A stretch of DNA of 63,867 bases from Jatrophihabitans sp. GTDB lineage: Bacteria; Actinomycetota; Actinomycetes; Mycobacteriales; Jatrophihabitantaceae. The notes beneath the pieces are model-generated. The model was given only the letters and a program-made list of their open reading frames with translations. It was not told the origin of the DNA and made no database searches. The position numbers and the translations under genes were made by a program. Shown in pieces: positions 1 to 63,867 of this stretch; position 1 is the first letter of the stretch, and every line of letters begins with the position of its first letter. The DNA lies in contig DASWNX010000042.1 in NCBI GenBank assembly GCA_036399055.1, forward strand, positions 1 through 63,867, given 5' to 3'.

Positions 1-1650
1 CAGCGCCTCGGCGGCCTTCTTGGGGCTGGTGATGATCGGCGTGATCAGGTGCGGGATGCCCTCGTAGATCGTCAGCTCGACCCGCTGGGGGTCGACGAGC
101 ACCAGCCGCACCTCCTCGGGCGTCGAGCGCAGGAGGATGGAGACGATCATCGAGTTGACGAAGCTGGACTTGCCGGAACCGGTGGCCCCGGCGACCAGCA
201 GGTGTGGGGTCTTGGCCAGGTTGGCCACCACGAAGCCGCCCTCGACGTCCTTGCCCAGCGCGGCCAGCATCGGATGGTGATCGCGCAGCGCCACGTTGGA
301 GCGCAGCACGTCGCCCAGCATCACGATCTCGGGATCGGTGTTGGGGATCTCGACGCCGACGGCGGACTTGCCGGGGATCGGGCTGATGATCCGGACGTCC
401 GGGCTCTTCACGGCGTAGGCGATGTTGCGGGCCAGCTGGATGATCCGCTCGACCTTGACGCCGGGGCCCAACTCGACCTCGTACCTGGTCACGGTCGGCC
501 CGCGGCTGAAGCCGGTCACCGCGCAGTCGACGTTGAACTCCTCGAACACCTGCGACAGCGAGGCGATCACCTCGTCGTTGGCCTTGGTGTGCTCCAGGTG
601 CTGGGAGCCGACGCCGAGGATGTCGGACGGGGGCAGCGTGTAGGCCGCGCCGCCGTGGAGCTCCAGCTGGGTGGGCCGGGTCACCGGCGGCAGGTCATCG
701 ACCTCGGCCGGTTTGACGACCCGGGGCTTGCGCGGCTTGCGGGCCGCCGCGATCGGCTCGGCGTCGTCGCCGAAGGCTGCGGGGTCCGGGACGGGGAACG
801 GGTCGTCGAGGAACAGATCGACCTCGCCGTCGGCCGGGGCTGCCTCGGCGTCCGGCGCGGGCGCCCGGCCCCGGCCGGTGGTCGGGGCCGTCTCCTCCCC
901 GGGAGCGAACAGCTCGCGCACCAGGCCAGGCAGTTGGTTCAGCGGGGTGGCGGTCACCACGAGGGCGCCGAACGCGCCGAGCAGGAAGAGGACCAGGACG
1001 ACCAGGCCGGCCGGCAGGACCCGCTCGAGCTGGCCGGCCAGCATTCCGGTCACCCCGCCGGCAGCCGACCAGCCGGTCTCGTCGGTGGGCGAGCCGGCCC
1101 CCAGGTGCAGCATGCCGGTGACGGTCACCAAGATCGCCAGTCCGCCCACCAGCAACCGGCCACGGCGCTCAGGATGGGGCTGCTGGCGCAGCAGGTGCAC
1201 TGCCCAGACGATCAGCAGCGGCGGAAGCAGCAAGGCCAGGTCGCCGACGAGCAGCCGAAACAGGCCGGTGATCGCGGCGCCGAGCGGGCCGGCCGCGGCG
1301 AACCACAGCGCGATCGCTGAGATCAGGCCCAGTGCCAGGACCGCCAGTCCCGCGCCGTCCCTGCGGTGCGCCGGGTCCAGCTCGCGGGCGGTGGCCGCGT
1401 TGCGTCCCACCGCGCGGGCCAGCGTTCCGGCGGCTGCGCTGAGCACTCGCCAGAGCTGGGCGACCAGTCGGCCCAGAGCGGCCAACGCTGGCTGCTGCCG
1501 AGCCGGCTGCTGCCGGCTGGGCCGTGGCGCCGCCCGACCGGTGGACCGGGCGCGGCCGGCTGGGGCCGAGCTGGCGCCGCGGGCACGTCCGGGCCCCGAC
1601 GCCTTTTTCGATGCCGGCTGTCGGGTCCTGGTTCCAGGTGTCGCTGCCAC
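1..1650 (-). CDS. ftsK: DNA translocase FtsK/SpoIIIE (N-terminal part, runs off the left edge)
   Basis: Membrane-anchored ATP-driven DNA pump that clears chromosome ends from the division septum. About 550 residues are visible: a basic Ala/Pro/Arg-rich start, four hydrophobic stretches near residues 102-122, 130-150, 165-183 and 210-230, an acidic linker, then the motor domain with Walker A GATGSGKS near residue 486, followed by VLVDPKR and the start of the ITSPKKAAEAL region. The C-terminal ATPase half and gamma domain lie outside the window. I chose GTG at 1650 because the product then begins like other actinobacterial FtsK (VAATPGTRTRQPASKK). An in-frame ATG at 1689 is possible; neither has a strong Shine-Dalgarno site. 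It lies 131 bp downstream of dapA. Confidence 0.93.
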   Translation of the reverse strand, partial: MAATPGTRTRQPASKKASGPGRARGASSAPAGRARSTGRAAPRPSRQQPARQQPALAALGRLVAQLWRVLSAAAGTLARAVGRNAATARELDPAHRRDGAGLAVLALGLISAIALWFAAAGPLGAAITGLFRLLVGDLALLLPPLLIVWAVHLLRQQPHPERRGRLLVGGLAILVTVTGMLHLGAGSPTDETGWSAAGGVTGMLAGQLERVLPAGLVVLVLFLLGAFGALVVTATPLNQLPGLVRELFAPGEETAPTTGRGRAPAPDAEAAPADGEVDLFLDDPFPVPDPAAFGDDAEPIAAARKPRKPRVVKPAEVDDLPPVTRPTQLELHGGAAYTLPPSDILGVGSQHLEHTKANDEVIASLSQVFEEFNVDCAVTGFSRGPTVTRYEVELGPGVKVERIIQLARNIAYAVKSPDVRIISPIPGKSAVGVEIPNTDPEIVMLGDVLRSNVALRDHHPMLAALGKDVEGGFVVANLAKTPHLLVAGATGSGKSSFVNSMIVSILLRSTPEEVRLVLVDPQRVELTIYEGIPHLITPIITSPKKAAEAL

Positions 1651-1720
1651 CTGGCAACGGTAACGCTCAACTGCAAGTTGAGGGCGCATCGACACCGAAG
1701 CGGGCGGCAGCGGCCTCGGC

Positions 1721-1788
1721 CGGTTAGCTCGGGCGGTTAGCCGCCCGGCCGGTTAGCTCAGGCGGTTAGCCGCCCGGCCGGTTAGCTC
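1721..1788. repeat. 29-bp tandem repeat (about 2.3 copies) spanning the dapA stop codon
   Basis: The segment CGGTTAGCTC begins at 1721, 1750 and 1779, giving a 29-bp period. On the minus strand each unit carries the end of dapA including its TAA, so the functional stop is in the third copy and two spare copies follow it. Each full unit also holds an inverted repeat GGGCGG-TTAG-CCGCCC (1731-1746) or a shorter form (1761-1774). Confidence 0.85.
1731..1746 (-). terminator. GC-rich hairpin between dapA and ftsK
   Basis: A perfect 6-bp stem, GGGCGG and CCGCCC around a TTAG loop, lies downstream of dapA on the minus strand, with a 5-bp version at 1761-1774. There is no T-tract, so termination is only a possibility. 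Confidence 0.35.
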
Positions 1789-2699
1789 AGGCGGTCCCCG
1801 CCCAGGCCAGCGTCGATGAGGTCCTGGCGCAGATGGCTCAGCTCGTGCTCGGTGGCCTCGACCATCGGCAGCCGGACCGGCCCCGCCGGCCGGCCCAGCA
1901 GCGCCAGACCGGCCTTCACCAGGATCACGCCCTGAGTGCGGAATATGCCGGTGTAGATCGGCAGCACCTGCCGGTACAGCCGCAGCGCCTCGGCCCTGTC
2001 ACCCCGCTCATGGGCGTCGAGCACCTGCTTGGTCACCGCGCCGGAGAAGTGGGTGGAGGTGCCGACCACGCCGACTCCGCCCACCGCCAGCAACGGAAGC
2101 AGCATCGCGTCGTCACCGGCGTAGTAGGCAAGCTCGGTCTCGGCCAGCACCCGGGCCGAGGCCGTCGGCTCGCCGCGGGCGTCCTTGACCGCCACGACCT
2201 GCTCGTGGCGGGCGAGTTCGATGATCGTGTCGCTGGCCAGCTGCACCCCGCTCCGGCCCGGGATGTCATAGAGCATCACCGGCAGGGCGCTGGCGTCGGC
2301 GACCGCCCGGAAGTGCTGCAGCATCCCGGCCTGCGGGGGCCGGGAGTAGTACGGGGTGACCACCAGCAAGCCGTCGGCGCCGGCTTTGGCGGCCTGCTCG
2401 GCCAGCTGGATCGAGTGCACGGTGTCGAAGGTGCCGACACCGGCCACGACGCTGGCCCGGTCACCGACCGCGTCCACCACGGCGGCCAGCAGCTCGGCCT
2501 TCTCACCGTCGGAGGTGGTCGGCGCCTCACCGGTGGTGCCGTTGATCACCAGGCCGTCGTTGTGCTGCTCATCCACCAGATAGCGGGCCAGCTCGCGCGC
2601 CACTTGCAGATCCAGCTCACCGGCGACGGTGAACGGGGTGACCATGGCGGTGAGCAACCGGCCGAACGGGCGGGTGCGATCCTGACTCAACATGCCCAT
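1782..2699 (-). CDS. dapA: 4-hydroxy-tetrahydrodipicolinate synthase
   Basis: Condenses pyruvate with aspartate semialdehyde, the first committed step to diaminopimelate and lysine, in the cytosol. The 305-residue TIM-barrel protein shows the family signatures: GTTGE at residues 54-58, the YYSRPPQAG segment near 117, Tyr144 and Arg149 in LYDIPGRSG, and the Schiff-base Lys172 in VAVKDARGE. Length matches the family. It sits upstream of ftsK in the same direction; in many Actinomycetota a ribonuclease J gene lies between the two, and none is here. The stop codon is embedded in a 29-bp tandem repeat. Confidence 0.97.
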   Translation of the reverse strand: MGMLSQDRTRPFGRLLTAMVTPFTVAGELDLQVARELARYLVDEQHNDGLVINGTTGEAPTTSDGEKAELLAAVVDAVGDRASVVAGVGTFDTVHSIQLAEQAAKAGADGLLVVTPYYSRPPQAGMLQHFRAVADASALPVMLYDIPGRSGVQLASDTIIELARHEQVVAVKDARGEPTASARVLAETELAYYAGDDAMLLPLLAVGGVGVVGTSTHFSGAVTKQVLDAHERGDRAEALRLYRQVLPIYTGIFRTQGVILVKAGLALLGRPAGPVRLPMVEATEHELSHLRQDLIDAGLGGDRLS

Positions 2700-2788
2700 A
2701 CGCTACCGCCGGGTCGGGCAGTACCGGGCGTTAACGCCCATGGTCGACCGGGATCGACAGGGTCGACGGGTCAGACGCCGCCCAGTCC

Positions 2789-3400
2789 TCAGTCAGCGGT
2801 CCAGCCCAGCACCCGGTCGGCCCGCTCCCGGCCGGCGGCGACCGCCTCGGCGTTGCGCTCGTCCGAGCCCAGCACCCAGTCCTCGGCCTCGGCCTCGCTC
2901 TTGCCGAAAGCCACGTGCCGGGCGATCAGGGCGTCCCGGCGGGCTTGGGCAGGCGGGTCGAGGTACCAGACCTGGTCCAGCAGCGGGCGGATCTCAGGCC
3001 ACAGCAACAGGTAATTGCCCTCGGTGACGACCAGCGGCGCTTCTGGCGGCACCGCCACCGCCGCGGCGATGGAGTCCTCGATCGCACGGTCGAACGCAGG
3101 CGCGTAGACGGTTCCCGGCTCGCGGCGCAACCGGTCCAGCAGGGACGCGTAGCCAGCGCGGTCGAAGGTGTCCGGCGCGCCCTTGCGAGCCCGCCGGCCG
3201 GTGCGGCGCAACTCGGCGTCGGCGAGGTGAAAGCCGTCCATGCCCACCAGCACGGCCCGCTGCGGTCCGAGCGCGGCCACCAGCCGCTGCGCCAGCGTGG
3301 ACTTGCCCGCTCCGGGTGGGCCGGTGATGCCGAGGATCTGCCGCCGGCCGGCGTCGCTGAGCCGCCGGGCGTCGTCGAGCAGCTCGGGAAAAGCCGTCAT
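2789..3400 (-). CDS. P-loop nucleoside/sugar kinase family protein (uridine kinase-like)
   Basis: A 203-residue protein of the uridine kinase / pantothenate kinase / YggC-like P-loop superfamily. Visible motifs are Walker A GPPGAGKST at residues 27-35, VGMDGFHLAD near 52-61 where this family holds a catalytic Asp, and TEGNYLLL near 128, typical of the fold. The substrate cannot be read from sequence; annotations range from uridine kinase to a nucleoside/nucleotide or fructose kinase-like enzyme. It is a single gene between dapA (88 bp away) and the divergent Trypco2 locus, and belongs to the accessory block that separates dapA from the dapB cluster. Confidence 0.8.
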   Translation of the reverse strand: MTAFPELLDDARRLSDAGRRQILGITGPPGAGKSTLAQRLVAALGPQRAVLVGMDGFHLADAELRRTGRRARKGAPDTFDRAGYASLLDRLRREPGTVYAPAFDRAIEDSIAAAVAVPPEAPLVVTEGNYLLLWPEIRPLLDQVWYLDPPAQARRDALIARHVAFGKSEAEAEDWVLGSDERNAEAVAAGRERADRVLGWTAD

Positions 3401-3520
3401 CGCCTGCCTCTCTTGCCGCCTAGCCGGGCACAGCTACCTCTTTGCCATGTGCATTGTGATGGACCAACCTGCCGATGGCATGATCAATTCGACGTTACCA
3501 AGGTCGCCTCGGGGGTCATT

Positions 3521-3883
3521 GTGGACATAACGCAGGAGCCAGTTCCGCTGGTCGACTTCATCTCCGCGCTGCGCGATCAACTGCGCGCCGCGCACGCCGA
3601 GCGTGATCCAGCCTTTCCGATTGAGGTCGGGCCGATATCGGTCGAGTTCACCCTGCTGACCCGCCGGGAGGCCGAAGGCCGGGCAGGGGTCAAGTTCTGG
3701 GTGGTCGACGCTGGCGTCAGCGGCAAGCACGCCGCCGAGTCGACCCAGAAGGTGACCATGCAGCTGACTCCGCTGGACCCCGCCGGCGGAAAGCTCAGGG
3801 TCAGTGACCAGGAAGTGCGCCAGAGCGGCTCGCTCCGAAGCGGCCAGGAAACCCAACGCGGCGACCGCGAAGAACGCCGCTGA
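3521..3883 (+). CDS. Trypco2-domain protein (trypsin-co-occurring domain)
   Basis: A 120-residue protein whose N-terminal part (PLVDFISALRDQLRAA, then IEVGPISVEFTLL) fits the trypsin-co-occurring domain 2 family, small proteins encoded beside trypsin-fold proteases in predicted NTP-dependent conflict systems. No enzyme motif is visible; an adaptor or scaffold role is the published prediction for the family, not something seen here. The C-terminus is polar and charged. I chose GTG at 3521, preceded by GGGGG at 3511-3515, because upstream sequence in this frame does not resemble the family. It ends 17 bp before the trypsin-STAND-TPR gene, so the two are very likely one transcription unit. Confidence 0.72.
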   Translation: MDITQEPVPLVDFISALRDQLRAAHAERDPAFPIEVGPISVEFTLLTRREAEGRAGVKFWVVDAGVSGKHAAESTQKVTMQLTPLDPAGGKLRVSDQEVRQSGSLRSGQETQRGDREERR

Positions 3884-3900
3884 GGGCCGGGCGCTGAGTC

Positions 3901-6900
3901 ATGGTGGGTGTGCCGCCCGAGAGGGTGCTGCTGGTCAAGGCGGACCTGCCGGGCGGTGAGAAGGTGTCGGTCGGCTCAGCCACGTTGATCGCCGCCCGGC
4001 TGGTCCTCACGGCCGCTCATGTGGTGTTCGACGAGTCCTCCGGCGCGCCGTTGACCAGCATCGTCGTCGGGCCGCCGGAGGCGCCTCGACTTTTCGAGGC
4101 ACGAGTCTGCTGGCCGGCTGAGCACCGCAGCAGCGCCAGCGCAGCCGATCTGGACGTAGCCCTGCTGGAGATCATCGACCGGGACTGGTCACCGCCTCCG
4201 ATGGGACCGGTGCGATGGGGCCGGCTGACCGGCCGATCCCCCGACGTGCGGTGCGAGGCTACCGGCTTTCCGCGGGTGCAGCGCGAGCCCAACGGTGTCC
4301 GGGAATCCGATCAGATCAGCGCCACCATCAATCCGGCAGGCGGAGTGGTAACCGGACGCCATGATCTGAACATCACCTCCGCTGCGCCGGTGCCCAACGA
4401 CAAGTTTCCATCGCCGTGGTCGGGCTCGTCCGGAGCTGGGGTGTTCTGCGACGGGTTGCTCACCGCGGTCCTGGTGATCGACACCGACGGGTACGGTCAC
4501 GGCCGGCTCACCGCGATCCCGGCCTACCGCTTCATGGCCGACGAAGGGTTCCGCACGCTGCTGATCCAGCACCAGGTGCCCGCTGTGCTGGATTCTGTCG
4601 AACTGGCTCCCTTGCTGACCACGGCCGCCCAGCAGAGCCAGATCCGCCGTCGCCGTCCGGAGCGGACCTCACCGGCGATGCTGTTGCGCGCGGACTACGA
4701 GACCGTCGACTTCTACGGCCGCACCGAGCTGCTCACAGAGCTCGTCGAGTGGTGCACCGACTCCCACGCGGACATTGACGTCCGGCTGATCACCGGGCAG
4801 GGCGGGCTCGGCAAGACCCGGCTGGCCCGCCAACTGGTGACGGCTGTCAACGGCCGGCCCAGCGCCCATGGCCAGCACAGTGCCACCCAGCACGCCGGCC
4901 GAGCCTGGCTCGCCGGTTTCCTCTCCGAACCCACCGCCCAGAACCAGCTGCCGGTTGATCGGCTCGCCGACACGGCCGCGCCGGTGTTGCTCGTCATCGA
5001 CTACGCCGAGACCCGCGCCGCCGAGATCGCTGACCTGCTGCGCCGCTTGTGGGCAGGTGATGGAGCGCCGGTCCGGCTGCTGCTGCTGGCCCGCGCCGCC
5101 GGGGAGTGGTGGGATCAGCTTGCCCGTGACCTGGCCGGCCCTGTCGGCGCCACCGAGCAGCTCGCGCCCCTGGACACCACTGCGACCGCCCGGGCAGCGG
5201 CGTTCGAAACCGCGGTGTCCGCGTTCGCGACCCGCCTTCCCACGCTGCCCACGATCGTTCCTGGCGTGGACTGGGCCGCTCACGCCCAGGCCCTGACCCC
5301 GCCATCTGACCTGGACGATTCGGGCTACGGCAGCCCGCTCACACTTCAGCTGGCGGCCCTGCTCCGTCTGCTGGCCACCGCAGACGCCAACCCACCTGCC
5401 AGTGGGTCACCCGGGAGCGTGGCCGCCGAGCAGGAGCTGATCAGTCGGCACGAGCAGAAGTACTGGGCTGCGACCGCCCCCGCCCGGCTAGGCCTGCACC
5501 GGGATAGCCTCGCCCAGGCGGTCACCGTAGCGACTCTGTGCGGTGCCGCGAGCCGCGATGAGGCGCTGGCGGTGCTCACCCCGCTACCGGGGATGCAGCA
5601 GCGGACCGAGGACGACCGCAAGGCCGTCGCGGACTGGCTAAGCGAGCTCTACCCCGCCGCGTCCGGCCATGAGTGGGGCGGCCTGCAACCCGACCGGATG
5701 GGTGAGCACCTCGTTGCCGACATCCTCAGCCGCCGACCGTCACTGCTCCTCCAACTCATGAACGCAGCTAGTCACGCCCAGCAACACCAGGCGCTGACTG
5801 TGCTCGCTCGAGTCCTTGCCAACCCCACCGTCAGCGACAGCACCAAAGATCAGCTCCATCAGCAGCTGATCGACCTGTTCAGCGGCAGCGACCTCGGCCT
5901 CGCTCTTGCCGGCCTTGCCCTGCAGGTAATCACCGAAACGGCGGAACCGCAGCCGTTGCTCGCCGCAGTCACCACCGCAGCTGACACGTTCGGCCCCCGC
6001 CAGCTCAGTTCTTTCGCCAACCAGATGCCCGACCAGAGTCTCATCCTCGCTGAAGCCGCCGTACACCTGTCCGCAGCCCTCGTCCAGGCACTTCGAAGGC
6101 TTCCAAACAGCGACACCAAGCCTCATTTGTCCTCTGCCTTGAACAACCTCTCCATCCGGCTGGCGGATCTGGGCCGCCGCGAAGAGGCCCTGATCGCGAT
6201 CACCGAAGCCACCGACCACTACCGCGCCCTGGCCACCGCCCAGCCCGAGGCGTTCACCTCTGACCTCGCCACCTCGCTGAACAATCTGTCCAATCGGTTG
6301 GCCGATCTGGGCCGCCGCGAGGAGGCCCTTACCACGATCAACGAAGCCGTCCGGCTGCGCCGCGCCCTAGCCGACGCCCAGCCCGACGCGTTCACCCCCG
6401 AGCTCGCCACCTCGCTGAACAACCTGTCCAATCGGTTGGCCGATCTGGGCCGCCGCGAGGAGGCCTTGACGGCGATCACCGAAGCTGTTCAGCTGCGCCG
6501 CGCCCTGGCCACCGCCCAGCCCGAGGCGTTCACCCCCGACCTGGCCGGGTCGCTGAACAACATGTCCATCCGGCTGGCCGACCTGGGCCGCCGCGAGAAG
6601 GCCCTCGCCGCGATCACCGAAGCCGTCCAGCTGCGCCGGGCACTAGCCACCGCCCGACCCGACTCGTTCACCCCCGACCTCGCCACGTCACTGAACAACC
6701 TGTCCAATCGGCTGGCCGCCTTGGGCCGCCGCGAGGAGGCCCTCGCCGCGATCACCGAAGCCGTCCAGCTGCGTCGGGCACTAGCCGCCGCCCAGCCCGA
6801 GGCGTTCACCCCCAACCTCGCCGCCTCACTGAACAACCTCTCCAACGGGCTCGCCGGCCTGGGCCGCCACGAGGAAGCCCTGGCCGCGATCACCGAAGCC

Positions 6901-7908
6901 GTCCAGCTGCGCCGCGCCCTGGCTGCCGCCCGGCCCGACGCGTTCACCGCCGACCTGGCCATGTCGCTGAACAACCTCACCGGCGGGCTGGCCGACCTGG
7001 GCCGCCACGAGGAAGCCCTGACCGCCATCACCGAAGCCACCGACCTCTCCCGCGCCCTGGCCGCCGCCCGGCCCGAGGCGTTCGCCCCCGACCTGGCTGG
7101 GTCGCTGAACAACCTGTCCAACGAGCTGGCCGACCTGGGCCGCCACGAGGAAGCCCTGACTACGATCACCGAAGCCACCGACCTCTACCGCGCCCTGGCC
7201 GCCGCCCGGCCCGAGGTGTTCACCCCCGACCTGGCCAGGTCGCTGAACAACCTGTCCAACGGGCTCGCCGACCTGGGCCGCCACGAGGAGGCCCTGACCG
7301 TGATCACTGAGGCCGTCCAGCTGCGCCGCGCCCTGGCCGCCGCCCGACCCGAGGCGTTCACCCCCGACCTGGCCAGGTCGCTGAACAACCTGTCCAATCG
7401 GCTGGCCGATCTGGGCCGCCGCGAGGAGGCCCTGACCGCGATCATCGAAGCCACCGACCTCTACCGCGCCCTGGCCACCGTCCGGCCCGACGCGTTTACC
7501 TCTGACCTAGCCACCTCGCTGAACAACCTGTCCAACGGGCTGGCCGCATTGGGCCACCGCGAGGAGGCTCTGACCGCCATCACCGAAGCCGTCCAGCTGC
7601 GCCGCGCCCTAGCCGACGCCCAGCCCGACGCGTTCACCCCCGACCTCGCTCAGAGTCTCGTTAGACTCGGCATCTACCTGTCAGCGCTATCTCAACACGT
7701 AGCCGCCAGAGATGCCGACGAGGAAGCAGCCACGTTGTACGTGCGGTTGGCGGCGGAGTTGGACCACTTTGAGGAAGCAGCCACTCGGGCGTTGAAGAAC
7801 CTAGCTATCGACCTTCGCGAGCTTGGTATGCCGCCCGACGAGATCACGAAGTACCTGGAACGGGTCATCCGAGACGCTGGCGACGGGCCGAGAAGGTCAG
7901 CCGGCTAG
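3901..7908 (+). CDS. Trypsin-like protease / STAND NTPase / TPR-repeat fusion protein
   Basis: A 1335-residue multidomain protein. Residues about 8-215 form a trypsin-fold serine protease: His40 in LTAAH, probable Asp85 in DLDVALLE, Ser177 in GSSGAG. Residues about 265-450 are a STAND-type NTPase with YGRTELL just before, Walker A GQGGLGKT at 299-306 and Walker B LLVIDYAE at 363-370. An alpha-helical middle leads to eleven TPR-like units of exactly 46 residues (747-1252), then a degenerate unit. No signal peptide or membrane segment, so it is cytosolic. The architecture (sensor repeats, NTP switch, protease effector) and the adjacent Trypco2 gene suggest a biological-conflict or programmed-response protein; that role is inference. 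The stop overlaps the convergent ycaQ-like stop by four bases. Confidence 0.88.
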   Translation: MVGVPPERVLLVKADLPGGEKVSVGSATLIAARLVLTAAHVVFDESSGAPLTSIVVGPPEAPRLFEARVCWPAEHRSSASAADLDVALLEIIDRDWSPPPMGPVRWGRLTGRSPDVRCEATGFPRVQREPNGVRESDQISATINPAGGVVTGRHDLNITSAAPVPNDKFPSPWSGSSGAGVFCDGLLTAVLVIDTDGYGHGRLTAIPAYRFMADEGFRTLLIQHQVPAVLDSVELAPLLTTAAQQSQIRRRRPERTSPAMLLRADYETVDFYGRTELLTELVEWCTDSHADIDVRLITGQGGLGKTRLARQLVTAVNGRPSAHGQHSATQHAGRAWLAGFLSEPTAQNQLPVDRLADTAAPVLLVIDYAETRAAEIADLLRRLWAGDGAPVRLLLLARAAGEWWDQLARDLAGPVGATEQLAPLDTTATARAAAFETAVSAFATRLPTLPTIVPGVDWAAHAQALTPPSDLDDSGYGSPLTLQLAALLRLLATADANPPASGSPGSVAAEQELISRHEQKYWAATAPARLGLHRDSLAQAVTVATLCGAASRDEALAVLTPLPGMQQRTEDDRKAVADWLSELYPAASGHEWGGLQPDRMGEHLVADILSRRPSLLLQLMNAASHAQQHQALTVLARVLANPTVSDSTKDQLHQQLIDLFSGSDLGLALAGLALQVITETAEPQPLLAAVTTAADTFGPRQLSSFANQMPDQSLILAEAAVHLSAALVQALRRLPNSDTKPHLSSALNNLSIRLADLGRREEALIAITEATDHYRALATAQPEAFTSDLATSLNNLSNRLADLGRREEALTTINEAVRLRRALADAQPDAFTPELATSLNNLSNRLADLGRREEALTAITEAVQLRRALATAQPEAFTPDLAGSLNNMSIRLADLGRREKALAAITEAVQLRRALATARPDSFTPDLATSLNNLSNRLAALGRREEALAAITEAVQLRRALAAAQPEAFTPNLAASLNNLSNGLAGLGRHEEALAAITEAVQLRRALAAARPDAFTADLAMSLNNLTGGLADLGRHEEALTAITEATDLSRALAAARPEAFAPDLAGSLNNLSNELADLGRHEEALTTITEATDLYRALAAARPEVFTPDLARSLNNLSNGLADLGRHEEALTVITEAVQLRRALAAARPEAFTPDLARSLNNLSNRLADLGRREEALTAIIEATDLYRALATVRPDAFTSDLATSLNNLSNGLAALGHREEALTAITEAVQLRRALADAQPDAFTPDLAQSLVRLGIYLSALSQHVAARDADEEAATLYVRLAAELDHFEEAATRALKNLAIDLRELGMPPDEITKYLERVIRDAGDGPRRSAG
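6139..7656 (+). repeat. Eleven tandem 138-bp units encoding 46-residue TPR-like repeats
   Basis: Units start at 6139, 6277, 6415, 6553, 6691, 6829, 6967, 7105, 7243, 7381 and 7519, with no length variation. Each encodes LNNLSN.LADLGR.EEAL followed by a second helix ending F(T/A).(D/E)LA.S. DNA similarity between units is high, including silent positions, implying recent copying or gene conversion. Confidence 0.95.
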
Positions 7909-9149
7909 CCGACCGTGGCGCTTAACGCGGCCGCCAGCGCCGGCGCCAGGTCGCCCGGGCCGGTGACCTGCACGCCGTCGAGCCCGAGCCAGGCCGCCAG
8001 CTCGGCCAGCTCCGCGGCCAGCTCGACGGCGACCTCATCGTGCTTGACGTCGGGCTCGCCCCAGGCCGACTGGACCCTGAGCACGCCGGCCTGCCGGTCG
8101 GCCTTGAGGTCCACCCGGCCCACCAGAGACTCGCCGAGCAGGAACGGCAGCACGTAATAGCCGTGCACCCGCTGCGCGGCCGGGGTGTAGATCTCGATCC
8201 GGTAGTGGAAGCCGAACAGCCTCTTGGCCCGGTCCCGGAACCAGATCAGCGGGTCGAACGGGCTGAGCAGCGCCCTGGCCCGCACCTGGCGGGGCCGGCG
8301 CGCCGCCGGCCACAGGTAGCCGGGGGCGTTCCAGCCCGCGACCGTCACCGGCAGCAGCTCACCGGCCTCGACGAGTTCGGCGACCCGCAGCTTCGACTCG
8401 GCCCGGGGCAGCCGGAAGTAGTCGCCCAGGTCCGGCTCGGTGGCCACGCCGTAGGCCCGGGCGGCGATCCTGACCAGCTCCCGCTGGGCGTCGGCCCGAG
8501 CCGGCGTCGGCTGGCTGTGAATGTGCGCCGGCAACACCCGCTCGATGAGGTCGTACTGCCGTTCGAAGTTCACCCGGCGGGCCGCGCCCACCTCGCCCGC
8601 CCAGAACAGGTATTCCAGGGCCACCTTGCCGTCGTTCCAGTTCCACATCTGACCCGGCGTGCGCGGCCGGCGCTCCTGCGTCACGTCGGCGCTGCGGATC
8701 GGCCCCCGCTCGGCGATCAGCCGGCGGATCTCGTCCAGCAGCTGCGGCTGCTCCTTGGCGATCCGCTGCATACCGCCCCAGGACTCGTCGTGGGCCCGCG
8801 CCATCCGCCAGCGCAACAGCGGGTGGGTGGCCAGTGGGATCAGCGACGCCTCGTGCGCCCAGTACTCGACGTACTCACGCTGCAACCGGCCGGCGGTGTG
8901 CCCGGTCAGCCGGTCCAGGATCTCGCGAGGGTAGGGCCCGAGCCGGGCGAACACCGGCAGGTAGTGCGACCGGGACAGCACGTTGACCGAGTCCAGCTGC
9001 AACAGCCCCATGGTGTCGACCACCTTGCGGATGTGCCGGGCGGTGACCGCCCCGGCAGGCCGCGGTGAGCCGAAGCCCTGGGCCGCCAGGGCGATCCGCC
9101 GCGCCGCCGCGGCGGACAGGTCAGCTGAGGGCATGCCCCATTTGACCAT
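7905..9149 (-). CDS. YcaQ/AlkX-family winged-helix DNA glycosylase
   Basis: A 414-residue protein of the HTH_42 winged-helix family whose characterised members (E. coli YcaQ/AlkX, Streptomyces AlkZ) excise alkylated bases or unhook interstrand crosslinks. The catalytic QxD motif is present as Gln51-Leu-Asp53 in GLLQLDSVNVLSRSHYLP; other family segments are EYWAHEASLIP, the LSPFDPLIWFRDRAKRLF block and HGYYVLPFLLGE near the C-terminus. I used ATG at 9149; ATG at 9134 is also in frame, and the longer open frame up to 9377 has no family resemblance. It is divergent from the acetyltransferase at 9214 and convergent with the STAND gene. Substrate is unknown; DNA repair or self-resistance are both plausible. 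Confidence 0.86.
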   Translation of the reverse strand: MVKWGMPSADLSAAAARRIALAAQGFGSPRPAGAVTARHIRKVVDTMGLLQLDSVNVLSRSHYLPVFARLGPYPREILDRLTGHTAGRLQREYVEYWAHEASLIPLATHPLLRWRMARAHDESWGGMQRIAKEQPQLLDEIRRLIAERGPIRSADVTQERRPRTPGQMWNWNDGKVALEYLFWAGEVGAARRVNFERQYDLIERVLPAHIHSQPTPARADAQRELVRIAARAYGVATEPDLGDYFRLPRAESKLRVAELVEAGELLPVTVAGWNAPGYLWPAARRPRQVRARALLSPFDPLIWFRDRAKRLFGFHYRIEIYTPAAQRVHGYYVLPFLLGESLVGRVDLKADRQAGVLRVQSAWGEPDVKHDEVAVELAAELAELAAWLGLDGVQVTGPGDLAPALAAALSATVG

Positions 9150-9213
9150 GTCGGTCTGACAGCGGCTTGGCCACGCCGACCGGCGTAGGACCGAGTCGCC
9201 TAGGCTGTCTGGC

Positions 9214-9768
9214 GTGGCAGATGTGAGTGTTCGGCCGGCAAGCGCGGACGACGTGGCCGACCTGGCCCGGATCCAGCTCGACACCTGGCGGCTGGCGTAC
9301 CAGACAGTGCTGCCCGCCGAGATCCTGCAGGCGCTGAGCGTCGAGGACGTCGCGGCCAGTTGGCACGCCGCGATCACCGCGCCGCCGTCGTTGAGTCACC
9401 ACGTGCTGGTGGCGATGGAAGGTGAGTCCCGGGTCGGCTTCACCGCCTTCGGCCCGGACGCCGACCGCCAGCCACAGGACCCCGACCCCGACACGACCGC
9501 CGCGATCAGCATGCTGCTGGTCGAGCCGCGCTGGGGCCGGCGCGGGCACGGCTCACGGCTGCTGGCGGCGGTGGCCGACACCGCGCGGGCGGCCGGCGCC
9601 AGCCGGCTGGTGGCCTGGGTGCCGGTGGCCGACGCCGTCTCGCTGCAGTTCTACCGCTCAGCCGGCTGGGAGGCCGACGGCCTGCGGCGCGATCTGGACA
9701 CCGGCGCCGGCTCGGTCACCGAACTGCGGCTGCACGCCTCGCTTGCTGAGGCAGAAGAGACGCCCTGA
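9214..9768 (+). CDS. GNAT-family N-acetyltransferase
   Basis: A 184-residue acetyl-CoA-dependent acyltransferase. It begins with the usual beta-strand VSVRPASADDVADLARI and carries the acetyl-CoA pyrophosphate-binding loop as RWGRRGHGSRLL, followed by LVAWVPVADAVSLQFYRSAGWEADG, the classic FYxxxGF/W region. The acceptor substrate cannot be inferred. It starts with GTG at 9214, 64 bp from the divergent YcaQ-like gene, and its TGA overlaps the next ATG by one base (ATGA-type junction at 9768), so it is co-translated with the DUF2461 gene. Confidence 0.9.
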   Translation: MADVSVRPASADDVADLARIQLDTWRLAYQTVLPAEILQALSVEDVAASWHAAITAPPSLSHHVLVAMEGESRVGFTAFGPDADRQPQDPDPDTTAAISMLLVEPRWGRRGHGSRLLAAVADTARAAGASRLVAWVPVADAVSLQFYRSAGWEADGLRRDLDTGAGSVTELRLHASLAEAEETP

Positions 9769-10424
9769 TGAGCTTCGACGGGATCTCCTTCGCCGCGCTG
9801 GACTTCTACGAAGACCTCGAGGCTGACAACTCCAAGTCGTTCTGGACGGCGCACCGCCAGGTCTATGACGAGCAGGTCAAGGCGCCGCTGCAGGAGCTGG
9901 CCGCCGAGCTGGGTCCGGAGTTCGGCACGGCCAAGTTCTTCCGGCCGTTTCGCGACGTCCGGTTCTCCAAGGACAAGACGCCGTACAAGACCCACCAGGG
10001 CGTCTACTTCGCCGAGTCCCGGCGCTACCTGCAGGTCTCGGCGGCGGGCCTGTACGCCAGCGGCGGCTTCTACGACATGGCCTCTGACCAGCTGTCCCGC
10101 TACCGCCGGGCGGTCGCCGAGGAGCTGCCGGGCCAGGCGCTGACGCAGGTGATCGCCCTCGCCGAGAAGGCCCGGCTGGTGATCAACGGCGAGCAGCTGA
10201 GCCGGATTCCGAGCGGTTACCCCAAGGACCACCCGCGCCAGGACCTGCTGCGGCGCAAGTCGATCTACGCCACCCGCGAGTTCGGCTCCCCGGACTGGCT
10301 GCGGACCCCGCGCGTGAAGGCCGAGGTGGTCAAGGCCTGGCGCGCGATGCAGCCGCTGATCGACTGGCTGGAGAAGAACGTCGGCCAGTCCGACATCCCC
10401 GTGGTGCGCCGCGGCGAGCGCTAG
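9768..10424 (+). CDS. DUF2461 domain-containing protein
   Basis: A 218-residue protein of the DUF2461 family (TIGR02453-like), recognised by the N-terminal FYEDLEADNSKSFWTAHR, then RFSKDKTPYKTHQGVYF and AGGFYDM-like segments (here ASGGFYDMASDQLSRYR). Proteins of this family are cytosolic, near 220 residues, and have no assigned biochemical function. It overlaps the acetyltransferase stop by one base. The last 16 bases including TAG are repeated 35 bp downstream at 10444-10459. Confidence 0.9.
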   Translation: MSFDGISFAALDFYEDLEADNSKSFWTAHRQVYDEQVKAPLQELAAELGPEFGTAKFFRPFRDVRFSKDKTPYKTHQGVYFAESRRYLQVSAAGLYASGGFYDMASDQLSRYRRAVAEELPGQALTQVIALAEKARLVINGEQLSRIPSGYPKDHPRQDLLRRKSIYATREFGSPDWLRTPRVKAEVVKAWRAMQPLIDWLEKNVGQSDIPVVRRGER

Positions 10425-10459
10425 GCAGCCGCGCAATCCCACACCGCGGCGAGCGCTAG
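10409..10459 (+). repeat. 16-bp direct repeat containing the DUF2461 stop codon
   Basis: CCGCGGCGAGCGCTAG occurs exactly at 10409-10424 and again at 10444-10459; the first copy encodes the last residues and stop of the DUF2461 gene. Partial similarity (GCAGCCG / CGAGCCG) continues beyond both copies. Confidence 0.8.
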
Positions 10460-10524
10460 CGAGCCGCTGTCAGGGCGTGAGGAGGTCCCACGATGCGGGG
10501 GCATCCGCATTACCCTCCGGTCGT

Positions 10525-10802
10525 GTGAGCGACGACCTTGAGCGAGAACTCGCCGCTGCGGCCGCGGCGTTGAACGAGCGGCATCAGGCGACGGGAATCG
10601 AGGTCCTGGTCGAGCGGCGCTGGCGCGGTGTCCTGCGCGCGCACGGACTGTGCGCCTACGACCTCTGGACTGACGTCTTCGAACCGGTGCGTCAAAGGTG
10701 GGCGTGGAGTCGCCGATGGCGTTGCTGTCAAGCGCCGGAGGACGCTGCTCGCAAGATCGACTGGTTCCTGACGCACCGGCCGGATCTGCCGCCCGGCGCT
10801 GG

Positions 10803-10806
<4 letters not shown>
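10525..10806 (+). CDS. Small hypothetical protein (93 aa)
   Basis: I do not recognise this protein. From GTG at 10525 it is 93 residues: an N-terminal amphipathic stretch SDDLERELAAAAAALNERHQATGIEVLVERRWRGVLR, then a Trp- and Arg-rich middle and AARKIDWFLTHRPDLPPG at the end. There is no signal peptide or membrane segment. Base composition is like its neighbours. It follows the DUF2461 gene by 100 bp on the same strand, and its TAG shares four bases (CTAG, 10803-10806) with the stop of the convergent TPR gene. A genuine coding region is likely from the regular composition but not proven. Confidence 0.55.
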
Positions 10807-13374
<2,568 letters not shown>

Positions 13375-13383
13375 GCTGACAGC

Positions 13384-13929
13384 CTAAGCGGTGCCGCCCG
13401 CTGACCCGGTGGCAGCGGCCAGCACCTCGCGCGCGATGTCGAGCGTCTCGGGCTGCCAGAGCACCAACCGCGCTGTCTTGACGGACGTGCCTGGCGGCCG
13501 TGCCGAGCGCAGCACGTCCACGGCCACCTCGACGGCGCTGCGCACCGGCCATCGGTAGGCCCCTGCCGAGACGAGCGGAAACGCGACCGAGCCGGCGCCC
13601 AGCTCGTCAGCCACCTGCAGCGACCGGCGGTAGCAGGAGCGCAGCAGGTCGCCGCGGTCCTCGGTGTCGGAGTAGACCGGCCCGACGGTGTGGATCACCC
13701 AGCGGGCCGGCAGCCGGCCGGCGGTGGTCGCCACGGCGTGGCCGGTCGGCAGCCCGTGCGGATAGGCGTCGGCGCGCAGTGCCCGGCAAGCCCGGACGAT
13801 CTCCGGCCCGCCCCTGCGATGTATGGCCCCGTCCACTCCCGAACCGCCGAGCAGGCTGGAGTTCGCGGCATTGACCACCGCATCGACGTGCTGCTCGGTG
13901 ATGTCGCCGAGAACCAGCTCCAGTCGCAT
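13384..13929 (-). CDS. Macro-domain protein (O-acetyl-ADP-ribose deacetylase-like)
   Basis: Binds or hydrolyses ADP-ribose derivatives. The protein shows the macro-domain core: LVLGDITEQHVDAVVNAANSS, then GGSGVDGAIHRRGG, GHAVATTAGRLPARWVIHTVGP and VAFPLVSAGAYRWP. The N-A-A-N and GVD residues that bind and position ADP-ribose in MacroD-type enzymes are present, so deacetylase activity is plausible. I prefer ATG at 13929 (181 aa) because AGAGGG lies a few bases upstream and the product starts as the family does; GTG at 13962, overlapping the Rrf2 stop as GTGA, gives 192 aa. No DarT-like toxin gene is adjacent. Confidence 0.88.
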   Translation of the reverse strand: MRLELVLGDITEQHVDAVVNAANSSLLGGSGVDGAIHRRGGPEIVRACRALRADAYPHGLPTGHAVATTAGRLPARWVIHTVGPVYSDTEDRGDLLRSCYRRSLQVADELGAGSVAFPLVSAGAYRWPVRSAVEVAVDVLRSARPPGTSVKTARLVLWQPETLDIAREVLAAATGSAGGTA

Positions 13930-13958
13930 CCGCTCGCCCTCTTGATCGGCTCGCGCCG

Positions 13959-14420
13959 TCACCGGGCGCGCCGGGCCCAGGCCTGCGGGTCATCCACCAT
14001 CTTGCGCACGTGCGGCGGCAGCTTGCCGGTGAGCAGTTGCTGCAGCGAGGTCTCGTCCAGCACCTTGCGCAGGCTGGCCCGCACCGCCACCCACAGGCCG
14101 GGCAGGTGCTGGGCCAGGCCGGTGTAGTTCATCTCGTCCGGACGCAGGCCCCGGACTTCGGCCAGCGGTCCGTCGACGGCTCGGATCACCGAGCCGATCG
14201 AGATCTCGCTGGCCGGCCGGGCCAGGGCGTAGCCGCCCTCGGAGCCACGCATCGACCGGACGATGCCGGCCCGCCGCAGGTCGCCCAGAATCGCCTCGAC
14301 GAACTTTCGGGGCAGCTGCTGCTCACCCACCACGACGTCGATCTTGACCAGGTCGGGCGCCCGGGCCGCCAGGGCCAGCAGTGCCCGCACCGCGTAGTCA
14401 CTCTTCGCTGAGATCTCCAC
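13959..14420 (-). CDS. Rrf2-family transcriptional regulator without cluster cysteines
   Basis: A 153-residue DNA-binding regulator. The N-terminal winged helix (ISAKSDYAVRALLALAA ... LPRKFVEAILGDLRRAGIVRSMRGSEGGYALARP) is a textbook Rrf2 domain. The three Cys that ligate an Fe-S cluster in IscR, NsrR or RsrR are absent: the region reads RGLRPDEMNYTGLAQHLPGLW. Rrf2 proteins without cysteines include CymR/CysR-type regulators of sulfur assimilation. It lies 131 bp downstream of cysA on the same strand, so a role in controlling the sulfate operon is a reasonable inference but the operator is not identified. Confidence 0.9.
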   Translation of the reverse strand: MEISAKSDYAVRALLALAARAPDLVKIDVVVGEQQLPRKFVEAILGDLRRAGIVRSMRGSEGGYALARPASEISIGSVIRAVDGPLAEVRGLRPDEMNYTGLAQHLPGLWVAVRASLRKVLDETSLQQLLTGKLPPHVRKMVDDPQAWARRAR

Positions 14421-14551
14421 CCGCGCATACTCTCAAACCCGGTGGGAAAAGGAGGAAAGCTCGCCCACGCCCCGCCCACGCCCACGCCCCGCCCAGCCCC
14501 GCCCCGCCTGGCCGAGCAGCCCGGTCGCGCCCGGCTCAGCCGAGCCCTCGC

Positions 14552-15601
14552 TCAGCCAGCCGTCAGCACGCTGGCGTGCGGCGAGGGCCGCAACCACACC
14601 CGGCTGCCGACCCGCAGGCCCAGCGCGTCGGCCTGGCCGCGGGTCAGCTGCACAGCGGTGGCGAGCTCGTCGGAAGCAGGCCCGCCGAGCTCTGATCCCT
14701 GCGTCGCCGATCCGCCGGGTGCCGATCCGCCGGGCGCCGATCCACCCAGCCCGGGCCCGTCCGCGCGCAGTTCGGCCCGGACCTGAAAGCCCACCCGGGT
14801 GAGCCGTCGCACGCTGGCCGGCACCGCTCCGACGCTGTCGGCGGTCAGCACCTCGATGTCGTGGGGGCGGACCAGGTGCTCGCCCAGCCGGGTCACCGGG
14901 CCGAGGAAGCCCATCACGAAGTCGTTGACCGGATGGTCATAGAGCTCATTGGGGCTGCCGACCTGCTCGATCCGGCCGTGGTTGATCACCACGAGCGAGT
15001 CGGCGACCTCCAGCGCCTCCTCCTGATCGTGGGTGACGAACACGGTGGTGACGTGCACCTCGTCGTGCAGCCGGCGCAGCCAGTCCCGCAGCTCCTTGCG
15101 CACCTTGGCGTCCAGCGCGCCGAACGGCTCGTCCAGCAGCAGCACTCTCGGCTCGACGGCCAGCGCCCGGGCCAGCGCCATCCGCTGCCGCTGCCCGCCG
15201 GAGAGCTGGGACGGCAGCCGGTCGGCGAACTGGTCCAGGTGCACCAGTTCCAGCAGCTCCTGCACCCGCTGCCGGATCTCAGCGGTGGGCCGCTTGCGGA
15301 TCTCCAGGCCGAAGGCGACGTTCCGGTAGACCGACAGGTGCTTGAAGGCCGCGTAGTGCTGGAAGACGAAGCCGACGTTGCGGCGTTGAGCGGGGATGTC
15401 GGTGGCCTCCACGCCGTCGATCACCACCGACCCGCTGTCGGCCTCTTCCAGGCCGCCGATGATCCGCAGCAGGGTGGACTTGCCGCCGCCGCTGGGACCG
15501 AGCAGCGCGGTCAGCTGACCGCTCGCGACGTCGAGGTCGATGTCCTCCAGCGCGACGAAGTCGCCGAAGCGCTTGGTGATACCCCGGGTCTGGATGCCCA
15601 T
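14552..15601 (-). CDS. cysA: Sulfate/thiosulfate ABC transporter ATP-binding protein
   Basis: ATPase subunit that powers sulfate import on the cytosolic face. Walker [10 protein letters not shown] is at residues 35-43, the ABC signature [15 protein letters not shown] near 133-147 and Walker B VLLLDEP near 154-160; the C-terminal region holds the TOBE-like regulatory domain. Inside that domain (14706-14750) three 15-bp units encode GGSAP-type repeats, an insert not expected in CysA. The protein is 349 residues, normal for the family. It is the last gene of the operon, three bases after cysW. Confidence 0.95.
14706..14750. repeat. 15-bp tandem repeat (3 copies) inside cysA
   Basis: GCCGATCCGCCGGGT and two close variants lie head to tail. 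On the minus strand they encode a Gly-Gly-Ser-Ala-Pro repeat within the C-terminal regulatory domain. Confidence 0.75.
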
Positions 15602-15604
15602 TGC

Positions 15605-16516
15605 CTACTTCTCACTCTGCTCGCGAGGACGGATTATCGAGATGATCACGATGCTCAGCGCGGCCACCGCGATCAGCACCACCGAGAGCTGGTACGCGCC
15701 CGGCTCGAACTGCTCGGCGCGCTCGTCGACCAGCAGCGTCACCGTCTGGGTCTGGCCGCCGACGTTGCCCGAGACCACCCGGACGGCGCCGAACTCACCC
15801 AGCGCTCGGGCGACGCTGAGCACCACGCCGTAGGCCAGGGCCCACTTGATGGTGGGCAGGGTGATCCGGCGGAACCGTTGCACGGCGTTGGCGCCCAGGG
15901 ACCGGGCGGCCTGATCCTGCTCCAGGCCGGTCTCGGTGAGCACCGGCAGCACCTCGCGGACCACCAGCGGCAGTGACACGAACGCGGTCGCCAGCACCAT
16001 TCCCGGGGTGGCGAAGATGAGCTGCACGCCGGCGTCCTGCAGCGCCGGACCGAACCAGCCGGTGGTCCAGCCGAACGCCAGGATCAGCGCCAGCCCCACG
16101 ATGATCGGCGACACCGAGATCGGCAGGTCGATCAGCAGGTCCATCAGCCGCCGGCCACGAAACTGGTAGCGGGCCAGCAGCAGCGCCGCGCCCACCCCGA
16201 AGACGGTGTTGATCACCACCGCCGACCCGGCCACGATCGCGGTCAGCCGGAAGGCGGCCATCGCCTCGGGACCGCTGACGGCGTCGACGAAGGCGCCCGC
16301 GCCCTGGTCGACGGCGCGCCACAGCACCAGTCCCACCGGCAGGGCCACCAGGATGCCCACGTAGCCCACCGCCACCAGGCGCAGCGCCCACCGACTGCGG
16401 CTGGTCCGCCGCCGCCGGGCCGGCCGGCCGGTCACCGGCCGGGACTGCGCTGTGACCGCTCGCTCAGCCCCTGACCGCTCGTCCCCCGCCCGCTCGGCCA
16501 CTGCTCGCTCAGCCAC
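15605..16516 (-). CDS. cysW: Sulfate ABC transporter permease CysW
   Basis: Second membrane channel subunit of the sulfate importer, 303 residues with about six hydrophobic helices. The cytoplasmic EAA-type loop that docks on CysA is visible as EQDQAARSLGANAVQRFRRITLP. The start (GTG at 16516) overlaps the cysT stop by eight bases, implying translational coupling. The first 25 residues are a low-complexity repeat (AERAVAERAGDERSGAERA) that arises from a 45-bp in-frame duplication of the cysT/cysW junction; the conserved part begins after about residue 35. Confidence 0.94.
   Translation of the reverse strand: MAERAVAERAGDERSGAERAVTAQSRPVTGRPARRRRTSRSRWALRLVAVGYVGILVALPVGLVLWRAVDQGAGAFVDAVSGPEAMAAFRLTAIVAGSAVVINTVFGVGAALLLARYQFRGRRLMDLLIDLPISVSPIIVGLALILAFGWTTGWFGPALQDAGVQLIFATPGMVLATAFVSLPLVVREVLPVLTETGLEQDQAARSLGANAVQRFRRITLPTIKWALAYGVVLSVARALGEFGAVRVVSGNVGGQTQTVTLLVDERAEQFEPGAYQLSVVLIAVAALSIVIISIIRPREQSEK
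16458..16516. repeat. Duplicated 14-bp motif across the cysT stop / cysW start
   Basis: GCTCGCTCAGCC followed by MC occurs at 16503-16516, where it contains the cysT stop and cysW start, and at 16458-16471, exactly 45 bp away. The spacing is a multiple of three and gives the repetitive CysW N-terminus. Confidence 0.6.
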
Positions 16517-17369
16517 GGCGCGCCGCCCAGCGCTGCAGGCCGCGCAGCGAGGCCAGCACCAGCACGCTGATCAGCAGCAGCACGGTCGCCGTCGCCGCGG
16601 CGTCGGGCAGGTAGCCGCTCTCGATCTGCTGGAAGATGTACTGCGAGGCGACCTGGGTCCGGGGCAGCTGGCCGGAGATCAGGATGACCGCGCCGTACTC
16701 CCCCATCGCCCGGCCGAACGCCAGCGAGGCCCCCGCGGCGATCGCCGGCACGATGGCGGGCAGCACGATCCGCGTGAACGTCCGGATGGGACCTGCGCCG
16801 AGCGAGGCGGCGGCCTGCTCGGCGTCGGTCTCCAGCGACAGCAGCACCGGCTCGACGGTGCGCACCACGAACGGCAGGGTCACGAACAGCAGCGCCACCA
16901 GCACACCCGGCCGGGTGGCGTACCAGTTCACCCCGATCGGGCTGTGCGGGCCGTACAGGGTGTTGAGCACCAGCCCGGCGACGATCGTCGGCAGGGCGAA
17001 CGGAATGTCGATCAGCACCTCGAGCACCCGCTTGCCGGCGAAGTCCTCGCGCACCAGCACCCAGGCGATCAGGGTGCCCATCACCGCGTTGATCAGGCTG
17101 ACCGCGACAGCGGCCAGCACGGTCAGCCGGATCACCGACAACGCCTCTGAGGTGGTGACGGCGGCCCAGAAGTCATCCAGCCCGGCGCCGGCTCCCTTGG
17201 CCACCACCGCGGCCAGCGGCACCAGCACCAGCAGGCTCAGCCAGAGCACCGCCAGCCCCAGGCCCGCGCCCGAGGCGGCGCCCAGTCGCTGCCGCTCCTC
17301 CGAAGGTCGGCTGGCCTGTCTCCGCGGCGCGGGCCTCAACCCGGCCGGCGCGACCCTGAGCTCAGCCAC
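16509..17369 (-). CDS. cysT: Sulfate ABC transporter permease CysT
   Basis: First channel subunit of the sulfate importer (also called CysU), 286 residues with about six transmembrane helices starting near residue 28 (GAGLGLAVLWLSLLVLVPLAAVV). The CysA-contact loop is DAEQAAASLGAGPIRTFTRIVLP, and GRAMGEYGAVILISG is a conserved permease segment. It overlaps the binding-protein gene by eight bases at its start and cysW by eight at its end, so the four genes are tightly coupled. Confidence 0.94.
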   Translation of the reverse strand: MAELRVAPAGLRPAPRRQASRPSEERQRLGAASGAGLGLAVLWLSLLVLVPLAAVVAKGAGAGLDDFWAAVTTSEALSVIRLTVLAAVAVSLINAVMGTLIAWVLVREDFAGKRVLEVLIDIPFALPTIVAGLVLNTLYGPHSPIGVNWYATRPGVLVALLFVTLPFVVRTVEPVLLSLETDAEQAAASLGAGPIRTFTRIVLPAIVPAIAAGASLAFGRAMGEYGAVILISGQLPRTQVASQYIFQQIESGYLPDAAATATVLLLISVLVLASLRGLQRWAARRG

Positions 17370-18387
17370 TGGCGCCGCTGATGATCCGGGTCACGATTCC
17401 GGTGGTCTTGTCGAAGTACTTCTTGTTCACCGCGCTCCAGCCACCGAGGTCTGCGATGGTCTGCAGCTTGGCGACCTCCGGAAACGGGTTGGCCGGGTCG
17501 TTGGCGCCGGCCACGCTGCCCACCGCGACGTCGGAGATCACCGGCCGGAAGCCCTTGGCGATGAAGACCTTCTGCCCCGCCTCGCCGCGCACGAACTCCA
17601 GGAAGTCCTTGGCCGATTGCGGCGCGGTCTTGGTGACTGCTCCCGGGTTCTCGATCAGGATCGACTCGGCCGGAACCACGTAGTCCAGCGGCTGGCCCTT
17701 CTGCCGCGCCGCGATGGCCTCGTTCTCATAGGACAGCAGCACGTCACCGGTGCCGTTGAGGAACGTCGAGGTCGCGTTGGCGGCGCTGGAGGGCTTGCTG
17801 ACCACGTTGGCGAAGAACGCCTTGAGGTAGTCCTGCGCCTGCGCCTCGGTCCCGCCGTGGGCGAGGATGTGGGCGTAGGCGGCCAGGACGTTCCACTTGG
17901 CCCCGCCGGAGGAGCCGGGGTCGGGCGTGACGATGTCGACATCGGGCTTGATCAGGTCGTCCCAGCCCTTGATCTGCAGCGGATTGCCCTTGCGCACCGC
18001 GATCACGACGACCGAGCTCGACACCATGCCTTTGGTGGGGCCGGTGTTCCAGCTCGGATCGACGAACTTAGGCACCAGCTTGGTCATGTCCGGCTCAAGC
18101 GAGAGCGCGACGTAGTCGGCTTTCTGGCCGTTGCTGACCGACTGGCTCTGGGTGCCGCTGGCGCCGTAGGAGGCGGCCCAGCTGACGCCCTTGCCCTTGT
18201 CGGTGGCCGAGAACGCCGCCGTGAGCGCCTCGTAGGCGGGCTTGGGCACCGAGAACGCGACCAGGGACAGCTGGCCGCCGGCCGAGGCATTGGACGACGA
18301 GCAGCCGGTCAGCGCCAGCAGGACAGACACTGCGGCTGCGACTAACGCCGCACCCCTGCGGGAGGTGGCGTGGGTGGTCGTTCTCAT
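17362..18387 (-). CDS. Sulfate-binding lipoprotein of the ABC importer
   Basis: Extracellular solute-binding protein that captures sulfate (or thiosulfate) for CysTWA. From ATG at 18387 it is 341 residues with a lipoprotein signal: basic MRTTTHATSRR, hydrophobic core, and lipobox LTGC with Cys29. The mature part shows the sulfate-binding family pattern, including DIVTPDPGSSGGAKWNVLAAY near the middle and DVLLSYENEAI. The start is set by AGGAG at 18393-18397, five bases upstream; a longer open frame to 18576 has no signal peptide. It is the first operon gene, so the promoter should lie in 18400-18600. Sbp, CysP and SubI are alternative names. Confidence 0.93.
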   Translation of the reverse strand: MRTTTHATSRRGAALVAAAVSVLLALTGCSSSNASAGGQLSLVAFSVPKPAYEALTAAFSATDKGKGVSWAASYGASGTQSQSVSNGQKADYVALSLEPDMTKLVPKFVDPSWNTGPTKGMVSSSVVVIAVRKGNPLQIKGWDDLIKPDVDIVTPDPGSSGGAKWNVLAAYAHILAHGGTEAQAQDYLKAFFANVVSKPSSAANATSTFLNGTGDVLLSYENEAIAARQKGQPLDYVVPAESILIENPGAVTKTAPQSAKDFLEFVRGEAGQKVFIAKGFRPVISDVAVGSVAGANDPANPFPEVAKLQTIADLGGWSAVNKKYFDKTTGIVTRIISGASG

Positions 18388-18392
18388 CCAAA

Positions 18393-18397
18393 CTCCT
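18393..18397 (-). promoter_or_regulatory. Ribosome binding site of the sulfate-binding protein gene
   Basis: AGGAG on the minus strand, five bases before ATG at 18387. It decides the lipoprotein start over the longer open frame. Confidence 0.75.
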
Positions 18398-18908
18398 ATT
18401 GGCTCTGTCTTTCCGATCGGACTACAAGACAATACTGCGATCCTCCCCGACAACCAACCGCTCTGCGCGCCCATTCCCGACGCCCTGCATCGGACGGCGG
18501 AATGAGCGGCCAACCGGTCAACGCATGCAGTGCCCGTGTCAGTCCAGCCGTGGCTGGCACCGAGCGTGTGCAGCAACCCTCGATGCTTGGCCGCTGGCCG
18601 GCTTCGAGTTCCGTTGCTGACACGGGTCCCGCGCTCCAGCCGACCCAGTCAACTAGGACCACCGGCGAGCCGTCCGGGTAGCGGGCCTCTATGCGGTCTG
18701 CCTCGTTGTCGGCGGCCATCGACCCGTCCACCGAGCCGAGGCCGTCGCCCGCCGAGTATCAGCAACGCCACTGGAATCGCTAAGCCGCGCACTTCAGAGA
18801 TTGAAGTTGGGGCGACCGGCTACAGCATGGTGTTCAGCTTTGCGTAGGCTCGCAATGCTTCTGCCGGCAGCACGTTCGCATTGTGGCAATCAATAATTTC
18901 GGTACTAT
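18398..18908. other. Long intergenic region upstream of the sulfate operon
   Basis: About 510 bp without a convincing gene. It must hold the promoter of the sulfate operon. A minus-strand open frame at 18396-18731 includes the protein-like string EARYPDGSPVVLVDWVGW but has no recognisable family and overlaps the operon leader; it may be a decayed gene. Composition changes from GC-rich to AT-richer near 18840, marking the edge of the DUF262-hipA segment. No transfer RNA or inverted terminal repeat was seen. Confidence 0.5.
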
Positions 18909-18924
18909 AATAAGTACACTTATT
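18909..18924. other. AT-rich palindrome across the hipA stop codon
   Basis: AATAAGT-AC-ACTTATT is a 7-bp inverted repeat with a two-base centre, covering the hipA TAA (18920-18922). The loop is too short for a good terminator; a protein site or chance are both possible. Confidence 0.3.
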
Positions 18925-20166
18925 CCTTACGTAGTCCAGCGAGTGGAAGCGTTGTGAGACGGCGCGTCAGATGCTCGTACTGTGGCGTTGGCAATGTATC
19001 TTTGAGTAGTGACCATGAGTCAAGGACGCGCTCAGCAGCGTTAGTCGCCCTTGAAATTGCGTTAGCTACGCCGTACTCAGTGACGGCACCCATTCGGTAA
19101 AAACTCCCGGGAGTCACTTCTTCGAACCCTTTTGAGCCATTTAAATTAAGCCCTAAGTTGTCTGCCTTCATATATAGTACCGTAGGAACAACATCGTACA
19201 CTGGGCTCAACCGAGGATTCATTCCATCGGGGTAGGTCATTGCCCAATTTTTGAGGTGGGCATCACCGTTGCCAACGAGAACATTAAGAACGATCCGATC
19301 GATTACTTCGCTTACAGTTTCTAAGCCTGCTAGCCCTGCGGCAACGTTAGCAATCGCTTCAAAATGGTATAATCATACTTCGATCGCTCCCGCGCTGGAG
19401 GTATATCGAGAATTTGTGCAAACTCTTCTGCGTGTACTCGCCGCCCATCTTCTGAACGGTCGAATCGAGCCACCGCAAACGACAGCCGGTTGCTTACTTC
19501 CGCCCACTCTCCGAGACCCTTGACCTCACGTGCAGATAACAGCTGTACCTGTGGAATTTGAATACCAACTGCCCCAGCAAGCGTCATAGCAGCGAACTCT
19601 GCTTCGGGGACGCCTTGAAAGCCAGGTCGACCATCCGGAAGCTTCAGAATCATATTGCCAGCCGTACCAGAAACCGGAACGGTTAAGCCACGTGCAGATT
19701 TATGGATCGAAAATTTCATCTGTAAGCCGGCGAGACTAAATTTAAGCACAGGATCAACGCCCAGTGCCTCTTCATCCTCAGCTTGAACTGCCGGGGCCTC
19801 TGTCGCAGAATCCGAGTTCCAAGGAGCTACACGGACAGCTCCCGGCAAGTCTTCACTTCCAAGCGTTGCTAGGAGTTGCCACTCTCTCGTTTCATGGATT
19901 CCAGCTGCATTGGCTACCGCATGTCGGAGCTGGCCTTCTGGCAGGAGGTGGGAAAACCACCGAGGAAGTGCCACGTGACTACTTGGCCTCCAGCTAACGG
20001 GGCGATCCTCAAAAATCTGTCCAAGAACTGGACGTCGGGGCTGCGCCCAGTAGGAATCGTCTACCTCAAACCAGTTAGTGTTCTCGCGAGATCGAAGGAT
20101 TCCGACGTCTATCCATTCGCCCGTAGGGCGCTGAAGTTGGACTAACAGCGCATCGACCTTAATCAT
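18920..20166 (-). pseudogene. HipA-family serine/threonine kinase, interrupted by one frameshift
   Basis: Reads as two open frames: 20166-19330 (278 aa) and one ending at 18920. The first has the HipA N-subdomain (RWFSHLLPEGQLR, residues 69-81) and SLAGLQMKFS (144-153). Near the run TTTT at 19361-19364 the frame shifts by one base: beyond it the other frame continues FEAIANVAAGLAGL, then the catalytic segment GNGDAHLKNW and SPVYDVVPT. Restored, the protein would be about 415 residues, normal for HipA. The first open frame alone lacks the kinase active site. Its ATG overlaps the DUF262 stop (ATGA, 20163-20166). No hipB is present. AT-richer codon use suggests transfer. Real mutation, programmed shift and sequence error cannot be separated here. 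Confidence 0.85.
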
Positions 20167-21779
20167 GCAGACTCAGACTTAGGGTCAGGAACGAGAAGAC
20201 TCGAAAGCGGTGGACGTGCATTCATGCCACTAGCGAGCTTGCTGTTCACCCTGGCAACGGTGAGGTCCTGCACATGTGCAGCCCGGTCAGCCAGGAAGCT
20301 GGTTATATCTCCAGCACGCAAAAAGGCTGCGGCCTCCCGAGTAATCGCGTGACTCGCTAGAATTGCATCATCTTCAAACCCAGAGAGAGGCTCCCAGTCC
20401 GGAAGCCAAAAGCCCCGAGCCCCGACATCAGATCGTTTTCGGGGAACCAGGTCACCAACTGCATCTACGCCATACTTACCGAGTGCCGCTGCAACGTCAA
20501 TTGGCTTCCCTGTCGCTGGATCAAGCGGCTTAAGGGACGCTAACGTGATCAGTACCAAACGTGCATTCGCGTTGTCGGTTCTAAAGGGGGATAGCCCCAG
20601 CTCCTCAATTTCCTGATCGCGGATAGGCTCCAAAAGAGCCTTAACAGCTGTGAACTCATCCGGAGCCAAGTGAGGAAGTTTTTTCTTCGGATTTATTGTT
20701 CTTACTGCACGCCTGAGTGTAGGGGTTTGACCACCTTCGCGACCGAAGCCGTGAACCCATCCGCGCCATAACCACCGGGAAAGAAGTTTTTCCACCGACG
20801 GCTCTGGTTCTGAGTGCAAATGGAAGAACGCGGCAAGCACAGGAAGGGGAAAACTTGAGGGCAATAGAAGCTGGTGCACAACACCCTCTGCTTTAAGGAA
20901 CTGAATGCTTCTATCCAGGGCATGTTCGGTCTGTTCATACCAATCCGCTGGATCTTCATCGTCCGCGAACTCTTCATGGATGTCGCGCTGAACGTCTCCT
21001 CCACGCATTGCCAGAAGACTTTGCACTACACGGCTTTCAGGGATCTCACCGAATCCGGTGCGCTGCAGTTCCTGCACAACCGTGGCAGGACTACCCGGCT
21101 GAGACTCGTTAGCAAACAAAGCATGAAATACTTGAGCGCGAGTGATCGGTTTGCCTGCGCTATTCACTCGATCAAAGACTTCGCGGAGCAGCCGCTCGTC
21201 GTTCCCCTCGACGATATAAGCAGGCACTCGATAATCCCGAAGGGCACCGCCTAACTCGTCAGCAAGTTCTAAGTCGCTTTCCTCTAGTTGATCGCCGTGA
21301 CCTCTTAACCAGGCAAGTAGGCTGCGCGATTCAAGGGTCTCGCGTACAGGGATTGAGCGCGGAGGGGGCATCCCCCGGTTCGATCCGACAAACCGCCTGC
21401 GCGCCAAGTCGAAAAACACCTCAAAGCGCTCATCTACGAATAGGGGATCTGGAGAAAGCGCCGCTACTAGAGTTGTGATGCGCTGCTGGCCATCCACGAC
21501 CATGAGTGCGTCACTTGACGCTGGAGCTCTAAGCTGCACACCTCCAAAGGCAATGGACTCAGCCGGCACCTGCTGACGCCATAGCAATAGCGTCCCAATC
21601 GGAAAGCCGCGGTAGATACTGTCGAAGAGACGGCGAACGTCGGCCGCGTCCCACACAAACGATCGCTGAAATCGGGGGACGCGCAGCTTGCCGGTCGAGG
21701 CTAGGTTCAGCAGCCGCGGGATGTCGTACGTCGCCGAGCTCGACATCGACCGATCGAGTGGTGGCGTCGCTACGCTCAT
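20163..21779 (-). CDS. DUF262 (ParB-like/GmrSD-type) domain protein
   Basis: A 538-residue protein with the DUF262 N-terminal domain: RVPRFQRSFVWDAADVRRLFDSIYRGFPIGTLLLW (from residue 33) and the signature DGQQR at 96-100 within MVVDGQQRITTL. DUF262 is a ParB/Srx-like nucleotide-hydrolysing fold found in GmrSD modification-dependent restriction enzymes and many phage-defence proteins. No HNH motif (DUF1524) is evident in the C-terminal half, which is mostly helical. The start is supported by AAGGGA at 21786-21791. It is the first gene of a two-gene unit with hipA (four-base overlap). Lower GC than its neighbours suggests horizontal acquisition. Its function with HipA is unknown. Confidence 0.85.
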   Translation of the reverse strand: MSVATPPLDRSMSSSATYDIPRLLNLASTGKLRVPRFQRSFVWDAADVRRLFDSIYRGFPIGTLLLWRQQVPAESIAFGGVQLRAPASSDALMVVDGQQRITTLVAALSPDPLFVDERFEVFFDLARRRFVGSNRGMPPPRSIPVRETLESRSLLAWLRGHGDQLEESDLELADELGGALRDYRVPAYIVEGNDERLLREVFDRVNSAGKPITRAQVFHALFANESQPGSPATVVQELQRTGFGEIPESRVVQSLLAMRGGDVQRDIHEEFADDEDPADWYEQTEHALDRSIQFLKAEGVVHQLLLPSSFPLPVLAAFFHLHSEPEPSVEKLLSRWLWRGWVHGFGREGGQTPTLRRAVRTINPKKKLPHLAPDEFTAVKALLEPIRDQEIEELGLSPFRTDNANARLVLITLASLKPLDPATGKPIDVAAALGKYGVDAVGDLVPRKRSDVGARGFWLPDWEPLSGFEDDAILASHAITREAAAFLRAGDITSFLADRAAHVQDLTVARVNSKLASGMNARPPLSSLLVPDPKSESA

Positions 21780-21785
21780 AGCTCA

Positions 21786-21791
21786 TCCCTT
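21786..21791 (-). promoter_or_regulatory. Ribosome binding site of the DUF262 gene
   Basis: AAGGGA on the minus strand, six bases upstream of ATG 21779, supporting that start over the internal ATG of residue 12. Confidence 0.6.
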
Positions 21792-22013
21792 CATCGTCAA
21801 CACGTAAGTCTAGTGTTTCACGCCCGCTTGGCGTGGCTTGGGAAGCGGCTACGGGTCAAGCGCCGGCCCTTGCCATAAGCGCTCCCCGGCATGCGCTGCG
21901 ATCAGTTGCAGGGCGTCGGGACAAGAACACGCAACATCACAGCTCGATGACCATAAATCTCTCTGAACCGATCTGAGGCTTCGCATAGGTGACTCGATCA
22001 ATCGAGCTCGTAC
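21792..22013. other. Intergenic region between pnp and the DUF262-hipA unit
   Basis: No gene is visible. It should carry the DUF262-hipA promoter. An inverted repeat AACAC-N9-GTGTT at 21799-21817, 20 bp upstream of the start codon, is a candidate operator but is short and could be chance. The pnp terminator lies just beyond. Confidence 0.4.
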
Positions 22014-22045
22014 AAAACGGGTGCCGGACCGAAGTCCGACACCCG
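22014..22045 (-). terminator. Rho-independent terminator of pnp
   Basis: On the minus strand a 12-bp stem (CGGGTGTCGGAC / GTCCGGCACCCG, one G-T wobble) closes a stable TTCG loop and is followed by TTTTG. It lies 44 bp after the pnp stop. It also marks the boundary between core DNA and the DUF262-hipA segment. Confidence 0.9.
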
Positions 22046-22088
22046 CTTCTATGTAAATCAGATCGTAAGACAGAACAGGCAGCGCTGG

Positions 22089-24341
22089 TTACTCCTCGGT
22101 GGCGCCCGATCCGGCCGGAACCGTCTCGCCGGCGTTGGCGGCGTCATCGGCCACCGGCACCAGGCTGATCTTGCCGCGCTGGTCGATCTCGACGATCTCC
22201 ACCTGCAGCTTGTCGCCGACGTTGACGACGTCCTCGACCTTGCCGATCCGCTTGCCGTTGCCCAGCTTGGAGATGTGCACCAGGCCGTCCTTGCCCGGCA
22301 GCAGCGAGATGAAGGCGCCGAACGCCGCGGTCTTGACCACGGTGCCCAGGAACCGCTCGCCCACCTTGGGCATCTGCGGGTTGGCGATCGCGTTGATCCG
22401 GTCTACCGCGGCGGCCGCGGCCGGCCCGTCCGAGGCGCCGACGTAGATGGTGCCGTCGTCCTCGATGCTGATCTGGGCGCCGGTCTCGTCCTGGATGGCG
22501 TTGATCATCTGCCCCTTCGGGCCGATCACCGCGCCGATCTTGTCCACCGGGATCTTGACCACGGTGACCCGCGGGGCGTACGGGCTCATCTCGTCGGGCC
22601 GGTCGATCGCCTCGGCCATCACGTCCAGGATGTGCAGCCGGGCGTCGCGAGCCTGGGACAGGGCCGCGGCCAGCACCTCGGACGGGATGCCGTCCAGCTT
22701 GGTGTCCAGCTGCAGCGCGGTCACGAAGTCCTTGGTGCCGGCGACCTTGAAGTCCATGTCGCCGAAGGCGTCCTCGGCGCCGAGGATGTCGGTCAGCGCC
22801 ACGTACTCGGTCTTACCGTCGACCGTGTCGGAGATCAGGCCCATCGCGATGCCCGCGACCGGCGCCTTGAGCGGCACACCGGCGTTGAGCAGGCCCAGCG
22901 TCGAGGCGCAGACCGAGCCCATCGACGTGGAGCCGTTGGAGCTCAGCGCCTCGGACACCTGCCGGATCGCGTACGGGAACTCGTCGCGGCTGGGCAGCAC
23001 CGGGATCAGGGCACGCTCGGCGAGCGCGCCGTGCCCGATCTCACGCCGCTTGGGCGAGCCCACCCGGCCGGTCTCGCCGGTGGAGTACGGCGGGAAGTTG
23101 TAGTTGTGCATGTAGCGCTTGGTGCGGCTCGGGCTCAGGGTGTCGAGCTTCTGCTCCAGGCCCAGCATGTTCAGCGTGGTGACGCCCAGGATCTGGGTCT
23201 CGCCGCGCTCGAACAGCGCCGAGCCGTGCACCCGCGGCAGCACCTCGACCTCGGCTGACAGCGTCCGGATGTCGGTGAGGCCCCGGCCGTCGATGCGGAT
23301 CTTGTCGCGCAGCACCCGCTGGCGGATCAGGCTCTTGTTCAGCGACCGGTAGGCGGCGCCGATCTCCTTCTCGCGGCCGGCGAACTGCTCAGCCAGCTCG
23401 GACCTCGCCTGCTCCTTGACGCGGTCCAGCTCGAGCTCGCGGTCCTGCTTGTCGGCGATGGTGAGCGCCGCGGCGGTGGCGTCGCTGTAACCGGCCGTGA
23501 CCGCCTCGAGCACGTCGTCCTGGTAGTCCAGGAACACCGGGAACTCCCGGGTCTCCTTCGCGGCCGCGGCGGCCAGTTCGGACTGCGCCTGGCACAGCGT
23601 GGCGATGAACGGCTTGGCTGCCTCGAGCCCGGCCGCGACGACCTCTTCGGTCGGCTTGGTCGCGCCACCGGCGACGAGGTCGATGGTGTTCTCGGTGGCC
23701 TCGGCCTCGACCATCATGATCGCGACCTCATCGGCGGCGCCGTCGGCGCCCTTGACGACTCGGCCGGCGACCACCATGTCGAAGGTGGCCCGCTCAAGCT
23801 CGGTGTGGGTCGGGAAACCCACCCACTGGCCCTCGATCAGCGCGACCCGGGTGGCGCCGATCGGGCCGTTGAACGGCAGGCCGGAGATCTGGGTGGATGC
23901 CGAGGCCGCGTTGATGGCCAGCACGTCGTAGGCGTGGTCGGGGTTGAGCGCCATCACCGTGATGACGACCTGGACCTCGTTGCGCAGACCCTTGATGAAG
24001 GTCGGGCGCAGCGGGCGGTCGATCAGCCGGCAGGTGAGGATCGCGTCCTCGGACGGGCGGCCCTCACGCCGGAAGAACGATCCCGGAATCCGGCCGGCGG
24101 CGTACATCCGCTCCTCGACGTCGACCGTCAGCGGGAAGAAGTCGAACTGCTCCTTGGGGCTCTTGCCGGCCGTGGTGGCCGACAGCAGCATGGTGTCCTC
24201 GTCGAGATAGGCCACCACCGAGCCCGCGGCCTGCTTGGCCAGCCGGCCGGTCTCGAACCTGATCACGCGGGTGCCGAAGGATCCGTTGTCGATGGTGGCC
24301 ACGGTCTCGGTGATGCCGTTTACGGCGTCGTTTTCGGACAT
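22089..24341 (-). CDS. pnp: Polynucleotide phosphorylase
   Basis: Phosphate-dependent 3'-5' exoribonuclease and RNA-tailing enzyme; actinobacterial members are also called guanosine pentaphosphate synthetase I. The 750-residue protein has two RNase PH domains (first with [32 protein letters not shown]; second with [33 protein letters not shown]-like segments), a KH domain with [10 protein letters not shown], an S1 domain ([31 protein letters not shown]) and a short acidic tail. It follows rpsO, as in most bacteria, 335 bp downstream, and has a strong terminator. Its usual downstream neighbour, the M16 peptidase, is displaced by 8.7 kb. Confidence 0.98.
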
Positions 24342-24642
24342 AGGAGTCCGCCTCTCTGTTGGCAGCGCGGTGCGCTGTTACGAGCCGGGCGGAGCGAGTC
24401 ACGCGCACATCGGTGAGCCGAGGGATCTCGGCGGGTGCGGTGCCGGTCTTCGATCGAAGCGCCTGAGCGATGAGGGCCTAGCCCTGGGTTCAGGACGCCA
24501 CTACCGAGGACCGACCTCGTGGAGCCGCACTGTCTTCGGCGCCAACGTGCGGTTGACGCGAGCGCTCAGCTCCGGCATGGGATTCAGTTGTCAAGATCGC
24601 GCAGAGCGGCATTCGGTTGAAGGCGCCCCGCACAACGAGAAC
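24342..24642. other. Intergenic leader of pnp
   Basis: About 300 bp with no supported gene. Open frames here are shadows of low-complexity GC-rich sequence. In other bacteria the pnp leader is a target for RNase III autoregulation; no specific structure beyond the hairpin at 24643 is visible. Confidence 0.4.
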
Positions 24643-24669
24643 GGGAGCCCTGCGATGCGCAGGGCTCCC
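24643..24669 (-). terminator. Perfect hairpin just after rpsO
   Basis: A perfect 12-bp stem, GGGAGCCCTGCG and CGCAGGGCTCCC around a three-base loop, begins 8 bp after the rpsO stop. The downstream minus-strand sequence is only moderately T-rich (GTTCTCGTTGTG). It may be a terminator, an attenuator before pnp, or a processing site. Confidence 0.7.
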
Positions 24670-24676
24670 GGCGGCG

Positions 24677-24946
24677 CTATCGGCGCAAGCCGAGCCGCTC
24701 GATGATCGAGCGGTAACGGTTGACGTCGGTCTTGATCAGGTAGTTCAGCAACCGGCGGCGCTGGCCGACCAGCAACAGCAGGCCACGGCGGCTGTGGTGG
24801 TCGTGCTTGTGGCCCTTCAGGTGCTCGGTGAGGTCGGCGATCCGACGGCTGAGCATGGCGATCTGCACCTCGGCCGACCCGGTGTCGGTGTCAGAGGCGC
24901 CGTACTCGGTGATGAGCTGCTGCTTGACGTCCTTGGTTAGCGGCAC
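24677..24946 (-). CDS. rpsO: 30S ribosomal protein S15
   Basis: Primary 16S rRNA-binding protein of the small subunit platform. The 89-residue sequence is a full S15: [18 protein letters not shown], then [45 protein letters not shown] and [12 protein letters not shown]. Length is exactly that of the family. It lies between ribF and pnp on the same strand, a conserved arrangement. Confidence 0.99.
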
Positions 24947-25081
24947 GACGCTTCTCCTCGATCTTATGCAGGAACGCCCCGTCGGTTTGACTCACGACAG
25001 GTGATGAACGCAGCTGCTGGCACTCGGCGGCGCGGTGGCCGTCCTAGCGGTGCAAAGTTTAGCAGCCGGGCGCAGGCGCTC

Positions 25082-26032
25082 CTAACCCAGCAACTGCCGG
25101 GTCTGGACGACGTCCTCGGCCATCTGGGCGACCAGGTCCTGGACCGAGTCGAACTTGATCATGCCGCGCAGCCGGCGGACGAACTCCACGCCGAGGTTCT
25201 GGCCGTACAGATCGCCCTCGAAGTCCAACACGAACGCCTCGACCGAGCGGTGCCGGCCCTCGAAGGTCGGGTTGCTCCCGACCGAGATGGCCGCCGGCAG
25301 GGCCGGCATGCCTGCCCTGGTGTTGCCCCACTCGTCGATCTGCACCACCCGGCCGGCGTAGATGCCGTCGGCGGGCACCGCCGCGAACGACGCCGTGCGG
25401 ACGTTGGCCGTCGGAAAGCCCAGGCCCCGGCCACGCTGGTCACCGCGCACCACCACGCCGTCGAGCCGGTGCGGCCGGCCGAGGGCGTGCGCGGCGGCGC
25501 CCAGGTCACCGGCCTCGACGCAGGAGCGGATGTAGGTCGAGGAGATCGGCCGGCCGGCCTCGGCCAGCAGCGTCACACCCTCGGCCTGGAACCCCCAGCG
25601 ACGGCCCAGGTCTGCCAGCATCGCCACATCGCCGGCGGCCTTGTGGCCGAAGCGGAAGTTCTCCCCCACCACCACCGCGTCGGCGTGCAGCTCGGCGACC
25701 ACCGCCTCGTGGATGAACTCCTCAGGGGTGAGCTTGGAGAACTCCAGGGTGAAGGGCAGGAACACCACCACGTCGACGCCGGACTCGGCCGCGAGCTCGG
25801 CCTTGCGGGTGTTGGTGGTCAGCTGGGGCGGATGGCTGCCGGGACGCACCACCTCCGACGGATGCGGCGTGAAGGTCACCAGCACCGTCGGCAGCGACCG
25901 CTCCTGCGCCAGCTGCCGGGCCCGGGCGATGATCTGCTGATGCCCGCGGTGCAGGCCGTCGAAGACCCCGATGGTGGCCACACAGCGACCCCATCCGGCA
26001 GGAATCTCTTCTAGACCACGCCAGCGTTGCAC
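25082..26032 (-). CDS. ribF: Bifunctional riboflavin kinase / FAD synthetase
   Basis: Converts riboflavin to FMN and FMN to FAD. The 316-residue protein has the nucleotidyltransferase N-domain with GVFDGLHRGHQQII (HxGH motif), then VVVGENFRFGHKAAGD and SSTYIRSCVEAGDL, and a C-terminal riboflavin kinase domain with GRGLGFPTANV, GVEFVRRLRGMIKFDS and the GDLYGQNLGVEF segment. Length matches the family. It starts 10 bp after the aroQ stop; truB, its usual upstream neighbour, is not here, so the junction with the aro genes is a local rearrangement. Confidence 0.97.
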   Translation of the reverse strand: MQRWRGLEEIPAGWGRCVATIGVFDGLHRGHQQIIARARQLAQERSLPTVLVTFTPHPSEVVRPGSHPPQLTTNTRKAELAAESGVDVVVFLPFTLEFSKLTPEEFIHEAVVAELHADAVVVGENFRFGHKAAGDVAMLADLGRRWGFQAEGVTLLAEAGRPISSTYIRSCVEAGDLGAAAHALGRPHRLDGVVVRGDQRGRGLGFPTANVRTASFAAVPADGIYAGRVVQIDEWGNTRAGMPALPAAISVGSNPTFEGRHRSVEAFVLDFEGDLYGQNLGVEFVRRLRGMIKFDSVQDLVAQMAEDVVQTRQLLG

Positions 26033-26042
26033 GCAGCGGAGT

Positions 26043-26502
26043 CTATTGGCTCGGCTGCGGCCGGTCAGCGGCGGTCGAGGAAAGCCAGCTCAACGCCAGC
26101 ACGTAGCCTTCCACGCCCAGGCCCGCGATCACCCCGGAGGCCACCGCTGAGACGTGCGAGTGGTGTCGGAACTGCTCCCGGGCGTGGATGTTGGAGATGT
26201 GCACCTCGACCAAGGGCGCGGTGCGGGCCGCGACGGCGTCGCGCAGCACTATCGAGGTGTGGCTCAGGCCGGCCGGGTTGAGCACCACCGGCAGGCGCTG
26301 GTCGGCGGCCTGGTGCAGCCAGCCGATCAGCTCGGCCTCGGCGTCGCTCTGATGGACCTCGACGGCCAGCCCCAGCTCGGCGCCGGCTCGCACGCACAGC
26401 GCCGCGAGCTCCGGATAGGTGGTGCTGCCGTAGATCTCCGGTTCCCGCGATCCCAGCCGGCCCAGGTTGGGACCGTTGAGCACCAGCACCCGGACCGGAC
26501 CC

Positions 26503-26531
<29 letters not shown>
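26043..26531 (-). CDS. aroQ: 3-dehydroquinate dehydratase, type II
   Basis: Dodecameric enzyme of the shikimate pathway that makes 3-dehydroshikimate. From ATG at 26531 the product is 162 residues: [19 protein letters not shown] with the catalytic Tyr of the flexible loop, [15 protein letters not shown], and [17 protein letters not shown] with the catalytic His and lid Arg. A longer frame from GTG 26579 only adds residues encoded by a 52-bp tandem repeat. The start codon lies in the last of three repeat copies, 97 bp from the aroB stop. It is the last aro gene of the run. Confidence 0.95.
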
Positions 26532-28230
<1,699 letters not shown>

Positions 28231-28231
<1 letters not shown>

Positions 28232-29460
28232 CAGAACCCGGTCTCGGCGCCGTCGGGGACCGGCTCGCCCGAGGTGAGCTCGCGCTCGGCGAGGCGGTCG
28301 AGGTAGGAGCGCACGTTGCGGCGGGTCTCGGTGACCGAGTCGCCGCCGAACTTCTCCAGCACCGCCTGCGCCAGCACCAGCGCGACCATCGCCTCGGCCA
28401 CCACGCCGGCGGCCGGCACAGCGCAGACGTCGGAGCGCTGGTTGATCGCCACCGCCGGCTCGCCGGTGGCGACGTCGACAGTGGCCAGCGCCCGCGGCAC
28501 CGTCGAGATGGGCTTCATGGCCGCTCGGACCCGCAGCACCTCACCGGTGCTCATGCCGCCCTCGATGCCGCCGGCTCGGCCCGACCGGCGTCGGACCGCG
28601 CCATCGGAGTCGCGCGCGATCTCGTCGTGCGCGCGCGAGCCGGGGGTGCGGGCCAGCTCGAAACCGTCGCCCACCTCGACGCCCTTGATCGCCTGGATGC
28701 CCATCAGCGCGGCGGCCAACCGGGAGTCCAGCCGGCGGTCCCACTGGATGTGGCTGCCCAGTCCCGGTGGCAGGTGGTAGGCCACCACCTCGACCACGCC
28801 GCCGAGGGTGTCACCGGCCCGCTTGGTCTCATCGATCAGCGCGACCATAGCGGCGCTGGCCTCGGCGTCCAGGCAGCGCACCTCGGAGGCGTCGATCCGG
28901 GCGGCGTCCTCGGGTCGCGGCAAGGTGTCCCAGGACGCCGAGACCGAGCCGATCGAGGTCACGTGGCTGACCAGCTCGGCGCCGAGGCACTGCCGCAGGA
29001 AGTTCTTGGCGACCACGCCCAGCGCCACCCGCGCCGCGGTCTCCCGGGCGCTGGCCCGCTCCAGGACGGGCCGGGCGTCGGTGAGGTCGTACTTCTGCAT
29101 GCCGGCCAGGTCGGCATGGCCGGGCCGGGGCCGGGTCAGCGGCTCGTTGCGGGCCTGGGCTGCCAACACGTCGGCGTCCACCGGGTCCGCGGCCATCACT
29201 GTCTGCCACTTGGGCCATTCGGTGTTGCCGACCCGGACGGCCACCGGGCCGCCCATCGTCACGCCGTGCCGGACGCCGCCGGTCAGCTCCACCTCGTCCT
29301 GCTCGAACTTCATCCGGGCGCCGCGGCCGTAACCTAGCCTGCGGCGGGCGAGGTCCAGGCCGATGTCGGCCGTGGTTATCCGCACTCCGGCGGGCAATCC
29401 TTCGAGGATCGCCACCAGGGCCGGGCCATGGGACTCTCCAGCAGTCATCCAGCGCATCAC
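28231..29460 (-). CDS. aroC: Chorismate synthase
   Basis: FMN-dependent conversion of EPSP to chorismate. The 409-residue protein starts [25 protein letters not shown], and contains [41 protein letters not shown], the [14 protein letters not shown] signature, [14 protein letters not shown] and [14 protein letters not shown]. Length is that of actinobacterial AroC. It is the first gene of the aroC-K-B-Q unit and divergent (62 bp) from the TPR-MobA gene, where its promoter probably lies. Confidence 0.98.
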
Positions 29461-29522
29461 CCGCGAATTGTGTCACCCCGGGCGATGCGGCTCTTCCGGG
29501 GTCCGACCAGCATCATGATGAG

Positions 29523-30635
29523 GTGGGCGAGCAGACCGGCTGGGCTATCGATCCGTCCAGCCTGCGTGAAGTGCTGGTCGACCGGCGTCGCGTCGAGCAG
29601 TCCTTGCCTGGCGCCGAGCCGTTGCAGCGGCTGTTCCTGCTGGGCTTGTTGGGCCAGGCCGAGCAGGGACTGGCCGAGGGCCGGCGCTTGCTGGACGAGC
29701 CTGCGGTCAGCGCCGACCCGTGGCGCGTGCTGCTGCGGCTGGCCGACCTGCACTGCCTGCTCTCCGACTTCGCGGCGGCTGAGCGCTACCACCAGCAGGC
29801 TTGGCGGCATGCCCTGGGACGTGAGCGGCAAGCCGGCACCCTGCACTCGATCGGCGTTCGCCAGTTCGAGCAGGGTGACCGCGACGGCGCGGCGGCCAGC
29901 TTTCAGCTCGCCCTGACCCTGCTCAGCCTGTTCGGCGACACCCCCGCTCGGGCCCGGACGGCGGCCGCGCTGGCCCTGGTCCGGGCTGGCGCCGGACTCG
30001 ACTCGGCCTTCGACGCGCTGATCCTGGCCGGTGGCCGGGGCAGCCGGATGGGTCCTCCGGCCAAGCCGCTGCACAAGCTGGCCGGCTGGCCGATGCTCGA
30101 TCACGTGGTGCTGGCCTGCAGCGCCGCCAACCGCCAGATAGTGGTCGGCCCGAGCCGGATCGGGATCGGCGAGCCGCTGTTCTGCCGGGAGCAGCCGGCC
30201 GGCAGCGGTCCGGTCGCGGCGATCAGCGCCGGGTTGCGGCATGTCACGCAGCCGGTCGTGCTGGTGCTGGCCGCGGACCTGCCGTTCATCGCCGGGGCGC
30301 TGGGACCGCTGCGAGCGCTGCTGGCCAGCGGCTCGGCCGAGGCCGCCGCGCTGGTGGAGCCGACCGGCCGGGTCAACCACCTGGCCGCCGCGTGGCGGAC
30401 GGCAGCGCTGTACGCGGCTCTGGACCGGCTGGGTGAGCCGGCCGGCCGGCCGGTGCGGGCGCTGTATGACTCGGTCGAGGTCGGTTACCTGCCGGACTTC
30501 GACGCCTTCGGCGCGGACTGCGACACCCCGGTGGACCTGCGGCTGGCCGAGAGCCGGATCAGGCGAGGCGGCCCGGGACGGCTGCCAGCAGCGCAGCTCG
30601 CATGGCCTCGACTGGAGCTGCACTCCCCGTCATGA
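29523..30635 (+). CDS. TPR region fused to a MobA-like nucleotidyltransferase
   Basis: A 370-residue protein in one continuous frame. Residues 1-155 are helical with TPR-like character (LLRLADLHCLLSDFAAAERYHQQAW, then LHSIGVRQFEQGDRDGAAASFQLAL). Residues 163-345 are a MobA-like NTP transferase: ALILAGGRGSRMGPPAKPL at 165-183, later EQPAGSGPVAAISAGL and VLVLAADLPFI, the pattern of molybdenum cofactor guanylyltransferase. A Moco-nucleotide role is plausible, and fdhD nearby also serves Mo enzymes, but another sugar- or NMP-transferase activity is possible. GTG at 29523 is 62 bp from divergent aroC. Its 3' end overlaps convergent aroE by 77 bp. Confidence 0.78.
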   Translation: MGEQTGWAIDPSSLREVLVDRRRVEQSLPGAEPLQRLFLLGLLGQAEQGLAEGRRLLDEPAVSADPWRVLLRLADLHCLLSDFAAAERYHQQAWRHALGRERQAGTLHSIGVRQFEQGDRDGAAASFQLALTLLSLFGDTPARARTAAALALVRAGAGLDSAFDALILAGGRGSRMGPPAKPLHKLAGWPMLDHVVLACSAANRQIVVGPSRIGIGEPLFCREQPAGSGPVAAISAGLRHVTQPVVLVLAADLPFIAGALGPLRALLASGSAEAAALVEPTGRVNHLAAAWRTAALYAALDRLGEPAGRPVRALYDSVEVGYLPDFDAFGADCDTPVDLRLAESRIRRGGPGRLPAAQLAWPRLELHSPS

Positions 30636-31410
30636 GCTCGACCTGGCGGGCGGCCTGGTAGAGCAGCATCGCCGCGCCGCTGACGACCGGAGCGCCTGCG
30701 GCGGTCAGCGCGGCCGCCAGCGGGGTCGGCCACGGGTGGTACACCGCCTCCAACAGCGCCTGGCCGCGGTGAAACGGCAGGTCTGCGAACTGGTCGGCGG
30801 CGCCGGCCGGCAGGGTGGCGATGATCAGGTCTGCGTCCAGCCAGTGCCGCCGCTCGGACAGCGACGCCAGCGTGACCGGCAGTTCCAGCCGCTGGGCGCT
30901 GGCCAGCAGCGGCCCGGCCCGGGACGGCTCGCGGACCAGCACGGTGACCTGGCCGGCAGCCGAGCCCCCCGACCCGGCCGGCCCGGCGCGCGCGGCCAAG
31001 GCGGCCAACGCGGCCTGGGCGGTGCCGCCGGCCCCCAGGATGGTGACCGCTCCGTCGATGGGCGCCGAGCCGGCGGCCAGCGCGTCGCGGATCCCGATCC
31101 AGTCGGTGTTGTCCGCATGCCAGCCCGCGCCCCGGCGCAGCAGGGTGTTGCCGGCGCCGATGGCGGCGGCCTCGGGGCTGACCGAGCTCGCCACTCGCAG
31201 CACCTGCCGCTTCAACGGCATGGTGCACGAGTAGCCCACCACCTGCTCGTCCGAGCCGGCGAGCAGCCCGGCCAGGCCCTGCTCGTCACACTCGATCGCG
31301 GCGTAAGCCCAGCCGGTCAGGCCGAGCGCGCGATAGGCCGCGCGATGCAGCACCGGTGAGAGCGAATGCTCGATGGGCTTGCCCAGCACCGCCGCCGAAC
31401 GGGGCGGCAA
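30559..31410 (-). CDS. aroE: Shikimate dehydrogenase
   Basis: NADPH-dependent reduction of 3-dehydroshikimate. The 283-residue protein has the shikimate-binding HSLSPVLHRAAY, catalytic Lys67 in SCTMPLK, Asp103 in HADNTDWIG, the Rossmann GAGGTAQAALAAL and the C-terminal SGAAMLLYQAARQ(V). Length is typical. It starts one base after the mltG stop (31411), so the two are co-transcribed. The last 77 bp overlap the convergent TPR-MobA gene. Confidence 0.96.
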   Translation of the reverse strand: MPPRSAAVLGKPIEHSLSPVLHRAAYRALGLTGWAYAAIECDEQGLAGLLAGSDEQVVGYSCTMPLKRQVLRVASSVSPEAAAIGAGNTLLRRGAGWHADNTDWIGIRDALAAGSAPIDGAVTILGAGGTAQAALAALAARAGPAGSGGSAAGQVTVLVREPSRAGPLLASAQRLELPVTLASLSERRHWLDADLIIATLPAGAADQFADLPFHRGQALLEAVYHPWPTPLAAALTAAGAPVVSGAAMLLYQAARQVELMTGSAAPVEAMRAALLAAVPGRLA

Positions 31411-32568
31411 CTAACAGCCCCAGCCGTTCGCCTTGCACTTGGCCACCGCGGCTGTGAACACGTCCTCGTCGGCGGTGAAGACGTGATGGCCGGCCGAGTC
31501 CGAGACCACGTAGTAGAGCCAGTCACCGGCCGCCGGCTGGATCGCCGCCCGCAGCGAGGCCTCACCCGGGTTGGACACCGGGGTCGGCGGCAGGCCGGGA
31601 CGGATGCGGACGTTGTAGGGCGAGTCCTCGGTGTAGGTCACCGAGTCCGGGTCCTTGCCGGTCAGCCCCACCCCGTACCTGTTGGCCGCGTCGATGCCGA
31701 TCGGGGTGCCCTTGGCCATCCGGTTCAGGATCACCCGGGCCACCTTGGGCCGGTCCTCAGGGAACTTGGCCTCGGACTCGATCAGCGAGGCGATGATCAG
31801 CGCCTGGTAGGTCGTCAGCCGCAGCGCCTTGGCCCCGGCTGCGAAGCCGAGCTTGCGGTACTCGGCGCTGAACTGGCCGGCCAGCTGCTGCACGACCTCG
31901 TCAGCGGACTGGTCGGGGTCGAACTCGTAGGTGGAGGGGAACAGGAAACCCTCGGCGGTCTTGGGGTTGAGCCCCTCGGGCAGGCCCAGGTTGGAGATCC
32001 TGCCGGCGGCGGCGCGCAGCTCGGCCACCGGAAGTTCGGTCTTCTCCGCCAGCAGGGTGAGCACTTGGCGTTCGGTGTAGCCCTCGGGGATGGTCACCTG
32101 CGACACCAGGCGGTTGGCCGGGTCGAGGATGGCGGCCATCGCGGCCTCGCCGGAGGAGCGCAGCGGCACCCGGTACACCCCGGCCTGGATGTCGCTGGCC
32201 CGGCCGGAGCTCTCCGCGGCGTTGACGAACGCCCGGCTGGACTTGACCACGCCGGCCTTCACCATCGCCGCCGCGACATCGCTTGCGCCGTCGCCGGGAG
32301 AGATCTTCACCCGGGTGAACCCCTGCCCGGCGCCGGCGTAGTCCGGGGTGGCGAACCGCTTGCTGACCGAGCTGACGATCTTGTAGCTGACCGCGATGAG
32401 GCCGAGGATGAGCACGATCGCCACGATCGGCGCGAGCCGGTGACGGCGACGGCGCTTCTGCCGCCGCCGCTGGGCCCGCTTGCGAGCGCCCGGGACGTGG
32501 GACGCGTCGTCGTCGGAGCCGAACAACGGATGATTGTCGTCCCGCAGCTCGTCGATCGAACCCTCCAC
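31411..32568 (-). CDS. mltG: Endolytic murein transglycosylase MltG
   Basis: Cleaves nascent peptidoglycan strands at the outer face of the membrane. The 385-residue protein has a charged N-terminus, one membrane anchor near residues 45-66 (LAPIVAIVLILGLIAVSY), LysM-like region, and the YceG/MltG domain with the catalytic Glu in IIASLIESEAKFPEDRPKVARVILNRM and the end motif PPTPVSNPGEASLRAAIQP. It lies between ruvX and aroE, a conserved actinobacterial order. Confidence 0.95.
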   Translation of the reverse strand: MEGSIDELRDDNHPLFGSDDDASHVPGARKRAQRRRQKRRRRHRLAPIVAIVLILGLIAVSYKIVSSVSKRFATPDYAGAGQGFTRVKISPGDGASDVAAAMVKAGVVKSSRAFVNAAESSGRASDIQAGVYRVPLRSSGEAAMAAILDPANRLVSQVTIPEGYTERQVLTLLAEKTELPVAELRAAAGRISNLGLPEGLNPKTAEGFLFPSTYEFDPDQSADEVVQQLAGQFSAEYRKLGFAAGAKALRLTTYQALIIASLIESEAKFPEDRPKVARVILNRMAKGTPIGIDAANRYGVGLTGKDPDSVTYTEDSPYNVRIRPGLPPTPVSNPGEASLRAAIQPAAGDWLYYVVSDSAGHHVFTADEDVFTAAVAKCKANGWGC

Positions 32569-32588
32569 CGGTTGTGACCCTTCCGAAT

Positions 32589-32642
32589 CCGCTATTCAGG
32601 GGGTGCTGCTGGTCGATTCCCGCTATCTAGGGTGCTGCTGGT
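32589..32642. repeat. Two imperfect copies of a stop-proximal ruvX segment
   Basis: CCGCTATTCAGGGGGTGCTGCTGGT (32589-32613 on plus, written with a two-base difference in length) recurs as CCGCTATCTAGGGTGCTGCTGGT at 32620-32642. The first copy contains the ruvX stop (32592-32594). The duplication shifts frame and adds a few residues to RuvX. Confidence 0.65.
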
Positions 32643-33098
32643 GGAACCGTCCAGGAACGACTGCAAGATCTCCACGGCCGCGGCCTGGTCCACCACGGAA
32701 CGCTTGGCGCGGCCCCGAACACCGCTGGAATTGAGGTTACGCTGCGCCAGCACTGTGGTAAGCCGCTCGTCAACGTAAACTACCGGACGCGGAGCGATGC
32801 GCGCCGCAAGCGCCTGGCCATAGTCCTGGGCCTCGCGCACCGCCGGCCCGGCCCGGCCGGCCAGCGTCTGCGGCAGGCCGATCACCACCCCGACGGCTTC
32901 GTGCTCGCTCAGCAGCGCGCTCAACTCGTCGAGGTCGGCGCCCAGCCGCTGATCCCGGCGCAGGGTGGCGACCGGAACGGCCAGCACCCCTCGCGGATCG
33001 CTGCGGGCCACTCCGACCCGCACCGAGCCGACGTCGACCCCGAACCAGACGCCGGGCGCCCGTTCGGCCCGCTGCCGGCTCACCTCTGCACGGCTCAC
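32592..33098 (-). CDS. ruvX: Putative pre-16S rRNA nuclease / Holliday junction resolvase-like YqgF
   Basis: A 168-residue RNase H-fold protein of the YqgF/RuvX family. Metal-binding residues are seen in FGVDVGSVRVGVARSD, VVIGLPQTLAGRAGP and VVYVDERLTT; the C-terminal VVDQAAAVEILQSFL is conserved. After that the last 17 residues derive from a partial tandem duplication around the stop codon and are not expected to matter. It starts 11 bp after the DUF6167 gene; alaS, which sits here in most relatives, is absent. Confidence 0.93.
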   Translation of the reverse strand: MSRAEVSRQRAERAPGVWFGVDVGSVRVGVARSDPRGVLAVPVATLRRDQRLGADLDELSALLSEHEAVGVVIGLPQTLAGRAGPAVREAQDYGQALAARIAPRPVVYVDERLTTVLAQRNLNSSGVRGRAKRSVVDQAAAVEILQSFLDGSTSSTLDSGNRPAAPPE

Positions 33099-33109
33099 CG
33101 CAGGCTGGC

Positions 33110-33499
33110 TCAGGCGTCGGCCGAAGGGCGGTCGTCGAACGCGCGGCGCTCAGGAGCGCCGGCTGCCGGCCGGTCAGCCGTGGGGCTGACCGCCGCGGCG
33201 ACGTCACCGGCCGGGCCGGGCGCCACCGCGCCGGCTGCCGCCTCGGCGCCGCCGGGTGACAGGGAGCTCACCGAGCCCGAATCCAGTCCGGCCGCGGCAC
33301 GCAGCGCCGCCTCCTGGCTGGACATGGCCTCCCGGATGTCGGCGGCGAACTCACGTAGCGAGTAGCCGAGTTCGGACAGCCCGGCCCCGATGCTGCCGGC
33401 GACGCCCTGCGGCGTCAGCTTCTGAGCCGCCCGGGACAGCTTGCGGAAGACCAACGCACCGAGAGTGGCGCCCAGGGCCACCCAGAACAGCCTGCGCAT
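33110..33499 (-). CDS. DUF6167-type small membrane-associated protein
   Basis: A 129-residue protein with a hydrophobic start (RRLFWVALGATLGALVFRKLSRAAQKLTPQGVAGSIGAGLSELGYSLREFAADIREAMSSQE), a pattern seen in actinobacterial proteins encoded next to alaS and a DUF948 protein. The C-terminal 70 residues are Ala/Pro-rich and poorly conserved. Function is unknown. The gene lies one base after the DUF948 gene and 11 bp before ruvX, clearly one operon. Confidence 0.75.
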   Translation of the reverse strand: MRRLFWVALGATLGALVFRKLSRAAQKLTPQGVAGSIGAGLSELGYSLREFAADIREAMSSQEAALRAAAGLDSGSVSSLSPGGAEAAAGAVAPGPAGDVAAAVSPTADRPAAGAPERRAFDDRPSADA

Positions 33500-33500
33500 C

Positions 33501-33929
33501 TCAGCGCCCCCCGCCGCGCCGGCCCACTCGCCGGTTGCGCCTGGCCTCCGCGATGGCCTGGGTGTCGTGCCGCTTGCGCACGCTGGAGCGGACTCCGTAG
33601 GAGAAGGCCGCGACCTTGATCAGCGGGGTGCCGACGGTCGAGGACACGATCGCGGTCAGCGCCGCGGCGTTGGAGGTGATCGAGCTGACGCCGTGGGTGA
33701 TGCCCTCCATCTGCTGGAGCTGGCTGTTCACATTGGCCACCGTCGTCTGAGCGCCGGTGAGCAACGGGGTGGCGCCCTCGTGCGTCTTGCGGATCGCCAG
33801 AGTCGCCTCGTCCAGCGTCCTGCCGAGTTTCAGCAGCGGGATCGCGAGCAGCAGGACCAGCAGGACGAAAGCGCCTGCGGCGATCAACGCGGCGATAGCT
33901 CCAGCGTCCACGAGCCCTGCCTCCTTCAC
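33501..33929 (-). CDS. DUF948 domain-containing membrane protein
   Basis: A 142-residue protein with an N-terminal membrane helix (IAALIAAGAFVLLVLLLAIPLLKLG) followed by a helical region typical of DUF948 (LDEATLAIRKTHEGATPLLTGAQTTVANVNSQLQQMEGI) and a basic tail. The family is membrane-anchored, of unknown function, sometimes described as general-stress-like. It heads the small operon DUF948-DUF6167-ruvX-mltG-aroE, 34 bp after rarA. Confidence 0.82.
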   Translation of the reverse strand: MKEAGLVDAGAIAALIAAGAFVLLVLLLAIPLLKLGRTLDEATLAIRKTHEGATPLLTGAQTTVANVNSQLQQMEGITHGVSSITSNAAALTAIVSSTVGTPLIKVAAFSYGVRSSVRKRHDTQAIAEARRNRRVGRRGGGR

Positions 33930-33963
33930 CTCGGATGTCGAGTGGACCCTACCTGCTGACCGC

Positions 33964-35400
33964 TCAGCGCCGGATGCCGCGGATCATCGCGCGCAACTTG
34001 GCCAGCCGCTCGCCGATGGCGCGCTCGGCGCCACGCTGGCCCGGCAGGTAGTAGTCGCGGCCGACCAGCTCGTCCGGCGGGTACTGCTGGGCGGCCACGC
34101 CTTCGGGCAGATCGTGCGGGTACTGGTACTTCTGGGCGTGCCCGAGCTTCTTGGCGCCGGCGTAGTGCCCGTCTCGCAGCGGCGCGGGAACCGAGCCGGC
34201 CGAGCCGGCCCGGACGTCGCCGATGGCCGCGTCGATGGCCGTGATCACCGCGTTGGACTTCGGCGCCAGCGCCAGGTGGATGGTGGCCTGAGCCAGGTTG
34301 ATCCTGGCTTCGGGCATGCCGATCAGGGCCAGCGCGTCGGCAGCCGCGGTGGCCGCCAGCAGAGCCGTCGGATCGGCCATGCCGATGTCCTCGCTGGCGT
34401 GCACGACCAGCCGACGGGCGATGAACCGCGGGTCCTCACCGGCCACGATCATCCTTGCCAGGTAGTGCAGGGCGGCATCGACGTCCGAGCCCCGGATCGA
34501 CTTGATGAACGCGCTGACGACGTCGTAGTGCTGGTCGCCGTCGCGGTCATAACGCACCGCGGCGGTGTCGACGGCCTGCTCCAGGGCGGCCAGGCTGATC
34601 TCACGGCCCCCGCCGGACAGCACCGAGCCCGCCGCCGCCTCCAGGGCGGTGAGCGCTCGACGGGCGTCGCCTCCGGCCATTCGGAGCAGGTGGTCGCGAG
34701 CCTCCTCGCTCAGGCTCACCGCGCCGCCGAGGCCTCGCTGGTCGGTCAGCGCCCGGTCGACCAGCCGGCTGACGTCGTCGTCGGTGAGCGGTTGCAGGGT
34801 GAGCAGCAGGCTGCGCGAGAGCAGCGGCGCGACGAGTGAGAAGTACGGGTTCTCGGTGGTGGCCGCGACCAGGGTGACGGTCCGGGCCTCGACCGCGGCC
34901 AGCAGCGAGTCCTGCTGGGTCTTGGAGAAGCGATGGATCTCGTCGATGAACAGGACGGTGGGCCGGCCGCCGTGCTCGAGGGTGCGGCGGGCGGTGTCGA
35001 TCACCGACCGGACGTCCTTGACACCCGCGCTCAGCGCCGACAGCTGCACGAAGCGCCGGTTGCCGGCCGTCGAGACGATGGTGGCCAGCGTGGTCTTGCC
35101 GGTGCCCGGCGGGCCGTAGAGGATCAGCGACATCGGCGCGTCCCCCTCGACCAGCCGGCGAAGGGGCGAGCCTGGGCCCAGCAGCTGCTGCTGGCCGAGC
35201 ACCTCGTCCAGCGACCGCGGGCGCATCCGGACCGCCAGCGGGCTGTTCGGGTCATCGGCGCCACTGAAGCCATCCGACGGGCCGGCCGGCGGTGGCGCGC
35301 TGTCGGACTCCGGCTCACCGAACAGCGTCATGGCCGACGCCCGGCGGGCCGTGTCAGAACTGCTGGCATCACTCACTCCCCCGGCGTCATGTCCGGCCAA
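33964..35400 (-). CDS. rarA: Replication-associated recombination ATPase RarA (MgsA)
   Basis: AAA+ clamp-loader-like ATPase acting at stalled forks. The 478-residue protein has [20 protein letters not shown], Walker [12 protein letters not shown], Walker [17 protein letters not shown], the sensor [10 protein letters not shown] and the C-terminal conserved block [21 protein letters not shown], ending with [10 protein letters not shown]-like sequence (here [21 protein letters not shown]). The N-terminal 40 residues are variable. Length suits the family. It is divergent from fdhD. Confidence 0.96.
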
Positions 35401-35494
35401 CCCTAGCCCGCGGCGGCCGGCGCACCCGGCGCCCTGGCCTGCTCGCTAGATTGGACACCGCGCGGCCCGGACCGCGGGAGACGAGGCTGCTCAG

Positions 35495-36361
35495 ATGGCT
35501 GTCATGACAGCGCGACGGCGGATCACCCGGGTCCTCAGCGCGCCGGACTCCGCGGGCAGTGTCGAGTCCGTCGGCGACGAGCTGACCGTCGAGGCGCCGC
35601 TGAACCTGATCGTGTCCGGCGAGTCCATCGCCACCTTGATGCGGACCCCCGGCCATGACATCGAGCTCGCGGCAGGTTGGCTGACCGTCGAGTCAGGGGT
35701 CCGCTCGGCATCGGACCTGCTGGGCCTGCGGCAGTGCCGCACCTCCGACGACCTCGAGCTGCGCGCAGCGGACGGGGTCAGCGGCCGGGGCGTCGACCAA
35801 GTGCACCTGGCTTTGGCCGCCGGCGTCCAGGCGCCCCGGCCGCGGGCCTGGGTGACCGGCGCGGCGTGCGGGGTCTGCAGCGCCGACGTCCTGGATCTGA
35901 GCCCGCTGCGCCGGTGGGCGGCCCACACCGAGGGCTGGACGGTGCCGGCCGAGGTGCTGCAGGGGCTGCCGGAGCAGGTGCGGCAGCGGCAGCGGACCTT
36001 CCAGCGGACCGGCTCGCTGCACGCCGCCGCGCTGGCCACGGCGGCCGGTGAGCTGCTGGTGGTCCGCGAGGACGTCGGGCGGCACAACGCGGTGGACAAG
36101 GCGACCGGGTGGGCGCTGTTCGCCGACCGGCTGCCGGCTGCGGATCTGCTGCTGGTGGTCAGCGGCCGGGTGTCATTCGAGATCATCCAGAAAGCGGTGG
36201 CCGCCGGGGTGGCCGGCGTGGTGGCGGTGTCGGCGCCCTCAGACCTGGCGGTGGACCTGGCCCGCGATCACGACCTGGTGCTGGCCGGCATGGTGCGTCC
36301 AGGCCGGATGAACATCTACGCCGGCGGCTCGCTGGTGACCGGGCTCGATCAGGCCGGCTGA
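35495..36361 (+). CDS. fdhD: Formate dehydrogenase accessory sulfurtransferase FdhD
   Basis: Transfers sulfur from IscS to the molybdenum cofactor so that formate dehydrogenase can be activated. The 288-residue protein has the essential CGVC pair at Cys125/Cys128 in GAACGVCSADVLDL, REDVGRHNAVDKATGWAL, and VSGRVSFEIIQKAVAAG near the C-terminus. No formate dehydrogenase or other Mo enzyme is in the window. It is divergent from rarA (94 bp) and convergent with a small XRE gene; a 23-bp repeat array fills the gap after its stop. Confidence 0.96.
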   Translation: MAVMTARRRITRVLSAPDSAGSVESVGDELTVEAPLNLIVSGESIATLMRTPGHDIELAAGWLTVESGVRSASDLLGLRQCRTSDDLELRAADGVSGRGVDQVHLALAAGVQAPRPRAWVTGAACGVCSADVLDLSPLRRWAAHTEGWTVPAEVLQGLPEQVRQRQRTFQRTGSLHAAALATAAGELLVVREDVGRHNAVDKATGWALFADRLPAADLLLVVSGRVSFEIIQKAVAAGVAGVVAVSAPSDLAVDLARDHDLVLAGMVRPGRMNIYAGGSLVTGLDQAG

Positions 36362-36377
36362 CCGCCCAGCCGGGCCG

Positions 36378-36463
36378 GGACGGCCTCACACGAGCGACCG
36401 GTACGGCCTCACACCAGCGACCGGGACGGCCTCACCCGAGCGACCGGGACGGCCTCACACGAA
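36378..36463. repeat. 23-bp tandem repeat (about 3.7 copies) extending from the XRE gene stop
   Basis: GGACGGCCTCACACGAGCGACCG-type units start at 36378, 36401, 36424 and 36447 (last partial). The last copy contains the TGA of the minus-strand XRE gene (36455-36457), and each other copy repeats GTGTGAGGCCG downstream of it. The array ends 17 bp from the fdhD stop. Confidence 0.88.
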
Positions 36464-36655
36464 CAGCTTGCCCTTATCGAGGTCGAGCGCGTGTTCGATC
36501 GCGCCGGCGCTCTGCGCAGAGCAGGAGTCACGGCGGCCGGTGCACAGGTGATTGACCGTGGAGTGGCTCAACCCGGCGCGTCGAGCGAGCTCACGTTCGC
36601 TGATGCAGGCCAGTTCCAGGCACTCGACGAGGACCTCTCTGCTGCGTAGGCGCAT
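36455..36655 (-). CDS. Small phage-type XRE helix-turn-helix protein (66 aa)
   Basis: A 66-residue DNA-binding protein: RLRSREVLVECLELACISERELARRAGLSHSTVNHLCTGRRDSCSAQSAGAIEHALDLDKGKLFV. The helix-turn-helix is SERELARRAGLSHSTVNHLCTG; the CSAQSAGAIEHAL and LFV ending resembles small Cro/excisionase-like proteins of actinophages and integrative elements. I start at ATG 36655; the open frame continues to 36865 but that part is Cys- and Pro-rich and unlike the family. It is divergent from a second XRE gene. No integrase or other phage gene is nearby. Confidence 0.8.
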   Translation of the reverse strand: MRLRSREVLVECLELACISERELARRAGLSHSTVNHLCTGRRDSCSAQSAGAIEHALDLDKGKLFV

Positions 36656-37057
36656 GGCAGCTATCCCCGGCGCCTGGTGGCAGTCCAGCGCGGCGCTCGG
36701 CGCCGATGGACACCGTGTCCAGCATTGTCGGACTTGACAGGCATGACAAACCTCCAGCATCGCTCGGCTGGGGAAGGTGTAGGAAGAATCCTGCGGTGCA
36801 GCAGGCTTTCTTATGTGCAGCTGAGCCCTTGAGCATTGCTCCCTAAAGCCCGATTTGTCAAGCACTGTCGGACCTTGCGTCTGATAGTGTAGAACTGGCG
36901 TTAAGGCAGCGGGTCTGCAGCTTGCAATCTCCGGGGGGGCCCGCCGTCGCCAGTAAAGTCGGCTAGAAAGTGAACCCCCGCTTCCTCTTGTCCCGTGCAG
37001 GCATCTCGATCACGGCACGGCGCCTATTGGAGTGGCCGAAGGGCAAAGGAACTCGGT
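36656..37057. promoter_or_regulatory. Control region between two divergent XRE genes
   Basis: A 402-bp region with two kinds of repeated sites. AGCAYTGTCGGAC(C)TTG occurs at 36721-36736 and 36861-36877 in the same direction. TTTGTCAWGCMYTGTC-like sites face outward: minus strand 36750-36736, plus strand 36854-36869. Each contains TTGTCA, a possible -35 element toward its own gene. Operator role is inferred from position and repetition. Confidence 0.5.
37045..37050 (+). promoter_or_regulatory. Ribosome binding site of the second XRE gene
   Basis: AAAGGA, seven bases before ATG 37058, which selects this start rather than the in-frame codon at 36995. Confidence 0.65.
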
Positions 37058-37597
37058 ATGCACGCGTTTCGCAGGCTGATCCAGCAACGCATGGACGAAC
37101 GCGGCTACCGGCCGGCCGACGTGGTCCGCCTGTCAGGACTGTCGAGGCAGACCTTGCACTCGATCCTCAGCGATTCGCGGGACACGATCAGAGAGATGCC
37201 TTCGCGCAAGACCGTGCTGGTTCTCGCCGAGGCGTTGCGGATGCCCGCTGACCAGTTGCTCATCGCCGCGGCCGAGGCCTACGGCGTTCCGGTGACCGCA
37301 CCCGTCCTGGTTCCCACGGTCACCGACGTGTCCGACTCCGAGCTCGCCCGTGAGCTGCTGCGCCGGGCTGCCGCCCGCGAGGGCGACGACGATCCGGGCC
37401 CGGCGACGCTGGATCTGTCCGACATCGACGGCGAGTCGGTCCTGGCCGTCGTCGACCTGCGCAGGCGCCTGCTCGCCGAAGCCGCCGCGGAGGCACAGGA
37501 CCGGCCCGGACTGGCCAAGACCCTTGAACACCTGGCCCTGGTCATCGCCGCCGCGCTCGACCAAGCCGCCAACGCCACCGACCAAGGCGGTCGATGA
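37058..37597 (+). CDS. XRE-family transcriptional regulator (179 aa)
   Basis: A 179-residue regulator. The N-terminal helix-turn-helix is HAFRRLIQQRMDERGYRPADVVRLSGLSRQTLHSILSDSRDTIREMPSRKTVLVLAEALRMPADQLLIAAAEAYG, a common actinobacterial XRE form. The C-terminal part (after residue 95) is acidic then helical (LAVVDLRRRLLAEAAAEAQDRPGLAKTLEHLALVIAAALDQAA) and may dimerise. The start is fixed by AAAGGA at 37045-37050. It is divergent from the 66-residue XRE gene and convergent with bsaP (28 bp). Target genes are unknown; the shared intergenic region suggests mutual control. Confidence 0.85.
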   Translation: MHAFRRLIQQRMDERGYRPADVVRLSGLSRQTLHSILSDSRDTIREMPSRKTVLVLAEALRMPADQLLIAAAEAYGVPVTAPVLVPTVTDVSDSELARELLRRAAAREGDDDPGPATLDLSDIDGESVLAVVDLRRRLLAEAAAEAQDRPGLAKTLEHLALVIAAALDQAANATDQGGR

Positions 37598-37625
37598 GGG
37601 GTTGAGGACGCGCTGAAGGCGCCTC

Positions 37626-37814
37626 TCAGCCGCGCAGCTCACCGTGACGGGAACAGGCCGCCCGCCAGCCCATCGGATCGACCTGCACCACCATTCGACG
37701 GGCGCACTCGGGGCAGTAGCGCGGCGGCTCCAGAGTGGCGCGGGCAGCGCAGTCTGCGTGCTCACCCCGCGCGGACTTGCCGCACTGGCCGCAGTAGAGC
37801 GCGCTGGCAGTCAT
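37626..37814 (-). CDS. bsaP: Biotin synthase auxiliary protein BsaP
   Basis: A 62-residue Cys-rich protein directly after bioB (25 bp gap). It has CGQC near the start and [25 protein letters not shown] at the end, the pattern of the mycobacterial protein encoded after bioB that was shown to be required for BioB activity. The cysteines probably bind Fe-S or zinc; in the family an Fe-S role in supporting BioB is reported. The assignment rests on motif and position. Confidence 0.85.
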
Positions 37815-37839
37815 CAGCGAGCCGCCGCCAGAGCCTTGG

Positions 37840-38847
37840 TCACAACGTCGCCGAGAGCGCCTTGATCGGCATCTTCAGCTCGGCCAGCAACTCCAGGTCG
37901 GATTCGGCCCGCCGCCCGAGCGTGGTCAGGTAATTGCCCACGATGACCGCGTTGATGCCGCCGAGCATTCCCTGCCGGGCGCCCAGGTCGCCGAGCGTCA
38001 GCTCACGCCCGCCGGCAAAGCGCAGGATGGCGCGCGGCATCGCCAGCCGGAAGGCGGCGATGGCGCGCAGCGCGTCCTTGCCGTCCAGCACCGGCAGGTC
38101 GGCGAACGGAGTCCCCGGTCGCGGGTTGAGGAAATTGATCGGCACCTCGTCGGGCTGAAGCTCAGCCAGCTGCACCGCGAACTCAGCGCGCTGCTCGAGG
38201 GTCTCGCCCATGCCGAGAATGCCGCCGCAGCAGACCTCCATGCCGGCCTCGGCCACCATCCGCAGGGTCTGAACCCGCTCCTGCCAGGTGTGGGTGGTGA
38301 CCACCTGGCCGAAGTGCGAACGGGCCGTCTCCAGGTTGTGGTTGTAGCGGTGCACCCCGATCGCGACCAGCTGGTCGACCTGGTCCTGGCTGAGCATGCC
38401 CAGCGAGCAGGCGATCTGGATGTCGACCTCGGCCCGGATGGCCTTGACTCCTTCGGCCACCTGGTCCATCAGCCGCTGGTCCGGCCCGCGCACCGCCGCC
38501 ACGATGCAGAACTCGGTGGCGCCGGTCTTGGCAGTCTGCTTGGCCGCCTCCACCAGGCTCGGCACGTCCAGCCAGGCCGAGCGCACCGGCGAGGAGAACT
38601 GGCCGGACTGCGAGCAGAAGTGGCAGTCCTCGGGGCAGCCGCCGGTCTTGAGGCTGATGATCCCCTCGACCTCGACCTCAGGCCCGCACCAGCGCATCCG
38701 GACCTCGTGAGCCAGCGCCAGCAACGCCTCGAGCTGGTCATCGGGCAACCGCAGCACCTCGATCAGCTCGGACTCCCCCAGGCCTGTCCCGGCCTCTAGC
38801 ACCTGCGCGCGGGCGCGGCTCAGCACGGAGGTCTCGATCACGGTCAT
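37840..38847 (-). CDS. bioB: Biotin synthase
   Basis: Radical SAM enzyme that inserts sulfur into dethiobiotin. The 335-residue protein has the radical SAM cluster motif CxxxCxxC as Cys71, Cys75 and Cys78 in [13 protein letters not shown], the YNHNLETA segment, [11 protein letters not shown] and [14 protein letters not shown]. Length is typical. It overlaps the bioD start region by four bases (38844-38847) and is followed by bsaP. Confidence 0.98.
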
Positions 38848-39626
38848 CGCGGGCTCTCATCTCTGGGGGGTGGCGCGGCGTGGGCTCGCATGAAGTCTGG
38901 TGCATCCAAGACGCCGCCGAGCGCGGGGGTCAGCTGGGCCATCGCCAGCTCGGCGAAGGCCGCCTCTGCCAGCTCGGCCGCGCCGTGCGGGAGCACGCCC
39001 TCGACCGGCGCGCCCCCGTAGCCGGCGAGGTCGATCAGGTTGCACCGCTCAGCCAGCCCCGGCTCGGCCGGCCAGTCCCCCACCACCAGCGCGTGCGGGC
39101 CCAGCGACCAGCCGGCCAGCGCCGCCGCGGTCGCCGCCGCGTCGTGCAAGGCGCCCAGGCGCGCGCCGGTCACCAGCACGACCTGGCACCGCGGCGTGTG
39201 GCCCTGGCCACCGGGCGGACGCATCAGCTCCCGCAGCGCGCTGGCCAGCTCGCAGATGCCCTCGTCTCGGTCGTTGAAACGGACCAGCGCGCCGCCGGCG
39301 CCCTCGACCACCACCAGATCGCGGTCGGCCAGTCCGGCGATCCGGCGGGCCAGCTCGGCGATGTCCGGGCCGGCCTGGCCCAACCGGCGCGCTGCCGTGG
39401 CCGGCGCCAACGGCTCGGCGTAGCGCGCGTACTCGTGCAGGTCGGTCAGCCCGGTCAGCCGGCCCACCTCGGCAAGGTCGCCCGGCTCACCCGGCCGCAC
39501 GCCGGTCTGGATGGGCTTCACCACCGCGACGCGAAGCCCGGCCCGCATCGCGCAGGCCGCCAGCGCGGCTGTCACGACAGTCTTGCCCACCCCGGTTCCG
39601 GTGCCGGTCACCACCACGATGTTCAC
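38844..39626 (-). CDS. bioD: Dethiobiotin synthetase
   Basis: ATP-dependent carboxylation of diaminopelargonate to dethiobiotin. The 260-residue protein starts with Walker [10 protein letters not shown] (residues 7-15), has [11 protein letters not shown] with the substrate Lys, and [13 protein letters not shown], where the family binds metal and substrate. Length is slightly above the E. coli enzyme. It overlaps bioF by four bases and bioB by four. Confidence 0.97.
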
Positions 39627-40789
39627 GACGGCGACACCGACTGCCAGGTCTGGCAGAACCGTCGCAGGTCCGCGTCGCTCAGGTCGGCCCGCGCGCTCAG
39701 CCGCAATCGGGCGGTTCCCGGGGGCACCGACGGCGGCCGGAAGCAGCCCACGCGCACACCCCGCTCGCGCAGGGCGACCGAACGCTCGAACGCCGGCAGG
39801 GCCTGGCCGATGATCACCGGCACCACGGCCGAGTCGGTGGCCGGCACCCCGCAGATCGCCGCCAGCTCCCCGGCCCTGACCAGCGCCGAAGCGGCCAGCG
39901 CCGGCTCGGCGGCGATGATCCGCACCGCGGCCAGGGCCGCGCCGGCCGCCGCCGGGTTCAACCCGGTGTCGAAGATGAACGATCGGGCCCGATCGATCAG
40001 CTGGTCGATCACGGCCTGCGAGCCGACCACCGCGCCACCTTGGGAGCCCAGCGCCTTGGACAGGGTGAGAGTGGTGATCACATTCGGCTCGGCCGCGATG
40101 CCCGCCTCGGCCACCGCGCCCCGTCCGGCGCCCCGCACCCCCAGGCCGTGCGCGTCGTCGACCACCAGCAGCGCGGCAAACCGGACGGCCAGCGCATGCC
40201 AGTCAGCCAGCGGCAGCAGGTCGCCGTCGGTGGAGTTGACGGCCTCGAGCACCACCATGGCGCGTGGTTCTCGGCGCTGCGCCAGGGCGCGGGCCGCGGC
40301 GTCGCGGTCACCGTGGGAGACCACCACCACCGGTGACCGGCTCAGCCGGCAGGCGTCGATCAGCGAGGCGTGGTTGCCGGCGTCGGAGACGATCAGGCAG
40401 TCCGGCCCGGCCAGCGCGGTCACCGCGCCCAGGTTGGCCAGGTAACCGGAGGAGAACACCAGCGCCGCCGGCGCCCCGGTCAGGCCGGCCAGCGCCTGCT
40501 CGAGCTCGGCGTGCAGCTCGGTGGTGCCCGTCACCAGCCGCGAACCGGTCGCCCCCGCGCCCCAGCCGGCCAGCGCCGCTGCCGCGCCGGCCAGCACCCG
40601 CTCGTCCCGTGCCAGGCCGAGGTAGTCGTTGGAGGCCAGGTCAAGCTCGTCGCACTGGCCCGAAGGCCGGGGCCGCAACGTCCGGTGCAGGCCGGCCGCG
40701 GCCCGCTCGGCGGCCGCGACGCCCAGCCAGGCCAGCGGATCGGGCCAGCGGCCCTCTCCAGCAGGCAGGTCCTCAGCTGCGGTCGGCAT
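39623..40789 (-). CDS. bioF: 8-amino-7-oxononanoate synthase
   Basis: PLP enzyme condensing pimeloyl thioester with alanine. The 388-residue fold-type I protein has LASNDYLGLARDERV, GATGSRLVTGTTELHAELEQAL, VVDDAHGLGVRGAGRG (PLP-contacting Asp and His) and the Schiff-base Lys in ITTLTLSKALGSQGG. Length is typical. It lies six bases after the bioA stop and overlaps bioD. Early pimeloyl genes (bioC, bioH) are not in the window. Confidence 0.97.
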   Translation of the reverse strand: MPTAAEDLPAGEGRWPDPLAWLGVAAAERAAAGLHRTLRPRPSGQCDELDLASNDYLGLARDERVLAGAAAALAGWGAGATGSRLVTGTTELHAELEQALAGLTGAPAALVFSSGYLANLGAVTALAGPDCLIVSDAGNHASLIDACRLSRSPVVVVSHGDRDAAARALAQRREPRAMVVLEAVNSTDGDLLPLADWHALAVRFAALLVVDDAHGLGVRGAGRGAVAEAGIAAEPNVITTLTLSKALGSQGGAVVGSQAVIDQLIDRARSFIFDTGLNPAAAGAALAAVRIIAAEPALAASALVRAGELAAICGVPATDSAVVPVIIGQALPAFERSVALRERGVRVGCFRPPSVPPGTARLRLSARADLSDADLRRFCQTWQSVSPS

Positions 40790-40795
40790 GGGCGC

Positions 40796-42094
40796 TCACG
40801 CTACGTCAACCGCGCAGGCCTCAACCGCGGCCTGCATCGCCACACCGATCGCGCTCAGGTCCTCATCACCCATCAGGTAGGCCGGCATGGTGTAGATCAG
40901 GTCCCGGAACGGTCGCAGCCAGACGCCGCGCTCGACGGCCGCCGCGGTGGCTGCCGGCACGTCCACCGCGCCGGTCAGCTGCACCACCCCGATCGCGCCC
41001 AGCACCCGGACCTCGCGAACCCCGGGCAGCGCGCCGATCGGGGCCAGCGCACGCCGCAGGCCGGTCTCGATCCGGCGGACCGAGGCTTGCCAGTCCTGCG
41101 ACAGCAGCAGCTCGATGGAGGCCAGTGACACCGCGGCGGCCAGCGGGTTGGCCATGAACGTCGGGCCGTGCGCCAGCACCGGGACCGGCCCGCGAGCGAT
41201 CTGCTCGGCCACCGCGCCGGTGCACAGGGTGGCCGCCATCGACAGGTAGCCGCCGGTCATCGCCTTGCCCAGGCAGCAGATGTCCGGCGCCACCCCGGCG
41301 TGGTCGGCGGCGAACAGCGCGCCGGTCCGGCCGAAGCCGGTCGCGATCTCGTCGAAGATCAGCAGCACCGAATGCCGGTCGGCCAGCTCGCGCAGCGCCG
41401 TGAGGTAGCCGGGGCTGCAGAAACGCATGCCGCCGGCGCCCTGGACGACCGGCTCGACGATGATCGCGGCCAGCGAGGCGGCGTGCTCGGCCAGCGCCTG
41501 GTCCCACTGCCGCAGGTAACCCTCGTCCGGCTCGGCGTCGAAACCGGCCGGCGGCGGGTCGGTGAACACCTGGGCCGGCAGCGTCGGCTGCCACAGCGAG
41601 TGCATGCCGCCGACTGGGTCGCAGACGCTCATCGGATGAAGGGTGTCGCCGTGGTAGCCGCCGCGCCAGGTGATCAGCCGGCGCTTGGCCGGCCGGCCCG
41701 CCGACGCCCAGTACTGCAGCGCCATCTTGGCCGCCACCTCGACCGCCACCGAGCCGGAGTCGCTGAAGAAGACATGGCGCAACGGCTCGGCGGTGATCGC
41801 GACCAGCCGGCGGGCCAGCTCGATGGCCGGCTCGTGGGTCAGCCCGCCGAACATCACGTGGCTCATCGAGTCCAGCTGCCGGCGCGCGGCCGCGTCCAGC
41901 ACCGGGTGCCGGTAGCCGTGGATCGCCGCCCACCAGGACGACATCCCGTCGATCAGCTCGCGGCCGTCGTGCAGGGTGAGCCGGACGCCGGACGCCGAGC
42001 GCACCAGCAGCGGCTGGACCTCTCCCGGCATCGGCCCGTACGGGTGCCAGACGTGGGCCCGGTCCGCGGCCAGCAGCTCAGCCTCCTCGGTCAC
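40796..42094 (-). CDS. bioA: Adenosylmethionine-8-amino-7-oxononanoate aminotransferase
   Basis: PLP-dependent transamination of KAPA using SAM. The 432-residue class III aminotransferase has [68 protein letters not shown] and the Schiff-base Lys in [10 protein letters not shown]. The start overlaps the aspS stop by four bases (42091-42094), so the biotin genes appear to be transcribed with aspS, with no room for a biotin-responsive operator before bioA. Confidence 0.97.
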
Positions 42095-43884
42095 TCCCCG
42101 GTCTGGGAGGGCTCGGGCTGCGCGGGCGCCTTCGGCGTGGCGTCCACGCCGGCTTCCCGGCGCTGCTCTGCGGTGATCGGCGCCGGCGCCTCGGTCAGCG
42201 GGTCGTAACCGCCGCCGGTCTTGGGGAACGCGATCACGTCGCGGATCGAGTCGGTGCCCGACAGCAGCGCGCAGATCCGGTCCCAGCCGAAGGCGATCCC
42301 GCCGTGCGGCGGGGCGCCGTAGGCGAAGGCGTCGAGCAGGAAGCCGAACTTCTCCTGGGCCTGCTTCTCATCCAGCCCCATCATCGCGAACACCCGCTCC
42401 TGGATGTCGCGGCGGTGGATACGGATCGAGCCGCCGCCGATCTCGTTGCCGTTGCAGACGATGTCGTAGGCGTAGGCCAGCGCGTTGCCGGGATCGGTGT
42501 CGAAGGTGTCGAGGAACTCGGCCTTCGGGCTGGTGAAGGCGTGGTGCACGGCCGTCCAGGCGCCTGAGCCGACCGCGACGTCGCCGCTGGCGGTGGCCTC
42601 GGAGGCCGGCTCGAACAGCGGCGCGTCGACCACCCAGAGAAACGACCAGGCGGTCTCGTCGATCAGGCCGGCCCGCCGGCCGATCTCCAACCGGGCCGCG
42701 CCCAGCAGGGACTGGGTGCTCTTGCGAGCGCCGGCGGCGAAGAACACGCAGTCCCCCGGCTGGGCGCCGACGAACTCGGTCAGGCCGGCCCGCTCGGACT
42801 CCGACAGGTTCTTGGCCACCGGGCCGCTCAGCTCGCCGTCGGCGCCCACCAGCACGTAGGCCAGGCCGCGGGCGCCGCGCTGCTTGGCCCACTCCTGCCA
42901 GGCGTCGAGCTGGCGGCGGGGCTGAGCCGCCCCGCCGGCCATCACGACGGCGCCGACGTAGGGCGCCTGGAACACCCGGAACGGCGTGTCGGCGAAGTAG
43001 GAGGTGCACTCGGTCAGCTCGAGGTCGAACCGCAGGTCCGGCTTGTCCGAGCCGTAGCGGTCCATCACCTCGGTGTAGCTGTAGCGCGGGATGTCGGCGG
43101 GCACCTCGTGACCGATCAGGGCCCACAGCGCGCGCAGGACGTCCTCGGCCAGGGCGAGCACGTCATCCTGCTCGACGAAGCTCATCTCGATGTCGAGCTG
43201 GGTGAACTCCGGCTGCCTGTCAGCGCGGAAGTCCTCGTCGCGGTAGCAGCGCGCGATCTGGAAGTAGCGTTCCATGCCGGCCACCATCAGCAACTGCTTG
43301 AACAGCTGCGGCGACTGCGGCAGCGCGTACCAGGAACCAGGCTGCAGCCGGGCCGGCACCAGGAAGTCGCGAGCCCCCTCAGGGGTCGAACGGGTCAGCG
43401 TCGGCGTCTCGATCTCGACGAAGTCGTGGGCGTAGAGCACCTCGCGGGCCGCCCGGTTGACCTTGCTGCGCAACCGGATAGCCGCCGCGGGCGCCGGTCG
43501 GCGCAGATCGAGATAGCGGTACTTCAGCCGGGCCTCTTCTCCGACCTCGGTGTGCTCGTCGATCTGGAACGGCAGCGCCGCGGCCTCGCTGAGCACCTCG
43601 AGCTTGTCGGCGACGATCTCGATCTCGCCGGTGGCGATGTTGGGGTTGACCCGCCCTTCCAGCCGCTGCCGCACAGTGCCGGTGACCTGGATGCACCACT
43701 CGTTGCGCAGGTTGTGAGCGACCTCGTCGTCACGCAGCACGACCTGGATGATTCCGGAGGCGTCGCGCAGGTCGATGAAGGCGACTCCGCCGTGATCGCG
43801 GCGGCTGGCCACCCACCCGGTGAGCGTGACGGTCTCGCCTGCCTGGGTAGCTCTCAGCGTCCCGGCTTGATGCGTGCGCAGCAC
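42091..43884 (-). CDS. aspS: Aspartate--tRNA ligase (possibly non-discriminating)
   Basis: Class II aminoacyl-tRNA synthetase of the bacterial type, 597 residues: an anticodon-binding OB domain ([26 protein letters not shown]), motif 2 with [29 protein letters not shown], the inserted GAD domain, and motif 3 [13 protein letters not shown]. It starts with GTG at 43884. Whether it also charges tRNA-Asn depends on the presence of asnS and gatCAB elsewhere in the genome. It lies 62 bp after hisS and is followed by the bio genes. Confidence 0.97.
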
Positions 43885-43946
43885 AGAAAGTCCTCTCAGT
43901 TCGTAGAAGGCAAGTCTTTCACGCCGACAGGACCGGTTCTGCGGCC

Positions 43947-45335
43947 TCAGGCTTGCGAGCGCACCACCTGCGGGCGCAGATCTTCAGCAGGCGGCCGCCA
44001 GGTCACCGGATCGGCCAGCTCCTGGGCGCCGGTGCGGATGTCCTTGACCTCGTGCGGAGTGTCCGGGCCGGCCGGGAACCAGACGAACGGGATGCCGCGG
44101 CGTTCGGCGTAGCGGATCTGCTTGCCGTAGCGCTGCGCCCCCGGCGACACCTCGGTGGCGACGCCGTTGGCCCGCAGTTGGCCGGCGATGGCGTCGCTGA
44201 TGGCGCGGGAGTCCTCATCCGGCAGCGCCACCAGCACCGCCGAGGGCACTGAGCGGCTGGCGGTCAGCTTCTTGCGGTTGAACAGCGGCAGCAGCATCCG
44301 GGTGACGCCGAGAGAGATGCCGACGCCGGGGTAGCTGGTCCGGCCGTCGCTGGCCAGGGAGTCATAGCGCCCACCCGAGCAGATCGAGCCCAGGCTCTCA
44401 AAGCCGGCCATCCGGGTCTCGAAGACCGTTCCGGTGTAGTAGTCCAGGCCGCGGGCGATCCGCAGGTCCGCCTCCACGCTGAACCGGTCGCTGTTGAGCC
44501 CCGCGCAGCCGTCGATGACCGCCGACAGCTCGGCCAGGCCCTCCGCCAGCAGGTCGTCGGAGACGCCGAGCGCCTGGACCCGGGCCACGAACGAGCTGTC
44601 CGCGGCCCGGATCTCGGCCAGCGCCAGGCACAGCTCGGCCTGGCGGGCGTCCAGGCCGGCCTCGGACACCAGCATGCTCGCGATGATCTCGGCCGGCACC
44701 TTGTCGATCTTGTCGATCACCCGCATCACAGCCGGCACGTCCGGCGCGCCGATCCCGCCGAAGAAGCCCTCGATCAGCTTGCGGTTGTTCACCTGCAAGG
44801 TCAGCGCCGGAACCGGCAGCGCCGACAACGCCTCGGCCATCACCCGGGCGATCTCGACATCGTGGTGAAAGGGCAGGACGTCGCGGGCGACCACGTCGAT
44901 GTCGGCCTGGGTGAACTCCCGGTAGCGCCCCTCCTGCGGCCGCTCGCCCCGCCAGACCTTCTGGATCTGGTAACGCCGGAAGGGGAAATCCAACTTGCCG
45001 GCGTTCTCCAGGACGTAGCGGGCGAAGGGCACCGTCAGGTCGAAGTGCAGGCCCAGCGTCGAGGCCTGCGACGCTTGGCCGTCAGCGCTGCCCTCGCCGG
45101 ACTCGGCGGGCTCGTCCTTGCCGGCCTGCAGCCGGCGTAACAGGTAGACCTCCTTGTCGATCTCGCCCTTGCGCAGCAACTGCTCCAGCGGCTCGGCAGC
45201 CCGGGTCTCCACCGGCGCGAAGCCGTGCAGCTCGAAACTGGCCCGCAAGCTGTCGAGCACCCGCAGCTCGACGAACCGCTCGGCGGGCAGCAGCTCGGGA
45301 AACCCGCTCAGCGGGGTCGGCCTGTCGGCAGTCAC
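43947..45335 (-). CDS. hisS: Histidine--tRNA ligase
   Basis: Class II synthetase of 462 residues from GTG 45335. Visible are [15 protein letters not shown], the motif 2 region [29 protein letters not shown], the histidine motif [15 protein letters not shown], and [11 protein letters not shown] with the C-terminal anticodon-binding domain. The start overlaps the preceding metallo-hydrolase stop as GTGA, so translation is coupled. A longer open frame to 45407 lacks family similarity. Confidence 0.96.
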
Positions 45336-46021
45336 ATCAGGTTCCTCAGAAAGGGGTTGGTCAGCCGTTCGCGGCCTATCGTGGTCTGCGGGCCGTGGCC
45401 GGGGCAAACGATTACCTCATCGGCCATCGGCAGGATCACCGAACGCAGCGACTGCGTCATATCGGCCATCGAGCCGCCGGGCAGGTCGACTCGCCCGATC
45501 GAGCCCGCGAACAGCACGTCACCGGAGAACAGCACCTCGCTGAGCTCTGCGGCGGGGTCCTCGCTGGCGACATCGAGGCTGAACACCACCGAGCCGCGGG
45601 TGTGCCCGGGAGCGTGCCGCACGGCAAGGTCCAGGCCGGCCAGCTGGAGACGGGTTCCGTCGGCCAGCTCCCGCACGTCGTCGGGTTCGGCGAACGTCAA
45701 CCCGGTGGCCCCGAAGATCGGCTCCCCGGGTCGCAGTCCGAGAGTGGTCCAGGGATCGGCCAGCGCGAAGCGGTCCTCGGTATGGATGTAGGCCGGCACG
45801 TCGCGCGCCTGGCAGACCGGCAGCACCGAGAAGGTGTGGTCCAGATGCCCGTGGGTGAGCAGCACCGCCACCGGATGCAACCGGTTCTCGGAGATGACCT
45901 CGTCCAACTGGCCGGTGACCCCCACCCCCGGGTCGACGATCACGCACTGCTCTCCCGGCCCGGCGGCGATCACGAAGCAGTTCGTCCCGGCCACTTGGGC
46001 GGGGAAGCCCTCAATCAGCAC
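45332..46021 (-). CDS. Metallo-beta-lactamase-fold hydrolase (glyoxalase II-like)
   Basis: A 229-residue hydrolase with the metal motif THGHLDHTFSV (HxHxDH), CQARDVPAYIH, RHAPGHTRGSVVF with the third His, LFSGDVLFAGSIGR and CPGHGPQTTIGRE. This group is annotated as hydroxyacylglutathione hydrolase-like; in Actinomycetota, which lack glutathione, the natural substrate is uncertain. It is encoded directly before hisS (four-base overlap), a frequent actinobacterial pairing, and is divergent from the cyclophilin gene. Confidence 0.92.
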   Translation of the reverse strand: MLIEGFPAQVAGTNCFVIAAGPGEQCVIVDPGVGVTGQLDEVISENRLHPVAVLLTHGHLDHTFSVLPVCQARDVPAYIHTEDRFALADPWTTLGLRPGEPIFGATGLTFAEPDDVRELADGTRLQLAGLDLAVRHAPGHTRGSVVFSLDVASEDPAAELSEVLFSGDVLFAGSIGRVDLPGGSMADMTQSLRSVILPMADEVIVCPGHGPQTTIGRERLTNPFLRNLM

Positions 46022-46241
46022 AGCTTGCTCTCCGGCTCTTTCGAAGGCGACGGGCCCGGCTCAGGTCCCAGCCGAGCCTACCCAGACCCGGCCGTGGCGC
46101 GATCGTGACGCCTGCCAGGCGACGCCGGTTCACGCCGCCGCCCCGCGCTGGGCGGGTTCACAGTCGACACCTGATCAGGTTCTCTACAATTCGCCCTCAA
46201 GTCGCCGTCACCAGCCGGGGCAGGACAAGCCGCGCCCCACC

Positions 46242-46247
46242 GGGAGG
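46242..46247 (+). promoter_or_regulatory. Ribosome binding site of the cyclophilin gene
   Basis: GGGAGG, seven bases before GTG 46255; it decides this start over upstream codons in the same frame. Confidence 0.75.
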
Positions 46248-46254
46248 ACCACCA

Positions 46255-47139
46255 GTGCCCAACAGCAAGCAGCGCCGTGACCAGGCTCGCCGTCATCTCG
46301 AGCGCCAACTGGTCCGACGGCAGCAGCGTGACCTGCGCCGCCGCAAGATGAGCCTGATCGGCACCGTGGTGGGCGTCCTGGCGCTGTTCGCGGTGGTGAT
46401 CACCACCGTGGTGATGCTGTCGAATGAGAACAAGGCCGACAGCGCCGACCCGGCGGCCAGCGCCTCGCCGTCGGCCAGCGCCTCGCCGAGTTCGACCGCC
46501 GCGCCGCTGCCCAGCCGCAAGGCGAGCCCGATCGCGGCGCGGGCGGCGAAGAAGACCAGCGGCCCCTGCAAGTACGCCGAGGACGCCTCGAAGCTGCCCG
46601 CCGGCAACCTCTTCGACGTGGGATTGCCGCCGGACCCCGCGCCCACCCCGACCGGCGACGCGACCGCGCTGTTCAGCACCAATCAGGGGCTGATCACCGT
46701 GACCCTGGACGGCGCGTCGGCGCCCTGCAACGTGCAGAGCATCAAGTACCTGATCAGCAAGAAGTTCTACGACAACACCGCCTGCCCCCGGTCGGTGAAC
46801 TCCGGGATCTTCGTGGTGCAGTGCGGTGATCCCTCCGCCACCACCTCAGGCGGGCCGACCTACACCACCAAGGACGAGAACCTGACCAAGGTGAAGTACA
46901 CCGAGGGCACCCTGGCGATGGCCAACTCCGGGCCGAACACCAACGGCAGCCAGTTCTTCTTCATCACCAAGGACTCCAACGGCGCGCTCGGCAAGAACTA
47001 CAGCGTGATCGGCCACGTGACCGGCGGCCTGGACATCCTCAAGAAGGTGGCCACCGGCGGCGACGACGGCTCCAACCAGGCCGGCGGCGGCAAGCCGAAC
47101 GTGCCGCTGTGGTTCAAGACGGTGACCCTCAAGGCCTGA
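46255..47139 (+). CDS. Membrane-anchored cyclophilin-type peptidyl-prolyl isomerase
   Basis: A 294-residue protein that should catalyse proline isomerisation at the outer face of the membrane. It has a strongly basic N-terminus, one membrane segment near residues 33-54 (SLIGTVVGVLALFAVVITTVVML), a Ser/Ala/Pro linker, then a cyclophilin domain from about residue 120 with TNQGLITVTLDGASAPCNVQSIKYLI, PNTNGSQFFFITKDS and YSVIGHVTGGLDILKKV. In many Actinomycetota this gene is convergent with relA; here an M4 protease gene intervenes. Confidence 0.93.
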   Translation: MPNSKQRRDQARRHLERQLVRRQQRDLRRRKMSLIGTVVGVLALFAVVITTVVMLSNENKADSADPAASASPSASASPSSTAAPLPSRKASPIAARAAKKTSGPCKYAEDASKLPAGNLFDVGLPPDPAPTPTGDATALFSTNQGLITVTLDGASAPCNVQSIKYLISKKFYDNTACPRSVNSGIFVVQCGDPSATTSGGPTYTTKDENLTKVKYTEGTLAMANSGPNTNGSQFFFITKDSNGALGKNYSVIGHVTGGLDILKKVATGGDDGSNQAGGGKPNVPLWFKTVTLKA

Positions 47140-47153
47140 GCCGGACGGGTCTG

Positions 47154-47299
47154 GTTGGCCGCGTGAATCCGGAGTCGCCTCCGGAGCGTCGCGGCGTGGT
47201 CGTCCTGGTGGTCTGCATCGAGATGGCGGTCTCGGCCAGGTCCTCAGTGGCGCCTTAGACCCCGCCCCACGAGGCGACCAGCTTCTGCACGATCGACTG
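47154..47299 (-). pseudogene. Remnant of a relA 3' region
   Basis: 47169-47299 aligns with 50212-50345 inside relA in the same orientation, at roughly 90 percent identity by eye, with a three-base deletion. In the relA reading frame the change CGA-side TTCGAC to TTAGAC creates a TAA (47255-47257). Just left, GTTGGCCGCGTG (47154-47165) equals the last codons of relA (49770-49781), implying a relA end with an internal deletion of about 430 bp. It lies where relA should begin next to the cyclophilin gene. Confidence 0.85.
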
Positions 47300-47503
47300 T
47301 CATGAGTGGCCTCATGTGGTGCTGGATGCGGGTGTCCGGTTCCCAACACCTGTGAGGCACGAAAGCGCCGAGGCCAACGCCTGCCCGAGGCTCCTGGGGC
47401 AAACCGTCTCATCCCTGAACCGGTGCCAGGACGAAACGGACATATTTCTAGTATTCGGGCGAAATTTATCTTATGGTGCAGCGACTCTTCCCATAAATGT
47501 AAA
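47300..47503. other. Leader region of the M4 protease gene
   Basis: About 200 bp with no supported gene. It becomes AT-richer toward the start codon (from about 47440) and presumably holds the protease promoter; no promoter boxes are convincing. Confidence 0.4.
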
Positions 47504-47508
47504 TGGAG
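47504..47508 (+). promoter_or_regulatory. Ribosome binding site of the M4 protease gene
   Basis: GGAGG, six bases before ATG 47515. The upstream ATG at 47503 overlaps this site and is therefore unlikely to be the start. Confidence 0.85.
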
Positions 47509-47514
47509 GCTTAC

Positions 47515-49557
47515 ATGCTGAGTCCCGCTTTTGCTCGTCGTCGCACCGCGACCTTGGCCGCTGCGCTCGGTATGGCGGCGTCGGCCGTCACCGGAATCGC
47601 GCTCACCACTGGTCCGGCTACTGCGGCGCCGAGTCCCAAGGCGTCACCGAGCGTGCTGGCCGCGCAATCGGCGGCCAGCCTGGTCGCCTCGCGGGCGGCC
47701 GCCCTGCACGCCAGCAGCAACGACGCTTTCATCCAGCATTCGGTGATCTCTACCCGCGAGGGCTTGCAGTACGTGCCCTATGACCGCACCTATAAGGGGC
47801 TGCCGGTAGTCGGCGGCGACTTCGTGGTGGTCACCGACGCCACCGGTCAGGTGCTGTCGACGTCGGTGGCCCAGGCCAAGGTCATCAACGTAAGCACCGT
47901 CACCACCCACACCGCCGCCCAGGCCGCGGCCGCCGCCCGGGCTCACGCCAAGTACAAGAACCTCGATAAGGTCGCCGGCACCCGCAAGGTGGTCTTTGCC
48001 CTGGGAACGCCGCGGCTGGCCTATGAGACCGTGGTCTCCAGCCACTCGGGCAACACGGCCAGCAAGCTGCATGCGTTCACCGATGCCCACACCGGCGCGC
48101 TGGTGCACTCCTATGACGAGGTGCATGAGGGAACCGGCACCGGCAAGTGGAACGGCCCGAGCCCGCTGACGATCGACACCAGCCACCCGACCAGTACCAC
48201 CTGGACGATGACCGACCCGATCCGCTCGGGCATCTCTTGCCGCAACTTTTCCGGCGGAGCGGTGCTCTCGGGCAGCGATGACGTGTGGGGCAACGGCGTC
48301 GGCACCCGCATCGAGACCGGTTGCGTGGACGCCTTGTACAGCGTGCAAAAACAGTGGAGCATGCTGTCGTCCTGGCTTGGCCGTAACGGCATCGACGGCT
48401 CCGGCGCCGGCCTGCCGATCTACGTGGGCCTCAACGAGAACAACGCCTACTACTACCACGGCACCAGGGTTGAGATAGGCCGCAACCCCTCCGGCGAATG
48501 GGTGTCCTCACTCGACATAGTCGGCCATGAGTTCGGCCACGCCCTCGACGACTTCACCCCCGGCGGCATGGGCTCCAGTCAGGTCAAGGAGTTCACCGGT
48601 GACGTCCTCGGCACGATGACCGAGTTCTACGCCAACCAGTCCGCCGCCTACGACCCGCCGGACTACACCATCGGCGAAGAGGTCAACCTGGTCGGCAACG
48701 GCCCGATCCGCAACATGTACAACCCGTCACTGGCCGGCCACCCGAACTGCTACTCCAGCTCCATCCCCACCACCGCGACCCACGCCGCCGCCGGCCCGGG
48801 CAACCACTGGTTCTACCTGCTCGCCGAAGGCACCAACCCCGCCAACGGCCAGCCGACCAGCACCACCTGCAACGGCTCCACCGGCTTGGTCGGCATCGGC
48901 ATCCAGACCGCCGGCAAGATCTTCTACCACGCCATGCTGGCTAAGACCACCAACATGACCTACCTCCAGTACCGCACCGCCACCCTCAACGCCGCCATGA
49001 ACCTCTCCCCCGGCAGCTGCGCCAACTTCAACAAGGTCAAGGCGGCCTGGGACGCCGTCAGCGTCCCAGCCCAAACCGCAGACCCCACCTGCAGCGCCAA
49101 CGTGGCGGTCAATGGCGGGTTCGAGGATGGTCCGAGTCCGTGGACGATGATGCCGGGCACGGGCACCAACTATCTCGCTTACCAATCCGGTCAGGTCTGG
49201 GGCGAGTCGGCCCGCAGCGGGCAGTACTATGCCGCGACCAACGCCGCCCAGGACGGCGGCGGCATCTATCAGGACCTGCCGGTGTCGACGGTGGCCGGCG
49301 ATGTGTACTGCGGCTCGGCCTGGGTGCGCACCCAATACCCCGAGACCGGGGCGAGCGGAACGTTCGTGCTCTGGTTGCTAGGTGGCGATTCCACCGAGAA
49401 CGGCAACGTCAAATTCAACAGCCTGGGTAACGGCGCCGACTGGCGGCAGGTGCAAACCTGCGTGACGGCCACCACCAGCCACCACCTGTTGCGCATCCAG
49501 TTCTACCCGGACCCCTACAACCCCACCCTCGAAATCGACGACGTCGACGTGCGCTGA
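47515..49557 (+). CDS. Secreted M4 (thermolysin-family) metalloprotease with C-terminal jelly-roll domain
   Basis: A 680-residue exported zinc protease. The signal peptide spans about residues 1-37 (basic ARRRTATLAA, hydrophobic core, ATAAP cleavage region). A propeptide of the FTP/PepSY kind follows, with YDRTYKGLPVVGGDFVV. The catalytic domain has HEFGH at 338-342 in DIVGHEFGHALDD and KEFTGDVLGTMTEFY where the third zinc ligand lies. Residues about 526-680 form a beta-rich domain (NGGFEDGPSPW ... LEIDDVDVR) like carbohydrate- or cell-wall-binding modules. ATG 47515 is chosen from GGAGG at 47504. It lies between the cyclophilin gene with a relA remnant and intact relA, so it is probably an insertion. 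Confidence 0.95.
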   Translation: MLSPAFARRRTATLAAALGMAASAVTGIALTTGPATAAPSPKASPSVLAAQSAASLVASRAAALHASSNDAFIQHSVISTREGLQYVPYDRTYKGLPVVGGDFVVVTDATGQVLSTSVAQAKVINVSTVTTHTAAQAAAAARAHAKYKNLDKVAGTRKVVFALGTPRLAYETVVSSHSGNTASKLHAFTDAHTGALVHSYDEVHEGTGTGKWNGPSPLTIDTSHPTSTTWTMTDPIRSGISCRNFSGGAVLSGSDDVWGNGVGTRIETGCVDALYSVQKQWSMLSSWLGRNGIDGSGAGLPIYVGLNENNAYYYHGTRVEIGRNPSGEWVSSLDIVGHEFGHALDDFTPGGMGSSQVKEFTGDVLGTMTEFYANQSAAYDPPDYTIGEEVNLVGNGPIRNMYNPSLAGHPNCYSSSIPTTATHAAAGPGNHWFYLLAEGTNPANGQPTSTTCNGSTGLVGIGIQTAGKIFYHAMLAKTTNMTYLQYRTATLNAAMNLSPGSCANFNKVKAAWDAVSVPAQTADPTCSANVAVNGGFEDGPSPWTMMPGTGTNYLAYQSGQVWGESARSGQYYAATNAAQDGGGIYQDLPVSTVAGDVYCGSAWVRTQYPETGASGTFVLWLLGGDSTENGNVKFNSLGNGADWRQVQTCVTATTSHHLLRIQFYPDPYNPTLEIDDVDVR

Positions 49558-49579
49558 CTTTCTCTTGGACCAGTCACGC

Positions 49580-49623
49580 TGGCCCAGCGGTCTTGACCAC
49601 GTGCGTCCAAGACCGCTGGGCCA
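49580..49623. terminator. Strong bidirectional hairpin between the M4 protease and relA
   Basis: TGGCCCAGCGGTCTTG (49580-49595) and its perfect complement (49608-49623) form a 16-bp stem with a 12-base loop, 22 bp after the protease stop and between two convergent genes. No T-tract follows, but stem length makes a terminator likely. Confidence 0.75.
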
Positions 49624-49766
49624 CCAGGTTGTCCGGCCGCAGCGTCGGCCCGCTTGACCGAGATACCGCACTTTCCTCGGTCAGCCGACCGATGTGTCCC
49701 GGCACATGCCGGCCACGCTGCTGAGACATTCAGCCCCCGCGAGGACTCATCCTCGCCGTCGCGTTC

Positions 49767-52607
49767 TCAGTTGGCCGCGTGCACCCGGTAGACGTCGTAG
49801 ACGCCCTCGACGCCGCGCACCGTGCGCAGCAGGTTGTCCAGGTGCTTGGCCTCGGCCAGCTCGAAGGTGAACCGGCACACCGCCACCCGGTCCCGGTTGG
49901 TGGTCACCGAGGCGGACAGGATGTTCACCCGCTCGTCGGACAGCACCCGGGAGACGTCGGAGAGCAACCGGTGCCGGTCCAGGGCCTCGATCTGGATCGA
50001 GACGACGAAGACCGAGTCCGCCGAGGGCGCCCACTCGACCTCGACCAGCCGGTCCCGCTGCTCCTCCAGTGACCCGGCGTTGGTGCAGCTGCGCCGGTGC
50101 ACCGACACGCCGCCGCCACGGGTGATGAATCCGAGGATCTCATCGCCGGGCACCGGGGTGCAGCAGCGGGCCAGCTTCACCCAGACGTCGGTCATCCCCG
50201 ACACCATCACACCGGCGTCACCGCCGGAGCGCCGCGGCGTGGTCGTCTTGGTGGCGGTCTGCATCGGGATGGCGGTCTCGGCCAGGTCCTCAGTGGCGCC
50301 TTCGACCCCGCCGAGCGAGGCGACCAGCTTCTGCACGATCGACTGGGCCGAGACATGGCCCTCGCCGATCGTCACGTAGAGCGCGGTCACGTCGGCCAGG
50401 TGCATGTCGCGGGCGATGGTGACCAACTGGTCACCGCCGAGCAAGCGCTGCATCGGCAACGAGGACTTGCGCATCGCGCGGGTCAGCGCGGTCTTGCCGG
50501 CCTCCACCGCGTCCTCGCGGCGCTCCTTGGCAAACCACTGCCGGATCTTGGTCTTGGCCCGGGGCGAGGCGACGAAGGCCAGCCAGTCACGCGAGGGCCC
50601 CGCGGTCTCGGACTTGGAGGTGAAGATCTCGACGGTCTCGCCGTGGTCGAGCTTGGTCTCCAGCGCCACCAGCTTGCCGTTCACCCGGGCGCCGATGCAA
50701 CGGTGCCCGACGTCGGTGTGCACCGCGTAGGCGAAGTCGACCGGCGTGGAGCCGGCCGGCAGGCCGAACACGTCACCCTTGGGCGTGAAGACGTAGACCT
50801 CGCCGGTGCCGAGGTCAAAGCGCAGGGTGTCCAGGAACTCGCCGGGCTCCTGGGCCTCACGCTGCCAGTCCAGCAGTTGACGCAGCCAGACCATCTCATC
50901 GCTCACGGAGGCCGGAGTGGCGGTGGCGACGCCGACCTCCTTGTACTTCCAGTGCGCCGCGATCCCGAACTCGGCCGTCCGGTGCATGGCGTGGGTGCGG
51001 ATCTGCAGCTCGACCGGCTTGCCGCCGGGGCCGATCACGGTGGTGTGCAGCGACTGGTACATGTTGAACTTCGGCATCGCGATGAAGTCCTTGAACCGGC
51101 CCGGCACCGGCTGCCAGTTGGCGTGGATCACCCCGAGGGCGCCGTAGCAGTCGCGTTCGGACTCCACCAGGACCCGGATGCCGACCAGGTCGTATATGTC
51201 GGTGAACTCCCGGCCACGCACGATCATCTTCTGATAGATCGAGTAGTAGTGCTTGGGACGGCCGTAGACGGTGGCCTTGATGCCGCCTGCTTTGAGGTCG
51301 CGGTTGACCCGCTCGATGACGTCGTTGAGGTAGACGTCGCGCTGCGGCGCCCGGTCGGCGACCAGCCGGACGATCTCGTCGTAGCGCTTGGGGTAGAGGG
51401 TGGCGAACGCCAGGTCTTCCAGTTCCCACTTGACGGTGTTCATGCCGAGGCGGTGCGCCAGCGGAGCGAGCACTTCCAGCGTCTCGCGGGCCTTGCGCTC
51501 CTGCTTGGCCGGCGGCAGGAACCGCAGCGTGCGCATGTTGTGCAACCGGTCGGCCAGCTTGATCACCAGCACCCGGGGATCGCGGGCCATCGCCACGATC
51601 ATCTTGCGGATCGTCTCGGCCTCGGCCGCATCGCCGTACTTGACCTTGTCGAGCTTGGTGACGCCCTCGACCAGGTGCGCGATCTCGGCGCCGAACTCGA
51701 CGGTCAGCGCCGGGATCGTCATCCCGGTGTCCTCGACGGTGTCGTGCAGCAAAGCCGCCACCAAGGTGGTGGTGTCCATGCCCAGCTCGGCCAGGATGGT
51801 GGCCACCGCTAGCGGATGGGTGATGTAGGCGTCGCCGGACTTGCGCAGCTGGCCGCGGTGGCATTCCTCGGCCAGGTCGTAACCACGCTGCAGCAGCCGG
51901 GCGTCGACCTTGGGGTGCGCGGCCCGGTGCACCGCCAGCAACGGCTCCAGCACCGGCTTGACCGCGCTCTGGCGGGGGGTGGTGACCAGCCGGCGCGCGA
52001 TCCGGTCCCGCACCCGGCGGCGGTGGGCGCCGTTGGCCACCTCGGTCGGCGACGCGGCGACGGGTTCGGTGACCATGGGATGCGCTGCCCACCCGGTGGC
52101 CGCCGGGGCGCCGGAAGGGGGTGCGGCCGGCGTGGGCGCGGCCGGGTGCGCCGGGGCGCCGGCGCCCGGTGGGCCGGCATGTCGAGGCGAGCCCACCACC
52201 GGTGCGGCGGCTCGCGCAGTGGCCGGCGCCGCTGACGGCGCTGCGGACTGCGCCGGCGTCGACTGCGCGGGCGTCGACTGTCCGGCCGCCGGCGGTGCTG
52301 GCGTCGACTGCGCGGGCGTCGACTGTCCGGCCGCCGGCGGTGCTGTCCTGCCTGCGCCGTCCCTGCTGATGACCGCTGCGCCGGCCCGGTGGGTGGCGCG
52401 CGTCCTCACCGCGCCGGACGCCGTGGCGGGCGGCTGCGCCGGCGGATTCGCCGCGCTCGGGCTCGCGCTTGGCGCGATCGGGCGCTGAGCGAGCCCGCTG
52501 CCGGAGAGTGGGGTGCCGGCGGCCGATGGGTTCGAGGGCGCGATGGCAGCCGCCGCCGAGTCACCGGTGGCCCCTGGGTCTGCCTCGGTGGTCAGGGAAA
52601 CCTCCAT
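49767..52607 (-). CDS. relA: Bifunctional (p)ppGpp synthetase/hydrolase RelA/SpoT
   Basis: Stringent-response enzyme. The 946-residue protein has a long Ala/Pro/Ser-rich N-terminus (about 200 residues, containing a perfect 45-bp repeat), then an HD hydrolase domain with [12 protein letters not shown] near residue 284, a synthetase domain ([38 protein letters not shown]), a TGS domain ([35 protein letters not shown]), and a C-terminal ACT domain. HD residues are intact, so both activities are expected. The start is uncertain: ATG 52607 includes the low-complexity region; an ATG at 52076 would omit most of it. It follows apt, as is usual. Confidence 0.95.
52256..52345. repeat. Perfect 45-bp tandem duplication in the relA N-terminus
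   Basis: Two identical 45-bp copies, 52256-52300 and 52301-52345, in frame. On the minus strand they encode the 15-residue unit [15 protein letters not shown]-type sequence. Identity at every base implies a recent event. Confidence 0.92.
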
Positions 52608-52682
52608 GGCTGAGCCGAAATCGTTACCGGGTCCAGTCTAGGCCCGACCGGCGCCGATTGCCGATCCGGTCCGGTGGGTTCA

Positions 52683-53228
52683 TCAGAGCCGCAGCAGGGC
52701 GGTCAGCTCGTGCCCGGCGAGCCTGGCCCGGCCGGCCAGGAACTCCAACTCGATGAGCACCCCGATGCCGGTCACGGTCGCGCCGGCCCGGGACAGCAGC
52801 TCCAAGGAAGCCGCCAGGGTGCCGCCGGTGGCCAGCACGTCGTCCACCACGTACACCCGCTTGCCCTCCAGCAGCCCCACCGGCACCTCGATCTCGGCGC
52901 TGCCGTACTCAAGCTCATAGCGGGCGCTGACCGTCGGCGGCGGCAGCTTGCCTGCCTTGCGGATCGGGACCACGCCGGCGTCCACCGCGCGAGCCAGCGC
53001 GGCCGCCACCACGAAGCCCCGGGCCTCGACACCGGCGATCAGGTCGGACTCGTAGGCCGCGGGCAGCTCGGCGAACTCGTCTATGCACGCGCCGAACGCG
53101 GCCGCGTCGGCCAGTAACGGCATGATGTCCTTGAACAGCACGCCTGGTTGGGGAAAGTCCTGCACGTCCCTCAACCGACTGGCGATGATCTCGCTGATCG
53201 CCGGTCGGGCGCCGGCCGGTGAGGTCAC
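52683..53228 (-). CDS. apt: Adenine phosphoribosyltransferase
   Basis: Salvages adenine to AMP with PRPP. The 181-residue type I PRTase has the start VQDFPQPGVLFKDIMPLLAD, GVEARGFVVAAALARAV, KLPPPTVSARYELEYGSAEIEV and the PRPP loop RVYVVDDVLATGGTLAAS. Length is typical. GTG 53228 overlaps the secF stop by four bases, so it belongs to the secD-secF-apt unit. Confidence 0.96.
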   Translation of the reverse strand: MTSPAGARPAISEIIASRLRDVQDFPQPGVLFKDIMPLLADAAAFGACIDEFAELPAAYESDLIAGVEARGFVVAAALARAVDAGVVPIRKAGKLPPPTVSARYELEYGSAEIEVPVGLLEGKRVYVVDDVLATGGTLAASLELLSRAGATVTGIGVLIELEFLAGRARLAGHELTALLRL

Positions 53229-54325
53229 GGACGCTTGCGAGCGGGCCGGGTCGCCGGGCGGGCGCCGGGTCGGGGGGCCGGCGCGGGGGCGCCCCGCCGA
53301 ATCGCCGGAGCGGCGGCGCCGACCACAGCCGGCTCCTCAGCAGCCACCCGGGCCGAAGCCCGCTTGGCCTGGACCCGCTTGGCCAGGGCCCGGTGCTGCG
53401 GGTCCCGCTCCACGAGGTCGACCACCACCGGCGTGGCCAGGAACAGCGAGGAGTACATCCCGACCGTCAGCCCGATGAACAGGATCAGCGCGAGGTCCTT
53501 GATGGTGCCGACCCCGAGCATGCCGGCGCCGACGAACAGCAGCCCGCCCACCGGCAGCAGTGAGATCACCGAGGTGTTGACCGAGCGCATCAAGGTCTGG
53601 TTCACCGCGCGGTTGGCGGCCGTGGCGTAGGTCTCGCGCCCGGTCGACAGCAGGTCCCGGGTGTTCTCGGCGACCTTGTCGAACACGACCACGGTGTCAT
53701 ACAGCGAGAATCCGAGGATGGTCAGCAGACCGACGATGGTGGACGGGGTCAGCTCGAAGCCGACGAGGGAGTAGATGCCCGCTGCCACCACCAGGTCGTG
53801 CAACAGGGCGACCATCGCCCCCATCGCCATCCTCACCTCAAAGCGCAACGCTATGTAGGCGAACACCACCACCAGGAAGACCAGCAGCCCCTGGATGGCC
53901 TTCTTGGTGATCTCGCTTCCCCAGCTGGAGGACACCGAGTCCACCGAGATCCCGTTCTTCGGGTCGACTCCGAGCGTCCTGGCCAGCTCCCGCTGGGTCT
54001 CTGACTGCTCGGCCAGGCTCAGCTCGGCGGTCTTGATCACGATCTGCCGGGTCGCGCCGGAGCCCACTTCCTGGGCCGCGCTCTCGGACGGGTGGCCGGT
54101 CTCCTCAAGCGCGCGCTCGACCTGCTGGGTCGTGAGCGAGGTGTTGGAGGCCTTGATCTGGAACTGCGTGCCGCCCTTGAAGTCGATCCCGACGTTGAAG
54201 CCGCGGACGGCCATGCTCAGCACGCAGATGATCAGCAACACCAGCGAGGCGAAGTACCAGCGCTTGCGGGTGCCGATGAAGTTGAAGTTGGTCTCGCCCC
54301 GGTAAAGCCGAGTGAGGATGCTCAT
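53225..54325 (-). CDS. secF: Protein translocase subunit SecF
   Basis: Membrane subunit that, with SecD, uses proton motive force to finish protein export. The 366-residue protein has an N-terminal helix (YFASLVLLIICVLSMAVRGFNVGIDFKGGTQFQI), a small periplasmic-side domain, and a five-helix bundle with SLYDTVVVFDKVAENTR and NQTLMRSVNTSVISLLPVGGLLF. The C-terminus is a basic, Pro/Ala-rich tail of about 60 residues. It overlaps secD by one base and apt by four. Confidence 0.97.
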   Translation of the reverse strand: MSILTRLYRGETNFNFIGTRKRWYFASLVLLIICVLSMAVRGFNVGIDFKGGTQFQIKASNTSLTTQQVERALEETGHPSESAAQEVGSGATRQIVIKTAELSLAEQSETQRELARTLGVDPKNGISVDSVSSSWGSEITKKAIQGLLVFLVVVFAYIALRFEVRMAMGAMVALLHDLVVAAGIYSLVGFELTPSTIVGLLTILGFSLYDTVVVFDKVAENTRDLLSTGRETYATAANRAVNQTLMRSVNTSVISLLPVGGLLFVGAGMLGVGTIKDLALILFIGLTVGMYSSLFLATPVVVDLVERDPQHRALAKRVQAKRASARVAAEEPAVVGAAAPAIRRGAPAPAPRPGARPATRPARKRP

Positions 54326-56466
54326 CAGCTGTCGTCCCGCCCACTCTGGTTGTCGGCTTGTCGTTGCAGGCCTCGTCGAGCCGCGGCGCGCTCGGCCGCG
54401 GTGGCGCCGGTGGCCGTGGTGGCGCCGGTGGCGCCGGTGGCCGGCTTGACGCCTCCGGCCGGCGCCTGGGACCGGCTCGGCCCGGCTTGGGTGGCGGGCA
54501 CGGCCGGCGGTCGGTCCTCGGTCTCCATCGCGGTGGCGGTGCGCGCCGGCTCGGCCGCGCGACGACCGCCGCCCTTGGTCAGGGTCACCGGAGCGGCGCC
54601 CGCTCCGGCCATGGCCAGCTGCGGCTCGGGAAGGTTGCGGGTCGCGATGCCGCCGGAGCGCGCCTGGTCCAGGCCGGTGAACTTGGCCGAGCCGAACGCC
54701 GAGCTACGGGAGAACAGCGACACCAGCGGATGGGTGAAGAGGAACACCACGATCAAGTCGATCACCGTGGACAGGCCGAGGGTGAACGCGAAGCCCTTCA
54801 CCTCACCGGCCGCGAAGTAGTAGAGCGTCGCGGCGGCCAGGAAGGAGACCGTGTCGGCCGACAGGATGGTGCGCCGGGATCGGTCCCACGCCCGCGGAAT
54901 CGCGGTCCGGGCGGTCCTGCCTTCGTGCACCTCGTCCTTTATTCGTTCGAAGAAGACCACGAACGAGTCGGCGGTGATGCCGACCGCCACGATGAAGCCG
55001 GCGATGCCGGCCAGGGTGAGCGTGAACCCGATCTGCTCGCCCAGGATCACCAGCATCGCGTAGGTCAGGCCGCCCGAGACCGCCAGCGAGACGATCGTGA
55101 CCAGTCCCAGCGCCCGGTAGTAGAGCAGCGAGTAGATCACCACCAGGAACAGCCCGATCCCGCCCGCGAGCAGGCCGGCCTTCATCTGGTCGGTGCCCAG
55201 CGTCGGCGAGATCGAGGTGGCGGACTGCTGGACGAAGTTCAGCGGCAGCGCGCCGTACTTCAGCGAGTTGGCCAGGTTGGTCGCCGAGGTCTCATCGAAG
55301 TTGCCGCTGATCTCGGTGGTGCCGGCGATGGTGCTCTGGATGGTGGAGGCGACGATCACCTTGGTGTCGAGGGTGTCGGCGACCTGGTTGCCGATGTCGT
55401 TGGGGCTGACCGTCACGTTGTGCTTGGCGGTGTAGGCAGCCCAGGCCGCCTGGCCCTTGGGCTTGAGGTCCAGGCTGACCGTCCAGCTCAGCTGGCCCTG
55501 GGTGGTGCCCGGGGCCTGGGCGGCCGCGGTCTTGACCTCGGTGCCGGCCACGATCACCGGGCCGAGCAGGTACTTGGTCTGGTTGGCCTCGTCGCAGGTG
55601 ATCACCGGCTTGGCCGGCACGTCCAACGGCTTGGTGGTGTCGTTGCAGGGCCAAGCGTCGATGGCGGCCCTGAGCTTGGCCTGCTTGTCGGCAGGCAGCG
55701 CGGCGAGGGCCTGCGGGGTGACCGGCGGGGTGAAGCCGAGCTGCTTCCACTGGTCGACCGGCGCGGTCGGGTCTGCCGGGGCGGCGCCGGACCCGGACGG
55801 CGACGGCGCGGCCGATCCGCTCGGCGACGCCTGGGAGGACGGGGTGGCCGAGGGCGCCGACGCGGTGGCCGAGGGCGCCGGTGAGGTGGTGGCGGCGGCG
55901 CGCGGCACGATCCGGCCGCGCGGCGAGGGCGAGGTGGAGGCCGAGCCTGATCCGGCCGGCTTGGCGGTGGTGCTGGGCTTGGCGGTGGTGCTGGGCTTGG
56001 CGCTGCCGCTCGGGGCGGCGCTGCCGGAGGCCGACGCCGACGGGGTGGCCGAGCCGGAGCCCGACGGCGGGGTCGCGGGGGCGGCCGGAACCGGCTCCAT
56101 CAACAGCGGGCGCATCTGCAGCAAGGCGGTGCCGCCGACGTCTTTGATGTCATTGGCGCCGGCGCCGGGCACCGAGACCACGATGCGGTCGCTGCCCTGG
56201 GTGACCACCTCGGCTGACGAGACGCCCAACCCGTTGACGCGGTTGGAGATGATCTGGCGCGCCTGGTCCATCGACGCCTTGGTCGGGGGTTTGCCGTTGG
56301 TGGTCTGCGCCTTCAGGATGACCTGCGCGCCGCCCTCCAGGTCGAGCCCCAGCTTGGGCGTGCGGGGCTGGTTGGGCAGGAAGACGACGCCGTAAAGGAC
56401 GACGAACAAACCCAGGAGCACTGCGAAATAACGCCCGACGCGCAGCGTTCCGGCCGATGGTGCCAC
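54325..56466 (-). CDS. secD: Protein translocase subunit SecD
   Basis: Partner of SecF in the accessory export complex. From GTG 56466 it has 713 residues: a first membrane helix (YFAVLLGLFVVLYGVVFLP), the KLGLDLEGGAQVILKAQ segment, P1 domain, and a C-terminal membrane bundle with GIAGFIVAVGITADSFVVFFERIKDEVHEGR. Between them is a Ser/Ala/Pro/Thr-rich stretch of about 120 residues, unusually long. GAGGAG at 56477-56482, ten bases upstream of the GTG, supports that start; an ATG at 56496 is also in frame. It follows yajC by 155 bp. Confidence 0.95.
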   Translation of the reverse strand: MAPSAGTLRVGRYFAVLLGLFVVLYGVVFLPNQPRTPKLGLDLEGGAQVILKAQTTNGKPPTKASMDQARQIISNRVNGLGVSSAEVVTQGSDRIVVSVPGAGANDIKDVGGTALLQMRPLLMEPVPAAPATPPSGSGSATPSASASGSAAPSGSAKPSTTAKPSTTAKPAGSGSASTSPSPRGRIVPRAAATTSPAPSATASAPSATPSSQASPSGSAAPSPSGSGAAPADPTAPVDQWKQLGFTPPVTPQALAALPADKQAKLRAAIDAWPCNDTTKPLDVPAKPVITCDEANQTKYLLGPVIVAGTEVKTAAAQAPGTTQGQLSWTVSLDLKPKGQAAWAAYTAKHNVTVSPNDIGNQVADTLDTKVIVASTIQSTIAGTTEISGNFDETSATNLANSLKYGALPLNFVQQSATSISPTLGTDQMKAGLLAGGIGLFLVVIYSLLYYRALGLVTIVSLAVSGGLTYAMLVILGEQIGFTLTLAGIAGFIVAVGITADSFVVFFERIKDEVHEGRTARTAIPRAWDRSRRTILSADTVSFLAAATLYYFAAGEVKGFAFTLGLSTVIDLIVVFLFTHPLVSLFSRSSAFGSAKFTGLDQARSGGIATRNLPEPQLAMAGAGAAPVTLTKGGGRRAAEPARTATAMETEDRPPAVPATQAGPSRSQAPAGGVKPATGATGATTATGATAAERAAARRGLQRQADNQSGRDDS

Positions 56467-56476
56467 GGAAATTGAT

Positions 56477-56482
56477 CTCCTC
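56477..56482 (-). promoter_or_regulatory. Ribosome binding site of secD
   Basis: GAGGAG on the minus strand, ten bases before GTG 56466, favouring that start over ATG 56496 or 56484. Confidence 0.6.
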
Positions 56483-56621
56483 ATTCGTAACCACACGCCT
56501 GCCGAGCCCCCTCACGGGTGCAGGCGCCTCAGCCGATCACCGGTATTCTCCCCGGTTCCGGACTCGGCCGATAGTATGACCGATCGTCTTGCCGATTGCT
56601 CACCGCGACCGGCATATCGGA

Positions 56622-57020
56622 CTAACTCGGGCTTGCGCCGTCTGCGCCGGGCGTGCGCCGCGGCTCCTTCTTCAACGACGGCCGCGCCGTGGCGCTGGCG
56701 TCTGAGGACCCGCGCTGCTGCTCCTCGGCCCCGACGATCGGCTCGCGGTACTGCTCGGGAAGCTCGCTGACCTCGCGCAGCGCCGCGATCTGCCAGCGCA
56801 CCTCGACCCCGGGCGCGACGGACAGCAGCACGGTGCCGTCGGGGTTGACTGAGACAACCGTCCCGTACAGGCCGGAGGTGGTCATCACGTCGGTCCCGGC
56901 GGTGATCCGTTCCCGGCGGAGGTTGTCCGCCGCCGCGAGCCGCCGCTTGTTGCGGCGGGAGAACATCATCATCGCCAGGAACAGAAGAACCAGCAGGAGC
57001 AGGGGAAAGATCTCGGTCAC
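56622..57020 (-). CDS. yajC: Preprotein translocase subunit YajC
   Basis: Small single-span membrane protein of the Sec accessory complex. The 132-residue product begins VTEIFPLLLLVLLFLAMMMFSRRNKRRLAAADNLRRERITAGTDVMTTSGLYGTVVSVN, the normal YajC form, with DGTVLLSVAPGVEVRWQIAALREV. The C-terminal 40 residues are charged and variable. I chose GTG 57020; a TTG at 57035 adds five residues. It lies between ruvB and secD, the usual order. Confidence 0.93.
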   Translation of the reverse strand: MTEIFPLLLLVLLFLAMMMFSRRNKRRLAAADNLRRERITAGTDVMTTSGLYGTVVSVNPDGTVLLSVAPGVEVRWQIAALREVSELPEQYREPIVGAEEQQRGSSDASATARPSLKKEPRRTPGADGASPS

Positions 57021-57132
57021 TGTGCGAAATCCCAACTAGGTGGAGCCGGCCAGCAGGCGGTCTTGACTGCCTGGACGGCGGACTGAACGGTGAACTCGGA
57101 CAGCATTCGGACAGGGTCTGCCCACTCCAACG

Positions 57133-58167
57133 TCACAGGTCGTCGAAAAGTGTCGCAGAGGCAGCGGTCGGTGGCCGCAGGCCGAGGTGGCGCCAGGCTT
57201 GCGCCGTGGCGACCCGGCCCCGGGGCGTGCGGGCCAGCAGCCCGGCTCGCACCAGAAACGGCTCGGCGACCTCCTGGACCGTCTCGATCTCCTCACCGAC
57301 CGCGACCGCCAGGGTGCTCACGCCGACCGGGCCCCCACCGAAGCGGCGGACCAGCGCGTTCAGCACAGCCTTGTCCAGCCGGTCCAGGCCCATCTCGTCG
57401 ACGTCGTAGACCCTCAGCGCCGCGTGGGCCACCTCGGCGGTGATCAGCCCGTCGGCGCGCACCTCGGCGAAGTCGCGCACCCGGCGCAGGAGCCGGTTGG
57501 CGATCCGGGGGGTGCCCCGGGACCGGCTGGCGATCTCGGCCCCGCCCTCTGGTGTGAGCCGGACGTCGAGCAGCCGGGCGGACCTGCTCAGCACCTGCTC
57601 CAACTCCAACGCCTCGTAGAAGTCCATGTGACCGGTGAAGCCGAACCGGTCCCGCAGCGGGCCGGTCAGCAGGCCGGCGCGGGTGGTGGCGCCGACCAGG
57701 GTGAAGGGCGCCAGCTCCAGCGGAATGGCGGTCGCGCCGGGGCCCTTGCCGACCATCACGTCGACCCGGAAGTCCTCCATCGCCATGTAGAGCAGTTCTT
57801 CGGCCGGGCGCGCGATCCGGTGGATCTCGTCAATGAACAGCACCTCGCCCTCGCCCAGGCTGGTCAGCAGCGCGGCCAGGTCACCGGCTCGCTCGATCGC
57901 CGGGCCGGAGGTCAGCCGGAACGGCGCGCCCAGCTCAGCGGCGATGATCATGGCCAGGCTGGTCTTGCCCAGGCCGGGCGGGCCGGACAGCAGCACGTGA
58001 TCGGGCGGGCGGTTGCGGCGCAGCGCGCTCTCCAGCACCACCTGCAGCTGCTCGCGGACCTTCGGCTGGCCGACGAACTCGGTCAGCTGCCTGGGCCGCA
58101 GGCTGGCCTCGACCTCGGTCTCGTCGACGTCGGGAAACGGTGAGACGACGTCGCGGTCCTCGGTCAT
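57133..58167 (-). CDS. ruvB: Holliday junction branch-migration helicase RuvB
   Basis: AAA+ motor that drives branch migration with RuvA. From ATG 58167 it has 344 residues: [19 protein letters not shown], Walker [12 protein letters not shown], Walker [36 protein letters not shown] with the arginine finger region, and the winged-helix end with [18 protein letters not shown] and [18 protein letters not shown]. Upstream in-frame sequence to 58332 is a ruvA shadow. It lies 28 bp after ruvA. Confidence 0.98.
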
Positions 58168-58195
58168 CGGCCGGCACCGCTCGTGGCGCGAGCGC

Positions 58196-58804
58196 TCATC
58201 GGGTCCGGCCCAGCAGCTGGATGGCACGGCGCAGGATGACCGCCACCTCGGGGTTGTCAGCGGACTCGGCGGCCACCTCCTCGATCGCTTCGGCGGCCTC
58301 CTTGCCGGTGAAGCCCAGGCCGGCCAGGGCATGCAGCACCTGGTCCTTCCACGGCGCGATCGCGGTGACGCCGGCCAGCTCGGCGCCGCCGTCCGAGCCG
58401 TTGATCGAGCCGATCCGGTCCCGCAGCTCGATGACGATCTTCTCCGCGCCCTTGCGCCCGATGCCGGGGACCTTGACCAGCGTGGCGAAGTCGCTGGTGG
58501 CGATCGCCCGGCGGACCTCGCGCGGCGGGTGGACCCCGAGGATCGTCTGGGCGAGCTTGGGACCGACCCCGTTGGCCGTCTGCAACAGCTCGAACAGGCC
58601 GCGCTCGTCGTCGTCGGCGAAGCCGTACAGGGTCAGCGAGTCCTCACGCACCACCAGGCTGGTCGCGAGCCTGGCGGTCTCGCCCACTCGCAACCTGGCC
58701 AGCGTGCCCGGCGAGCACGAGACGGCCAGGCCGACGCCGCCCACCTCGACGACGGCCCCGTCCGGCCCCAGGGCGGCCACCCGGCCGTGCACGCTGGCGA
58801 TCAT
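58196..58804 (-). CDS. ruvA: Holliday junction branch-migration protein RuvA
   Basis: Binds the four-way junction and recruits RuvB. The 202-residue protein has the OB domain ([29 protein letters not shown]), the helix-hairpin-helix pair with [17 protein letters not shown] and [21 protein letters not shown], and the C-terminal RuvB-binding domain ([19 protein letters not shown]). Length is typical. It overlaps ruvC by four bases. Confidence 0.98.
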
Positions 58805-59406
58805 CGGCGCACTCCTATCGGCGGCGTCCCCACCGCTGGCTGACCCACTGCTGTCTGGCCGGCCCGCCTGACGCGGGCCGGTCCCCGAGCGCCTGCCCTG
58901 GCCTGCGCCAGCGCGTCATCCAGGCGGGCCTGGGCGGCGCCGCGCCAGATGTGGCAGATCGCCAGCGCCAGGGCGTCGGCGGCGTCGGCCGGCGTGGGCG
59001 CGACATCCAGCTTGAGGATCCGGGTGACCATCGCGGTGACCTGGGCCTTGTCCGCGACGCCCGAGCCGGTGATCGCGGCCTTCACCTCGGACGGGGTGTG
59101 CAGGTGCACGGCGATGCCGTGCCGGGCCGCGGCCACCATCGCCAGACCGGCCGCCTGCGCGGTGCCGGTCACCGTCCGGACGTTCTGTTGGGCGAACACT
59201 CGCTCCACCACCACCACATCGGGACGGTATGCGGCCACCGCGGCGGCCAGCGCGTCGGCCAGGCTCAGCAACCGCAGCGCCAACGGGTCCTCGGCCGGGG
59301 TCCGGTGGACCTCGACGTGCACCAGGCTCAGCGTCCGGCCGGCGCTGCCCTGCACCACCCCGATGCCACACCTGGTAAGGCCAGGGTCCACGCCCAGCAC
59401 CCGCAT
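58801..59406 (-). CDS. ruvC: Crossover junction endodeoxyribonuclease RuvC
   Basis: Resolves Holliday junctions. From ATG 59406 it has 201 residues: [17 protein letters not shown] with the first catalytic Asp, [15 protein letters not shown] with the Glu, [19 protein letters not shown], and [14 protein letters not shown] with the final catalytic Asp. The C-terminal 35 residues are an Ala/Arg-rich extension. An open frame extends to 59466 but the added residues are not RuvC-like. yebC, its usual neighbour, lies 3.5 kb upstream. Confidence 0.97.
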
Positions 59407-59547
59407 GAGAAGGCCCCACCCCAGAATCGTCTCGTTCCACCACTCAATCGAACGGGCGTTCGACACCTTACCGGCGGGGCGGGGGCAGCCGCCTCAGACA
59501 CGCGGCAGGGGCGCTGCGCCCAGGTGAGCTGCCTAGACTCCCCCAGC

Positions 59548-60345
59548 ATGACCCTGCCGTTTCGCCGAACGCCCCGAGCCGGCATCCGGCCCAGCCCGAT
59601 CTTTCTCGCGGTGCTGGCGCTGGCCGCGGCCGGGGGCTACCTGGCGTGGCAGGCCACCGATCCCGCCGGCCCCACCCGGACCGAACGCCTCGGGATCTTC
59701 GTGTTCGTCGTGGCCGGCTGGGTGGTCACCGTCTGCCTGCACGAGTTCGCGCACGCCTACCTGGCCTGGCGCTTCGGCGACCACGAGGTCCAGGAGCGCG
59801 GGTACCTGACCCTGAATCCCTTGAAGTACAGCCACCCGGTGCTGTCGATCCTGCTGCCGGTGGTGTTCATCGCCCTCGGTGGCATCGGCCTGCCCGGCGG
59901 CGCGGTCTACCTGCACCCGCACCGGTTCCGCAGCAGGGCCCAGCGGGCGCTGGTGTCGCTGTCCGGCCCGGCGATCAACGTGGCCTTCGCGGTCGGCCTG
60001 CTGGTGTTGCTGCAGCAGGGGGACCTGTTCCACGGGCACGGCGTCTTCTGGTTCGCGGTGGCCGCGCTGGCGCTGCTGCAGGTGATGGCCTCGGTGCTGA
60101 ACCTGCTGCCGATTCCGGGACTGGACGGCTACGCCGCGATCGAGCCCTACCTGGACCCGAAGTTCCAGCACGCCGCCGAGCAGTTCAAGCCGTTCGGCAT
60201 GCTGGCGCTGTTCGCGCTGATCATGATCCCGTCGATGAACCGGGTCTTCTTCGATGCCATCTACTGGCTGTTCGAGCTCTCGGGAATGCCCAGCTGGGGG
60301 GCCCAGTTCGGCATGCGATTGCTGAGGTTCTGGGAGAGCGCCTGA
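59548..60345 (+). CDS. Site-2 protease family (M50) membrane metallopeptidase
   Basis: A 265-residue integral membrane protease. The zinc motif HEFAH is at residues 65-69 in VCLHEFAHAYLAWRFGD; the second metal motif is in LNLLPIPGLDGYAAIEPYL. About five hydrophobic helices are visible. Family members cut regulators within the membrane or act on small proteins; the substrate here is unknown. It starts with ATG 59548 and is divergent from ruvC. With the MMPL gene it interrupts the yebC-ruvC order. Confidence 0.92.
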   Translation: MTLPFRRTPRAGIRPSPIFLAVLALAAAGGYLAWQATDPAGPTRTERLGIFVFVVAGWVVTVCLHEFAHAYLAWRFGDHEVQERGYLTLNPLKYSHPVLSILLPVVFIALGGIGLPGGAVYLHPHRFRSRAQRALVSLSGPAINVAFAVGLLVLLQQGDLFHGHGVFWFAVAALALLQVMASVLNLLPIPGLDGYAAIEPYLDPKFQHAAEQFKPFGMLALFALIMIPSMNRVFFDAIYWLFELSGMPSWGAQFGMRLLRFWESA

Positions 60346-60525
60346 GCCAGGCCGGCGGGGGCCGTGATCGGGATAGCGTGATCGGGATAGGTAGTGTGGC
60401 CGGCGCGGGGCGAATCCTGGCAGCGACTGCGGAGCGTGGAACGCGGCGTGCTGAGGGTCGACACGTCATCGTCACATCCGCCGGCAAGCTGTCGCCGGAC
60501 ACGGTGTGAGCACGTCGGGGGGCAC

Positions 60526-62772
60526 ATGATGCAAGCACTCGCCCGGTTCGCCGTACGCCGGCGCTGGTTCGTGGTGGCGGGATGGATCCTGTTCATCGTC
60601 GCGACCCAGGCCCTGCTGGCCGGTCTCGGCGGCTCGGACTACCGCGACGACTTCAAGCTTCCCGGCACCGAGACCCAGACGGTCTCGCGACTGCTGTCCG
60701 AGGCCGGCCTGGACAGCCAGAACGGCGCCACCGGCGTCATGGTGCTGCACGCCCGGTCCGGCGCCGTCGCCGACTACGCCGAGCGGGTGCGGCCGGCGTT
60801 GCGCGAATTGTGCGACGGCGGCTTCGGCATAGCGTCAGCGGTCTCGCCCTACGGAATCGTCTCCTGCGGCCCGTCGGCCAGCCCGGGCGCGACCGACTCG
60901 GCCGTCGCGGCAGCCCAGCTCAGCAAGGACCGCAGCATCGGGCTGGTGGACCTGAACTGGGCCGAGCAGCAGCCCACGGTCGCTCAGATCAGCGGCGTGC
61001 GCGAGGCCCTGGAGCCGCTGGGCTCGGCCGACCTGCAGGTCGAGTTCACCGGCAACGCCTTTCAGGCGCTGGCGGCCGAGACCAGCGGCGTCCCGCCCGA
61101 GGTGATCGGCTTAGTGGCCGCCCTGATGATCCTGCTGCTGGTCTTTCGCACCATCGGAGCCACCCTGCTGCCGCTGGTCAGCGCGATCGCCGCGATGGGC
61201 AGCGGGCTGGCTCTGATCGGGCTGCTCTCGCATGTGATGTCGGTGGCGAGTTTCGCCAATCAGTTGGCCCTGCTGATGATCCTCGGCGTCGGCGTCGACT
61301 ACGCGCTGTTCATCGTCACCCGGCACCGGCGCAACCTGATGCGTGGCATGAGCGTCGAGGACTCGATCGTGGTCGCGCTCAACACCTCGGGACGGGCGGT
61401 GCTGTTCGCCGGGACGACGGTGTGCATAGCCCTGATGGGCTTGTGGGCACTGGGCGTCAGCTTCCTGTACGGGGTGTCACTGGGCACCGCGATCGGCGTC
61501 GCGTTGACGATGGTCGCCTCGCTGACCCTGCTGCCCGCGCTGCTCAGCTTCCTCGGGCTCAAGGTGCTGCCTCGCGGCCAGCGCAGGGACGTCCGGGCCG
61601 GCGACTTCGACCTGAGCGAGCACCGGGACTTCTGGTACCGCTGGTCGCACCTGGTCGAGCGCCGCAAGCTGGGGCTGGGCGCGGTGGCCGTGGTGCTGCT
61701 GGCCATCCTGGCCATTCCGTTCTTCTCGATCCGGTTGGGCTCCTCAGACCAGGGAAACGACCCGAAGGGGTCGACCACCCGCGCCGGCTACGACCTGATC
61801 GCTCAGGGCTTCGGCCCCGGTTACAACTCCGGGCTGCAACTGGTGATCAGCGGCCCGCAGGCCGCCGACGCGGCCTTCCTGGGCAGGGTCAGCCAGACCC
61901 TGGCCGGCGTCGCCGACGTCGCGCCCGAGAGCGTGCGCGCCCTGCCGGTCGGCCGTGAGATCGCCCTGGTCACCTTCAAGTCCACCACCTCGCCGCAGGA
62001 CGCCCGGACCACCGACCTGGTGAAGAAGCTGCGCGCCAGCGTGCTTCCGCCGCTGTACGCCGGCACCGACAACCGCGTCTACGTCTACGGGGTCACCGCG
62101 ATCTTCGTCGACTTCGCCAAGGTGCTGTCGGCCAAGATGCCGATCTTCTTCCTCGCGGTGATCGGGCTGTCGTTCCTGTTGCTGATGGTCGCCTTCCGCA
62201 GCCTGGTGATCCCGATGACCGCCGCGGTGATGAACCTGCTGGCCGCCGCGGCGTCCTTCGGCGTCATCGTGGCGATCTTCCAGTGGGGCTGGCTGTCCGA
62301 AGCCCTCGGCATCGGCGGCGGCGGGCCGATCGAGGCCTTCGTCCCGGTGATGTTCTTCGCGATCCTGTTCGGGCTGTCGATGGACTACCAGGTGTTCCTG
62401 GTCAGCCGGATGCACGAGGAGTGGCTGCACACCCGCGACAACCGGCGCTCGATCACGGTCGGGCAGGGCGAGACCGGCGGCATCATCACCGCGGCGGCCA
62501 TCATCATGATCGCCGTGTTCGGCGGGTTCGTCCTCGGCGACGCCCGGGTGATCAAGCTGTTCGGCATCGGCCTGGCCTCGGCGGTGTTCCTGGACGCCTT
62601 CGTGGTCCGGACCGTCCTGGTGCCCTCGCTGATGCACCTGCTCGGCGACTCCAACTGGCATTACCCGAAGTGGCTGGACCGGATCACGCCGCAGGTCTCG
62701 ATCGAGGCCGCCGACGTCGCTGAGCAGAACCCGGCCGACCCGGACGGCAACCGGGAGTTGGCCGGCGTCTAG
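60526..62772 (+). CDS. MMPL-family membrane transporter
   Basis: A 748-residue RND-superfamily transporter related to MmpL lipid exporters. It has about twelve membrane helices in two halves, each after a large extracytoplasmic loop; LMILGVGVDYALFIVTRHRRNL and FAILFGLSMDYQVFLVSRMHEEW are the paired GxxxDY proton-relay motifs in helices 4 and 10. Cargo is unknown (lipid, glycolipid or drug). I start at ATG 60526, with GGGGGG just upstream at 60517-60522; an open frame to 60394 is not membrane-like. It follows the M50 gene by 180 bp. Confidence 0.93.
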   Translation: MMQALARFAVRRRWFVVAGWILFIVATQALLAGLGGSDYRDDFKLPGTETQTVSRLLSEAGLDSQNGATGVMVLHARSGAVADYAERVRPALRELCDGGFGIASAVSPYGIVSCGPSASPGATDSAVAAAQLSKDRSIGLVDLNWAEQQPTVAQISGVREALEPLGSADLQVEFTGNAFQALAAETSGVPPEVIGLVAALMILLLVFRTIGATLLPLVSAIAAMGSGLALIGLLSHVMSVASFANQLALLMILGVGVDYALFIVTRHRRNLMRGMSVEDSIVVALNTSGRAVLFAGTTVCIALMGLWALGVSFLYGVSLGTAIGVALTMVASLTLLPALLSFLGLKVLPRGQRRDVRAGDFDLSEHRDFWYRWSHLVERRKLGLGAVAVVLLAILAIPFFSIRLGSSDQGNDPKGSTTRAGYDLIAQGFGPGYNSGLQLVISGPQAADAAFLGRVSQTLAGVADVAPESVRALPVGREIALVTFKSTTSPQDARTTDLVKKLRASVLPPLYAGTDNRVYVYGVTAIFVDFAKVLSAKMPIFFLAVIGLSFLLLMVAFRSLVIPMTAAVMNLLAAAASFGVIVAIFQWGWLSEALGIGGGGPIEAFVPVMFFAILFGLSMDYQVFLVSRMHEEWLHTRDNRRSITVGQGETGGIITAAAIIMIAVFGGFVLGDARVIKLFGIGLASAVFLDAFVVRTVLVPSLMHLLGDSNWHYPKWLDRITPQVSIEAADVAEQNPADPDGNRELAGV

Positions 62773-62773
62773 A

Positions 62774-62792
62774 GCCGGGCTGCCCGCCCGGC
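62774..62792. terminator. Hairpin between the MMPL gene and yebC
   Basis: GCCGGGC and GCCCGGC form a 7-bp stem with a TGCCC loop immediately after the MMPL stop, between convergent genes. There is no T-tract. Confidence 0.5.
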
Positions 62793-62804
62793 CGCGGCAA
62801 GCCC

Positions 62805-62838
62805 GAGACCCAGCCCGATCAGAGACCCAGCCCGATCA
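62805..62838. repeat. 17-bp direct tandem repeat
   Basis: GAGACCCAGCCCGATCA occurs at 62805-62821 and 62822-62838, head to tail, in the short gap between the MMPL gene and yebC. Confidence 0.85.
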
Positions 62839-62864
62839 GGCTGGTCGGCTACCGCGAGCCGTTC

Positions 62865-63614
62865 CTAGCCCACCGCCGCCAGCACGTCGTCGGAGACGTC
62901 GAAATTGGCGTAGACGTTCTGCACGTCGTCGGAGTCCTCAAGAGCGTCGATCAGCTTGAACACCTTGCGGGCGCCGTCCTCGTCCAGCGGCACCTGGACG
63001 CTGGGCAGGAAGGAGGAGTCGGCCGAGTCGTAGTCGATGCCGGCGTCCTGCAGCGCGGTCCGCACCGCCACCAGGTCCGTCGCCTCGCTGATCACCTCGA
63101 ACTCGTCGCCGAGGTCGTTGACCTCTTCGGCGCCGGCTTCGAGCACGGCGGCGAGCACGTCGTCCTCGGTGACGCCCTTCTTCGGCACGATCACCACGCC
63201 CTTGCGGCTGAACAGGTAGGCCACCGAGCCGGGGTCGGCCATGTTGCCGCCGTTGCGGGTCATCGCGATCCGCACCTCGCCGGCGGCGCGGTTGCGGTTG
63301 TCGGTCAGGCACTCGATGAGCACCGCCACGCCGGAGGGCCCGTACCCCTCGTACATGATGGTCTGCCAATCGGCGCCGCCGGCTTCTGCGCCGGAGCCAC
63401 GCTTGACCGCCCGCTCGATGTTGTCCAGGGGCACCGAGGTCTTGCGCGCCTTCTGGATGGCGTCGTAGAGCGTGGGGTTGCCGTTCGGGTCACCGCCGCC
63501 GGTTCTGGCGGCGACCTCGATGTTCTTGATCAGCTTGGCGAACATCTTGCCGCGGCGGGCGTCGACGACGGCCTTCTTGTGCTTCGTGGTCGCCCACTTG
63601 GAGTGGCCCGACAT
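62865..63614 (-). CDS. yebC: YebC/PmpR-family protein
   Basis: A 249-residue protein of the YebC family: [45 protein letters not shown], then [13 protein letters not shown] and [23 protein letters not shown]. Family members are DNA-binding regulators or, in newer work, factors that relieve ribosome stalling. Length is typical. It lies 18 bp after pdxT; in many Actinomycetota ruvC follows directly, which is not so here. Confidence 0.97.
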
Positions 63615-63632
63615 GGCGCTCCTCTTCAGGTC

Positions 63633-63867
63633 CTAAACGTGTGAGTGCTGGGCGACCAGGTCGACGAACAACCGGTGGATCCGGGAGCCGCCGCCCATCT
63701 CGGGGTGGAACGACGTCGCCATCAGCGGGCCCTGACGGACCGCGACGATCCTACCCGCGGCCGGCCCGGCCTCGACCTCGGCGAGCACCTCGACCTCCTC
63801 GCCCACCGCCTCCACCCAGGGCGCCCGGATGAACACGGCGTGCACCGGCTCGTCGAGACCGGTGAGG
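63633..63867 (-). CDS. pdxT: Pyridoxal 5'-phosphate synthase glutaminase subunit PdxT (C-terminal part, runs off the right edge)
   Basis: The last 77 residues of the glutaminase that feeds ammonia to PdxS. Visible are [39 protein letters not shown]-type sequence with the catalytic His and Glu of the triad in SFHPEMGG, and the end HRLFVDLV. The catalytic Cys is outside the window. It is upstream of yebC, the common order pdxS-pdxT-yebC. Confidence 0.94.

Follow-up and report, generated by a model that had tools for sequence, protein, structure and literature searches.

The window (the whole stretch of DNA analysed, 63,867 nucleotides of a Jatrophihabitans sp. contig, DASWNX010000042.1) carries a cassette of two genes (Table 1), both of whose reading frames are intact across 1,455 codons. 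The product of gene 1 matches the Pfam domain Trypco2 (PF19631; E 3.6e-22) through residues 8-84, which cover the full domain (1-78), and it is the sole Trypco2 match within the genome. Gene 2 starts 17 bp past the stop of gene 1 and its product joins a trypsin-like protease, a STAND NTPase module and an array of TPR units on one chain. The profile match confirms the Trypco2-like protein described upstream of gene 2 in the first-pass annotation, and the presence of the Walker A and B motifs and of the 46-aa units does the same for the 1335-aa chain with eleven TPR units.

Table 1. Features of the two-gene cassette, in window coordinates.
Feature	Position	Strand	Remarks
Inserted two-gene cassette	3414..7901	.	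Approximate ends, by comparison with empty sites in two congeners
Trypco2 protein gene (gene 1)	3521..3883	+	120 aa, GTG start; PF19631 78.9 bits (cut-off 24.2)
Arg18 codon of Trypco2	3572..3574	+	Invariant in 58/58 aligned and in 74/74 rows with an adjacent trypsin gene; rows not phylogenetically independent
Trypsin-STAND-TPR protein gene (gene 2)	3901..7908	+	1335 aa
S1 (trypsin-like) protease domain, residues 4-213	3910..4539	+	PADLOC LmuA and Avs1b matches on this segment
His40 codon (predicted catalytic)	4018..4020	+	Invariant 58/58
Asp85 codon (predicted catalytic)	4153..4155	+	Invariant 58/58
Ser177 codon (predicted catalytic)	4429..4431	+	Invariant 58/58
STAND NTPase module, residues 256-583	4666..5649	+	Weak Pfam nSTAND_NTPase5
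Walker A, GQGGLGKT, residues 299-306	4795..4818	+	K305/T306 invariant 19/19
Walker B region, LLVIDYAE, residues 363-370	4987..5010	+	D367 invariant 19/19
Eleven complete 46-aa TPR units	6130..7647	+	Pfam TPR_10/TPR_12
Degenerate twelfth TPR unit	7648..7779	+	44-aa stretch shown

An accessory cassette among ordinary genes

The cassette is a clean insertion of approximately 4.5 kb, with a kinase gene on one side and alkZ on the other. In alignments with cassette-free congener sites, the distance between the 5' end of the kinase gene and the 3' end of alkZ is only about 90 bp (L103) or about 55 bp (L096). The seven neighbour ORFs that were scanned, from 1782 to 12037, encode dapA, the kinase, alkZ, a GNAT protein, a DUF2461 protein, a TPR membrane-type protein and dapB; neither MoxR nor vWA is represented among these seven, and the annotated neighbours in the window are ordinary genes that include no defence gene. 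The order dapA, alkZ, GNAT, DUF2461, dapB is kept without the cassette in all four congener loci of sufficient length (L104-L107), so only the two genes are accessory, and the earlier view of an accessory block that splits dapA from dapB is wrong. That the locus itself is accessory, as had been claimed, holds well: within the set of relatives compared, Trypco2 is found in one of nine genomes of the genus and in 1/24 of the family; it is found in 33/397 of the order, and two congeners have empty sites. Constant vertical inheritance with housekeeping partners is ruled out by the same empty sites and by the absence of Trypco2 from all eight congeners.

The protease and its Trypco2 partner

The trypsin match begins at residue 4 of the gene 2 product and reaches 24.5 bits with Trypsin_2 (E 5e-5), below the Pfam cut-off of 27.6. 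Some relatives lie above this cut-off (L147, 38.8; L128, 40.9; L211, 40.0; L221, 50.8 bits) and others below it (L209, 21.7; L212, 22.9; L192, 20.0 bits). The assignment rests on the relatives that pass and on the invariance of His40, Asp85, Ser177 and Gly178 in 58/58 aligned trypsin domains, in which the triad appears in order with GxSG. The intact triad described at first is consistent with this conservation, and the domain is predicted to be catalytic. A specificity for basic P1 residues, deduced from an Asp near position 194, was dropped, given that this Asp is found in just 33 of the 58. In PADLOC, gene 2 gave weak matches on the protease segment only (LmuA, 23.6 bits; Avs1b, 12.8 bits) and gene 1 gave none; no PADLOC model covers the pair.

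In the Trypco2 domain (of approximately 78 residues), Arg18 is the only fully invariant residue, and hydrophobic residues occupy most of the other conserved positions, E42 and T75 being exceptions; the domain consequently bears no enzyme signature. Both the length and the sequence of its C-terminal tail differ among the relatives compared, and no conserved cleavage site was seen there. The AlphaFold model is weak (pLDDT 66.5), and a search by sequence found no solved structural relative of this domain of unknown function. At one locus (L168) a Trypco2 domain and the protease form an in-frame fusion, in a gene that looks degraded; since the frame past the protease looks wrong, this natural fusion counts only as weak evidence.

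Trypco2 occurs at 30 of the 37 loci with a trypsin domain vs none of 43 trypsin-free STAND loci, and with broader profiles at 30/38 vs 0/42, the loci not being phylogenetically independent. Its divergence tracks that of the trypsin domain more closely than that of the STAND module (partial r 0.56 vs 0.21, n = 38, from distances that are not phylogenetically independent; bootstrap interval of the difference, 0.08-0.54). The pairing extends to different bodies, given that all seven matches with E <1e-20, of the 12 Trypco2 matches in 398 genomes of the phylum of genome G777, adjoin a trypsin gene, and that one copy on a Methylosinus plasmid sits with trypsin and MoxR. It is strong although not absolute, because 8/38 trypsin loci have no Trypco2 detectable with the broader profiles and because no trypsin gene lies near 8/33 of the order's Trypco2 loci; eight of the Trypco2 rows without trypsin come from one genus. 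By association, Trypco2 belongs to the protease as its dedicated partner, and not to the switch.

STAND module, TPR array and distribution

The STAND module matches nSTAND_NTPase5 weakly (23.3 bits, cut-off 34). Related STAND bodies carry other N-termini, among them a TIR head (L135), a GT4-conflict head (L145) and an HTH (L139). The idea that the effector head can be exchanged finds only partial support, because four of the eight trypsin-free N-termini scanned gave no family and because the N-terminus of most trypsin-free STAND proteins is short, with no long head. The proteins with TIR and GT4-conflict heads share with the cassette a related STAND module (they were found by tblastn with the cassette's own) and, in most cases, TPRs, whereas their effector head is different and Trypco2 is absent from all 43 trypsin-free loci.

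Among 22 trypsin-STAND-TPR chains with at least three countable units, the number of TPRs ranges from 3 to 17. Between the units of gene 2, mean dN is 0.157 vs a dS of 0.317. The identities of STAND modules and TPR arrays are nearly uncoupled (rho 0.09 over 1,128 pairs, which are not phylogenetically independent). Exchange of arrays was tested by DNA comparison with heads and arrays taken apart: in one cluster a TPR array shows 86.8% identity over 2,191 bp between systems that have only 31-34% protein identity in their switches. In a separate comparison the longest match of heads was 188 bp. Sensing repeats thus appear, from these comparisons, to be traded between related systems. Another STAND-TPR gene of the source genome (L084) is apparently broken, with overlapping frames at 4918-5829 and 5660-7741 in the coordinates of that locus.

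The architecture of Trypco2 followed by trypsin-STAND-TPR recurs; it is common in Actinomycetota and, in the scans made, concentrated there. Relatives were found by a scan with the trypsin-STAND alignment; a scan with the whole 1335-aa protein returned none, probably because the patterns were drawn from stretches peculiar to that protein. Relatives of gene 1 lie on 23 plasmid records, and none was found among 50,697 phage records. No family of flanking ORFs that could represent a third partner is common to more than 4 of 35 loci.

Proposed function and rival explanations

Trypco2-trypsin pairs have been described in the VMAP/MoxR-vWA ternary conflict systems (Kaur et al., 2020; PMC7159879). 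The likeness lies in a Trypco2 gene beside an N-terminal trypsin within a predicted intracellular conflict system; the cassette, however, consists of two genes, its trypsin heads a STAND-TPR chain, and its annotated neighbours include no MoxR or vWA. In AVAST type 1 and the nuclease-protease pairs (PMC12799240), a defence protein also has an N-terminal trypsin-like domain and an upstream partner gene, but this partner is an MBL-fold nuclease, where the cassette has Trypco2 and no conserved third gene was found. The work on CARD-NLR/LypABC of Caulobacter (PMC13236601) reports that the protease serines of LypA and LypC are required for lysis, and describes how a trypsin-like protease works jointly with an NLR-like ATPase that has TPR-like repeats; that system has three genes, a CARD and a protease-nuclease, whereas the cassette has one chain with nothing before the protease, plus Trypco2. 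The Trypco literature found is sparse and, in the parts available, places the domain with VMAP/MoxR systems or near diversity-generating retroelements rather than with trypsin-STAND-TPR. To this extent the chain is under-described, as had been suggested; that description does not fit a chain common in Actinomycetota whose first gene is already labelled 'trypco2 family protein' in plasmid records. The general reading as a conflict system gains support from the 23 plasmid records and from the related STAND-TPR bodies with predicted TIR or GT4-conflict heads.

The cassette is most likely a self-contained two-gene NLR-like switch acting against phages, plasmids or other invaders, a reading to which a probability of about 0.68 may be given. 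It looks like the bacterial equivalent of an animal or plant immune receptor, with sensing repeats, a switch, a built-in protease and a small dedicated partner. STAND NTPases exchange nucleotide and oligomerise when triggered by a ligand. The C-terminal TPR array would bind the trigger, upon which the STAND module, if it follows this established behaviour, would exchange nucleotide and the protein would oligomerise. The oligomer would bring together or free the N-terminal S1 protease, whose activity is suggested by its conserved catalytic residues and which would cut intracellular proteins, leading to growth arrest or death. Trypco2 would most likely keep the protease safe or correctly positioned through the helix that carries Arg18. 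Recognition could change fast, because TPR units may expand and homogenise within the gene and whole arrays may pass between neighbouring systems whose heads differ, as the DNA comparison shows for one cluster and as is suggested for the window.

Another way of looking at the pair is to consider Trypco2 as a substrate or pro-effector that would be cleaved by the switched-on protease and would then act, by analogy with Hachiman/AVAST nuclease-protease pairs. The lack of any other gene conserved as a substrate (at most 4 of 35 loci share a family) and the weak likeness of the protease segment to LmuA and Avs1b speak for it; it is nevertheless unlikely, given a domain without enzyme signature whose sole fully invariant residue is Arg18, a variable tail in which no conserved cleavage site was seen, and the in-frame fusion at L168, even if that gene looks degraded. 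The concentration in Actinomycetota in the scans made, together with window neighbours annotated without defence genes, would suit a regulator with a housekeeping or developmental role, such as a proteolytic switch that acts while filamentous actinobacteria develop their morphology. Housekeeping genes do not typically show patchy presence, empty sites, carriage on plasmids, array exchange or tandem multiplication, and with 8/8 congeners devoid of Trypco2 such a role seems quite improbable. That the cassette has decayed or is a neutral passenger, persisting as an inactive remnant, might be suspected from the apparently broken L084 gene of the same genome, but the intact frames, the retained triad residues and Walker motifs and the dN/dS contrast between TPR units leave this with very little probability.

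To return to the NLR-like switch, a broader and more tentative proposal, for which the odds are somewhat short of even, is that it belongs to a family in which TPR arrays expand, homogenise and swap as DNA cassettes, while each protease head has its own Trypco safety catch. The swaps would take place between Trypco1-type and Trypco2-type heads, in tandem clusters and across families, in a manner comparable to plant NLR clusters, and the Trypco2 catch would centre on the one invariant arginine. The cassette itself has three separable parts: a protease head and its dedicated partner, a switch akin to those of other heads, and an independently moving sensor array. Array exchange, if true, would be a natural route to altered recognition by a bacterial immune receptor; a cluster in which different heads bear near-identical arrays would provide a ready-made experiment, and Arg18 is a concrete handle on what the Trypco2 domain does. 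Tandem multiplication of systems was seen, and at L059 a longer stretch showed that the first STAND-TPR gene has a divergent trypsin, and it also showed a Trypco1 gene.

Organization of the two-gene cassette

Profile matches and alignments bear out the first-pass reading of the two genes, a Trypco2 gene followed by a trypsin-STAND-TPR gene. The upstream gene gives the expected Trypco2 match, which spans the whole profile at 78.9 bits, and is the sole Trypco2 match in its genome; the downstream gene starts 17 bp past it. The protease and STAND domains of the downstream gene were assigned by means of alignments, because Pfam scores both of them under the respective cut-offs (24.5 against 27.6 bits and 23.3 against 34 bits).

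Features of the cassette and of its immediate flanks
Feature	Window position	Residues or units
Kinase gene, upstream of the cassette	2789-3400
Trypco2 gene	3521-3883
Trypsin-STAND-TPR gene	3901-7908
S1 protease domain of that gene		residues 4-213
STAND module of that gene		residues 256-583
TPR array of that gene		eleven 46-residue units and a degenerate twelfth
alkZ, downstream of the cassette	7905 onward

The catalytic triad proposed earlier is intact: His40, Asp85 and Ser177 are invariant in 58/58 aligned trypsin domains that adjoin a Trypco2 gene (59 Trypco2-trypsin pairs minus one duplicate locus), and K305, T306 and D367 of the STAND module are invariant in 19/19 aligned trypsin-STAND proteins. 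The usual Kyte-Doolittle threshold for a membrane segment is about 1.6, and 19-residue means along both proteins revealed no clear segment; the highest value in Trypco2 is 0.76, and the peak of the larger protein (1.65, residue 24) lies inside the protease domain, just N-terminal to His40. The protease is likely to be intracellular.

Trypco1 and Trypco2 were named beside the trypsins of VMAP systems (Kaur et al., 2020; PMC7159879), and later papers term Trypco2 an adapter near diversity-generating retroelements (2024; PMC10907252) and describe conflict systems that combine trypsins, TPRs and STAND NTPases in other ways (2021; PMC8195603). The trypsin-STAND-TPR pair was not found described in the portions searched of the literature on Trypco, trypsin-co-occurring domains and STAND/TPR/defence; supplementary tables, which lay outside the search, may list it. 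Two new points, an arginine of Trypco2 (Arg18) and the exchange of arrays, can be tested.

Pairing of Trypco2 with the protease

The order-wide search gave 37 Trypco2 rows, and besides the window 35 were fetched with flanks, representing 33 loci. A trypsin gene lies near Trypco2 at 25/33 (24 by the first profile, L071 by a broader one), and none was found near it at eight (L054, L058, L074, L078-L081 and L083). At L067 and L069, both within the 25, Trypco2 and the trypsin-STAND gene are convergent and not operonic.

A scan of genome contigs with seven trypsin-STAND proteins returned at least 592 stretches, among which 89 encode a relative. Among the best 80 of these 89 (45 titled Streptomyces, seven non-Actinomycetota by title), Trypco2 occurs at 30/37 trypsin-bearing loci versus 0/43 STAND loci without trypsin, or 30/38 versus 0/42 with broader profiles; the Fisher values (1.2e-15 and 5.5e-15, respectively) serve only to describe the strength of the association, since the loci are not phylogenetically independent. 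Among the eight trypsin loci without Trypco2 in this set, L123 is a contig end and L142 a frameshifted gene, the L174 trypsin is detected by the broader profile only, and a further one is L128. The remaining four (L147, L149, L153 and L154) encode Streptomyces proteins headed by a trypsin, for which neither a Trypco2 nor a STAND-profile match beside the trypsin was detected; L147, the one scanned with Pfam, is a trypsin-NACHT protein with a weak HEAT match.

The pairing extends to the phylum of genome G777 (Roseiarcus, Pseudomonadota), where 12 of 398 genomes match Trypco2. All seven matches with E < 1e-20 adjoin a trypsin gene (Pfam Trypsin_2 over the cut-off in one of the three scanned), and no trypsin was found near L216 and L217, the two examined of the five weaker matches (L206-L208 are the other three). 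Trypco2 also lies with a trypsin gene and MoxR, the published ternary type, on a Methylosinus plasmid. Trypco2 relatives were found on 23 plasmid records, and none in the 50,697 phage records searched. In three of the five plasmid neighbourhoods opened, a gene named trypsin-like peptidase lies directly downstream of Trypco2; in the fourth (L192) our profiles find trypsin, STAND and TPR in an annotated TPR protein, and the fifth (L223), which matches the TPR region of the window at the DNA level, has an unnamed 1,244-codon gene. The trypsin-STAND-TPR gene with Trypco2 is thus a genuine variant, belonging to a known class and found repeatedly.

Across the 38 loci at which all three parts are present, the distances between Trypco2 sequences correlate with those of trypsin at r 0.83 versus 0.75 for STAND; as partial correlations the values are 0.56 and 0.21, with a bootstrap interval of 0.08-0.54 for their difference. 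Judged by these distances, Trypco2 belongs with the protease. Arg18 is invariant in 58/58 aligned Trypco2 sequences; those included in two further alignments share only 21-44% identity with that of the window. Arginine occupies this position in 74/74 rows in which a trypsin gene lies no more than 1.5 kb away (two or more of these rows being one locus fetched twice), versus seven Arg, five Lys and one Gln in the 13 rows without one; as eight of these 13 represent five loci of a single genus, the contrast is suggestive and not strong. An AlphaFold model of Trypco2 (31 sequences, mean pLDDT 66.5) predicts a single long helix (10-27) containing residue 18, followed by three strands. In five genomes of one genus (L078-L081, L083), divergent Trypco2-like domains have no trypsin gene nearby; at least three of these genomes carry the domain twice, and the first copy has Lys or Gln in place of Arg18. 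In Actinacidiphila oryziradicis (L168 5695-6744) Trypco2 and a trypsin domain are fused in frame; the frame past the protease looks wrong, and the gene may be degraded.

Insertion of the cassette and probable exchange of TPR arrays

Trypco2 was found in five of the 61 genomes searched as relatives (the window's and four others), in 33/397 genomes of the order and in 5/396 of the phylum sample. The accessory nature proposed for the cassette is supported by the absence of Trypco2 from 8/8 congeners and by two empty sites; within the relatives set Trypco2 is also absent from all 15 other genomes of the family. In the two congeners whose dapA is most similar, the kinase gene and alkZ nearly abut (gaps of about 90 and 55 bp by alignment), so that the cassette can be read as a clean insertion spanning roughly 3414-7901 of the window. 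The site comparison covered the congeners with a dapA match; two congeners gave none. At four further congener loci dapA, alkZ, GNAT, DUF2461 and dapB keep their order without the cassette, and therefore the notion that an accessory block splits dapA from dapB does not hold; these four have no kinase-gene match and carry other sequence between dapA and alkZ. No integrase or transposase is present among the annotated genes at the junctions, and the GC content of the cassette (about 69-70%) is slightly under that of most of its flanks.

The TPR units of the window are about 76-79% identical to one another over 44 aligned positions, and 22 trypsin-STAND-TPR chains have between 3 and 17 units each (a further 12, in which our profile counts fewer than three, are not included). 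STAND and TPR identities are nearly uncoupled (rho 0.09; 48 proteins with at least four units, 1,128 non-independent pairs), and since part of this could arise if TPR units converge on a shared consensus, arrays were compared at the DNA level. Over 1,519 bp the window array shares 78.3% identity with one of G189, a genome of another family; the best-scoring match of the window's trypsin-STAND DNA outside its own locus covers 150 bp (74%), and the longest among the ten listed 188 bp.

G189 has four tandem trypsin-STAND-TPR genes (L221 6342-12001, L059 3971-16639) with closely similar TPR DNA and different heads (N-terminal domains). The first is accompanied by Trypco1 (PF19493, 47.1 bits, cut-off 24.6) and the other three by Trypco2. 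Over 2,191 bp the array of the Trypco1-type gene shares 86.8% identity with that of one Trypco2-type gene, above the values of this Trypco2-type gene against its siblings (81-85% for the arrays, 75-76% for the heads). Between the two types the STAND parts share 31-34% protein identity, the trypsin parts give no BLAST alignment, and DNA matches of the N-terminal modules do not exceed 154 bp. The simplest reading of these comparisons is that TPR arrays were exchanged or converted between the Trypco1 and Trypco2 subtypes.

Proposed mechanism and changing heads

Beyond the observed parts, their conserved residues, the association of Trypco2 with the protease, the accessory nature of the cassette and the array exchange seen in one cluster, the most likely mechanism is one in which the TPR array would bind a trigger, the STAND switch would exchange nucleotide and then assemble, and the protease would be set upon cell proteins, with Trypco2 presumably holding it safe, by inhibition, or correctly placed. 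A precedent for a trypsin-like protease acting together with an NLR-like ATPase with TPR-like repeats is Caulobacter LypABC, in which lysis is reported to depend on the serines of the LypA and LypC proteases (PMC13236601). The main rival is that Trypco2 may be a cleaved partner of the protease, since in the nuclease-protease pairs described in one published account the upstream gene is a pro-enzyme (PMC12799240).

The system seems to consist of these two genes and no others. Flanking ORFs of at least 100 aa were compared at 35 Trypco2 and trypsin-STAND loci, several of which end near the pair (e.g., L053, L056 and L118); no family is common to more than four loci, the largest clusters resemble GC-rich frames of doubtful reality, and neither a dedicated nuclease nor another effector was found to accompany the pair. 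Pfam searches of eight trypsin-free N-termini gave three matches over the cut-off, namely TIR (L135, 33.6 bits), GT4-conflict (L145, 273 bits) and HTH (L139), a transglutaminase-like match below it (L160), and no match for the other four. More than 140 residues precede the STAND match at just 17/43 trypsin-free loci (best 80 of 89 relatives), so many of these proteins have no long head. An effector-switch-sensor design with a common body and a changing head is thereby partially supported, as is, by analogy, the conflict role put forward in the first-pass annotation. The window's genome has a second STAND-TPR gene (L084 4918-7741), apparently broken into two overlapping frames, whose N-terminus is hydrophobic and not a protease.
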